A stretch of DNA of 38,746 nt, from the NCBI GenBank assembly GCA_029009515.1, contig JAQXJZ010000095.1, positions 1-38,746 of the forward strand, written 5' to 3'. The stretch comes from a bacterium (GTDB lineage Bacteria; Bacillota; Clostridia; Christensenellales; Aristaeellaceae). A model generated the notes under the pieces. That model saw only the letters and a program-made list of their open reading frames with translations, had not been told where the DNA came from and did no database searches. The position numbers were made by a program, and so were the translations under genes. Below are positions 1-38,746 of the stretch, piece after piece (positions within the stretch are counted from its first letter, which is position 1; each line of letters opens with the position of its first letter).

Positions 1-2
1 AA

Positions 3-83
3 GCGCTGCGTTGGAAGCAGGGCCTGGTTTGTTATGCCCGGTTTTCAAAAAATCCAAAAGTTTTCCACATGCTTGAGGTGTAG
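3..83 (+). other. possible 3' end of a coding region running in from the left
   Basis: One plus-strand frame is open from the window edge to a TAG at 81-83 and reads as plausible protein (ending KNPKVFHMLEV). It is followed 22 bases later by a good terminator hairpin, which is what the end of a gene would look like. Twenty-six codons are too few to identify a family. A second plus frame, stopping at 74-76, cannot be excluded. Confidence 0.28.
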
Positions 84-100
84 TCAGCTTGTCCAGCATC

Positions 101-150
101 AAAAAAGCTGCCGCAGAATTTTTGCGTTCTGCGACAGCTCCGTTTTTGTT
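101..150. terminator. bidirectional intrinsic terminator
   Basis: A 13-base arm at 106-118 pairs with 127-139 with one mismatch, around an 8-base loop. A T-rich run follows on the plus strand (142-150), and six A at 101-106 give a T tract on the minus strand. It separates whatever lies to the left from the promoter at 150-177. Confidence 0.75.
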
Positions 151-177
151 TGACATTTCCCAATTCAGAGCTATAAT
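150..177 (+). promoter_or_regulatory. consensus sigma-70 type promoter
   Basis: TTGACA (150-155) and TATAAT (172-177) match consensus at all twelve positions with a 16-base spacer. Transcription would start near 184, about 33 bases before the ATG at 217. This is the strongest-looking promoter in the window. Confidence 0.8.
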
Positions 178-216
178 GGTGCATGTTTGATTTTACCTAA
201 GAGGAGCCATCCAGCC

Positions 217-753
217 ATGCACGAGGAACATCCCCGCCAGATCGGCGTAGGCATGCGCAACATCAAGACTGCGCTCGCCGCCACCCTTTGCGCTTTTTTG
301 TATCTTCTCATCGACCGCAACCCCACCTTTGCCTGCATCGGCGCCATCTTTGGCATGGGCTATGATATGGGCAATTCGTGGCTCAACGGCGGCAACCGCC
401 TGTTCGGCACCATCATCGGCGGCTTCATCGCCATGGCGCTGTTCAGCCTGTATCTGCGCTTTGTGCCCGATGGCAGCATGCAGCCGCTTATGCTGCCGTT
501 CCTGTTCGTGGGCGTGGTGGTGCTCATCGTGGCGTGCCAGGTGTGCCGCTGGCCGGGCGGCATTCAGCCGGGCGGCGTGATTCTGTGCATCCTGCTGTTC
601 AGCCAGCCGGTGGACAGCTACATCCCCTACTCCCTCAACCGCATGTTTGACACCGGCGTGGGCGTGCTGATCGCCATGGGCGTCAACCTGCTTCTGCCCC
701 GTGAACGCGTGCTGCGCTGGATGAATGTGTTCCATCGCAAGCACAAGGCGTAA
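217..753 (+). CDS. aromatic acid exporter family-like membrane protein (half-size)
   Basis: A 178-residue integral membrane protein with about five or six hydrophobic segments. The opening, with a short basic region followed by NIKTALAATLCAFLY, and the conserved pattern NGGNRLFGTIIGG resemble the N-terminal membrane domain of the ArAE_1/FUSC-like family, thought to export aromatic acids or related anions. The start is placed at the ATG at 217 because AAGAGGAG (199-206) lies at proper distance; an upstream in-frame TTG at 187 has no ribosome site. Family members usually carry a further cytoplasmic C-terminal domain. That is absent here and the protein ends soon after the last membrane segment (LLLPRERVLRW), so it may be a minimal or oligomeric form. 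It is a single-gene unit with its own promoter and terminator. The membrane location is secure; the substrate is not. Confidence 0.72.
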   Translation: MHEEHPRQIGVGMRNIKTALAATLCAFLYLLIDRNPTFACIGAIFGMGYDMGNSWLNGGNRLFGTIIGGFIAMALFSLYLRFVPDGSMQPLMLPFLFVGVVVLIVACQVCRWPGGIQPGGVILCILLFSQPVDSYIPYSLNRMFDTGVGVLIAMGVNLLLPRERVLRWMNVFHRKHKA

Positions 754-765
754 TACAAGAAAACA

Positions 766-791
766 GGCTGTCCGTTCGGACGGCCATTTTT
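766..791 (+). terminator. intrinsic terminator
   Basis: GGCTGTCC (766-773) pairs with GGACGGCC (778-785), including one G-U pair, around a GTTC loop, followed by five T. It lies 13 bases after the stop of the exporter-like gene. Confidence 0.8.
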
Positions 792-831
792 CGTTTTCAG
801 GCAATCAAATGCAGCTTTCAGGCAAAAAGGC

Positions 832-859
832 ATGACAAACGCAGCGGATCTGATAGGAT
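832..859 (+). promoter_or_regulatory. candidate promoter of the PH-domain gene
   Basis: ATGACA (832-837) and TAGGAT (854-859) with 16-base spacing give partial matches to both sigma-70 boxes, about 40 bases before the ATG at 901. The -10 box is poor, so this is tentative. Confidence 0.35.
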
Positions 860-900
860 GATGATGCGATCCTCTTTGATTATGAAAGGAGTGTTTCATC

Positions 901-1275
901 ATGATCGATTTCACCAACGCCAAATATCTCAAGCTGCATCCCGAAAAGCCGGATCAATTCCTGCCCACCGTGCAGCCCATTCTTCTGCCGGGCGAAGCCA
1001 TCGTAGCCTGCTACCAGAGCGTGCGCGACTACCTCATTTTTACCACGCTGCGTATCATCTCCGTCAACGTACAGGGCGTAACCGGCCGCAAGCAGGATTT
1101 CACCTCGCTGCCCTACAAGCGCATCCAGACCTTCTCCATCGAAACCGCCGGTATGCTGGATCTGGACACGGAGCTGGAATTGTGGTTTTCCGGCCTGGGC
1201 AAGGTGCATCTGGAGTTCACCCGCGGCACGGACATCGCCTCCATCTGCCGCCTGATTGGCGAAGCGGTGCTGTAA
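901..1275 (+). CDS. bacterial PH-domain protein (bPH_1/YvbH-like)
   Basis: A 124-residue protein with no signal peptide or membrane segment. The order of strands and the phrases LLPGEAIVACYQSVRDYLIFTT and LPYKRIQTFSIET match the small bacterial pleckstrin-homology-like domain (PF08000 type), in which a reporter of membrane or stress state is inferred but no enzyme activity is known. The domain fills the whole protein, as is usual for this family. The start is fixed by AAAGGAG at 885-891, nine bases before the ATG. The gene stands alone between a terminator on its left and the promoter of the peptidase gene on its right. Its specific role in the cell cannot be read from the sequence. Confidence 0.8.
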   Translation: MIDFTNAKYLKLHPEKPDQFLPTVQPILLPGEAIVACYQSVRDYLIFTTLRIISVNVQGVTGRKQDFTSLPYKRIQTFSIETAGMLDLDTELELWFSGLGKVHLEFTRGTDIASICRLIGEAVL

Positions 1276-1277
1276 GC

Positions 1278-1306
1278 GTGACACCCGCGCCAAAACGTGC
1301 TATGAT
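1278..1306 (+). promoter_or_regulatory. promoter of the M28 peptidase gene
   Basis: GTGACA (1278-1283) and TATGAT (1301-1306), each five of six matches, are separated by 17 bases. They begin three bases after the stop codon of the PH-domain gene and lie 30 bases before the peptidase ATG. Confidence 0.65.
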
Positions 1307-1336
1307 AGGCATATCTGAACACAGGAGGCAAACTGT

Positions 1337-2602
1337 ATGAACGTATCTGCGCATCGTGCTTTTGCACTGCTCAAGGAACTGGCCTATGTGCGCGTTAGCG
1401 GAAGCGGCGCTGAAAAGCAGGCCGCCAGCCGTCTGTTGGAGGAAGCCCGGTCTACCGGCGCCGAGGCTCATCTGGAATCCTTCACCGTCCCCTGCGGCAA
1501 AGTGAGCCACGCCAGGCTGGTGGTAACCGAGCCCTACGTGAAGGAATATGCCGTCACCGGCTACGAGCGCGCCCAATCCACCCCCGCGGAAGGCCTGGAC
1601 GCCGAATTCTACTATGCCGAAACCCTGCTGCCCGTGCATCTGCAGAATGCCAAAGGCAAGATCGTGCTGATGAACGGCCGCCTGCGCCGCAAGGATTACG
1701 AGAAGCTGCAGAAGGCCGGCGCAGCCGCCATCCTCACCTTCTCCGGCACCACCATCGACCGTCCGAGCGACACGGACTGCGATATCCGCAAACTGCGCGA
1801 GACCCTCACCGAGCCCTTCGGCGATGCGGTGGCGCTGAACCTGCGCGCTGCTGACGCTGCCGAAATCGTGCGCCGTGGCACGAAGAAGATGCACATCGAG
1901 CTCGCCAGCGAGAGCTATGATGCTGAAAGCCAGAACGTGTGCGCCGTGATCGAAGGCACGAAGTATCCGGACGAGATCATCTCCTTCGGCGCGCATTACG
2001 ACAGCGTGCATTTCTCCACCGGCGTGTACGACAACATGTCCGGCAGCGTGATCCTGATGGAGCTGCTGCGCCACTTTGCCGCGCACAAGCCCGAGCGCAC
2101 GCTCAAGTTCAACTGGTACGGCTCCGAGGAGCAGGGTCTGCTGGGCAGCAAGGCCTGGGTCAAGGCGCATGAAAGCGAGCTTGAAAAGCATGTGCTGATG
2201 ATCAACGTAGACGTGGCCGCCGCCACGCTGGGCGTGAACATCGCGCCCGTGCTGGCCACCGAGAAGGCCGTGGGCTATGTGGACGCTCTCATGCGCGAGA
2301 TGGGTGTGGCCTGCGAGGTCAAGCTGGATATCTATTCTTCCGACTGCGTGCCCTTTGCCGACAAGGGCGTGCCCGCCATCAACCTGTGCCGCTTCGGCGC
2401 GCCGGGCGCAAACTACATCCACGACCGCCGCGACAATCTCAAGAGCGCCTACATCGACGAGCGCTCGCTGGATATCACCCTGCAGCAGGCGCTGTACCTG
2501 TCCAGGCGCGTGGTGAGCGCAGCCTCCTTCCCCATTGATCGCGTCATCAGCGACGAGATCCGCGAGAAGGTGGATGAGTACCTCTTTAAGGAAAAGAAAT
2601 AA
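1337..2602 (+). CDS. M28 family zinc aminopeptidase with PA-like insert
   Basis: A 421-residue cytoplasmic metallopeptidase; no signal peptide. The two-zinc site of the M28 family is complete: His220 and Asp222 region (GAHYDS), bridging Asp232 (YDNMSG), the Glu264-Glu265 pair (SEEQGLLGS, general base and ligand), Asp292 (MINVDV) and His362 (NYIHDRRDN). Residues about 45-200 form the protease-associated-type insert commonly seen ahead of this site. The protein should remove N-terminal residues from peptides and so recycle imported or turned-over peptides. ATG 1337 has AGGAGG at 1323-1328. It is monocistronic, with its own promoter and a terminator directly after. The exact residue preference cannot be predicted. 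Confidence 0.9.
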   Translation: MNVSAHRAFALLKELAYVRVSGSGAEKQAASRLLEEARSTGAEAHLESFTVPCGKVSHARLVVTEPYVKEYAVTGYERAQSTPAEGLDAEFYYAETLLPVHLQNAKGKIVLMNGRLRRKDYEKLQKAGAAAILTFSGTTIDRPSDTDCDIRKLRETLTEPFGDAVALNLRAADAAEIVRRGTKKMHIELASESYDAESQNVCAVIEGTKYPDEIISFGAHYDSVHFSTGVYDNMSGSVILMELLRHFAAHKPERTLKFNWYGSEEQGLLGSKAWVKAHESELEKHVLMINVDVAAATLGVNIAPVLATEKAVGYVDALMREMGVACEVKLDIYSSDCVPFADKGVPAINLCRFGAPGANYIHDRRDNLKSAYIDERSLDITLQQALYLSRRVVSAASFPIDRVISDEIREKVDEYLFKEKK

Positions 2603-2610
2603 TCCCTCAC

Positions 2611-2634
2611 AAGGCTGCTGCGGCAGCCTTTTTT
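2611..2634 (+). terminator. intrinsic terminator
   Basis: AAGGCTGC (2611-2618) pairs with GCAGCCTT (2623-2630) around a TGCG loop, ending in six T. It lies eight bases after the peptidase stop codon. Confidence 0.85.
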
Positions 2635-2690
2635 CGTTCATAAAAATGCCGCAGTCCTTCAAACAAGTTCTAACATTTTCGGCGTTTTCA

Positions 2691-2719
2691 TTGCAAAACC
2701 CTGAAAAATAGCATATACT
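2691..2719 (+). promoter_or_regulatory. promoter of the MATE/deacetylase/hydrolase operon
   Basis: TTGCAA (2691-2696) and TATACT (2714-2719) with 17-base spacing lie 32 bases upstream of the MATE start codon. Confidence 0.65.
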
Positions 2720-2751
2720 GGTGGCAGCCCACTGGAAGAAGGCGACGGATC

Positions 2752-4134
2752 ATGTTCACAAAAGCTCATGCCTGGCTGGAGGATGCTTTCACCTCTCGGC
2801 AGTTTACCTATAAGCAGCTGCGCAGCATGTTTTTTACCCTGGTGCTGGATGCTTTCTTCATCATGTTCATCAACATGCTGTCGGTGTCCATGGTCTCCTC
2901 TACAGGCGAGGCAGCCATGGCGGCGGTCAACATGGTGGGTTCCGTCAACTCGCTGGTGTCGCTCATTTTCTCGGCGCTGGCCACGGGCGGTTCCATTGTG
3001 ATCGCGCGCGCCAAGGGACGCGGCGATGAAGGCGGTATCCGCACCGTCATTGGCGAGACCATCTGCCTGTGCGGTGCGGTAGCCATCGTGTTTGGCGGCA
3101 TGCTGTTTGCGCTGAGCGAAGTGCTCATCGGCGTATTGTATCCGCGTGCGGAGCCGCTGCTGGTGGACTACTCCATCCGCTACATGCGCCTGGTGTGCAT
3201 CTCCTTCATTCCCTTCTCGGTGTTCAACGTTATCTTCTTCGCCTTCCGCAGCACCGGCGATACGCGCTCCAGCCTTTTCCTGACCATCTTCATCAACACG
3301 CTGCACCTGCTTTGCAGCTTCCTCTTCATCAACGGCATGCATCTGGGCGTGACCGGTGCAGGCATGAGCTACATCGTGGCGCGCACCGCCGGCATGATCG
3401 TGGCGCTGGTATGGCTTTTGAAGGTGCACAACGAATACCACATTCACCTGCGCAACCTGTTCCATTTCTCCAAAGACATCACGGCGCAGATTGTGCAGCT
3501 GGGCGTACCCATCGCGTGGGAATCCGCGCTGTTCCAGGGCGGCATGCTGCTGGTGCAGATCTATTTGGCCTACCTCACCACCACCGATCTGGCGGCGCAC
3601 GGCGTGGCCAACTCGGTGTTCGGATTGTTCCTGTCCACCGGCAACGCCATGACCTCCTTTGCCACCACGGTGTGCGGCCAGTGCTACGGCGCCGGGCTGT
3701 ATGAGCTCACCCGCCGCTACTGCCGCAAGATTGTTGCCGCAGGCCGCGTGGTGCTTCTGGTGGTGACGGTGGTGTTCCTTGCGGCCACGCCGCTCCTGCT
3801 CAAGCTGTACAGCCCGTCCGAAACGGCGCTGCCCATCATCTGGACTTGCCTCGCCATCGGCTGCATCGGCCTGCCCATCATCTGGTGCGATGGCTACATC
3901 ACGCCCATGGCGCTGCGCACGGCGGGCGACGCCACGTTCTCCTCGGTGGTGTCCGTGGTGGCGCTGGCCATCGGCCGCATCATCATCGGCTACGTCCTGA
4001 CCATCGTCCTCGGCCTTGGCGTGCCGGGCGTGTGGATTGGCATGATGTGCGAATGGCTCATCCGCGCCGTGCTGATGCGCATCCGCCTGCGCGGCGACAA
4101 GTGGCTGCATATTCAAGAAGTCAAAGCTGCTTAA
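2752..4134 (+). CDS. MATE family multidrug/metabolite exporter
   Basis: A 460-residue polytopic protein with about twelve hydrophobic segments in two halves, typical for the multidrug and toxic compound extrusion family, which swaps Na+ or H+ for organic cations or other metabolites. Characteristic stretches are AAMAAVNMVGSVNSLVSLIF in the first half and AAHGVANSVFGLFLSTGNAM in the second. The length is normal for the family. The ribosome site is modest (AGAAGG, nine bases before ATG). It heads a three-gene operon with a PIG-L type deacetylase (34 bases downstream) and a serine hydrolase, so export of a compound modified by those two enzymes, or resistance to one, is possible but unproven. 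A second unrelated MATE gene lies at 35.3-36.6 kb. Confidence 0.9.
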   Translation: MFTKAHAWLEDAFTSRQFTYKQLRSMFFTLVLDAFFIMFINMLSVSMVSSTGEAAMAAVNMVGSVNSLVSLIFSALATGGSIVIARAKGRGDEGGIRTVIGETICLCGAVAIVFGGMLFALSEVLIGVLYPRAEPLLVDYSIRYMRLVCISFIPFSVFNVIFFAFRSTGDTRSSLFLTIFINTLHLLCSFLFINGMHLGVTGAGMSYIVARTAGMIVALVWLLKVHNEYHIHLRNLFHFSKDITAQIVQLGVPIAWESALFQGGMLLVQIYLAYLTTTDLAAHGVANSVFGLFLSTGNAMTSFATTVCGQCYGAGLYELTRRYCRKIVAAGRVVLLVVTVVFLAATPLLLKLYSPSETALPIIWTCLAIGCIGLPIIWCDGYITPMALRTAGDATFSSVVSVVALAIGRIIIGYVLTIVLGLGVPGVWIGMMCEWLIRAVLMRIRLRGDKWLHIQEVKAA

Positions 4135-4168
4135 CTTTCTTCATGTACAGACAACGGAGGTATGCTTC

Positions 4169-4870
4169 ATGAGTGAAACCCGGAAAACCATCATGGCCGT
4201 CGGCGCGCACACCGGCGACGCACAACTGACCTGCGGCATGCTGCTGGCGCGGCACGCCATGGAGGGCGACCGCATCATCACGCTGGATCTGACCGCCGGC
4301 GAGCGCGGCACGCCCAAGGGCTGGACGCAGTCCGACTTCCGCAAATACAATGTGGACTGTGCAGGCGAATTCGCCAAAATGCTGGGCGGCGAGAGCATTG
4401 TGCTGGACATTCCGGACGGCGAGCTGACCTACTCGCAGGATCTGGCCATCCGCATCGGCGATATCATGCGCGAGCATCAGGTGAACACCGTTCTGTATCA
4501 CTGGAAGAACTCCATGCACAAGGATCACATTGCCGCCAGCCAGCTCACCACCGACGCCATCTTCTTCGGCTCGCTTGCCACGTTTGATCGTCCGCTGCCG
4601 CCTGCGCCCATCCGCCGCTTCCTGTATGCGGAAAACTGGGAGGACAGCGAGGGCTTTGTACCCTACATGTATTTTGACGTGACCGACGCCTTCCCGCTGT
4701 GGAAGGACGCGGTGCGCAAGCTGTGGCTGACCGAGCACAGCACGGACTTCAAGTATCTGCAGTACTACGAAGGCCTTGCCCGCATGCGCGGCGCGCTGAT
4801 CAAGAAGGAATACGGCACCGCCTTTGGCATTGACGAATACGCCAAGCGCGTCATCGGCCAGACCCGATAA
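4169..4870 (+). CDS. PIG-L (LmbE-like) family deacetylase, variant active site
   Basis: A 233-residue cytoplasmic protein of the PIG-L fold, zinc amidases that remove N-acetyl groups from sugar conjugates (for example MshB, BshB and GlcNAc-PI deacetylase). The usual AHPDD motif reads AHTGD here. His14 and Asp17, the expected zinc ligands, are kept, but the Asp that acts as general base in MshB is replaced by Gly16. The third zinc ligand is His117 or His120 in MHKDH. This GAHxGD pattern may mark a subfamily with another catalytic base or chemistry. ATG 4169 has CGGAGG at 4155-4160. It sits in the middle of the operon between the MATE exporter and the serine hydrolase. The substrate is unknown. 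Confidence 0.82.
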   Translation: MSETRKTIMAVGAHTGDAQLTCGMLLARHAMEGDRIITLDLTAGERGTPKGWTQSDFRKYNVDCAGEFAKMLGGESIVLDIPDGELTYSQDLAIRIGDIMREHQVNTVLYHWKNSMHKDHIAASQLTTDAIFFGSLATFDRPLPPAPIRRFLYAENWEDSEGFVPYMYFDVTDAFPLWKDAVRKLWLTEHSTDFKYLQYYEGLARMRGALIKKEYGTAFGIDEYAKRVIGQTR

Positions 4871-4884
4871 AAGGGAGAATGCAT

Positions 4885-5919
4885 ATGCAGAAGCTGCTTG
4901 ACCGCCTGCTCCAGCAGGGTCTGGAGGAAGGCTGCTTTCCCGGCGCGGTGGCCGCTGTGGGCGACGCCAACCATGTGTGGGCCGTATCCACCGTGGGTGT
5001 GATTGCGCAGGGTGGGCCCGAAGTGAACCGTGAAACCCGCTACGACATGGCGTCGCTGAGCAAGGTGCTGGGCCCCACCATGATCGCCCTGCGCCTGATT
5101 GAGGAAGGCAAACTGAGCCTGTATGACACCATCGGCACGTTCTTTCCGGATGCGCCGGAGGACAAGCGCGGCATCACCGTGTTTCAGCTGATGACCCACA
5201 CCGCCGGTTTCAATCCCGCTTTCTGGCTGGATCAGCTGGCTGAAAGTCCCGAAGATGCGCTGCGCGTGCTGCTGGATCAGCCCCTGGACAACCCGCCCGG
5301 CGGCGCGCCCAGCTACAGCTGCATGGGCTACATCACCCTTGGCAAGATGCTGGAAAAACTGGGCGGCAAGCCGCTCAACGTGCTGGCGGATGAGATGGTG
5401 TTTGGTCCGCTGGGCATGAAAAACACCGGCTACTGCCCCACGGGCGATAACATTGCCGCAACGGAGATCTGCGCCGAAACCGGCATTGCGTGGCAGGGCA
5501 TTGTGCATGATGAGAACGCGCGTTTCCTGCGCGGCATCTCCGCCAATGCGGGCGTGTTCAGCTGCATCGACGACATGATCATCTTTGCCCAGATGCTCGC
5601 GCGCGGCGGCGACGGATATCTGTCTCCTGCCATGATGGACAAGGCCACCCGCTGCTACACGCCGGACGCCGACGTGCACCGCGGTCTGGGCTTCCACCTG
5701 GCCGGCACCGAGCTCAACTTCATGGGCGATCTGTTCCCGGATTGCTCCTTCGGCCACACCGGCTTCACCGGCACGTCGCTGGCGGTGGATCCCACGACGG
5801 GCGTGTTCGCCGTTCTGCTCAGCAACCGCGTGCATCCCACCCGCGACAACCTGAAGCTCATGCGCTTCCGCCGCCTGTTCCACAACGCGCTGTACGCCGA
5901 GGCGTCGCGCAGGATGTGA
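4885..5919 (+). CDS. serine hydrolase of the beta-lactamase/class C PBP fold
   Basis: A 344-residue protein of the beta-lactamase-related family, without a signal peptide. The active-site set is visible: Ser57-Leu-Ser-Lys60 (nucleophile and general base), Tyr144-Ser-Cys in place of the usual YxN, and His291-Thr-Gly in place of KTG. The HTG form is common in the esterase and peptidase members rather than in true beta-lactamases. ATG 4885 is preferred over ATG 4879 because AAGGGAG at 4871-4877 would be only one base from the earlier codon. It is the last gene of the operon, 14 bases after the deacetylase. Esterase, D-aminopeptidase or amidase activity is possible; antibiotic hydrolysis is less likely given the cytoplasmic location. 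Confidence 0.87.
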   Translation: MQKLLDRLLQQGLEEGCFPGAVAAVGDANHVWAVSTVGVIAQGGPEVNRETRYDMASLSKVLGPTMIALRLIEEGKLSLYDTIGTFFPDAPEDKRGITVFQLMTHTAGFNPAFWLDQLAESPEDALRVLLDQPLDNPPGGAPSYSCMGYITLGKMLEKLGGKPLNVLADEMVFGPLGMKNTGYCPTGDNIAATEICAETGIAWQGIVHDENARFLRGISANAGVFSCIDDMIIFAQMLARGGDGYLSPAMMDKATRCYTPDADVHRGLGFHLAGTELNFMGDLFPDCSFGHTGFTGTSLAVDPTTGVFAVLLSNRVHPTRDNLKLMRFRRLFHNALYAEASRRM

Positions 5920-5933
5920 CGGCAAACCATAGC

Positions 5934-5965
5934 AAAAAGGCGCTGCATTTCGCAGAGCCTTTTTT
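5934..5965. terminator. bidirectional terminator between convergent operons
   Basis: AAAAAGGC then CTGC (5934-5946) pairs with GCAG then GCCTTTTT (5952-5965), with one G/A mismatch. It ends in T6 on the plus strand and in T5 on the minus strand, so it serves both the serine hydrolase and the lyase-like gene that ends at 5990. Confidence 0.85.
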
Positions 5966-5989
5966 GTATGGGGAAACCGCTTTGCAGTC

Positions 5990-7621
5990 TCAGGGACGGA
6001 TGAGAATTTTGTGGTGGAAGGCGGTGTAGTCGGTCATGTAGACGGTGGCACAGCCGGCGGTCTTGGCTTCGCTGTCCTCCTTGCCTTCGGTGAAATGGTG
6101 CGTGCCGAAGGCCGGGCCGATGGTCATGACGGAGGCGGGATTGGACACTTCAAAGAAGGAATCGCGCAGCACCAGCACTTCGTCGCCGTGCACGGGCATG
6201 GTCATGTGATCGTTGGAGATGCGGTCGATGCCGCCAAAGGCCAGCTCCACGCGCCACGGCGCGCCTTCCACGCCGCTGGTGCGCACATCCAGTTCAAGGC
6301 CGTCATCGGTTTCGCGGATCGTCACGTCGATGTCCATGTCCGGCCCCAGCTTCTTGTCGCGGCTGGTGTTGTCCATCTGCCACCAGTCGCTGGTGGCGGG
6401 TTTCTCCTTGAAGGGCAGGTAGTACCAGCCGCGCATGGTCTGGTGCAGATGGAACGCGCCGGTTTCATCCTGCGTCATGGTTTCGGCCTTGAAGGCGCGG
6501 TGTTCGCAGAAGCTGCCGCCAATCTTCACCGCCAGCTTGATGGAGCCGTTGTGTACGTACAGGAAGTTGGATTTGCCGCGCATGACGGTGTAGGTGTAGT
6601 GACCGCGGCGCACGCGCGCGATGCCGGAATCCTGATAGAATGCGCTGTAGCGCTCCGGCGTACCGCTCGCTTCGCACTCACAGACGATGAGCTCGGGGCG
6701 GTTCATCAGGTCGATGAGCACATCAGGGGCAAGGATCTGCTTTTCACGCACGACCTGCATGATGTGGTTGGCCATGGCGAGGAATTCCGGAATCTGCCTG
6801 GTTGTGCCCAGATAGAGATACTCCAGATAGTAGCCGTCCGCATAGACGAGGCGGTCCTTGTCAAAACGGGTGGAATTGGCGGTGAACACGCTGTCGTCCG
6901 GCTCCCAGTAGGTGAGCATCATGCGCAGGTTGCAGATGACGTGCTCCTCAAACGAGGGATCATCCAGCCCGTCGGCCAGCAGCAGCATGGCGTCGTTGTT
7001 GACGGCATTGTAGTTGCCGGCGGATTTTTCCGCGTACTCGCCGTCGGCATTGCAGTCGATGCCCTCATTGAGGTACTGCGCAGCAGCGGCGGTGAGATCT
7101 TCTTCCTGAAAGAGCTTGCCGCAGATGGACAGCACCGAGGCAATGGCCCAGCGGTGGTTGGGCGTGTGGAAGCCGCCCTCCAGCAGACCGCGCGCGCCCT
7201 GGTGGATGATGCGCTCCAGCCGCTGCAGGATGCCGCTTTCCTCCTGCGTGCGCTCAATGCCGCGCAGATAGCGCAGATGCGGGATGATCTTGACGATGCA
7301 GAAGGCCGTGTCCGGCGCAGAGAAGAAATTGCAGGTGACGTAATCGAACAGGCCGTTTTCGTGCTGCACGCGCTGCACGTAGTCAAGACCCAGATGGATG
7401 CGCGCAAGAATGTTTTCGTCGTGATAATACCGGCTGTCCGGGCAGCAGTACACGGCGATCATGGAGGCGGTCTGGTAGATGGCAAACTTTGCCTGATACA
7501 CGCCGTCCGGCTGGCTGAACGCACCGCAGTACGGGCTGTGGACGTTCTGGTTCTGCGTGCGCAGCGATCGCTCCACGCGCACCTCGGTATCGTGCAGGAT
7601 GGTCTGATAATGGGCTTGCAT
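5990..7621 (-). CDS. putative (alpha/alpha) toroid polysaccharide lyase-like protein
   Basis: A 543-residue protein without a signal peptide. I do not recognise an exact family. The first about 330 residues are helical with repeated aromatic and charged helices and conserved-looking patches (NHRWAIASVL around His156, and GNYNAVNND around 202-210); the last about 200 residues are beta-rich. This two-part build, toroid then beta-sandwich, is that of heparinase II/III-like and alginate-lyase-like enzymes, which cleave uronic-acid polymers by beta-elimination. His156, Asn203 and Tyr204 are candidate catalytic residues by position only. It is the last gene of the glycan operon, 18 bases after the GH38 stop, with AAGGAG before the ATG. 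Co-occurrence with a GH105 unsaturated-uronyl hydrolase supports a lyase role acting on imported oligosaccharides. A glycosidase is the alternative. Confidence 0.6.
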   Translation of the reverse strand: MQAHYQTILHDTEVRVERSLRTQNQNVHSPYCGAFSQPDGVYQAKFAIYQTASMIAVYCCPDSRYYHDENILARIHLGLDYVQRVQHENGLFDYVTCNFFSAPDTAFCIVKIIPHLRYLRGIERTQEESGILQRLERIIHQGARGLLEGGFHTPNHRWAIASVLSICGKLFQEEDLTAAAAQYLNEGIDCNADGEYAEKSAGNYNAVNNDAMLLLADGLDDPSFEEHVICNLRMMLTYWEPDDSVFTANSTRFDKDRLVYADGYYLEYLYLGTTRQIPEFLAMANHIMQVVREKQILAPDVLIDLMNRPELIVCECEASGTPERYSAFYQDSGIARVRRGHYTYTVMRGKSNFLYVHNGSIKLAVKIGGSFCEHRAFKAETMTQDETGAFHLHQTMRGWYYLPFKEKPATSDWWQMDNTSRDKKLGPDMDIDVTIRETDDGLELDVRTSGVEGAPWRVELAFGGIDRISNDHMTMPVHGDEVLVLRDSFFEVSNPASVMTIGPAFGTHHFTEGKEDSEAKTAGCATVYMTDYTAFHHKILIRP

Positions 7622-7639
7622 ACGGTTCTCCTTCCCCTG

Positions 7640-10576
7640 TCACAGGCGCAGCAGGAATGTTTTGATTTCAAAGGCGTGGAAGCTCACGCAGCGCGGATCA
7701 ACCGGCTGCGGATTTTCTTCCAGCATATCAGTTTCCGTCGCCGACTGCACAGCCGGATGCACGGTGAATGCCGCCTTGGTCTGGATGCCCATACTCTCAT
7801 AGGCGCGCACCAGCAAGGCGCTCCCGTCCGTGTCGGCTGGCTTGATGGTTTCCACAATGATGTTGGGCTGATCGGGCAGGAAAACCGGGCCGATCTCATC
7901 CAAAGGCCCGTACACAGGCGGCTCGTTGAGCTGTGCGGCTTCGTGCAGCGCATCCACCAGCGTGCCTTCCACCGGACAGAACGCGTACGTAAAGCGCTGC
8001 ACGCCCTGATCTGCCGTCATGTCCGGCATAAGCGGAGACTTGAGCAGCGTAAGGCGGATGTCGTTCTCCTTCACGTTCACGCCGTACTTGCCGTTGTTGA
8101 GCACCGCTGCGCCATGTGCGCCGTCGAAGAGCGCGGTGTAACGGTGATTGCACACCTCGTACTGGTCGCGGTCGTGCTGGCGCGAGCGGTGCACCGGACG
8201 CTTCACATGGCCGAACTGGATCTCGTGCACGGCTTCGTTGGTGTAGGTATTTACCGGGAAGGACGCCTTGAGCAGCTTGTGGCGCTCCCGCCAGTCGATC
8301 TCGGTGACGAAATCCAGCCGTCTGCCGTCGTTTGCAAGCCGGATGCGCTGCGTCATGGGCGAATGATGGAGCGTGCGCGTAATCACGATAGCTGCACCGC
8401 GTTCGTCCTCGCACGTTTCCGCATGAACGTCGCCTGAGAGCTCCACCGGCAGATTTTCATACATGCTGCCCAGTTCCCACGCATCGTAGCAGGTGTTCAC
8501 GTCCTTGAACATCATCAGGCGGTTGCCGGGCGCAGCAAGATATTCGCGGCCGCTGTGCTGCACGCTGATCACTTCGCCCTGATGGCTGATCACGCAGCGC
8601 AGAAAAGCATTTTCCAGCATCCACCCTTCGTCGCATGCTGTAACGGAGGCTTTCTTTTCATTTTGCGCTGCGGCAATGGCGCAGCCCTGCGCCGGGATGG
8701 TCTGGCCGTTCACGGTGACGGGCCAGCTCAGCGGGTTGTGAAGCGCGGTTTGCGCGCCGTCATGCATGGCGCAAATCAGGCTTTCGCAGCTTTCCCGCAC
8801 ATCCGCCAGCTCGCGCTCCGCACGCTCATGCACCCTTGCAATGGACGTGCCGGGCGCGATATCGTGAAACTGGTTGAACAGCAGCAGCTTCCAGCAGCGT
8901 TCCAGCTCGTCCTGCCACTCCGGCAGGATGGGCTTGCCGGCCAGCATGCGCCGCGCCATGTGGTATTCCACCTGTTTGAGCGCGATTTCCGCCTTGCGGA
9001 TGCCGCGCTTGGTTCTGGCCTGCGTGGTGAGCGTGCCGCGGTGCCAGGCCAGATACAATTCGCCGCGATACACGTTATCCACGCCATTTTGCTGTGCGCG
9101 TTCAAAATAGCGCACGGGGCTTTCCATGCGGCAGCGCGGCGCGCCTTCGAGGTCGCGGCAGCGGCTGGCCAGCTCGATCATCTCGCGCGTGGGGCCGCCT
9201 CCGCCATCGCCGAAGCCAAAGGGATACATCATGCCGTCGATGTTCTCCTGCTGGATGCGGTCGTCCTCCCAGCGGGTGAGGAGATCGCCGGAGTCAAAAT
9301 TGGCGTTGTTCTTTTTGAACAAATGGCTCAGCACGCGCGTGCCGTCCATGCCCTCCCACCAGAACAGGTTGTACGGGAAGGGATCGGCCTCCGGGTCCTG
9401 ACGCACCAGCTTCTGCGTGGCAAAGTATGCCACGCCGCACTTGCGCATGATCTGCGGCAGCGCAGCGGAAAAGCCGAAGGTGTCCGGCATCCACGCCATG
9501 CGGCTTTCGGTGTGCACATGCTCGCGGAACCAACGTTTTCCGCGCACGAACTGTCGGATGAGGCTTTCGCCGGACGGGATGTTGGTGTCCGATTCAATCC
9601 ACAGCGCGCCTTCGGGGATGAACGCGCCGTCCTCCGTTTTGCGCTGCACGCGCTCATACACGTTCGGGTAATGCCGGCGCAGATATTCCAGAATAGGCGG
9701 CTCGCACAGGAGGAAGGCATACTCCGGGTATTCCTCCATCAGCGCAAGCTGGTTGGAATAGGTGCGCGCGCATTTGCGCACGGTCTCCTCCACCGGCCAC
9801 AGCCACGCCATGTCCAGATGCGACTGGCCGAACACCGTGTATTCAGGCGCGGTAGAGCCATTGCGGCAGGCAAGCAGAGGCTTGAGCACCCTGGCAGCCT
9901 CTGCCACGCTTGCCGTCATTTCCTCCACAGGCAGTTCAAAATCTGCGATACAGGTGAATTTCTTGAGCCCTTCCACGATCTTCATCGTGCGCAGGCTCTT
10001 TTCCGGCAGTTTCTTCACAAGGCTGTACAGCGCGCGGTAATCCATCGCGGCCTGAAACACCGTTTCATTCCACACGCCCACAAAGGACGGCTGCACCTTC
10101 TGCTGATGCTTCGGCGGCTCGGGCACGGGTTCTTCATCCGGGCCAACAGGGCCCGCGCCCTCGTTGCGCACGCCATGTCCGGCGTAGCATTCGGCCAGAA
10201 TCTCGTAGCGTTCTCCAGCCCGTGCGCAGCGTGTGAGGGTGATGTACCCATGCTTTTGATCGATGGCTCCGGACTCCTGTCCGTTCACCCACACCAGCAT
10301 TTCCTCGCCCACGCGCAGGCACAGCACCAGGCGCTGTCCATCCAACCTTTCAGGCACGGTAAACTGTGTGCGGAACCAGCCGTACTGCCACTTTTCACCC
10401 CATGTCATGCCAGCGGGCGCAGGCTGAAAAGACCCCTGCGCCGCCTGGGCAAAGGTCAGGTGATCCATCGTGGTGAAATACTCCGTCTCCAGCGCAAACC
10501 TCGCTGCGATGAAGTGCTTTTCAAACTGTTCCGCCCAGATCCTCAGGCGGTCCTCCCATTGTCTGCCGATGTTCAT
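7640..10576 (-). CDS. GH38 alpha-mannosidase
   Basis: A 978-residue cytoplasmic glycoside hydrolase of family 38, a zinc-dependent retaining alpha-mannosidase. Visible catalytic features are His253 and Asp255 in SHLDMAWLWP (zinc ligands), Asp365 in WMPDTFG (nucleophile) and His571 in QFHDIAPG (zinc ligand). An N-terminal about 220-residue beta domain precedes the catalytic barrel, and a large beta-sandwich follows to the C-terminus, as in bacterial members. The reading frame is open further upstream (to 10882), but that part overlaps the GH105 gene. The ATG at 10576 with GCGAGG upstream and the start of family-like sequence fix the beginning. It would release alpha-linked mannose from imported glycans after the GH105 step. 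It shares architecture with the second GH38 at 25.5-28.6 kb. Confidence 0.95.
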   Translation of the reverse strand: MNIGRQWEDRLRIWAEQFEKHFIAARFALETEYFTTMDHLTFAQAAQGSFQPAPAGMTWGEKWQYGWFRTQFTVPERLDGQRLVLCLRVGEEMLVWVNGQESGAIDQKHGYITLTRCARAGERYEILAECYAGHGVRNEGAGPVGPDEEPVPEPPKHQQKVQPSFVGVWNETVFQAAMDYRALYSLVKKLPEKSLRTMKIVEGLKKFTCIADFELPVEEMTASVAEAARVLKPLLACRNGSTAPEYTVFGQSHLDMAWLWPVEETVRKCARTYSNQLALMEEYPEYAFLLCEPPILEYLRRHYPNVYERVQRKTEDGAFIPEGALWIESDTNIPSGESLIRQFVRGKRWFREHVHTESRMAWMPDTFGFSAALPQIMRKCGVAYFATQKLVRQDPEADPFPYNLFWWEGMDGTRVLSHLFKKNNANFDSGDLLTRWEDDRIQQENIDGMMYPFGFGDGGGGPTREMIELASRCRDLEGAPRCRMESPVRYFERAQQNGVDNVYRGELYLAWHRGTLTTQARTKRGIRKAEIALKQVEYHMARRMLAGKPILPEWQDELERCWKLLLFNQFHDIAPGTSIARVHERAERELADVRESCESLICAMHDGAQTALHNPLSWPVTVNGQTIPAQGCAIAAAQNEKKASVTACDEGWMLENAFLRCVISHQGEVISVQHSGREYLAAPGNRLMMFKDVNTCYDAWELGSMYENLPVELSGDVHAETCEDERGAAIVITRTLHHSPMTQRIRLANDGRRLDFVTEIDWRERHKLLKASFPVNTYTNEAVHEIQFGHVKRPVHRSRQHDRDQYEVCNHRYTALFDGAHGAAVLNNGKYGVNVKENDIRLTLLKSPLMPDMTADQGVQRFTYAFCPVEGTLVDALHEAAQLNEPPVYGPLDEIGPVFLPDQPNIIVETIKPADTDGSALLVRAYESMGIQTKAAFTVHPAVQSATETDMLEENPQPVDPRCVSFHAFEIKTFLLRL

Positions 10577-10596
10577 GGCATGCCTCGCTTGTATGG

Positions 10597-10618
10597 AAAA
10601 AGGAGGCGCGATGGCCTC
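10597..10618 (-). terminator. weak hairpin with T run between GH105 and GH38
   Basis: On the minus strand GAGGC (10618-10614) can pair with GCCTC (10607-10603), followed by five T (10601-10597). The stem is short. It could lower expression of the downstream mannosidase or be incidental. Confidence 0.3.
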
Positions 10619-10632
10619 ACTTTTCCGTTTTC

Positions 10633-11727
10633 TCAGTCCAGGCTCTCCATCAGGAAGAGCATGGCCAGCGCCTGGCCGTAGGGCATGGATTTGATTTCGA
10701 TTTTTTTGTAAAAATCCCTGCTTTCGCGTCCCATGGGCGTGCCGTAGGACACCTGCTGCACCACGCCGTCCTCGCCGATGTAGCCAAGGATGGCGTTCAG
10801 CGCCTTCATGGCCGCCTGTCTGCAGCCGGGATCGATCAGCCCCGCGCGCACCGCACGCAGAATGCCGTAGCCAAAGCCGCACGTGGCGCTGGATTCCACA
10901 TAGGAGGCGGGATCATCCACGAGGGTGTGCCACATGCCGTTTTCATTCTGGCAGCGGATGAGGCTGTCCACCTGACGGCTGAGCACCTGCACCAGCTGCT
11001 TTTTCGTTTCATCACTTACCTCCACCATTTCCAGAAACACCGGAATGGCGATGGTCACCCAGCAGTTGCCGCGGCCCCAGAAGGCGCCGGCAAAGTTGTG
11101 CCTGCCGTTAAACGTCCAGCCATGGTACCACAGGCCGGTTTCGGGATCGGCCAGGTATTTGGCGTGCAGCAAAAACTGCTTCTCTGCTTCGGCGATGTAC
11201 GCCTGTTTTCCTTCGATGCGCCCCATGTTGGCCAGGAACAGAACCGTCATAAACAGCGTGTCATCCCACAGTTCCTGATCGTTGAGCGTATCGGAGGTCA
11301 TGTGCTGGAAGCCGCCTTCCTCCGTGCGCGGAAAACATGCCATGATCCACTCGGCTGTCTGCCTGCACGGAGCCAGATATTTTTCCTCCTGCAGGTATTC
11401 GCCCAGATAGCTCATGGTGAGGAAAGGCGTGACGGTATTCACGTTCAGCGCCGGAAAGCCAATTTCCAGCTGCGCGTCGTAATACCGGATGAGGATATCC
11501 AGATAGGCGCGGTCCTGCGTTTTTTCAAACCATTTCCACAGCCCGTACAGGCCCACGCCCTGCGTCCACTCCCAGTGCTGGTAGCGGCGGATGTCGTCGC
11601 CTGCAAGGTTGCGGTTCTTCATATTTTCCAGAAAAGTCTCGTCATCCTCATAGAGGATCGGGCAGAACGCCTCGATAAGCCGCGACAGCTTTTCTCGGAC
11701 GATCTCCTGATGAGCGGTCAGTTCCAT
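10633..11727 (-). CDS. GH105 unsaturated uronyl (rhamnogalacturonyl-type) hydrolase
   Basis: A 364-residue (alpha/alpha)6 barrel protein of the GH88/GH105 group, the YteR/YesR family. These enzymes hydrate the 4,5-double bond of the unsaturated uronic acid left by polysaccharide lyases and so release it. Family marks are HWEWTQGVGLYGLWK near the N-terminus, QELWDDTLFMTVLFLA with Asp155/Asp156 (the expected catalytic Asp), and RGNCWVTIAI further on. There is no signal peptide, so the substrate must be imported. The ribosome site AGAGGTG lies just upstream of the ATG, and the HAD gene ends 13 bases before. Its presence implies that lyase products are used; whether the sugar next to the uronate is rhamnose, mannose or another cannot be told. 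Confidence 0.88.
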   Translation of the reverse strand: MELTAHQEIVREKLSRLIEAFCPILYEDDETFLENMKNRNLAGDDIRRYQHWEWTQGVGLYGLWKWFEKTQDRAYLDILIRYYDAQLEIGFPALNVNTVTPFLTMSYLGEYLQEEKYLAPCRQTAEWIMACFPRTEEGGFQHMTSDTLNDQELWDDTLFMTVLFLANMGRIEGKQAYIAEAEKQFLLHAKYLADPETGLWYHGWTFNGRHNFAGAFWGRGNCWVTIAIPVFLEMVEVSDETKKQLVQVLSRQVDSLIRCQNENGMWHTLVDDPASYVESSATCGFGYGILRAVRAGLIDPGCRQAAMKALNAILGYIGEDGVVQQVSYGTPMGRESRDFYKKIEIKSMPYGQALAMLFLMESLD

Positions 11728-11740
11728 AGCCCACCTCTGT

Positions 11741-12277
11741 TCATTCGTTTTCCAGACGGTCGTTGAGTTGGTGCAGGAGCGCGTACAGCTCCGCAGGCGT
11801 TTTCACGGTATAGTCGGGCTGCCAGTCCGGCTCCTCCACGGTATGGAAGTAGCGCGGCGACCAGTCCAGCCACACGGAGATGAGCCCCTGACGGTTGGCT
11901 CCGGCAATGTCCTTTTTGAGGTTGTTGCCAATCATCACAATGCGCTTTTTGTCCGCTTCGGTCAGGCCCAGCTTTTCGTACGCCGTTTCAAACATGATGG
12001 CGGCCGGCTTCTGCAGCCCCACCACCTCGCTCACCACCCACGCGTCAAAGCAGTAGCCCAGGCCATTTTCGCGGAACACATTCTGGAAGGACTCCCACTC
12101 GCCGTCCGCGACGAGGGCGATGGTGAACCCTTCGTCGTGAAGGCTTTTGAGCATTTCGCCCGCACCGGGAATGAAATCCGCCCGAAGCACAATGCCGCGC
12201 TCATCGCGCACCTGCGTGGCTTCGTCAATGAGGGTATCGCCGCTGTCGGTAAAGATGATCAGCTTTTTATTCGTCAT
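11741..12277 (-). CDS. HAD superfamily hydrolase with altered motif I
   Basis: A 178-residue haloacid-dehalogenase-fold protein. Motif I reads Asp11-Ser-Gly-Asp14-Thr rather than the usual DxDGT, so the nucleophile is present but the Asp two residues on, the general acid of phosphatases, is Gly13. Motif II (ALVADGE) lacks the usual Thr or Ser. The motif III lysine (GLQKPAAIMF) and motif IV (IGNNLKKDIAGA) are conserved. A small helical cap sits between motifs I and II. It overlaps the upstream ATPase gene by 11 bases, so it is translated with the importer and is probably a sugar-phosphate or related phosphatase in the same pathway. Weakened or unusual catalysis is possible. Confidence 0.8.
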   Translation of the reverse strand: MTNKKLIIFTDSGDTLIDEATQVRDERGIVLRADFIPGAGEMLKSLHDEGFTIALVADGEWESFQNVFRENGLGYCFDAWVVSEVVGLQKPAAIMFETAYEKLGLTEADKKRIVMIGNNLKKDIAGANRQGLISVWLDWSPRYFHTVEEPDWQPDYTVKTPAELYALLHQLNDRLENE

Positions 12278-13271
12278 AGGTGAATCCCCTCAGCTTCAGT
12301 TCTTCAGCGCGGTGGCAAGCCACAAAGTGGCCGGGCTCCAGCTCGCGATATTCGGGCACGTCGGTTTTGCACTTGTCGCAGCAATAGCGGCAGCGGGTGT
12401 GGAAATGGCAGCCGCTGGGCGGATTGGCCGGATTGGGAATCTCGCCCTCCAGCGGGATGCGCTCATTCTGCACGGTCGGGTCGGCCACGGGAACGGCGGA
12501 GAGCAGACTTTCCGTATAGGGATGCATGGGATGTTCAAACAGATTCTTGGTGGGCGCAAACTCCACCATCTTGCCCAGATACATCACGCCGACTTTATCC
12601 GAGATATATTCTACCACAGAAAGGTCGTGGCTGATGAACAGATACGTCAGGCCAAATTCCTTCTGCAGATCATGCAGGAGGTTGATGACCTGCGCCTGAA
12701 TGGACACGTCCAGCGCAGAAACCGCCTCATCGCACACGATGACGCGGGGATTGAGCACCAGCGCGCGGGCGATGCCGATGCGCTGGCGCTGACCGCCGGA
12801 AAAGGCGTGCGGGTAGCGCTTGAGATAGGAGGTGTTCAGGCCGACCTTGGCAGCGATGTCCATGATGCGCTGCTCCATCTCAGCCTTGGGCATTTTGGGA
12901 AAATTGGCCGCCAGCGGTTCCTTGATGATGTCGTACACCGTCATGCGCGGATCCAGCGAAGAGTACGGATCCTGAAAGATCATCTGGATCTCCTTGCGGT
13001 ACTTTTTCATGGTGGCCTTGTCGATCTGCAGGAAATCGATGGTCTGGCCATCCGCCGCAGTGTACTGCACGCTGCCCTCGCTGGGCTCGTAAGCGCGCAC
13101 GATGCAGCGGCCCAGCGTGGTCTTGCCGCAGCCGCTTTCGCCCACGATGCCGATGGTTTCGCCTTCCATCACCGGGAAGGACACATCCGTCACGGCGCGC
13201 ACGCAGATGCCCTTGGACTCAAAGCGCATGTGGATGTTTTTGACGTCGAGGATTCTCTCGCCCTTACTCAT
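12267..13271 (-). CDS. ABC importer ATPase, OppF/DppF type
   Basis: A 334-residue nucleotide-binding subunit of a peptide/oligosaccharide family-5 ABC importer. Walker A GESGCGKTT is at 44-52, the signature FSGGQRQR at 157-164, Walker B VIVCDE at 177-182 and the H-loop ISHD beyond. The C-terminal oligo_HPY region carries the cysteine-rich stretch HTRCRYCCDKC seen in this subfamily. The start is taken at ATG 13271 because it overlaps the stop of the OppD-type gene by eight bases (ATGAGTAA); more upstream in-frame codons lie inside that gene. It pairs with the neighbouring OppD-like ATPase to power uptake. The substrate is judged from neighbours to be an oligosaccharide rather than a peptide. 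Confidence 0.93.
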   Translation of the reverse strand: MSKGERILDVKNIHMRFESKGICVRAVTDVSFPVMEGETIGIVGESGCGKTTLGRCIVRAYEPSEGSVQYTAADGQTIDFLQIDKATMKKYRKEIQMIFQDPYSSLDPRMTVYDIIKEPLAANFPKMPKAEMEQRIMDIAAKVGLNTSYLKRYPHAFSGGQRQRIGIARALVLNPRVIVCDEAVSALDVSIQAQVINLLHDLQKEFGLTYLFISHDLSVVEYISDKVGVMYLGKMVEFAPTKNLFEHPMHPYTESLLSAVPVADPTVQNERIPLEGEIPNPANPPSGCHFHTRCRYCCDKCKTDVPEYRELEPGHFVACHRAEELKLRGFTYDE

Positions 13272-14292
13272 GAGCCTTGTCCTCCTTTCCCGGGCAGCCA
13301 GTGCAGGCGAAGCAGGCAATCTTGTGCTCGCCGCCCACGTCCACCAGCTGCGGATCGTACTTGTTGCACACGCCTTCGATGCGCTTGTGGCAGCGCTCAT
13401 AGAAGCCGCAGCCCGCAGGCAGGTTCAGAGCCAGCGGCACCGTGCCTTCGATGGAGAAAAGCCTCTCCTGCGCCTTGGTGCCAATTTTGTGCACCGAGCC
13501 AATCAGACCCTGCGTGTAGGGATGCTGTGGATTTTTGTAGATTTCCACCGCAGGCGCGCTTTCCACAATCCTGCCCAGATACATCACCGCCACGCGGTCG
13601 CACATCTTGGCCACGGTGCCAAGGTCGTGGGTGATGAAGAGGATGGACATGCCAAAGTCCTTCTGCAGTTCCTTCATCAGTTCCAGAATCTGTGCCTGAA
13701 TGGTCACGTCCAGCGCGGTGGTGGGTTCGTCGGCAATGAGCAGCTTGGGGCTGCACACCAGCGCCATGGCAATCAGCGCGCGCTGCAGCATACCGCCGGA
13801 AAACTCGTGCGGGTACTGGTCGTAGCGCTTTTCGGCGTTGGCGATGCCCACCTTTTTCATCACGCCGATGGAAATTTCCTTCGCCTTTTTCTTGTCTTTG
13901 GTGATATGCAGAAGCGTGGCTTCGTTGATCTGGTTGCCGATGGTGTACATGGGCGAGAAGGCTACCATGGGCTCCTGAAAGATCATGGAAATCTGCTTGC
14001 CGCGCACGGAGCGGATCTCCTTGCCGCGCGGGTTGAGCGCCAGCAGGTTTACCCTGCCCAGTTCGTCCGCGTCAAAGAGAATCTCGCCTTCGGCCTTGCA
14101 CTTCTTGTCGTTGATGCCAAGGATGGCCTTGCTGGTCAGGCTCTTGCCGCAGCCGCTTTCGCCCACAAGGCCCAGGGTCTCGCCCTTTTTGATCTCAAAG
14201 TCCACCCCACGAACAGCGGTGAGCGTGCCTTCGTCGATCTTGATGTTCACTTTCAAGTCTTTGACTTCAATGATGGTTTCGTTCCTCATCAT
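13264..14292 (-). CDS. ABC importer ATPase, OppD/DppD type
   Basis: A 342-residue ATPase subunit. Walker A GESGCGKS is at 44-51, the signature HEFSGGMLQ at 162-170, Walker B LLIADEP at 184-190, and the C-terminal oligo_HPY extension contains clustered cysteines ([14 protein letters not shown]). Two adjacent ATG codons are available; AAAGGAG suits the second (14289) slightly better, so the true protein may be one residue shorter. It lies 18 bases after the permease gene and overlaps the OppF-type gene. It works as a heterodimer with that subunit on the inner face of the membrane. Confidence 0.93.
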
Positions 14293-14310
14293 GCGCTCTC
14301 CTTTCTGTTC

Positions 14311-15444
14311 TTACTTGTAGGGGTCAGCCGCGTCGCGCAGGCCGTCGCCGAGGAAGTTGAACGCCAGCACGGTGATGACCACAAAGATGAGCGGGATCAT
14401 CTTCCACGGGCACTGCGCCACGGATACCAGATCCTCGGTTTCCTTCAAAAGCACGCCCCAGCTGGTGGCAGGAGCCTTCATGCCAAGGCCCAGATAGCTC
14501 ATGGAGGTTTCGCCCAGGATGGAGCCGGGAATGCCCAGCGTGAGGTTGACGATGAGATAGCTGAGGAAGCCCGGCACAAGGTGCTTGACGATGATCTTGA
14601 AGTCGCTCACGCCGGCCAGCTTGGCCGCCATCACAAAGTCCTCCTTGCGCAGCGCGATGAACTTGCCGCGCACCACGCGCGCCAGGCCGGTCCAGCCGAT
14701 AAAGGACAGAATGATGGTGATGTACAGATACATCTTGGAAACCGAGATGCCCGCCGGAATGGCCGCGGACAGCGCCATCCACAGCGGAATGCTGGGAATG
14801 GCCGACAGCACCTCGATGATGCGCTGGATGACATTGTCGATCCAGCCGCCAAAGTAGCCCGACAAGCCGCCCAGCAGAATGCCCAGCACAAAGCTGATGG
14901 CCGCCGACACGAACGGAATGGTGAGCGACACGCGGCTGCCGAACAGGATGCGCGAGAAGATGCACGCGCCGGTGGAGTCTGCGCCGAAGAGATTGATGCG
15001 TGCGGAGCGGTCCACCTCGCCCTGCTCGTTGACAAGGCCGTAGAGATGCGTATTGCAGGGGATGAAGCCCAGCAGCTTGTACTCGATGCCTTCCACAAAG
15101 AAGTCCACATAGTATTTCTCGCTGGGGTCCTCAGTCACGATGACGGTCCAGGTCTTTTTATCGTTGACCTTCTTGAGCTTGTGCACATAGGGGCGGCTGA
15201 GCTTGCCGTCCTCATCGCGCCAGTACACCTTGGTGGGCGCGGTGTTCTTGTACAGGGAGGAGAACTCCTCCAGACCGTAGGGCGCAATGAAATCGGCAAA
15301 GAGTGCGCCGATGTAGAGAATCGCCAGCACCACCAGGCTGAACCTGGCCAGCTTGTGTTTCTGCAGTTTACGCCACATCAGCGTCCACTGCGACGCCAGA
15401 TAGTACGATTCGTCGCTCGCCTGTTTTTTCTTAAACCATGCCAT
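14311..15444 (-). CDS. ABC importer permease, OppC/DppC type with large external loop
   Basis: A 377-residue permease with about six membrane helices. The BPD_transp_1 core follows ARINLFGADSTG, with the EAA-type coupling loop around VMAAKLAGVSDFKIIVKHLVPG. Between helix 1 (about 34-54) and helix 2 lies an extracytoplasmic insert of roughly 100 residues, longer than in classical DppC and reminiscent of YejE-like members, which could contact the binding protein. It starts six bases after the end of the OppB-type gene. It forms the channel with that partner. Confidence 0.92.
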   Translation of the reverse strand: MAWFKKKQASDESYYLASQWTLMWRKLQKHKLARFSLVVLAILYIGALFADFIAPYGLEEFSSLYKNTAPTKVYWRDEDGKLSRPYVHKLKKVNDKKTWTVIVTEDPSEKYYVDFFVEGIEYKLLGFIPCNTHLYGLVNEQGEVDRSARINLFGADSTGACIFSRILFGSRVSLTIPFVSAAISFVLGILLGGLSGYFGGWIDNVIQRIIEVLSAIPSIPLWMALSAAIPAGISVSKMYLYITIILSFIGWTGLARVVRGKFIALRKEDFVMAAKLAGVSDFKIIVKHLVPGFLSYLIVNLTLGIPGSILGETSMSYLGLGMKAPATSWGVLLKETEDLVSVAQCPWKMIPLIFVVITVLAFNFLGDGLRDAADPYK

Positions 15445-15450
15445 CTGCCG

Positions 15451-16446
15451 TCAACCCCTTTCCGAAAAGCGGATGCGCGGATCGAGCCACGCCAGCGCGA
15501 TATCCGAAAGCAGCGTGCCCACCACAACCAGCACCGCCTGAATGAGCACGATGGTGCCTGCCAGATACATATCCTGCGATTTGAGCGCAGTCAGCAGCAC
15601 TGGGCCCTGAATGGCCAGATTCATCACGATGGCCGAAACCGTGGAGCCGGAGAAGATGGTGCGCAGGCTGCCCGCCATGCCGGATACCACCGGGTTGAGC
15701 GCGGCGCGCAGGCAGTACTTGTAGGTGATGGTAAACTCGCTGCAGCCCTTGGCGCGGGCGGTGAGCGTATACTGGCGCGCCTGCTCGTCCAGCATCTGCG
15801 CGCGCACGGTGCGGATGATGCCGCACGTGCCGGACGTGCCGATTACGATGAGCGGAATCATACAGCGGCCCAGAAACTCCGGTACGTATTCCCAGCGCAT
15901 GCCGTTTTGCAGCATCTCGGTGGAAAACAGGCCCAGATAGACATTGCCGGTTTTGATGTATATATAATACATGATGATAATTGCAAGCAGGAAGTTGGGC
16001 GTGGCTGTGCCGATAAACCCGAAAAACGACAGCGCATAGTCGCCCGCGGAATACTGGTGATTGGCGCAGTAGATGCCAATGGGCAGGGACACGCCGTACT
16101 GAAACACCAGAATGATGAAGGACACCGCCAGCGTCAGATACAGGCGGTCCATGATGACGCTCCACACGTCGCGTCCGTATTCAAAGGAGTAGCCGAAGTC
16201 GCCCTCGGTCACAATCCCCTTCACCCAGTTGAAATACTGCACAAACCACGGATCATCCAGCCCGAACTGGGTGCGCAGGCGCAGGATATCCTCCTCGGTA
16301 AACACTTCGCCCTCGGCGCTCATGGCCGCCACGTAGGAAGTGACATAGTCGCCCGGAGGCAGCTGAATGATGAAGAAAATGACAAACGAAATAATGATGA
16401 TGGTCGGAATGAACATCAGCAGTCGTTTTCCGATGTATTTGAGCAT
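15451..16446 (-). CDS. ABC importer permease, OppB/DppB type
   Basis: A 331-residue permease. The start MLKYIGKRLLMFIPTIIIIS is the classic OppB N-terminus, placed at ATG 16446 with GCGAGG upstream; the frame is open further but runs into the terminator hairpin. It has six membrane helices and the coupling loop TARAKGCSEFTITYKYCLRA. It follows the binding-protein gene, separated by a strong hairpin terminator, so it is probably made at much lower level than that protein. Confidence 0.93.
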   Translation of the reverse strand: MLKYIGKRLLMFIPTIIIISFVIFFIIQLPPGDYVTSYVAAMSAEGEVFTEEDILRLRTQFGLDDPWFVQYFNWVKGIVTEGDFGYSFEYGRDVWSVIMDRLYLTLAVSFIILVFQYGVSLPIGIYCANHQYSAGDYALSFFGFIGTATPNFLLAIIIMYYIYIKTGNVYLGLFSTEMLQNGMRWEYVPEFLGRCMIPLIVIGTSGTCGIIRTVRAQMLDEQARQYTLTARAKGCSEFTITYKYCLRAALNPVVSGMAGSLRTIFSGSTVSAIVMNLAIQGPVLLTALKSQDMYLAGTIVLIQAVLVVVGTLLSDIALAWLDPRIRFSERG

Positions 16447-16466
16447 GATGCCTCGCATCCTTTCCG

Positions 16467-16503
16467 AAAAAATGCGGGAGGCAATGATGGATTGCCTCCC
16501 GCA
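16467..16503 (-). terminator. intercistronic terminator between binding protein and permeases
   Basis: A perfect 13-base stem pairs 16491-16503 with 16473-16485 around a five-base loop. It is followed on the minus strand by six T (16472-16467). It lies 42 bases after the binding-protein stop and just before the OppB-type ribosome site. Partial read-through would give much more binding protein than permease. Confidence 0.88.
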
Positions 16504-16544
16504 CTTTTCAAACATGCGATCAGCCGTTGGCTGATGAGAAGATG

Positions 16545-18425
16545 TTACTCAGCGATGTACCAGCACTGGCAGTGCGCAATGCCCATATCGCGGTAGATGT
16601 CGGACCATACGCCGTCGGCCAGGAAGTTCTGGATGCGGGCGTTGACGGCATGATAGGTGGGAGAAGCCTCGACGTAGCCGATGACCCACATGTTGTCCTC
16701 GTGGAGCTTGAGCATCTGCAGAGCGATCTCGGTGCGCTTGTCGGGATCAGAGGTCACATCCAGCTGCTTCTTGAGCTCGATGAGCTTGAGCAGGTCGCCG
16801 GTAGCGGTGGTTTCGTCCATGGTGCCGTACCAGGCAACGTTGGTGGCGTAGCCGGGAACCATGCTGTTGGGCTTGAGCACGATGGAGATATCGCCCAGAC
16901 CGGTCACGGGGAAGATCATGGCTTCCACAGCGTTGGCCATCAGGTCGTTGTCGATGTTGGCGCGGTCGGAATCCTTGAAGGTGCACTTGATGCCGGCAGC
17001 GCGGAAGTAGGGCTCGAGGATCTTGTAGATGTCAGCAGCGCCGTTGTCGGCCACGGAGACGATGTTGAGCACGAAGTCGGAGCCGTCGGCGAAATCGTAG
17101 AAGCCGTCAGCGCCCATCACCAGACCGGCAGCCTCAAACAGGCTCTTGGCCTTGGCAACGTCGTACTCGGTCCACTTCTGGGCCCACTCTTCGCTGTAGC
17201 CCAGAGCGCCGGGCTGGGGAGCAGCCTGACCGCCGGCCAGCCAGCCGTCGGAGTACAGGGAGGCAAACTCTTCGCGATCCACGCAGATGGACATGCCCTG
17301 ACGGAAGTCAGCGTTGTTGAACAGAGCCTTCAGGTTGGCGTTGTCCACGTTCAGGTTCAGGTGCAGCTGGGTGGGCACGTTGCCCCAGTCGCTGCCGGAC
17401 CACTCGTAGATGTTGATCTTGGTTTCGCTTTCCAGAATGGTGGGAATGCTTTCCACGGCCACGGTCTGATAGTCCACGGTGCCGTCCAGCAGGAGCATGA
17501 GCTGCTGGTCAACGTTGGAAACGGTGGTGTAGATGATCTTGTCAATGTAGGGCAGCTGCTGACCGGCGGCGTCCACCTTCCAGTAGTAGGGGTTGCGCAC
17601 GAACTCGTAGTACTCGCCCTTGACGCTGTTCTTGCCTTCCTCAGTGGAGAGCACGTAGGGGTTCAGGGTGGGGATGCCCGGGTAATTCCAGAAGTAGTAG
17701 AGCATTTCCTTGCCCAGCTTGCCGGCATCGGAGAACTCGGTGCCGCAGATTTCCTTGCCCAGAGCCAGGGCTTCGGCTTCCTTGCCGTCGATGACGTTCT
17801 GCACCAGTTCTTCAAAGATGTGCTTGGGAGCATAGTGCCACTTCAGGTCCACGGCCAGCGCTTCGATGAAGTCGTACTTGGGGGTGCCGAAGGTGACGGT
17901 GAAGGTGTAATCGTCCACCTTTTCCACCACAGCGGGGTTGCCGTCGGCGTCCTTGTGGCAGTTGCGGATGCCCTTGCCATCCACCTTGTTCAGGCAAACG
18001 GCGTTGTAGAACCACACGCAGTCCTCAGCGGTGAAGGGAGCGCCGTCGGACCACTTCATGCCTTCGCGCAGATAGATGGTGTACACCTTGGCGTCTTCGC
18101 TCACATCGTAGCCCTTGGCCACGTTGGGCTCCACAGCGCCGGTGGTGGTGAAGCGGAACAGGCCCTCTTCGATGGGCTTGCCGGCATCCCAGTTGCCGCC
18201 GCCGGCAGAGCGCTTCAGCTCGCCGCCGTAGGTACCGATGGTGAGGTATTCGGCGTCTTCCACCATGGGCTCAGCGGGCAGACGGTCCGCCACGGCGCCG
18301 TAGGTGCCAAGAGCAGTGATGTAGGGCGCTTCGGTATAGGCAGGAGCTTCCGCCACGGCGGCGGCCGCGCTCACGCACAGAACCAGAGCAAGCGCCAGGG
18401 AGAGCCATTTTTTGACGTTACGCAT
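16545..18425 (-). CDS. family-5 extracellular solute-binding protein
   Basis: A 626-residue secreted binding protein of the SBP_bac_5 family. A signal peptide (KKWLSLALALVLCVSAAAA) is clear. Its only Cys is preceded by Leu, not the Gly/Ala/Ser of a lipobox, so cleavage by signal peptidase I after the AAAVAEA region is more likely than lipid anchoring. Family landmarks are REGMKWSDGAPFTAEDCVWF (about 121-140) and a DFRQGMSICVDREEF block. Family 5 carries peptides but also oligosaccharides; the GH38/GH105 neighbours favour the latter. AGGAGG lies at ideal distance before the ATG. It is the first gene of the glycan operon and is followed by a terminator, as expected for a protein needed in excess. 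Confidence 0.93.
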   Translation of the reverse strand: MRNVKKWLSLALALVLCVSAAAAVAEAPAYTEAPYITALGTYGAVADRLPAEPMVEDAEYLTIGTYGGELKRSAGGGNWDAGKPIEEGLFRFTTTGAVEPNVAKGYDVSEDAKVYTIYLREGMKWSDGAPFTAEDCVWFYNAVCLNKVDGKGIRNCHKDADGNPAVVEKVDDYTFTVTFGTPKYDFIEALAVDLKWHYAPKHIFEELVQNVIDGKEAEALALGKEICGTEFSDAGKLGKEMLYYFWNYPGIPTLNPYVLSTEEGKNSVKGEYYEFVRNPYYWKVDAAGQQLPYIDKIIYTTVSNVDQQLMLLLDGTVDYQTVAVESIPTILESETKINIYEWSGSDWGNVPTQLHLNLNVDNANLKALFNNADFRQGMSICVDREEFASLYSDGWLAGGQAAPQPGALGYSEEWAQKWTEYDVAKAKSLFEAAGLVMGADGFYDFADGSDFVLNIVSVADNGAADIYKILEPYFRAAGIKCTFKDSDRANIDNDLMANAVEAMIFPVTGLGDISIVLKPNSMVPGYATNVAWYGTMDETTATGDLLKLIELKKQLDVTSDPDKRTEIALQMLKLHEDNMWVIGYVEASPTYHAVNARIQNFLADGVWSDIYRDMGIAHCQCWYIAE

Positions 18426-18492
18426 CAGATGATTCCTCCTGATTTGTTTTGTGGGGATTCATTCCCCTTGTTCCGGATGTACTGATAATCCT

Positions 18493-18501
18493 ATATTAGC
18501 A
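18493..18501 (-). promoter_or_regulatory. candidate extended -10 for the glycan operon
   Basis: On the minus strand the sequence TGCTAATAT reads as an extended -10 box about 68 bases before the binding-protein ATG. No good -35 box lies upstream, which would fit a promoter needing the divergent AraC activator. Tentative. Confidence 0.35.
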
Positions 18502-18538
18502 CAATACATAGCAGATTCTACGCATTAATTGTCTTTTT

Positions 18539-18581
18539 TTGCATCAAAACATTGCATATTTTGCGCTTTCAGCTGTATAAT
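18539..18581 (+). promoter_or_regulatory. promoter of the AraC gene with a direct TTGCAT repeat
   Basis: TTGCAT (18552-18557) and TATAAT (18576-18581) with 18-base spacing form a good promoter for the regulator. A second TTGCAT at 18539-18544, 13 bases upstream, makes a direct repeat in the shared intergenic region. This could be an AraC half-site pair lying upstream of the divergent glycan operon promoter. The promoter is fairly secure; the operator reading is inference. Confidence 0.55.
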
Positions 18582-18676
18582 ACAGGTGGAATTGGGGCGT
18601 TTGATACAGGAATCCACGCCATGCTTTGCTTTTCAACGCGTAAAATGCAAGGTGCACGCCGCAGGAGGAAATGCGC

Positions 18677-19576
18677 ATGCTGATTCAGAACCTCGCGCTG
18701 TATGAGGACAAATACTATATCTACGTCAATCAGGAAAATGATCCCCTGTTTTATTTTTTCGATTACGACGTGCGCACGGCGGACATCAACATGCAGTTCC
18801 AGCACTTTCACACCTTTTATGAGCTGTGCGTGGTGCTCTGCCCCACCGCCACACACTTTCTGCAGGGCAAGCCCTACGCGCTGCAGACCTTCGATATCGT
18901 GGGCATTCCGCCAAACGTGCTGCACATGACCCAGTACCCGGAGGGCGAACCCTGCAAGCGCCTCATCATCCGTTTCAACCTGCCGCGCATGGGAAGCGGG
19001 CTATCCAATGAATACGAGCAGCTTTTGAGCGTGTTTCATCAGGAGGCGCCGGTGTTCCGCTTTGCGCCGGAACTGCGAAGCCGCCTGTACCGCAAACTCA
19101 ACGATATCTTCCTGCTCGCGCCCAAAACCGACCCCATGCGCAGCCTGATCCTCCATCAGAAATTCATCGAATTCCTGACGCTGCTGTTTCTGCATCAGGA
19201 CGAAAACGAGTATACCGGCGAGGCGGATATGACCCCCACGGAGCAGAAAATCTACGCCGTGGCGGCTTACATCCACGCGCATTACGCCGAGCCGCTCTCG
19301 CTGGATTTCCTCTCGCAGCAGTTTTTCATCAGCAGCTGCTACCTGTCGCACCAGTTCAAGAACATCACAGGCTTCACCCTCACCGATTACATCCAGATGA
19401 CCAAGGTGCGCAATGTGCAGTCCATCCTGCTCAACACCCGCATGCCCATCACCGATGCGGCGCTGAGCTGCGGTTTCACCAGCTTTTCGCAGTTCAACCG
19501 CGTGTTTCAAAAGCACATCGGCATGGCGCCCAGCCAGTACCGCAAGCAGCACCGCACGCTTAGCGCCGAGGAATAA
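18677..19576 (+). CDS. AraC family transcriptional regulator
   Basis: A 299-residue regulator. An N-terminal cupin-like ligand domain (about 20-140, with FHTFYELCVVL and FDIVGIPPNVLH) is followed by a double helix-turn-helix AraC DNA-binding domain (about 195-290: LSLDFLSQQFFISSCYLSHQ and ITDAALSCGFTSFSQFNRVF). Start ATG 18677 is chosen over ATG 18671 because AGGAGG at 18663-18668 would otherwise be two bases away. It is divergent from the glycan import operon with a shared about 250-base control region. It is therefore most likely that operon's sugar-responsive activator. Cytoplasmic, complete, and closed by a strong terminator. Confidence 0.9.
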   Translation: MLIQNLALYEDKYYIYVNQENDPLFYFFDYDVRTADINMQFQHFHTFYELCVVLCPTATHFLQGKPYALQTFDIVGIPPNVLHMTQYPEGEPCKRLIIRFNLPRMGSGLSNEYEQLLSVFHQEAPVFRFAPELRSRLYRKLNDIFLLAPKTDPMRSLILHQKFIEFLTLLFLHQDENEYTGEADMTPTEQKIYAVAAYIHAHYAEPLSLDFLSQQFFISSCYLSHQFKNITGFTLTDYIQMTKVRNVQSILLNTRMPITDAALSCGFTSFSQFNRVFQKHIGMAPSQYRKQHRTLSAEE

Positions 19577-19623
19577 AAGAAGTCCGGAAAAACCTTTTGT
19601 TTCAAAGGTTTCCCGGACTTCTT
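19577..19623. terminator. bidirectional terminator between convergent genes
   Basis: GAAGTCCGG plus AAACCTTT (19579-19597) pairs with AAAGGTTT plus CCGGACTTC (19604-19621), a stem of about 17 pairs with a small internal loop. It is placed between the AraC gene and the purine permease, which converge on it. The T runs are weak on both sides but the stem is long. Confidence 0.75.
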
Positions 19624-19641
19624 CGTTTTGTGATGCAAAAC

Positions 19642-21051
19642 TCAGTGGGTCAGAAGCAGCATGGCCACAAACAGCAGCGCAATCACCCACGAGCTGGCCT
19701 CGATCTTCTTCAGGTCGCCGGTGAAGGCGCTGATGACGATGTAGGAGATCAGGCCGAAGGCGATACCGTAGGAGATATTGTAGGTGAAGGGCATCACCGT
19801 CAGCGTGAGGAAGGCGGGCACGGACACGCGGAAGTCATTCCAGTCGATGTTGCGCACGGAGGTCATCATCAGCAGACCCACGTAGATCAGCGCCGCAGCG
19901 GTCGCGCAGCCGGGCACCAGCTGGGCGATGGGGCTTAAGAACATGGCCAGGAAAAAGAACGCGCCGCAGAACACGGAGGTAAGACCCGTGCGGCCGCCGG
20001 CAGCCACACCAGCGTTGACCTCGCTGAAGGTGGTGACGGTGGAGGTGCCGCAGATGGCGCCGATGGAGGTGGCGATGGCGTCGGAGAGCATGCCCTCGTT
20101 CATGTTGAGGGGCTCTCCCTTTTCATCCAGCAGGTTGGCGCGCTCGCAGGCAGCATAGAGGGTGCCCAGCGTGTCGAACATATCCACCATGCAGAAGGCC
20201 AGCGCCGTGGTGGCAATGGTGAGGAGCAGATTGGCCTGACCATGCTGGGCAATGAAACCAGAGAAGTCAAAGCCGTCGGTGAACACCTTGAACAGCGACT
20301 GCGCGCCAAACTCCTTGAACGCGGCAAAGGGACTCATGAACGTGATGCTGAACTGCGCATAGAAGCCGTCCACCGTCAGGCCCAACAGATAGTACAATCC
20401 CATGCCGCCGATGATGCCAATCAGCACTGCGCCGCGGATGTTCTTGTGGCTCATGATGACAATGGCCAGGAAGGTAGCCAGCGTTACCACCATGGGCATG
20501 ATATCAGCCCAGCGCTGCTTGAGCAGGTTGAAGGAGGCCAGATCCACACAGGTGGAGGGATTGGGCACCACGATGCCAGCATTCTGCAAACCCAGCAGGG
20601 CAATGAACAGGCCGATGCCGGATGGAATGGCCATGCGCACCGCCTCGGGCAGGGCGTCGAAGATGCGCTTGCGCAGGCCGGTGACCGTCAGGAAGATGAA
20701 CACCACGCCTTCCAGCAGGATCAGCACCAGTGCATTGGCATACGAAAGGCCGAAGCCGATGCACACGGTGTACACGAAGAAGGCATTCAGACCCATGCCG
20801 CTCGCCTGCGCCAGCGGCAGATTGGCCAAGATGCCGGCCAGCACCGTGCCCACCACGGCGGAGATGGCAGTAGCAATGTAGATGGCGCCGTAGGAAACGC
20901 CCAGAGGGTTGGAACCATCGCCAAACGGATTGGCAAACATGTTGGCGTTGACCATCAGGATGTACACCATCGAGAAAAAGGTGGTCATGCCTGCAATCAG
21001 TTCCGTTTTTACCGTGGTGTTGCGTTCTTTCAGTTTGAAGAAACGTTCCAT
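19642..21051 (-). CDS. NCS2/AzgA-type purine permease
   Basis: A 469-residue membrane protein with about 12-14 helices. The opening, with KTELIAGMTTFFSMVYILMV, and ASGMGLNAFFVYTVC, ALPEAVRMAIPSGIGLFIAL and SSIGAICGTSTVTTFSEVN-like blocks place it in the AzgA/PbuG branch of the nucleobase:cation symporter-2 superfamily, which imports adenine, guanine or hypoxanthine. The start is at ATG 21051, where AAGGAGA lies at good distance; the frame is open upstream but without family sequence. Monocistronic. An extended -10 box lies about 60 bases upstream. There is no room for a purine riboswitch. Which purine is preferred cannot be told. Confidence 0.92.
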   Translation of the reverse strand: MERFFKLKERNTTVKTELIAGMTTFFSMVYILMVNANMFANPFGDGSNPLGVSYGAIYIATAISAVVGTVLAGILANLPLAQASGMGLNAFFVYTVCIGFGLSYANALVLILLEGVVFIFLTVTGLRKRIFDALPEAVRMAIPSGIGLFIALLGLQNAGIVVPNPSTCVDLASFNLLKQRWADIMPMVVTLATFLAIVIMSHKNIRGAVLIGIIGGMGLYYLLGLTVDGFYAQFSITFMSPFAAFKEFGAQSLFKVFTDGFDFSGFIAQHGQANLLLTIATTALAFCMVDMFDTLGTLYAACERANLLDEKGEPLNMNEGMLSDAIATSIGAICGTSTVTTFSEVNAGVAAGGRTGLTSVFCGAFFFLAMFLSPIAQLVPGCATAAALIYVGLLMMTSVRNIDWNDFRVSVPAFLTLTVMPFTYNISYGIAFGLISYIVISAFTGDLKKIEASSWVIALLFVAMLLLTH

Positions 21052-21112
21052 CGCGACTCTCCTTTTGTCATGCTGCTTTTCGTTGTGGGTGTAAGGGATT
21101 CCATTGCAACAC

Positions 21113-21121
21113 AGTATAGCA
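21113..21121 (-). promoter_or_regulatory. extended -10 promoter of the purine permease
   Basis: TGCTATACT on the minus strand is a good extended -10 element 62 bases before the permease ATG. The -35 region is weak, which extended -10 promoters tolerate. Confidence 0.55.
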
Positions 21122-21185
21122 TATTTTGCCATCCTTGCGCAGCGAAAAAAAAAGCCTCCTTGCCGAAAAAAACAGATCCGCATTC

Positions 21186-21215
21186 TTTACAATCCGCCGC
21201 TTCGCATGGTATAGT
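21186..21215 (+). promoter_or_regulatory. promoter of the hydrogenase maturation operon
   Basis: TTTACA (21186-21191) and TATAGT (21210-21215), each five of six matches, are separated by 18 bases. Transcription would start near 21222, leaving a leader of about 154 bases before the first start codon. Confidence 0.65.
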
Positions 21216-21221
21216 AAAAAA

Positions 21222-21375
21222 CGGTCCTGACATTAAGCTTTTGGCTGCGTGGAAGGATGCGAACAACCACACATTCTGCGAAGGCGCGCATCTCTTTTTT
21301 GCACGCGCTTCGATGTTGTGCCGCATCCTTTTGTACAGGATGCGGCACATTTGTTTTGACAAGGAGGATGCGCAC
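21222..21375 (+). promoter_or_regulatory. candidate cis-regulatory leader RNA (terminator/antiterminator switch)
   Basis: The octamer AGGATGCG occurs three times in this leader: 21254-21261, 21337-21344 (3' arm of the terminator) and 21365-21372 (overlapping the ribosome site). Its complement CGCATCCT occurs once, at 21322-21329. Pairing of 21253-21261 with 21322-21330 (nine pairs), continued by 21263-21267 with 21315-21319 (five pairs), encloses a hairpin at 21279-21288/21304-21312 and would destroy the terminator's 5' arm. Pairing with the third copy would hide the ribosome site. This is the layout of a riboswitch or protein-controlled attenuator. I recognise no known riboswitch class in the possible sensing part. 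The pairings are seen directly; the regulatory role is inferred. Confidence 0.6.
21317..21357 (+). terminator. leader terminator upstream of the hyd operon
   Basis: A perfect 13-base stem (21317-21329 with 21337-21349) around a seven-base loop, followed by TTTGTTTT. It lies downstream of the operon's promoter and 18 bases before the first gene's start codon, so it should cut most transcripts short unless an alternative fold forms. Confidence 0.82.
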
Positions 21376-21633
21376 ATGGAAACGCGGATTGCAGTTATGA
21401 GCATCATTGTGGAAAACAGAGACTCCGTGCAGATGACCAACGCGCTTTTGCACGAATACGGCGAGTACATCATCGGCCGCATGGGCATTCCTTACCGCAA
21501 GCGCGGCATCAGCATCATCAGCATTGCGCTGGATGCGCCGCAGGATACCATCTCCACCCTGTCCGGCAAAATCGGCAATTTGCCCGACGTGAGCGTGAAA
21601 ACCGCTTACTCCAGCGTCAAATCGCATGAATAA
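21376..21633 (+). CDS. TM1266-type putative hydrogenase-system regulator
   Basis: An 85-residue protein with the pattern METRIAVMSIIVENRDSV then a GRMGIPYRKRGISIISI core, typical of the TM1266 family. These are small ferredoxin-like (ACT/NikR-C-like) proteins habitually encoded next to HydE, HydF and HydG and named iron-only hydrogenase system regulator, though their biochemical action is not established. AAGGAGG at 21361-21367 precedes the ATG. The 3' end overlaps the HydE start by eight bases, so translation is coupled. As first gene after the leader switch it could take part in feedback on that RNA, which is a guess. Confidence 0.85.
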   Translation: METRIAVMSIIVENRDSVQMTNALLHEYGEYIIGRMGIPYRKRGISIISIALDAPQDTISTLSGKIGNLPDVSVKTAYSSVKSHE

Positions 21634-22687
21634 AGAAAAAGAGCTGTTCGCCCTTATTGACCAGCTGGCTTCGCAGCATCATCTTTCGCAGGATGAATAC
21701 CGGTTTCTCATCGATCACCGCACGCCGGAAGCGGCCGAGAAGCTGGCGCAGCACGCCGTGCAGGCGCGCAAAGCCGTTTACGGAAACAAGGTGTTCATCC
21801 GCGGGCTGATTGAAGTGAGCAACATCTGCAAAAACGACTGCCTGTACTGCGGCATCCGGCGCAGCAACACCCAGTGCCAGCGCTACCGTCTCACCGCGCG
21901 GGACATTCTGGACTGCTGCCGCGAAGGGTATGGTCTGGGCTTTCGCACCTTTGTGCTGCAGGGCGGCGAGGATGCGTTCTTCACGGATGATTTCCTGTGC
22001 GGCCTGCTTGAAGAAATCAAGCGCGCTCACCCGGACTGCGCCGTCACCCTGTCCCTGGGCGAGCGCAGCCGCGAAAGCTACGCGCGCCTGAAGCAAGCCG
22101 GTGCAGACCGCTATCTGCTAAGGCACGAAACGGCGGATCAGATCCACTACGAAAAGCTGCATCCCTCCGCCATGCGCTTTGACAACCGCATGCGCTGCCT
22201 TCAGGATCTGAAGGAGCTGGGCTATCAGGTGGGCTGCGGCTTCATGGTGGGATCGCCCTTCCAGACCTCACGCGAGCTGGCCAGCGATCTGGCCTTCATC
22301 GAGCGCTTCCAGCCCTCCATGTGCGGCATTGGCCCCTTCATCCCCCAGTCCGCAACGCCTTTCAGGAATGAGGCGGCAGGCACGCTGGAATTGACCTGCT
22401 ACCTGCTTTCCATCATCCGGCTCATCCAGCCAAACCTGCTTCTGCCCTCCACCACCGCGCTGGGCACCATCCACCCCAGCGGGCGCGAAATGGGCATTCT
22501 GGCTGGCGCAAACGTGGTGATGCCCAATCTCTCCCCGCCTTCCGTGCGCAAGAAGTACGCCCTGTATGACAACAAGGCCACCGACGGCGCCGAAGCCGCC
22601 CAGTGCAGAGATGCGCTGGCACAGCGCATGGCCGCCATCGGCTACGAGGTGGTCACCGCGCGCGGCGATATCATCCCCATTCCCTGA
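21626..22687 (+). CDS. hydE: HydE, radical SAM [FeFe]-hydrogenase maturase
   Basis: A 353-residue radical S-adenosylmethionine enzyme. Cys68, Cys72 and Cys75 (CKNDCLYC) bind the catalytic [4Fe-4S] cluster, and VLQGGED at about 112-118 is the GGE-type SAM contact. The rest follows the BATS-containing HydE layout: GCGFMVGSPFQT, GIGPFIPQSATPF and LGTIHPSGREMGILAGANVV. The second C-terminal cluster motif seen in some HydE proteins is absent, which is common. HydE works after HydG on the cysteine-bearing iron-carbonyl-cyanide intermediate to build the H-cluster two-iron unit. The start lies within the preceding gene with no clear ribosome site of its own. Confidence 0.95.
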   Translation: MNKEKELFALIDQLASQHHLSQDEYRFLIDHRTPEAAEKLAQHAVQARKAVYGNKVFIRGLIEVSNICKNDCLYCGIRRSNTQCQRYRLTARDILDCCREGYGLGFRTFVLQGGEDAFFTDDFLCGLLEEIKRAHPDCAVTLSLGERSRESYARLKQAGADRYLLRHETADQIHYEKLHPSAMRFDNRMRCLQDLKELGYQVGCGFMVGSPFQTSRELASDLAFIERFQPSMCGIGPFIPQSATPFRNEAAGTLELTCYLLSIIRLIQPNLLLPSTTALGTIHPSGREMGILAGANVVMPNLSPPSVRKKYALYDNKATDGAEAAQCRDALAQRMAAIGYEVVTARGDIIPIP

Positions 22688-22746
22688 CCCCCAAAGAACG
22701 ATCTTACGAGGAAGAGCAATCTGACTCCAAAGAAAGGAAGAACACA

Positions 22747-24201
22747 ATGACCTACAATCCCAAATCCCTCAAAGCGGAAGAGTTTATCTCTGACGCCGAG
22801 ATCCTGGACACCCTTGCCTACGCGGAAGCCAACAAAAACAACCTGCCCCTCATCGAAAGCATTCTGGAAAAAGCCAAGCCCCAAAAAACCGAAACCGGCT
22901 ATACCTGCGCCGGTCTCACCCACCGCGAGGCGTCCGTGCTGCTGGCATGTGAACTGCCCGAGGTGACGCAGAAGATTTACCAGATTGCCGAAGAAATCAA
23001 GCTGGCCTTCTACGGCAATCGCATCGTCATCTTTGCGCCGCTGTACCTGTCCAACTACTGCGTCAACGGCTGCGTCTACTGCCCCTATCACCTCAAAAAC
23101 AAGCACATTGCCCGCAAGAAGCTCACGCAGGAGGAAGTGCGCGCGGAGGTCATCGCTCTGCAGGATATGGGCCACAAGCGCCTGGCCATCGAAGCGGGCG
23201 AAGACCCGGTCAACAACCCGATTGAATACATTCTGGAGTGCATCAAAACCATCTACAGCGTTCACCACAAGAATGGCGATATCCGCCGCGTGAACGTAAA
23301 CATTGCCGCCACCACCGTGGAAAACTACCGCAAGCTCAAGGACGCCGGCATCGGCACCTACATCCTGTTCCAGGAAACCTACCACAAGGAGAGCTACGAG
23401 GCGCTCCACCCCACCGGCCCCAAGCACAACTACGCCTACCACACCGAGGCCATGGACCGCGCCATGGAGGGCGGCATTGACGACGTGGGTCTGGGCGTGC
23501 TGTTTGGCCTGGAACTGTACAAGTACGAGTTTGCCGGTCTTTTGATGCACGCGGAGCACCTGGAAGCGGTGCACGGCGTGGGCCCGCACACCATCAGCGT
23601 GCCGCGTCTCAAGCGCGCCGACGACATCGATCCCGATCAGTTCGACAACGGCATCGATGACGAAACCTTTGCCAAAATCACCGCCTGCATCCGTCTGGCG
23701 GTTCCCTATACGGGCATCATCATCTCCACCCGTGAAAACGAGAAGGTGCGCACCAGGCTGCTTCGTCTGGGCGTATCGCAGGTTTCGGGCGGTTCCCGCA
23801 CCTCCGTTGGCGGATACGCTGGCTACAGCGCCGAGGAGCGCCCGCACGACACTGAGCAGTTCGACGTGTCCGATCAGCGATCGCTGGACGAAGTGGTGTG
23901 CTGGCTGATGGAGAATGGTCACATTCCGTCCTTCTGCACCGCCTGCTACCGCGAAGGCCGCACCGGCGACCGCTTCATGAGCCTGTGCAAATCCGGCCAG
24001 ATTCTCAACTGCTGCCACCCCAATGCGCTGATGACGCTGAGCGAATATCTGGAGGATTACGCTTCCGACAGGACGAAGGAAGTGGGCTACCAGATGGTGG
24101 AGGACGAGCTCAAGCGCATCCCCAAGGACAAGGTGCGCGCCATCGCCCAGCAAAATATTGAAGACATCAAGAACTCCAACCGCAGGGATTTCCGATTCTG
24201 A
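22747..24201 (+). CDS. hydG: HydG, tyrosine lyase of [FeFe]-hydrogenase maturation
   Basis: A 484-residue radical SAM tyrosine lyase that makes the CO and CN ligands of the H-cluster from tyrosine. The N-terminal cluster motif is Cys105-x3-Cys109-x2-Cys112 (CVNGCVYC). The C-terminal auxiliary cluster motif CX2CX22C is intact: Cys397, Cys400 and Cys423. Both are needed for Fe-CO-CN synthon formation, so the enzyme should be active. The start is ATG 22747, preceded by AAAGGAAG; the frame is open upstream only into the end of hydE. There is a 59-base gap after hydE with no terminator. Confidence 0.96.
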   Translation: MTYNPKSLKAEEFISDAEILDTLAYAEANKNNLPLIESILEKAKPQKTETGYTCAGLTHREASVLLACELPEVTQKIYQIAEEIKLAFYGNRIVIFAPLYLSNYCVNGCVYCPYHLKNKHIARKKLTQEEVRAEVIALQDMGHKRLAIEAGEDPVNNPIEYILECIKTIYSVHHKNGDIRRVNVNIAATTVENYRKLKDAGIGTYILFQETYHKESYEALHPTGPKHNYAYHTEAMDRAMEGGIDDVGLGVLFGLELYKYEFAGLLMHAEHLEAVHGVGPHTISVPRLKRADDIDPDQFDNGIDDETFAKITACIRLAVPYTGIIISTRENEKVRTRLLRLGVSQVSGGSRTSVGGYAGYSAEERPHDTEQFDVSDQRSLDEVVCWLMENGHIPSFCTACYREGRTGDRFMSLCKSGQILNCCHPNALMTLSEYLEDYASDRTKEVGYQMVEDELKRIPKDKVRAIAQQNIEDIKNSNRRDFRF

Positions 24202-24219
24202 CATGGCAGGAGGATAGCT

Positions 24220-25422
24220 ATGAGCCTTAACAACGTTCCGTCTGCGGAGCGCATCCACATCGGTTTTTTCGGCATGTGCAACGCCGGCAAATCAAGCCTC
24301 GTCAACGCCGTGACCGGGCAAAGCCTGTCGGTGGTGTCTGATGTAAAGGGCACCACCACCGATCCCGTGAAAAAAGCCATGGAACTTTTGCCCCTTGGCC
24401 CGGTGGTGATTCTGGACACGCCCGGCCTGGACGACGAGGGCGAGCTGGGCAGGCTGCGCGTGGACAAGGCGCGGCAGATGCTTGCCCAGACCAACATCGC
24501 TGTGCTGGTGGCGGACGCCCAAAGCGGCCTTGGCGACATGGACCGCTGGCTTTTGCAGGAGCTGAAGGAGCGCAAAATCCCCTTCCTCATCGCCTTCACC
24601 AAGGCCGATCTTGCGGCGGATCATCCCGCATCCGGCGAAAGCGTCATCTACGTCAGCGCCGTTACCGGCGAAGGCGTGAACGAGCTGAAGGAAAAGCTGG
24701 GCCAGTTTGCCAAACAGCTGGAAAACCCCAGGGTGCTCGTGCGCGATCTGCTCTCCCCCGGCGATCTGGTGGTGCTGGTAACGCCCATTGACGAAGCTGC
24801 GCCCAAGGGCCGCCTGATTCTGCCCCAGCAGATGGTGCTGCGCGATATTCTGGATGCGCACGCCATGGCGGTGGCATGTCAGGACACGGAATTGAAGGAC
24901 ACGCTCAGCGCGCTTGGCCGCAAGCCGCGCATGGTCATCACCGATTCGCAGGCCTTCGCCGCGGTTGCCAAAGACACGCCTGCGGATATTCCACTCACCT
25001 CCTTCTCCATCCTCATGGCGCGCTACAAGGGTGAACTGGCCTCGCTGGTGCGCGGCTTTTCAGCGCTGAGCCGCCTGCAGGACGGCGACCGCGTGCTGAT
25101 CTCCGAAGGCTGCACACATCACCGCCAGTGCAAGGACATCGGCACCGTGAAAATGCCGGGATGGATCGGCCAGTTCTCCAAAGCCAAGCCGGAGTATCAC
25201 TTCACCTCCGGCGGCGAATTTCCGCAGGATCTGAGCCCCTACCGCGTGGTGGTGCACTGCGGCGCGTGCATGCTCAACGAGGCGGAAATGAAGCACCGCG
25301 TGAGCCTTGCTGCGCAGGCCAATGTGCCGATGGTGAACTACGGCATCGCCATTGCAGGCATGCACGGCATTCTCAAGCGCAGTCTGGAGCTTTTCCCGGA
25401 TCTGCTGGCGTTGCTGGCATAA
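24220..25422 (+). CDS. hydF: HydF, GTPase scaffold of [FeFe]-hydrogenase maturation
   Basis: A 400-residue protein that receives the H-cluster precursor and passes the two-iron unit to the hydrogenase. The N-terminal GTPase domain has G1 GMCNAGKSS (18-26), G3 DTPG (66-69) and G4 TKAD (127-130). A dimerisation domain follows, then the iron-sulfur domain with Cys298-x-His300 and His346-Cys347-x2-Cys350, the family's CxHx45HCxxC pattern. AGGAGG precedes the ATG, 18 bases after hydG. It is the last gene of the operon, closed by a strong terminator. No hydrogenase structural gene lies in the window. Confidence 0.95.
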   Translation: MSLNNVPSAERIHIGFFGMCNAGKSSLVNAVTGQSLSVVSDVKGTTTDPVKKAMELLPLGPVVILDTPGLDDEGELGRLRVDKARQMLAQTNIAVLVADAQSGLGDMDRWLLQELKERKIPFLIAFTKADLAADHPASGESVIYVSAVTGEGVNELKEKLGQFAKQLENPRVLVRDLLSPGDLVVLVTPIDEAAPKGRLILPQQMVLRDILDAHAMAVACQDTELKDTLSALGRKPRMVITDSQAFAAVAKDTPADIPLTSFSILMARYKGELASLVRGFSALSRLQDGDRVLISEGCTHHRQCKDIGTVKMPGWIGQFSKAKPEYHFTSGGEFPQDLSPYRVVVHCGACMLNEAEMKHRVSLAAQANVPMVNYGIAIAGMHGILKRSLELFPDLLALLA

Positions 25423-25435
25423 CGCATGACACACC

Positions 25436-25471
25436 AAAAGAGAGACAGCCCTTGCAGCTGTCTCTCTTTTT
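25436..25471. terminator. bidirectional terminator between hydF and the second GH38
   Basis: A perfect 14-base stem (25436-25449 with 25457-25470) around a seven-base loop, with the T run on the plus strand and an A run at its start giving T on the minus strand. It serves the convergent hydF and GH38 genes. Confidence 0.9.
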
Positions 25472-25481
25472 GTTGTTTTGG

Positions 25482-28400
25482 TTATGCCTTTTCGATGCGG
25501 AGGGTTTTGACCTCGAAGGTGCGGAAGTGCAGCTTCACGCAGCCTTCCTCCACCGCAAGCTCCTCCAGCTTGTTTTCCAGCATGTCGCAGGCCCAGACTC
25601 TTCCGGCAGGGATGTTGATGCCCAGCGTGCAGCTGGTATCGGCCTTCTTGCTTTCGTACATGCGCAGGATCACGTCGCCGCTGCCGTCCTCGGCAGGCTT
25701 GACGGTATCGATGAACACATTGGGCTCGTCCACGAAGAAGGCGCTAAAACCTTCCAGCGTGCCGGGAGCCACCTGCAGCGGCACGTTGAGGTCATAGGCC
25801 TCGTCCACCACGGGGCTGTCGATGAAGCTGCCCTCCCACGCGGTGAAGGCGTAGGTGAAGGTGTGCACGCCGTTGTCCGCGCGCATTTCGGGAGAAGCCG
25901 CAGCGCGCAGCAGGGTGAGCTGCAGCTCGTTGTCGTTCATGCTGATGCCGTACTTGCAGTCGTTGAGCACAGCTGCGCCGTGGCTCATGTCGCACAGGGC
26001 GCTGTAGCGCTGGTTGCACACCTCAAAGCGGTCGCTGTCGTACAGGCGGGAGCGGTGCGTGGGACGCATCATGTAGCCGAACTGAATTTCGTTGATGCCC
26101 TCGGCGGCCTGCACATTGACCGGGAAGGTCACCTTGAGCAGGCGGTGCAGCTCGTTCCAGTCCACGGTGGTCACAAAGTCCACGCGGCGGCTGCCGGCCT
26201 CCAGCACGATGTCCTGCGAGAAGGCGGAGTTGAGCACCCTGCGCTCCATGTGGATCACCGCGCGCAGACCCTCGGCTTCCTTCACGGTGAGGGTGACGGG
26301 CTCATTGATCTCCACCGGCTGCAGAATGTAGTGCGAGTCGATATCCCACGCGTCAAACAGGCGCGGCACATCCTTGTACATGAGCAGACGGTTCATGGGG
26401 CTGGCGGCAAACTCGCGGCCGGTTTCCTTGTCAACGAAGGAGACTACCTCGCCGCGCGCGTTCAGCTCCACGCGCACAATCTGGTTTTCCAGCACCGCGC
26501 CGTTTTCGGTAAGCATGGCGGCGGAGGTTTCCGCCTCCACGCTCTGCACGGCCGGCAGCAGCGATACCGCGCCCATGGACGGCACGCTGACATGCGCCAG
26601 CACGCCGTTTTCGGTCTTTTGGGTGGGGATGGCTTCGCCATCGGTGGTCACGGCGCCGTTGGCGTATTCGTCCGGCAGGTACACCAGGCCGGTGCGGTCA
26701 AAGCTGAGGGAGTTGAACACGGTCACGCCCTCGCCGCTGGTGAGCGCCTGCATGGCGTCCGCCTTGACGGCGTTGGCCTCGTCCTGAATCCAGACGTGAT
26801 CGCGCCGCGCATCCTCATACACCTTTGCGATGGAGGAACCGGGCAGAATGTCGTGGAAGTGATTGAGCAGCAGCTTCTTCCACGCAGCGTCCATGCGCGC
26901 CAGCGGATATTCCGCGCCGTTCAGCATGGCCATGGTACCCCACATTTCAGCTTCGCGCAGCGCCAGTTCGCCCTTGCGGTTGCCCTTCTTGATAGCAGCC
27001 TGAGAGGTGAACACGCCGCGATGGGCGGAGAAGTACAGTTCGCCCACGTAGGTATGCCTGGGGCCGCCCTTCTTTTCCATATCCTCAAAGAACACCACGG
27101 GCGATTCATTGCGCACCCTGGGCATGCCTTCGAGGTTGCCTTCGCGCTTGAGGTATTCCACATGATCGCGGCAGGGACCGCCGCCGCCATCGCCGTAGCC
27201 GTAGGGCAGCAGGAAGGCGTCCAGATCGCGCTTCTGCACGCGGCCCTTCCATGCGGAGCAGATCTCCTTGGGATCGGTGCGGTAGGTGTAGCTGGTGGGC
27301 AGGAAGCTGACCACCTCGCTGCCGTCCGCGCCCTGCCAGGTGAAGTAGTGATACGGGAACTTGTCGCCCTCGTTATACGACCAGAAGATCTTCTGCGTGA
27401 CCAGATACTTCACGCCGCAGCCATTCAGAATCTGCGGCAGCGCGGCCGAATAGCCAAAGGTATCGGGCAGCCACAGCACCACGCTGTCCACGCCCAGCTC
27501 GTCCTTGTAATAGCGCTTGCCGTGCACCAGCTGGCGGATGAGCGATTCGCCGCTGGTCATGTTGGTATCAGGCTCCACCCACATCGCGCCCTCGGCGATC
27601 CACTGACCGCGCCTGATGGCCTCGCGGATGCGCTCGTACAGCTCCGGATAGTGCTCGCGGCACATCTCGTAGGCGGCGGGCTGGCTCTGCAGGAACTTGT
27701 ATTCGGGGTTCTCCTCCAGCAGGCGCAGCTGCTGGGCAAAGGTGCGGCTGGTTTTGCGGCGGGTTTCATCCATGGGCCACAGCCATGCCAGATCCAGATG
27801 GGCGTTGCCGATGGCGTAGAACTCCGGCACGGTAGAGCCGTTGACGGCCTGCAGCACGGGTTTCAGCGCTTCACGGGCAGCGCGGTAGCTTTCGATGCGG
27901 TCTTCCAGCGGCTGCTCAAAGTCCACCGTCAGCGTAGCCTTTTCCAGCGCACCGGCAATTTTGTCCGCGCGCAGGCTTTCCTCATTCACCTGATCGCCCA
28001 GCTGGCGCAGGGTGTCCAGATCCATATAGAGCTGATACGCGTCCTCGTTCCATACGCCGTAGGTCAGCTGCCCGAGCGTGGCGCGCTCGCCCTCCACCGC
28101 AGGATCCTGATAGCTTCCCGGCAGCACGGGGCCGGTGGCGCAGTGGCTTAGGGTGCTCTGCGGGAAGAAATGACCGGCATAGGCCTCCATCAGCAATTCA
28201 TAGGTGCGTCCGGCCTCGCCACAGGTGGTGAGCACATTGTCCACAATGTAGTGATGGGGCGTGTGCACCCACTCGGCGCGATAGGTGCCAAAGGACTTGC
28301 CGTCCACAAACAGCGTGGTTTCGCCGCCGGTGTGCAGATCCATCACAATGCGCTTGCCCTCGGCTTCCTTGGGCAGGGTGATCCGGCTCTTCATCCAGCA

Positions 28401-28598
28401 GTATTCCCAGGTATGACCCCATTTGGTGCCGGGCGTCATGGGCTGAAAATCGCCCTTGAGCGCCTCGTCAGGCGTGAGATAATCCATGGTGAAAAAGGCT
28501 TCCACGTCGATGCTGCCCAGCGGCAGGTACAGATCCTTTTTGAGCGTATCCAGCCAGTGATCCAGGCGCTTCTGCCATTCAGAATGCATGTATTTCAT
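25482..28598 (-). CDS. GH38 alpha-mannosidase (second copy)
   Basis: A 1038-residue cytoplasmic GH38 enzyme. Catalytic and zinc residues are His267 and Asp269 (AHLDLAWLWP), Asp379 (WLPDTFG, nucleophile) and His582 (HFHDILPG). The N-terminal beta domain (to about 240), barrel, helical bundle and C-terminal beta-sandwich match the first GH38 throughout, but the sequences have diverged clearly, so a different linkage or aglycone is likely rather than a recent duplication. Start ATG 28598 has AAAGGA upstream. It appears to be its own transcription unit, because a hairpin terminator lies between it and the upstream GH43 gene. Expected action is exo-release of mannose from imported or endogenous glycans. 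Confidence 0.95.
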   Translation of the reverse strand: MKYMHSEWQKRLDHWLDTLKKDLYLPLGSIDVEAFFTMDYLTPDEALKGDFQPMTPGTKWGHTWEYCWMKSRITLPKEAEGKRIVMDLHTGGETTLFVDGKSFGTYRAEWVHTPHHYIVDNVLTTCGEAGRTYELLMEAYAGHFFPQSTLSHCATGPVLPGSYQDPAVEGERATLGQLTYGVWNEDAYQLYMDLDTLRQLGDQVNEESLRADKIAGALEKATLTVDFEQPLEDRIESYRAAREALKPVLQAVNGSTVPEFYAIGNAHLDLAWLWPMDETRRKTSRTFAQQLRLLEENPEYKFLQSQPAAYEMCREHYPELYERIREAIRRGQWIAEGAMWVEPDTNMTSGESLIRQLVHGKRYYKDELGVDSVVLWLPDTFGYSAALPQILNGCGVKYLVTQKIFWSYNEGDKFPYHYFTWQGADGSEVVSFLPTSYTYRTDPKEICSAWKGRVQKRDLDAFLLPYGYGDGGGGPCRDHVEYLKREGNLEGMPRVRNESPVVFFEDMEKKGGPRHTYVGELYFSAHRGVFTSQAAIKKGNRKGELALREAEMWGTMAMLNGAEYPLARMDAAWKKLLLNHFHDILPGSSIAKVYEDARRDHVWIQDEANAVKADAMQALTSGEGVTVFNSLSFDRTGLVYLPDEYANGAVTTDGEAIPTQKTENGVLAHVSVPSMGAVSLLPAVQSVEAETSAAMLTENGAVLENQIVRVELNARGEVVSFVDKETGREFAASPMNRLLMYKDVPRLFDAWDIDSHYILQPVEINEPVTLTVKEAEGLRAVIHMERRVLNSAFSQDIVLEAGSRRVDFVTTVDWNELHRLLKVTFPVNVQAAEGINEIQFGYMMRPTHRSRLYDSDRFEVCNQRYSALCDMSHGAAVLNDCKYGISMNDNELQLTLLRAAASPEMRADNGVHTFTYAFTAWEGSFIDSPVVDEAYDLNVPLQVAPGTLEGFSAFFVDEPNVFIDTVKPAEDGSGDVILRMYESKKADTSCTLGINIPAGRVWACDMLENKLEELAVEEGCVKLHFRTFEVKTLRIEKA

Positions 28599-28683
28599 TG
28601 CAAAATTCCTTTCGTTTGGTTGAATTTTGTAACGTACAGATTCTGCATGTCTTCCGCATTTTCCTGCTTTGAGAAACTTGATG

Positions 28684-28719
28684 AAAAAAGGAACTTCGCA
28701 CGCGAAGCGGACTCCTTTT
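28684..28719 (-). terminator. terminator downstream of the GH43 gene
   Basis: On the minus strand CTTCG (28707-28703) pairs with CGAAG (28698-28694), the outer TCC/GGA bases can also pair, and a run of six T follows (28689-28684). It lies just after the GH43 stop codon and upstream of the second GH38. Confidence 0.6.
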
Positions 28720-28727
28720 TTGGGTGC

Positions 28728-29591
28728 TTATTTCCGCACGAGCTTTCCGTTCTTTTCCTCGATGACGTGGAAAAACGGGCGTTCCTCCAGATGTGCGTTG
28801 GGGCTGTGCAGCGTCAGATACAGCTGTCCGTCCAGTCCGCGGAAGACCATGCCATGTCCTCCGTCATCCATGAACAGCGGATCGATCTGACGGAACACGC
28901 CGTCGATCTCGCCATTGTCCGAAAGCGCCACGGCCTCGGTGTAGCCGCCGTCGGAGAAGCTGGCCCACAGGCACAGGAGCGATCCATCCTCCGTGCGCCA
29001 CAGGAAGGGGCCGTCGGTGACGCAGCCGTCCACGCCGGAGGAATGATGCATCACCTTGCACCACTCCGCCTCCGAGGCCCGGAACAGCAGTCTGGGCTCG
29101 CCTGCCGCTGCCCGGAGATCATCCGTCATCTCCACTGCGCATACCTCGCCGTCGCCTGCCTGCACCCATTCATGGCAGAAAACCATGTACGGTTTGCCCG
29201 CCTTGCTCACATAGAAGGTGCCGTCCAGGCATTCCCAATCGCGGGGCGTAATGCAGCCGTCGGAGTGCGGATGGAACGGCCCCAGCGGGCTATCCGCCTT
29301 CAGGATGGCCGTGCCGCGGCATACAGACGGATTTTTGAAACTGGCGAACATGTAAAACGCGCCCTGCCACACATGCACTTCCGGGGCCCAGTAGTTGCGG
29401 TCCGCCCAGAAGGTGCCGTCGTTTTCAAAGCAGACCTGCGGCTCGCTCCAGTTTTCCAGATCGTCGCTCACATATACGTCAAACCCGGTAGCGGAGCCCC
29501 AGCAGGTGGCTCCGCGCGTGCCGTACAGATAATACCTGCCTTCATAAACCAGCACAAATGGATCGCGGATGTTGATGTCACTGCGTTTCAT
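28728..29591 (-). CDS. GH43 family glycoside hydrolase
   Basis: A 287-residue five-bladed beta-propeller enzyme of clan GH-F. Asp10 in NIRDPFVL is the usual general base and Asp123 in CLDGTFYV the pKa modulator. The position of the general acid Glu reads TDGPFLWR, giving Asp193 instead of Glu, which resembles some uncharacterised GH43 subfamilies. Family activities are exo-arabinofuranosidase, xylosidase or galactosidase. There is no signal peptide, so it acts inside the cell. The ATG overlaps the stop of the DUF4340 remnant (ATGA), with AAAGGAG upstream, so it was built to be co-transcribed with that damaged operon. Activity and substrate need assay. Confidence 0.85.
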   Translation of the reverse strand: MKRSDINIRDPFVLVYEGRYYLYGTRGATCWGSATGFDVYVSDDLENWSEPQVCFENDGTFWADRNYWAPEVHVWQGAFYMFASFKNPSVCRGTAILKADSPLGPFHPHSDGCITPRDWECLDGTFYVSKAGKPYMVFCHEWVQAGDGEVCAVEMTDDLRAAAGEPRLLFRASEAEWCKVMHHSSGVDGCVTDGPFLWRTEDGSLLCLWASFSDGGYTEAVALSDNGEIDGVFRQIDPLFMDDGGHGMVFRGLDGQLYLTLHSPNAHLEERPFFHVIEEKNGKLVRK

Positions 29592-30271
29592 AAACGCTCT
29601 CCTTTGATGGCCAAAATCAGATCATCCACCTTTTCGCAACGGATGAAAAAGCGTCCGGCAGCGCCTGCGTCAATCAGGTCGTAGTGCTCGTTGTACGCAT
29701 ACACCTGCAGCTGGGTTCCCGTGCCGTCGCATAACGAAGCAATCAGCCGGACCGGCTGATTCAGCCCGTAGACTGCCAGGCCAGCGGCGTCATAAACCGT
29801 TGCAATGTACGTTTCTGCATGAATGGCGCAGATTCCTTCGATCAGTCGCTCCATCCGGCGCGTATCGGCGCTGTGCTGCACAGGCGATTCAACCGTCCAC
29901 GGCAGCAGCTGATCATCGGTGCCTTTTCGGGTGGCAATCATCGCGCCCTGGTCATCCAGGCCGATCACTGCCGCCTGCCCCGCGTTGTCCGCCGTCTGAC
30001 GCAATGCGCCCGGCAGCGCATGCTGTTCAGGAAGCGTGCGGGTGATAACATCGTAAAAATCCGAGGGAACCAGATGCACGGCTGGATCGCCCTCCATCTG
30101 CACATAGCACGAAAGGCCGGACGAGGTCTTTTTGCCCACCACAAGGCGGATGGTTTCTCCGTCTGCATAGCGCAGCTCCACGCGCGCCGCAGGATTGTCC
30201 AGACCGCACGCCTGCAGATCAAGCGCGTCATAGCTGGCGGTGACGGGCAGGTTCTGCGCCGCTACCAGCAT
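29588..30271 (-). CDS. DUF4340 domain protein, N-terminally shortened
   Basis: A 227-residue product. The stretch LDLQACGLDNPAARVELRYA and the following VVGKKTSSGLSCYVQM are the recurring unit of DUF4340 proteins, which accompany GldF/GldG-like ABC-2 exporters. Known members begin with a membrane helix and a first beta domain; here the protein starts directly in the middle of that layout. ATG 30271 overlaps the stop of the upstream gene (TGATG) and has AAGGAGG, so the original ribosome site appears joined to an internal part of the gene by an in-frame loss. It is probably non-functional as a membrane partner. The family assignment is fairly sure; the deletion is inferred from family knowledge. 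Confidence 0.6.
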   Translation of the reverse strand: MLVAAQNLPVTASYDALDLQACGLDNPAARVELRYADGETIRLVVGKKTSSGLSCYVQMEGDPAVHLVPSDFYDVITRTLPEQHALPGALRQTADNAGQAAVIGLDDQGAMIATRKGTDDQLLPWTVESPVQHSADTRRMERLIEGICAIHAETYIATVYDAAGLAVYGLNQPVRLIASLCDGTGTQLQVYAYNEHYDLIDAGAAGRFFIRCEKVDDLILAIKGERL

Positions 30272-30657
30272 CACAGCCGCCTCCTTCGCAGGAGCACGAC
30301 GCTCATAGCCAGCAGGATCGCGCACGGCAGCGCAAGCAGGAACACCAGACTGACCGCCTGCTTTTCCTGCTCGCTGGGGAAGGTGATGAGCTGCGCCGCC
30401 AGCCGCTTCACGCCCGCATCCAGCGTGGCGCCGCTGCCCTGATCGGTGATCTTCTCAAGGCAGGCGGACAGGAACGCAAGGTTCTCGCTCGCGTCCAGCA
30501 CGGAGGTGCCCGTCAGTTGCACGTCATCCATCAGCATTTCCGCGCTGGCCAGCTGCAGAATGTGTATATCGCCGCTTTGGGCAAGCAGCGCCAGCACAGC
30601 CGCCGTCAGCAGGCACAGCAGCGCATTATACAGCGCAAAGGGCATTTGTTTTTTCAT
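30271..30657 (-). pseudogene. GldG-like ABC-associated protein, internally deleted remnant
   Basis: A 128-residue product with an N-terminal membrane helix (ALYNALLCLLTAAVLALLAQ) and a C-terminal membrane helix ending in LLRRRRL. The about 70 residues before the last helix (NLAFLSACLEKI and ITFPSEQEKQAVS) look like the end of GldG/ABC_transp_aux proteins. These are normally about 450-500 residues with a large external domain between the two helices; nearly all of that is missing, yet the frame stays open. The start is ATG 30657 with AAGGGG eight bases away. It lies between an ABC-2 permease fragment and the DUF4340 gene, the usual order for this exporter type. Confidence 0.5.
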
Positions 30658-30662
30658 CCTGC

Positions 30663-31030
30663 TCACCCCTTTGCCACGCGCCGGGCTTCAATCACACGGC
30701 AGGTCAAAAACACCATCAGGCCCGTAAAGGCCAGATAGTACACAACATCCGACAGGCTGATGATGCCGCCGGCAAAATCGCCCAGCCGCTGCGATGACGG
30801 CAGCCAGCGCAGCGCCTGCCTGACCGCATGCAGATAGGTGGCGTTCAATTGCGGCACAATGGAATGCTCGCTCAGGTACAGAAACACATTCACGCCAAGC
30901 GTGAGCACAGCCGCCGTCACCTGATTGACGCACAGCGAGCTGACCAGCAGGCCCACCGAGAGCATGGACAGATCCAGCAGATAATACCCCAGATACACTG
31001 CTGCCATCTGAGCGGCGGATAAAGCTGGAC
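30663..31030 (-). pseudogene. ABC-2 permease (GldF-like), 3' fragment
   Basis: In this frame the protein reads as the second half of an ABC-2 type permease: LSAAQMAAVYLGYYLLDLSM, then GLLVSSLCVNQVTAAVLTLG and a final helix before RVIEARRVAKG. About three membrane helices remain of six or more. Upstream of about 31,030 the same frame becomes nonsense, while another frame is the AraC regulator described next, so the 5' half and any ATPase gene have been lost. No ribosome site precedes the first possible ATG (31007). Confidence 0.6.
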
Positions 31031-32358
31031 GAATCGTAATAACCCACAGCTGCGGCAATATCCTTGATGGAACGGTCCGACTCCGACAGCAGCGCCTTGG
31101 AGCGTTCAACGCGCAGCAGGGTGAGATACTCCAGAGGCGACATGCGCATGATGTCCTTGAACGCCAGCGACAGCCTGGCCGTGGGCATATCAAACGCCTC
31201 GGCGATGGCGCTGATGGACAGCTCCTGATCGGCAAAATGATCCTGAATGTAGCTCACCACCTGCATGATGACGGAGGGCTGCTCCGCCTCCACGTCCGGC
31301 TCGCGCACCTTTTCATCCGTCTTCAAAATCAGATGGCAGAGCTTGCGCAGCAGTCCGTCCAGATCATCCAGGCTCTGGCAGTTGGACAGCGAGAAAATAT
31401 CGTACAGCTCTTTCAGCTCGTGATCCGACGCCAGCGACGCAGTGCGCTCTCTGAGCAGCGTGGCGATGGTGTCGTTGTATATCAGGCGGAACACGAAGGG
31501 AGAGATATTGGTATGCTTGAGCAGCTGCAGCAGCTCGTCAATCTTTCCGGAAAGCAGGCCGCAGTCGTTGAGGTTCAGCGCCCGGTTGATACCATCGGTT
31601 ATTTTGCGCGCCTTGGGCAGGATGTCCTCGATGCTGGTAGAAATGGTAGAATAGTCAAGAATGTGGTTTTCATCCATGACAAAGCGGTTGTCATAGGCGG
31701 TGGCCGCCTCCAGATAAGCTGCCGGGGCAGAGAAGAAATCCGTCTTCACGCCGGAAAGCGCCACAATCGCATGGCCGCTGCGCTCCATGGTGGTTTCGCG
31801 GATGGCTTCCGTCATGCGGTACAGCGTGTCCGGCTCGCTGGCAAACATCAGATACATGTGCACGTTCAGCGCCACAAGCACACCGGCAGCCCCCACTGCC
31901 AGCATTGCCCAGCTCAGGCGGTACATGCTGCGCCAGGCGCTGCCGCTCATGTCCGCAGCGCGCAGCACCGTAACATACCTCATGCCCCAATCCGCGCCGT
32001 GATGGGACAAAAGCAGCCAGCTCTCGCCATCGTGGCGGAACTGTTCAATCTGCAGTTCTCTGTTTTTGTTCAGCTGCTGAGCAATCAGCTCCGCAGGAAT
32101 GTCAAAGTCGCATTCCTGCGCAAGCAGCTGTTCATCGTGGAAGATATACGTATTGTTGCTGTCCTCAATGGCGTCGGCAAACAGCTTGATGTAGACGCTT
32201 TCCTTGATGAGAAACATCATGGTGCCCTTGCTGCTCTGGGTACTGGTGCCCAGCGGGAATACCACCGCCAGCACAATGGCCAGCAGCGTGACGTAAGACA
32301 GTGCATAGTGCACAAAGGTGGATGTGCGCAAACGCTTCAGCCGTTTGATCACCTTCAT
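30688..32358 (-). pseudogene. membrane-anchored AraC regulator, 3' end lost and fused to permease fragment
   Basis: The open frame is 556 codons, but only residues 1 to about 447 look like a real protein. There are two membrane helices (about 15-37 and 149-170) flanking an external segment, a linker, and an AraC DNA-binding domain (about 345-447: LSISAIAEAFDMPTARLSLA and IKDIAAAVGYYDSSSFIRR). After FIRR, where the last recognition helix and the FKxxxGxxPxxYR ending should follow, the frame reads unrelated sequence that is the out-of-frame ABC-2 permease. The break lies near 31,010-31,030. ATG 32358 overlaps the stop of the binding-protein remnant; GTG 32352 fits GGGAGG better. Such regulators normally control sugar ABC importers. 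DNA binding is probably lost. Confidence 0.7.
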
Positions 32359-32846
32359 TCCTCCCGTCCTTCGCGGTAACGGTCATAGGCTTTTTGATAA
32401 ATCGCCTTATATTCTTCACTGCCGGCTTCCTTCAACTTGGCCTGGAATGCCTGGAAGGATTCTTCCGTCACACCCTCGGCCATCCATTCCACCAGCGCTG
32501 TGTCCATCACATTTTTGAGCCGAATGTGCAGCTGCAGCAATCTGGCAGATTCCTGCGTGGTTTTGGGCATCACATAGGTCAACAGACGGAAGGAGTGGTT
32601 TTCCACCACGCCGGCCTGCTCGTACTGTTCGCAGTAGGCCGCTTTTTCCTGCCGGTGCTCGGCGGGAACGTAGACGGATTCGTAGTAGTCCGAGGGCGCA
32701 TAGAACTGGCCGCAGATCACAGGAACAATGCTGTACAGCCCATCATCTGCAGGCACATATTTCACTTCATACCGCCCGTCGTCGCGCAGAAGCAGCGTAT
32801 CGCCCACAGGGCCATTCTGAGCCACCAGCATGCTTGCGTTTTGCAA
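32355..32846 (-). pseudogene. sugar solute-binding protein, C-terminal remnant
   Basis: About 163 codons resembling the last third of an LplA-like sugar-binding lipoprotein: the closing block WMAEGVTEESFQAFQAKL then EYKAIYQKAYDRY is typical. There is no signal peptide, no ligand-binding first lobe and no ribosome site; the frame merely stays open to a TAG near 32,889, inside the promoter region of the plus-strand GH63-like gene. The first part of the gene has been lost. It sits directly before the truncated AraC regulator (four-base overlap), the usual pairing for this importer type. Confidence 0.55.
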
Positions 32847-32856
32847 ATATGCAAAA
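32839..32856. promoter_or_regulatory. palindrome upstream of the GH63-like gene promoter
   Basis: TTTTGC (32839-32844) and GCAAAA (32851-32856) form a perfect inverted repeat with a six-base AT-rich centre, 11 bases upstream of the candidate -35 box. The size and symmetry suit a LacI-type or similar sugar-repressor operator. It also lies within the open frame of the binding-protein remnant, so chance is possible. Confidence 0.4.
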
Positions 32857-32867
32857 TTTTCGGCTAT

Positions 32868-32895
32868 TTGCTTCCGGGCCTGCCGGCCCTACAAT
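32868..32895 (+). promoter_or_regulatory. candidate promoter of the GH63-like gene
   Basis: TTGCTT (32868-32873) and TACAAT (32890-32895) with 16-base spacing lie 40 bases before the ATG at 32935. Confidence 0.5.
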
Positions 32896-32934
32896 AAAAG
32901 CAGAAAAAACCATCCATACAAGGGAGGTCAGAAT

Positions 32935-34374
32935 ATGCTCCCCCATACGCAGGTTTCCTTCCGTACCTCGGACGAATCCCTCCAGCGGCTGTACGATACC
33001 GCCTGTGAAAAATGTCTGCTCAACCTGCAGATGTTCGGCCCTGATCAGGTGCTGGTAGAAGGCGGCGGCTACGAAAAAATCTGGCTGGAAACCCAGCCCA
33101 TGGGCGGCGAGATGTACGCCAAGCACAACATGACCGCCGCCATGAACAACCAGCTGCTGTTCATGTGCACGCAGCGCCAGGACGGGCGCATTGCCGGTTC
33201 CATCCAATGCATGCCCGACGGAACCGTGGAGGCGCAGTTCAACAAGTTTCAGGGCTTCTGCTTTCCCTGGCCGGCGCTGAACATGTACTACCTGTGCGGC
33301 CGGGATGCGGAGTACCTCGATCAGCTGGCGCATTCATTGGAAGCGTTTGACCGCTATCTGTGGAACACCCGCGATTCCAACGGCGACGGCTGCCTGGAAT
33401 CCTGGTGCGTGTACGATACCGGCGAGGACAACGCCGTGCGTTATGGCGACGCGCCCGTCTACTGCACCGCCGATACGCCGCCTGAGGGCTATCAGATTGT
33501 GCCGATGGCTTCCATGGACGTCATGTCCTTTTCCTATGCCTGCCGCGATACGCTGGCGCAGATCAGCGCCATCCGCGGGGATGGAAACGAACAGGCGTGG
33601 CGCGCAAAGGCGGACGCCGTCGCCAGGGCGATGAAGGACATGCTGTGGGATGAGGCGCGCGGCGCATGCTATGACCGCGACAAGAATGGAAACGTGGTGG
33701 ATGTGCTCACCCACAACAACCTGCGCTGCATGTACTGGGGTTCCTTCTCGCAGGAGATGGCCGACCGGTTTGTGAAGGAGCATCTGCTCAATCCGGATGA
33801 ATTCTGGACCCATCTGCCCCTCACCTCGGTTGCAGCCAGCGACCCCGCCTTCCGCAACGCGCCGGAGAACAACTGGTCCGGCCAGTGCGAGGGTCTCACC
33901 TATCAGCGGGCCATTCTGGCGCTGGAGCGCTACGGCTATGAACCGCTCGTCACCAAGCTGGGTAAAAAGCTGATGAATGCCGTCTCCGGCGGCGGCTATG
34001 TGTTCACCCAGCAGTTCGATCCCTTCACCGCCATTCCCAGCCGCGTTTCTCCCATTACCAAATGCCCCATTCCGCTGGATTCCGATGAGCCCGGCCAGGA
34101 CGCATACGGGCCCACGCTGCTGTCGGTGCTGGAGTATATCGCCCACATCTGGGGCGTGCATATGCAGATGGGCGAAGTGTGGTTCAGCCTGGGCAGCGGC
34201 GCGCCGTATGCCTACGAGCAGGTCTGGGGCGATCACATCTACCGCATCGAAAGCGACGGCAGCACCGCCCGGGTGTTCGTCGACGGCGCCGAGCGCTATG
34301 CCTCGCCCTGCGGCGTGCGCATCATTACAGATGAAAACGGCGCTTACCTTCGCACGGTTTCCATTGAAGACTGA
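32935..34374 (+). CDS. GH63/trehalase-like (alpha/alpha)6 glycosidase
   Basis: A 479-residue cytoplasmic protein of the MGH1-like/GH63-GH37 type fold. The block DGCLESWCVYDTGEDN (151-166) corresponds to the DGLxExGxDN signature of this clan, where the Asp/Glu pair lies in the active site. NNLRCMYWGSFS and NNWSGQCEGLTYQRAILAL follow as the later barrel helices, and a short beta domain closes the protein. Known relatives cleave alpha-glucosides, mannosylglycerate or related sugars. ATG 32935 has AAGGGAGG seven bases away; the frame is open further upstream without support. It is followed after nine bases by the GH10-like pseudogene. It looks complete amid damaged neighbours. Confidence 0.75.
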   Translation: MLPHTQVSFRTSDESLQRLYDTACEKCLLNLQMFGPDQVLVEGGGYEKIWLETQPMGGEMYAKHNMTAAMNNQLLFMCTQRQDGRIAGSIQCMPDGTVEAQFNKFQGFCFPWPALNMYYLCGRDAEYLDQLAHSLEAFDRYLWNTRDSNGDGCLESWCVYDTGEDNAVRYGDAPVYCTADTPPEGYQIVPMASMDVMSFSYACRDTLAQISAIRGDGNEQAWRAKADAVARAMKDMLWDEARGACYDRDKNGNVVDVLTHNNLRCMYWGSFSQEMADRFVKEHLLNPDEFWTHLPLTSVAASDPAFRNAPENNWSGQCEGLTYQRAILALERYGYEPLVTKLGKKLMNAVSGGGYVFTQQFDPFTAIPSRVSPITKCPIPLDSDEPGQDAYGPTLLSVLEYIAHIWGVHMQMGEVWFSLGSGAPYAYEQVWGDHIYRIESDGSTARVFVDGAERYASPCGVRIITDENGAYLRTVSIED

Positions 34375-34389
34375 CGGGAGGATTTGCTT

Positions 34390-35207
34390 ATGAAAACGGT
34401 CAAAATCCGTCTGGACGGCGTGGGCGGCATGCCCATGCCCGATAAAGTGCTCAAATCCATCTACGCCTCCGGCATGGACTTTGAGCCGGACGAGCGCCGC
34501 ATGAACATCCAGCCCGATGGCACGGTGGAGTTGCAGGTGACTCAGAGCCCCTACATGATCCACGCCAAAATCAGCGTTCCGCTCTATGGCCAGCTGTGGG
34601 TGATGGCGGATCATCTGGGCGAGGGCTATACCGGCGATTTCGTGGACTTCGTATCCGAAGCCACGCGCACCTACATCGCCCACGCAAAGCGCTTTGCCGA
34701 TGGCATTGCGCTCAGCGTGAAAACGCAGGGGCATCTGGACGCCGCCATCGAGTTTGAACATCTGGCCAACCGCGGCATGGATACGCCCGCCAACCGGCTT
34801 TATGCCCTCTCCCATGCCATCTACGCTGGCGAAGGCGCGCTGTTTGAAATGTCGCAGCACAAGGCTTATGCCGCGCCCCGCAGCGATCTGAAGCTGGGCT
34901 GCAACTTTGCCCGCTTCCAGTCCGCCTCCGACCGGTATGCCAAATTCTTTGCTCAGGCATTCGATTTTGCCACGCTGCCCTTCTATCCGGGCCGCACGGT
35001 GCCTGGAACGAGCACACGCAGGCGGACTGGATGGAGCAGTTCTACACCATCGCCGCCGCGCGCGAGGAAATTCAGGCGCTGACGTGGTGGGACTTCATCG
35101 AGCCCAGCTTCTCCGGCAACGGCGCGTTCCTTTACGAGGATGAAAATCCCCGCGAGATGTTCTTCCGCCTGCTTGCCCTGAAGAAGCGCATCATTGCAGC
35201 AAAATAA
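34390..35207 (+). pseudogene. GH10-like xylanase with internal out-of-frame deletion
   Basis: From ATG 34390 (GGGAGG eight bases upstream) the frame encodes about 200 residues of an N-terminal carbohydrate-associated domain and the opening of a GH10 barrel (LGCNFARFQ, then FAQAFDFATLPFYPG). Near 34,995-35,003 the frame breaks. From 35,002 the next frame reads WNEHTQADWMEQFYTIAAA, then ALTWWDFIEPSFSGNGAF to a TAA at 35205-35207, clearly the end of the same kind of enzyme. The roughly 200 or more residues between, which include both catalytic Glu segments, are missing. In the first frame the product would stop at 35082 after about 30 nonsense residues. No activity is expected. Confidence 0.75.
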
Positions 35208-35209
35208 GC

Positions 35210-35256
35210 AAAAAGCGAGACCCTGACAGCATTGCTTCCGTCAGGGTCTCGTTTTT
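35210..35256. terminator. bidirectional terminator
   Basis: CGAGACCCTGAC (35216-35227) pairs perfectly with GTCAGGGTCTCG (35240-35251), followed by five T; A run 35208-35214 gives T on the other strand. It serves the GH10-like pseudogene and the convergent MATE gene. Confidence 0.88.
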
Positions 35257-35264
35257 GTATGCAG

Positions 35265-36638
35265 TTATAGTTCCTTGGTCAGGTTCTGCACCCACTTGTA
35301 CCTGCGGAAACGGTGCATCACCCACGGGATCTTGCCCACCTCGTCCAGGCAGGTGCAGGCATACACCAGCAGCACATGCCAGTTGAACACAAACGCGCCA
35401 AGCAGCGCCAGCGGAATGGCGATGCCCCACATGCACACAGCCAGCGAGTACATATCAAACACCGTATCGCCGCCGCCATCCAGCACGCCGTTGATGGTAA
35501 CGGTGTTCACGCAGCGCCCGATCATGTAGATGGCCATGATGACCATCATGCCGGTCAGGTAGCTCTGCGCGGTTTCCGACAGGATGACGAAGCGCACAAT
35601 CAGGGGCGTAATGGCCAGCACCAGCGCGGTGGAGGCAAAGCCAATCACCCACGACAGGTTCTTGAGCTTGATGCCATACGCCTTGCCCAGCTCCAGGTTG
35701 CCCGCGCCCAGCTCGTTGCCCACCATGATGCCGGCAGCGCTGCCAACGCCGTTGCAGGCGCAGCAGATGAGATCGCGCACCACAGCCGCTACGGAATTGG
35801 CCGCAGCCGCATCCACACCCATATGGCCCATGATGGCCGTGTAAGAGGTAAAGCCCACGCCCCAGAAGAGCGATCCGCCCATCAGCGGCAGGCACTGCCT
35901 GACGAAATCGCGGGTGAGCTGCCTGCTGGTGCTGAAAAAGCGCCTCCACGCAGGACGCACGTAGCTTCCGCCGCGGGAGATGGCGATGCAGCACGCCAGT
36001 TCAACCACGCGGGAAATGGTGGTGGCCAGCGCCGCGCCGCGCGCCTGCATGGCCGGAGCGCCCAGAAGACCAAAGATGAAAACGGCATTGAGCAGCACAT
36101 TCAGCACCACCGTGCCGGAGGAGATGATCACACAGGGCTTTACATGATCCGTCACCTTCATGATGGACAGATAACACTGCGAAACGCCCGTCAGCAGATA
36201 CGACCAGCCCGCGATACGCAGATACGCGCTGCCGATTTCAATCAGCTGGCTGTCGCTGGCAAAAGCCTTCATCAGCAGTTCGGGCATCAGCTCGCACGCG
36301 CCAAAAAACAGCAGCGAAACCAGCCCGGCAAAGCGCAGCGCGAGATTGAACAGGCTCCTCAGCGCGTTCTCGTCGCCCTTGCCCCAGTACTGCGCGCCCA
36401 GAATGGCGCCCGCACCCGTAATGGCGCTCAGGAACATGTTCTGCACAAACTGAATCTGCGTGGCCAGCGAAACGGCCGTCATCTCCGCCTGCGCCACGCG
36501 CCCCAGCATCAGCGCGTCTCCAGCTGCCACCAGCGCCAGCATCAGGCTCTGGAAAGCGATGGGCAGCGAAAGCTGGCGGAGCTTTTGATAAAACTGCTTG
36601 TTGTCCATCTTCTGCACGAGGTTGTACCCCTTCTTCAT
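35265..36638 (-). CDS. MATE family exporter (second copy)
   Basis: A 457-residue, about twelve-helix MATE transporter. Landmarks are AFQSLMLALVAAGDALMLG, ITGAGAILGAQYWGKGDENA (a Q-W/G-K-G type motif common in the family) and, in the second half, GSAAGIMVGNELGAGNLELG. It differs clearly from the MATE at 2.7 kb and belongs to a different branch. The given ATG has AAAAGGA immediately next to it; GTG 36617 with AAGGGG nine bases before it is a realistic alternative start, giving a protein seven residues shorter. Monocistronic with an extended -10 promoter. The substrate is unknown. Confidence 0.9.
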   Translation of the reverse strand: MKKGYNLVQKMDNKQFYQKLRQLSLPIAFQSLMLALVAAGDALMLGRVAQAEMTAVSLATQIQFVQNMFLSAITGAGAILGAQYWGKGDENALRSLFNLALRFAGLVSLLFFGACELMPELLMKAFASDSQLIEIGSAYLRIAGWSYLLTGVSQCYLSIMKVTDHVKPCVIISSGTVVLNVLLNAVFIFGLLGAPAMQARGAALATTISRVVELACCIAISRGGSYVRPAWRRFFSTSRQLTRDFVRQCLPLMGGSLFWGVGFTSYTAIMGHMGVDAAAANSVAAVVRDLICCACNGVGSAAGIMVGNELGAGNLELGKAYGIKLKNLSWVIGFASTALVLAITPLIVRFVILSETAQSYLTGMMVIMAIYMIGRCVNTVTINGVLDGGGDTVFDMYSLAVCMWGIAIPLALLGAFVFNWHVLLVYACTCLDEVGKIPWVMHRFRRYKWVQNLTKEL

Positions 36639-36689
36639 TCCTTTTCACCATTGTCTGCGCCGCGTCTGATCGCATACAATGGTCTGCTT

Positions 36690-36698
36690 ATTATAGCA
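36690..36698 (-). promoter_or_regulatory. extended -10 promoter of the second MATE gene
   Basis: TGCTATAAT on the minus strand is a perfect extended -10 element 51 bases before the ATG. The -35 region is weak. Confidence 0.6.
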
Positions 36699-36719
36699 CA
36701 TAAAGCCTTGCAAGTATAG

Positions 36720-36988
36720 GATGCGCGCAGGAAAACACCCCGGAAGCCCTTTGAATTTCGCGGCTTTCCGCACTTCCCAAATCCAACTTCCTGAGAATGC
36801 CGGTTCAGAAAAACGCCATGTCTCTTCGCACAGCCTGTTTTCAAATCAGTGATGTGATTTTTGATCCTCCGTCCCATCTCAAACAGCCCGATTCACAGGT
36901 CAATTTCAACTGCGGATTTCCCCATCAAACGAGAATTTCAAGTACAGAAAGCCTGTTTTTTCAAGATTATACGCCCTATGAAGACACC
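36720..36988. other. gene-free stretch
   Basis: No frame here has a ribosome site or protein-like composition, and I see no repeat, tRNA or strong hairpin. Base composition is visibly more AT-rich than the flanking genes. It lies between the MATE promoter and the terminator of the Tat-exported redox gene. Confidence 0.6.
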
Positions 36989-37028
36989 AAAAAGGATCCG
37001 GCTCGCACGAACGCGAACCGGATCCTTT
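36989..37028 (-). terminator. terminator of the Tat-exported redox gene
   Basis: AAAGGATCCGG (36991-37001) pairs perfectly with CCGGATCCTTT (37018-37028), with inner TCGC/GCGA pairs (37003-37006 and 37013-37016). On the minus strand it is followed by a T run (36993-36989). Confidence 0.82.
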
Positions 37029-37070
37029 CGACTCATTCAGTTGATGGGGCGGCAGAAGTCGGAGAACCGC

Positions 37071-37994
37071 TTACTTGCCGACCTTGGACAGCGCGTCCTC
37101 AACCGCGGCCATGATGCCCTGGCTGCTGAACGTCGCGCCGGAAGCAACATCCACCTTCGTGGACTGCGCGTCGATGATGGCCTGCGGAATCGTGCTGAAC
37201 GCCTTATCGCAGATGCCGGGGGTATCGCCGTGAGAGAGCACGTCGATCTTGGCGATCTTGTCGCCGTCCATCGTGACCTTGACCTTGATCGGGCCGTCGA
37301 AGCCGTTCGCCTCGCCGATGTACTCGTTGGCTGCCAGCTCGGTCTCGGCTTCCGCAACGGCAGGAGCTGCCATGAAGCCGTAGTGGATGTTGAGCAGCTC
37401 GGCCGTCTTGCGGGCCACGTCGCCGCTCACACCGCCGCAGCGGCGCTTGCGGATGGGGTCAGCGCGCTCGACGCTGGCCTCGGTCATGAACTCGGAAACG
37501 GAGTCCACGCAGTTGACCGTGTTGGAAATCGTCTGCACGGGGGCGTCGCCCTCGGGCTGGTAGATGGGCAGCGGCGTGGAGGTGTACCACGCGAACAGCT
37601 CCTTGGTGATGGCGCGCGCGTCGTCCGGCGCGCAGCACAGGCCGATGACGCCCGCAGCGCCGCCCAGAGCGCCGCACAGCGTGCCGGCGGTGTAGCCCTC
37701 CTTGCCGTTGGCGAACATCTCCGGCGGAATCATCGTGTAGGGGAAGCCGACCTTGTCGCACAGCTCGGTGAGCAGGCCCTTGGCCACGCCGTAGCAGCAG
37801 CCGTTCTCGAAGTAGCCCTCGTAGGCGAGCTGCTCGACCCTGTCAAGGTCAAGCTCTGCGTAGGGGAAGGGATGCGCGGGACGCTCCGGCTCGCCCTCGG
37901 CCAGCACGCCGGCGAGCGGCGCGCCGCTCAGGAGCGCGGAGCCGCCGAGCAGGACGGCGGTCTTTTTCAGGAAGTCACGACGGGATTGAAGCAT
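37071..37994 (-). CDS. Tat-exported C_GCAxxG_C_C / FMN-binding domain redox protein
   Basis: A 307-residue protein. A textbook twin-arginine signal, SRRDFLKK with Arg5-Arg6, then a hydrophobic stretch ending at LAEG, sends it folded across the membrane. Residues about 45-205 carry paired and spaced cysteines (66, 67, 79, 107, 120, 121, 162, 186) in the arrangement of the C_GCAxxG_C_C family. Residues about 228-303 form an FMN_bind domain with Asp282-Val-Ala-Ser-Gly-Ala-Thr288, the motif where ApbE attaches FMN covalently to threonine. The fusion suggests an extracytoplasmic flavin-plus-cysteine (or metal cluster) electron carrier or reductase. Start ATG 37994 has AAAGGAGGAG upstream; the frame is open to 38030 without support. 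Own promoter and terminator. Confidence 0.8.
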   Translation of the reverse strand: MLQSRRDFLKKTAVLLGGSALLSGAPLAGVLAEGEPERPAHPFPYAELDLDRVEQLAYEGYFENGCCYGVAKGLLTELCDKVGFPYTMIPPEMFANGKEGYTAGTLCGALGGAAGVIGLCCAPDDARAITKELFAWYTSTPLPIYQPEGDAPVQTISNTVNCVDSVSEFMTEASVERADPIRKRRCGGVSGDVARKTAELLNIHYGFMAAPAVAEAETELAANEYIGEANGFDGPIKVKVTMDGDKIAKIDVLSHGDTPGICDKAFSTIPQAIIDAQSTKVDVASGATFSSQGIMAAVEDALSKVGK

Positions 37995-38089
37995 AGAAAA
38001 CTCCTCCTTTTTTCTGCGGTATCGGAGCATTCGGCAAGCCGGAGGCTCTTTACGGCAGGAAGCGGCTACTGACCGCTTCTATTACAGTC

Positions 38090-38118
38090 AATATACCACT
38101 TTGCCTGTCAAATGTCAA
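38090..38118 (-). promoter_or_regulatory. promoter of the Tat-exported redox gene
   Basis: On the minus strand TTGACA (38118-38113) and TATATT (38095-38090) are separated by 17 bases. A second TTGACA copy lies seven bases nearer but is badly spaced. About 95 bases of untranslated leader follow. Confidence 0.72.
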
Positions 38119-38199
38119 ACCCTCATGAAAAATAAAGCAATTTATTTGTCAAAGAGCGCAGATTCTCCATTGCTTTGACGAAAAAACGCTGCCCCCGGC

Positions 38200-38746
38200 T
38201 CATGCCTCCCGCCTGCTGCGCGCGAGCACGGGCGCGAGGAACTGCCCGGTATAGCTCCTTTCGCACGCGGCGACCTCCTCCGGCGTGCCCTCGCACACCA
38301 GCGTGCCGCCGCCGTCGCCGCCCTCCGGGCCGAGGTCGATGACGTAGTCGCACGCCTTGATGACATCGAGGTTGTGCTCGATGATGAGCACGGAGTTGCC
38401 GCCCTTTGCCAGCTCGCGCAGCACGGCGACCAGCCGCTCGCAGTCGGCCATGTGCAAGCCGGTCGTCGGCTCGTCGAGCACATAGAAGGTCCTGCCCGTC
38501 GAGGAGCGGGAGAGCTCCGTGGCCAGCTTGACGCGCTGCGCCTCGCCGCCGGAGAGCGTCGTGGAGGGCTGCCCCAGCCGGACATAGCCCAGCCCGACGT
38601 CGTAGAGCGTTTGCAGCTTGCGCGAGATGCGCGGGTACGCCTCGAAGAAGGGGATGGCCTCCTCCACGGTCATGTCCAGCACGTCGGCGATGGACTTGCC
38701 CTTGTAGGTGACCTCCAGCGTCTCGCGGTTGTAGCGCTTGCCCTTG
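38200..38746 (-). CDS. uvrA: UvrA excinuclease ABC subunit A, C-terminal part
   Basis: The 3' 182 codons of uvrA, running off the right edge. The second ABC ATPase half is clear: [18 protein letters not shown] (the zinc-finger exit and conserved linker), signature [13 protein letters not shown], Walker [12 protein letters not shown] and the H-loop IIEHNLDVI. UvrA scans DNA for bulky damage with UvrB in nucleotide excision repair. The C-terminus ends soon after the ATPase core (VLARSRREA), as usual. Nothing recognisable as an operon partner follows it. The identification is firm; start and length are outside the window. Confidence 0.96.

What the first reader, a model, noticed from the sequence alone, without database searches (positions are those of the whole stretch)
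21222..21375. Three-way RNA switch in the leader of the hydE-hydG-hydF operon
Seen: a perfect 13-bp terminator hairpin (21317-21349) with a T run lies between the promoter and the first gene. The octamer AGGATGCG occurs three times (21254, 21337, 21365) and its complement once (21322-21329). So the terminator's 5' arm can pair with an upstream segment (nine pairs plus five more after a small internal loop, forming an antiterminator), with the terminator's 3' arm, or with the segment overlapping the ribosome site. Known: this layout is how riboswitches and antitermination proteins work. Inferred: the enclosed hairpin with a U-rich loop (21279-21312) is a sensing region for a ligand or protein, perhaps iron, SAM or the TM1266-type protein encoded next. 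I recognise no known riboswitch class.
Basis: partly seen in the sequence, partly recalled or inferred. Interest (0 to 1): 0.78.

Follow-up and report, generated by a model that had tools for sequence, protein, structure and literature searches.

The report
New RNA switch before hydrogenase-maturation genes
The start of this gene message carries a small, conserved RNA hairpin, absent from the RNA family library searched, that probably decides whether the genes for building the hydrogen-handling enzyme are switched on, most likely by catching the small sensor protein encoded by the first gene.

Summary
Comparison shows a conserved hairpin at the transcript's 5' end (21222-21261), not the U-rich hairpin. 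Its core is nearly two-fold symmetric: CUGA-[3-4 bp]-NAAG...YUGM-[3-4 bp]-RAAG. It covaries (72 sequences: score 0.423; shuffled 0.226; slid at most 0.126). Its 3' strand, holding the first AGGATGCG, can pair instead with the terminator's 5' arm; that pairing is matched leader by leader (-11.2 against -8.55 kcal/mol permuted; 0 of 20,000). The third octamer is not conserved. No Rfam 15 family matches. Related sites precede hydEGF, hydF, hydG, or ECF, NMT1 and FecCD transporter genes; the constant neighbour is TM1266, predicted to have the fold of NikR's nickel-sensor domain. Best reading: a PyrR-like attenuator whose hairpin is held by TM1266, carrying an unknown ligand, so that the terminator forms. 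Direct metabolite binding (a new riboswitch class) is the main rival. Neither binding nor termination was tested.

The parts
21186..21215 (+). sigma-70-type promoter-like site, TTTACA-18-TATAGT; puts the transcript start at about 21221-21223
   Evidence: 10 of 12 matches; 0.6 expected in shuffles; start site inferred
21222..21261 (+). conserved pseudo-symmetric hairpin (proposed anti-antiterminator and sensor). P1 CGGUCCU(21222-21228)/AGGAUGCG(21254-21261); loop GA(21229-21230)/GA(21252-21253); P2 CAU(21231-21233)/GUG(21249-21251); loop UA(21234-21235)/GC(21247-21248); P3 AGCU(21236-21239)/GGCU(21243-21246)
   Evidence: free-energy fold; covariance-model matches; covariation; consensus
21253..21261 (+). 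AAGGATGCG: 3' strand of the hairpin (P1) and, alternatively, 5' strand of the antiterminator
   Evidence: matched pairing with the terminator arm across leaders
   Evidence: fold; leaders printed
21317..21349 (+). intrinsic terminator hairpin, 13 bp, followed by a T-rich tract to about 21358
   Evidence: -23.5 kcal/mol; a terminator-like hairpin was found for 72 of 75 motif sites
21322..21330 (+). terminator 5' arm segment that alternatively pairs with 21253-21261
21365..21372 (+). third AGGATGCG, overlapping the ribosome-binding site; not conserved, probably coincidence
   Evidence: relatives
21376..21633 (+). TM1266-family protein, 85 aa; predicted fold of the NikR C-terminal sensor (ACT-like) domain without NikR's DNA-binding part; proposed RNA-binding partner
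   Evidence: (TIGR03959, PF21699)
21626..22687 (+). hydE
   Evidence: TIGR03956
22774..24201 (+). hydG, as translated here; the true start lies slightly upstream
   Evidence: TIGR03955
24220..25422 (+). hydF
   Evidence: TIGR03918

Best explanation
The leader is a transcription attenuator controlled by a conserved small RNA hairpin at the very 5' end of the transcript. Free, the hairpin's 3' strand (RAAG plus following bases; here AAGGATGCG) pairs with the terminator's 5' arm, the antiterminator forms and the operon is transcribed. When the hairpin is held closed it acts as an anti-antiterminator, the terminator forms and transcription stops in the leader. The holder is most likely the TM1266 protein, the first gene here, a stand-alone sensor domain of NikR type that would bind the nearly two-fold symmetric site as a dimer when carrying an unknown small ligand: autogenous control of PyrR type. 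Shown by computation: hairpin, covariation, mutually exclusive pairings, gene contexts. Inferred: direction (binding turns the operon off), TM1266 as binder, a dimer, a ligand. My confidence is about 0.9 for the conserved element with the switching architecture and about 0.5 for TM1266 as the binder; the figure below is for the whole statement.
Against: No binding, termination or expression data. The adjacency of motif and TM1266 could arise because both serve the same pathway. The named set was collected with TM1266 as query, so it cannot show the motif without TM1266; and in the genome searches I took matches away from TM1266 as chance mainly for want of a terminator (30 of 32), since lying in an open frame of 100 or more codons does not discriminate (22 of 29 beside TM1266, 28 of 32 not). 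In 4 of 40 window-type genomes no match reached E 0.05, and 10 of the 36 with matches had none at E<=0.001 beside TM1266. P1 is only weakly supported (308 of 20,000 permutations as good), and P1's two counted pairs show no two-sided change. Anchors alone gave 17 distinct P2 triplet combinations, 6 fully paired against 3.4 expected (669 of 10,000), not significant when each combination counts once. The second sites in L155 and L145, and L076, gave no terminator.
Confidence: 0.5

Rival explanations
1. The hairpin is the aptamer of a new riboswitch class: a small molecule or metal ion binds it directly and stabilises it, so the terminator forms; TM1266 is just another gene of the regulon (for example a carrier or a second sensor of the same ligand).
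For: Same architecture and covariation. Target genes include three kinds of importer (ECF S component, NMT1-type ABC, FecCD-type ABC) besides cofactor-maturation genes, a mix that I recall as typical of metabolite or metal riboswitches. TM1266 has the fold of a ligand-sensing domain and such a domain is fused to an ABC transporter ATPase in L157, so a diffusible ligand of the pathway is likely.
Against: The core is a single short hairpin whose two internal loops repeat nearly the same bases with two-fold symmetry, which fits a dimeric protein better than one ligand. Matches away from TM1266 in the genome searches mostly lack a terminator (30 of 32) and the one with a terminator and no long frame, L102, reads as the end of a coding frame with no core/terminator pairing; a riboswitch would be expected to appear alone before some target genes.
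Confidence: 0.35
2. The hairpin is bound by another protein or responds to transcription or translation conditions; TM1266 is not involved.
For: Nothing here shows that TM1266 binds RNA.
Against: In the contexts that I looked at, no gene other than TM1266 is constant beside the motif.
Confidence: 0.08
3. A plain constitutive terminator with chance repeats; the octamer repeats follow only from the terminator's own inverted repeat.
For: Two of the three octamer copies have a simple reason each (terminator arm, ribosome site).
Against: Leader-specific matching between core and terminator arm, the conserved core in many genera with covariation, and 38 of 80 leaders against 0.57 in shuffles.
Confidence: 0.02

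Closest known systems
PyrR-controlled attenuators of the pyr operon (Bacillus subtilis)
   Same: Anti-antiterminator hairpin, antiterminator and terminator in competition; attenuators before pyrR and again before pyrP and pyrB; a protein dimer with a small ligand holds the hairpin (passages of PMC7430163).
   Different: PyrR is a uracil phosphoribosyltransferase and its site reads ARUCCAGAGAGGYU (same passages); here the hairpin has two similar CUGA/RAAG loops and the candidate protein has a NikR-sensor fold.
LicT/SacY/BglG RAT antiterminators
   Same: A hairpin with two internal loops bound by the two subunits of a protein dimer, controlling a terminator (passages of PMC3369936).
   Different: RAT is itself the antiterminator, so binding turns transcription on; here the hairpin competes with the antiterminator. 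TM1266 did not match a CAT-domain family.
Moco/Wco riboswitches, reported before some hydrogenase genes
   Same: An RNA switch before hydrogenase-related genes (passages of PMC5651825, and PMC9481103).
   Different: A family in Rfam (so named in PMC5651825), which does not match the window or the 18 relatives scanned.
NikR
   Different: At 85 aa TM1266 has no room for NikR's DNA-binding part; it would act on RNA instead (inferred).

Membership tests
known Rfam families (riboswitches, leaders) | match at or above the curated score | tested here: not met
   0 matches in the window; lax scan of 21150-21420 gave only matches far below the curated scores; 18 relatives gave two tRNAs and one lysine riboswitch elsewhere in the locus
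PyrR attenuator | competing anti-antiterminator, antiterminator and terminator | tested here: met
   (sequence and computed energies only)
PyrR attenuator | PyrR recognition sequence ARUCCAGAGAGGYU | tested here: not met
   consensus here is CUGA-[3-4 bp]-NAAG ... YUGM-[3-4 bp]-RAAG
PyrR attenuator | regulator is a PRTase-type PyrR | tested here: not met
   first gene is TM1266, PF21699, predicted NikR-sensor fold
PyrR attenuator | several sites within operons, one before the regulator gene | tested here: met
   before TM1266 (most sites), hydE-hydG boundary as a second site (L155, L145), TM1266-hydF gap (L061, L063-L068, L070-L072, L074, L076, L198, L200), TM1266-fecC gap (L103)
PyrR attenuator | protein binding holds the hairpin | not testable with these tools
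   needs binding and termination assays
LicT/RAT antiterminator | the conserved hairpin is itself the antiterminator | tested here: not met
   the hairpin's 3' strand is shared with a separate antiterminator
riboswitch (as a kind) | conserved covarying aptamer joined to an expression platform | tested here: met
riboswitch (as a kind) | ligand binding by RNA alone | not testable with these tools
   needs in-line probing or in vitro termination
TM1266 family (TIGR03959/PF21699) | score above the curated cut-off | tested here: met
   118.4 bits against 60.8; 112.2 against 27

The most novel reading that the evidence does not exclude
TM1266, filed only as a putative regulator of the iron-only hydrogenase system, is an RNA-binding attenuation protein: a stand-alone NikR-type sensor domain that reads a ligand of H-cluster assembly and clamps a two-fold symmetric hairpin as a dimer, shutting down maturation genes and the importers of the same ligand. 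The RNA would be the founding member of a new attenuator family in this phylum and perhaps in Coriobacteria.
Probability: 0.45. Interest if true: 0.85.

Novelty: new variant of a known kind. Interest (0 to 1): 0.76.

Why it matters
I know of no described regulator that sets the supply of H-cluster maturation enzymes through RNA (recalled; the searches listed found none). A shared, short, testable RNA element before hydEGF in many gut and rumen bacteria (by the titles of the contigs) gives a handle on hydrogen production, and its transporter targets point to an unidentified nutrient or metal of the pathway. It also gives TM1266, annotated only as a putative regulator and lacking a DNA-binding part, a concrete possible mode of action.

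Tried and rejected
Rejected: the U-rich hairpin as sensor and the ribosome-site copy as a third state (neither conserved). Rejected: a known Rfam class.

Matches away from TM1266: in the family search 26 of 200 genomes had a match at E<=0.01, 23 beside TM1266 and 3 not (L073, L078, L079); in the order search 15 of 396, 10 beside and 5 not (L079, L082, L083, L085, L086); in the phylum search 28 of 398 genomes, 30 places, 5 beside (the window, L088, L089, L101, L103) and 25 not. Some had good E-values (L090 3.6e-5, L091 4.1e-5, L092 2.6e-4, L093 3.9e-4, L094 8.3e-4; L073 1.8e-5 with R2). I first took them as coding by eye. On checking, open frames do not separate the two sets (28 of 32 against 22 of 29 in frames of 100 or more codons), but terminators do (2 of 32 against 24 of 29; 29 of 31 sites beside TM1266 given, L087 and L089 left out as cut loci). 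L102, with a terminator and no long frame in that test, ends a 512-codon frame and has no core/terminator pairing; its genome has a TM1266 gene on another contig. In one search, 17 weaker places (E 0.0038-0.05) were not fetched except one, and L203 (3.1e-4) was judged by eye only.

Negative or weak results: P1, anchor-only count of distinct P2 types, no terminator at L076, L155:6291 and L145:6286 (that scan cut several other terminators imperfectly). ECF component: no PDB relative by sequence, so no ligand clue. In TM1266-motif-hydF order TM1266 lies upstream of that site. Rows dropped: one search set aside 6 of 72 sequences that did not parse; one search used the first 43 of 67 rows of A5 (E<=0.03), 29 of A3 and three others. 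By eye more leaders carry the motif (L124, L144, L151, L165, L171, L185); these are in no count. L005 and L007 look like divergent forms; not followed. L166 is a contig of the same length and leader as L060 and was left out of A7. G167 counts as a miss although L043, from it, matches R2. The plain Foldseek PDB search was not run.

Literature: ten searches showed no report of this element in the open-access library held; I saw listings and abstract starts. Find-passages: PMC6429828, PMC2864571, PMC11109978 (no occurrence of hydrogenase), PMC7430163, PMC3369936, PMC5651825, PMC3543383, PMC9481103. The 224-candidate survey (PMC5737381) is not held and was not checked; subscription papers were not searched.

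Full report
Observation. The downstream genes are TM1266, hydE, hydG and hydF.

Conservation. Leaders of TM1266 genes in relatives share that hairpin and, by eye, little else. A covariance model (R1, 18 sequences; R2, 29 sequences) finds a single site in the window's own genome. With E<=0.01 it matches 26 of 200 genomes of the family, 15 of 396 of the order and 28 of 398 of the phylum; 23, 10 and 5 of these (the window counted each time) lie beside a TM1266 gene and the rest do not. A terminator follows 24 of 29 of the sites beside TM1266 that I tested and 2 of all 32 not beside it. In 80 named TM1266 loci (the best 80 of 593 matches), 41 have a site at E<=0.03, 40 of them 60-230 nt before TM1266 and one at 907 nt. 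A strict symmetric pattern occurs in 38 of 80 leaders, 0.57 on average (at most 2) in shuffled leaders, 0 of 78 downstream stretches and 0 of 80 reverse strands.

Anatomy. Of 72 sequences in A7, 66 parsed into two strands with nearly the same reading: C-U-G-A, 3-4 base pairs, N-A-A-G; stem P3; Y-U-G-M, 3-4 base pairs, R-A-A-G. Two internal loops of the same type, compatible with tandem sheared G-A pairs (inferred), flank a 3-4 bp helix P2 with approximate two-fold symmetry. P2 was fully paired in 63 of 66, through CAC:GUG, CAU:GUG, CGCC:GGCG, CAUC:GAUG, CAG:CUG, UAC:GUA, UGCG:CGCA and others. The whole-structure covariation score is 0.423 against 0.226 in shuffles and at most 0.126 when slid (0.489 against 0.278 and at most 0.177 on the first 29). 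These alignments were fitted to the structure, which favours it; but P2 adjoins nearly ungapped anchors. Taking anchors alone, 46 of 80 leaders could be read and 32 of these had full P2 pairing against 22.0 shuffled (max 31); counted once per distinct combination the excess is not significant (6 of 17 against 3.4; 669 of 10,000). P1 is weak.

Switch. At 72 of 75 sites a terminator-like hairpin follows. The core's RAAG plus nine following bases pairs with its own leader's terminator arm at -11.20 kcal/mol on average, against -8.55 +/- 0.29 when leaders are permuted, 0 of 20,000 as good (71 distinct leaders). In the window the antiterminator is favoured over the hairpin by about 4 kcal/mol (-38.0 against -33.9) while the transcript ends at 21336; once the terminator is complete, hairpin plus terminator (-53.7) beats the antiterminator (-45.2). 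Something that holds the hairpin closed should therefore cause termination. The direction is inferred.

Gene contexts. The site most often precedes TM1266 with hyd genes behind it. It lies between TM1266 and hydF in one group, at the hydE-hydG boundary as a second site in L155 and L145, before TM1266 and an ECF S component (L120, L123, L127, L134, L139, L158, L179, L081; L120 scanned, the next six aligned to it, L081 by eye), before TM1266 and an NMT1-type importer (L166, scanned just above the cut-off; L173 by eye), and with TM1266 and FecCD-type importers (L129 and L157 scanned, L088 by eye), in L157 followed by HydE and NifH-like genes (L161-L163 look alike by TM1266 and HydE positions). 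In L103 it lies between TM1266 and a FecCD-like gene (by eye). TM1266 is the constant.

Verdict. A conserved attenuator, by computation, with an RNA element that is not in Rfam 15 and not found in print by the searches listed; the mechanism kind is known, the element and the likely protein are not.

Noticed in passing
L157:6265-7380: A TM1266 domain is fused to the C-terminus of a FecE-type ABC ATPase, which suggests that TM1266 senses a transported ligand.
   Followed up: partly
L157:7367-10255: A HydE protein (above the TIGR03956 cut-off) is followed by NifH-like and NifE/BchN-like genes; no separate HydG or HydF match in the 10-kb locus, which ends there. L129 has NifH- and NifE/BchN-like genes after FecCD. 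Possibly another metal-cofactor pathway using HydE.
   Followed up: partly
L155:6291-6335 and L145:6286-6328: Second copies of the RNA element at the hydE-hydG boundary, without a terminator in my scan; perhaps a different output.
   Followed up: no
L012-L025: Divergent TM1266 (about 29-37% identical) lacks the RNA element; in L012 it is followed by a transporter-like substrate-binding protein gene (judged by eye).
   Followed up: partly
L185 (Coriobacteriaceae MAG): By eye the leader carries the element with UCU:AGA in P2 and a matching terminator, which would extend it to Coriobacteria.
   Followed up: no
window 19642-21183 (-): Divergently transcribed xanthine/uracil-type permease (PF00860) next to the hyd operon.
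   Followed up: no
L157:3459-3634 (-): A lysine riboswitch (RF00168) on the other strand upstream; unrelated.
   Followed up: no
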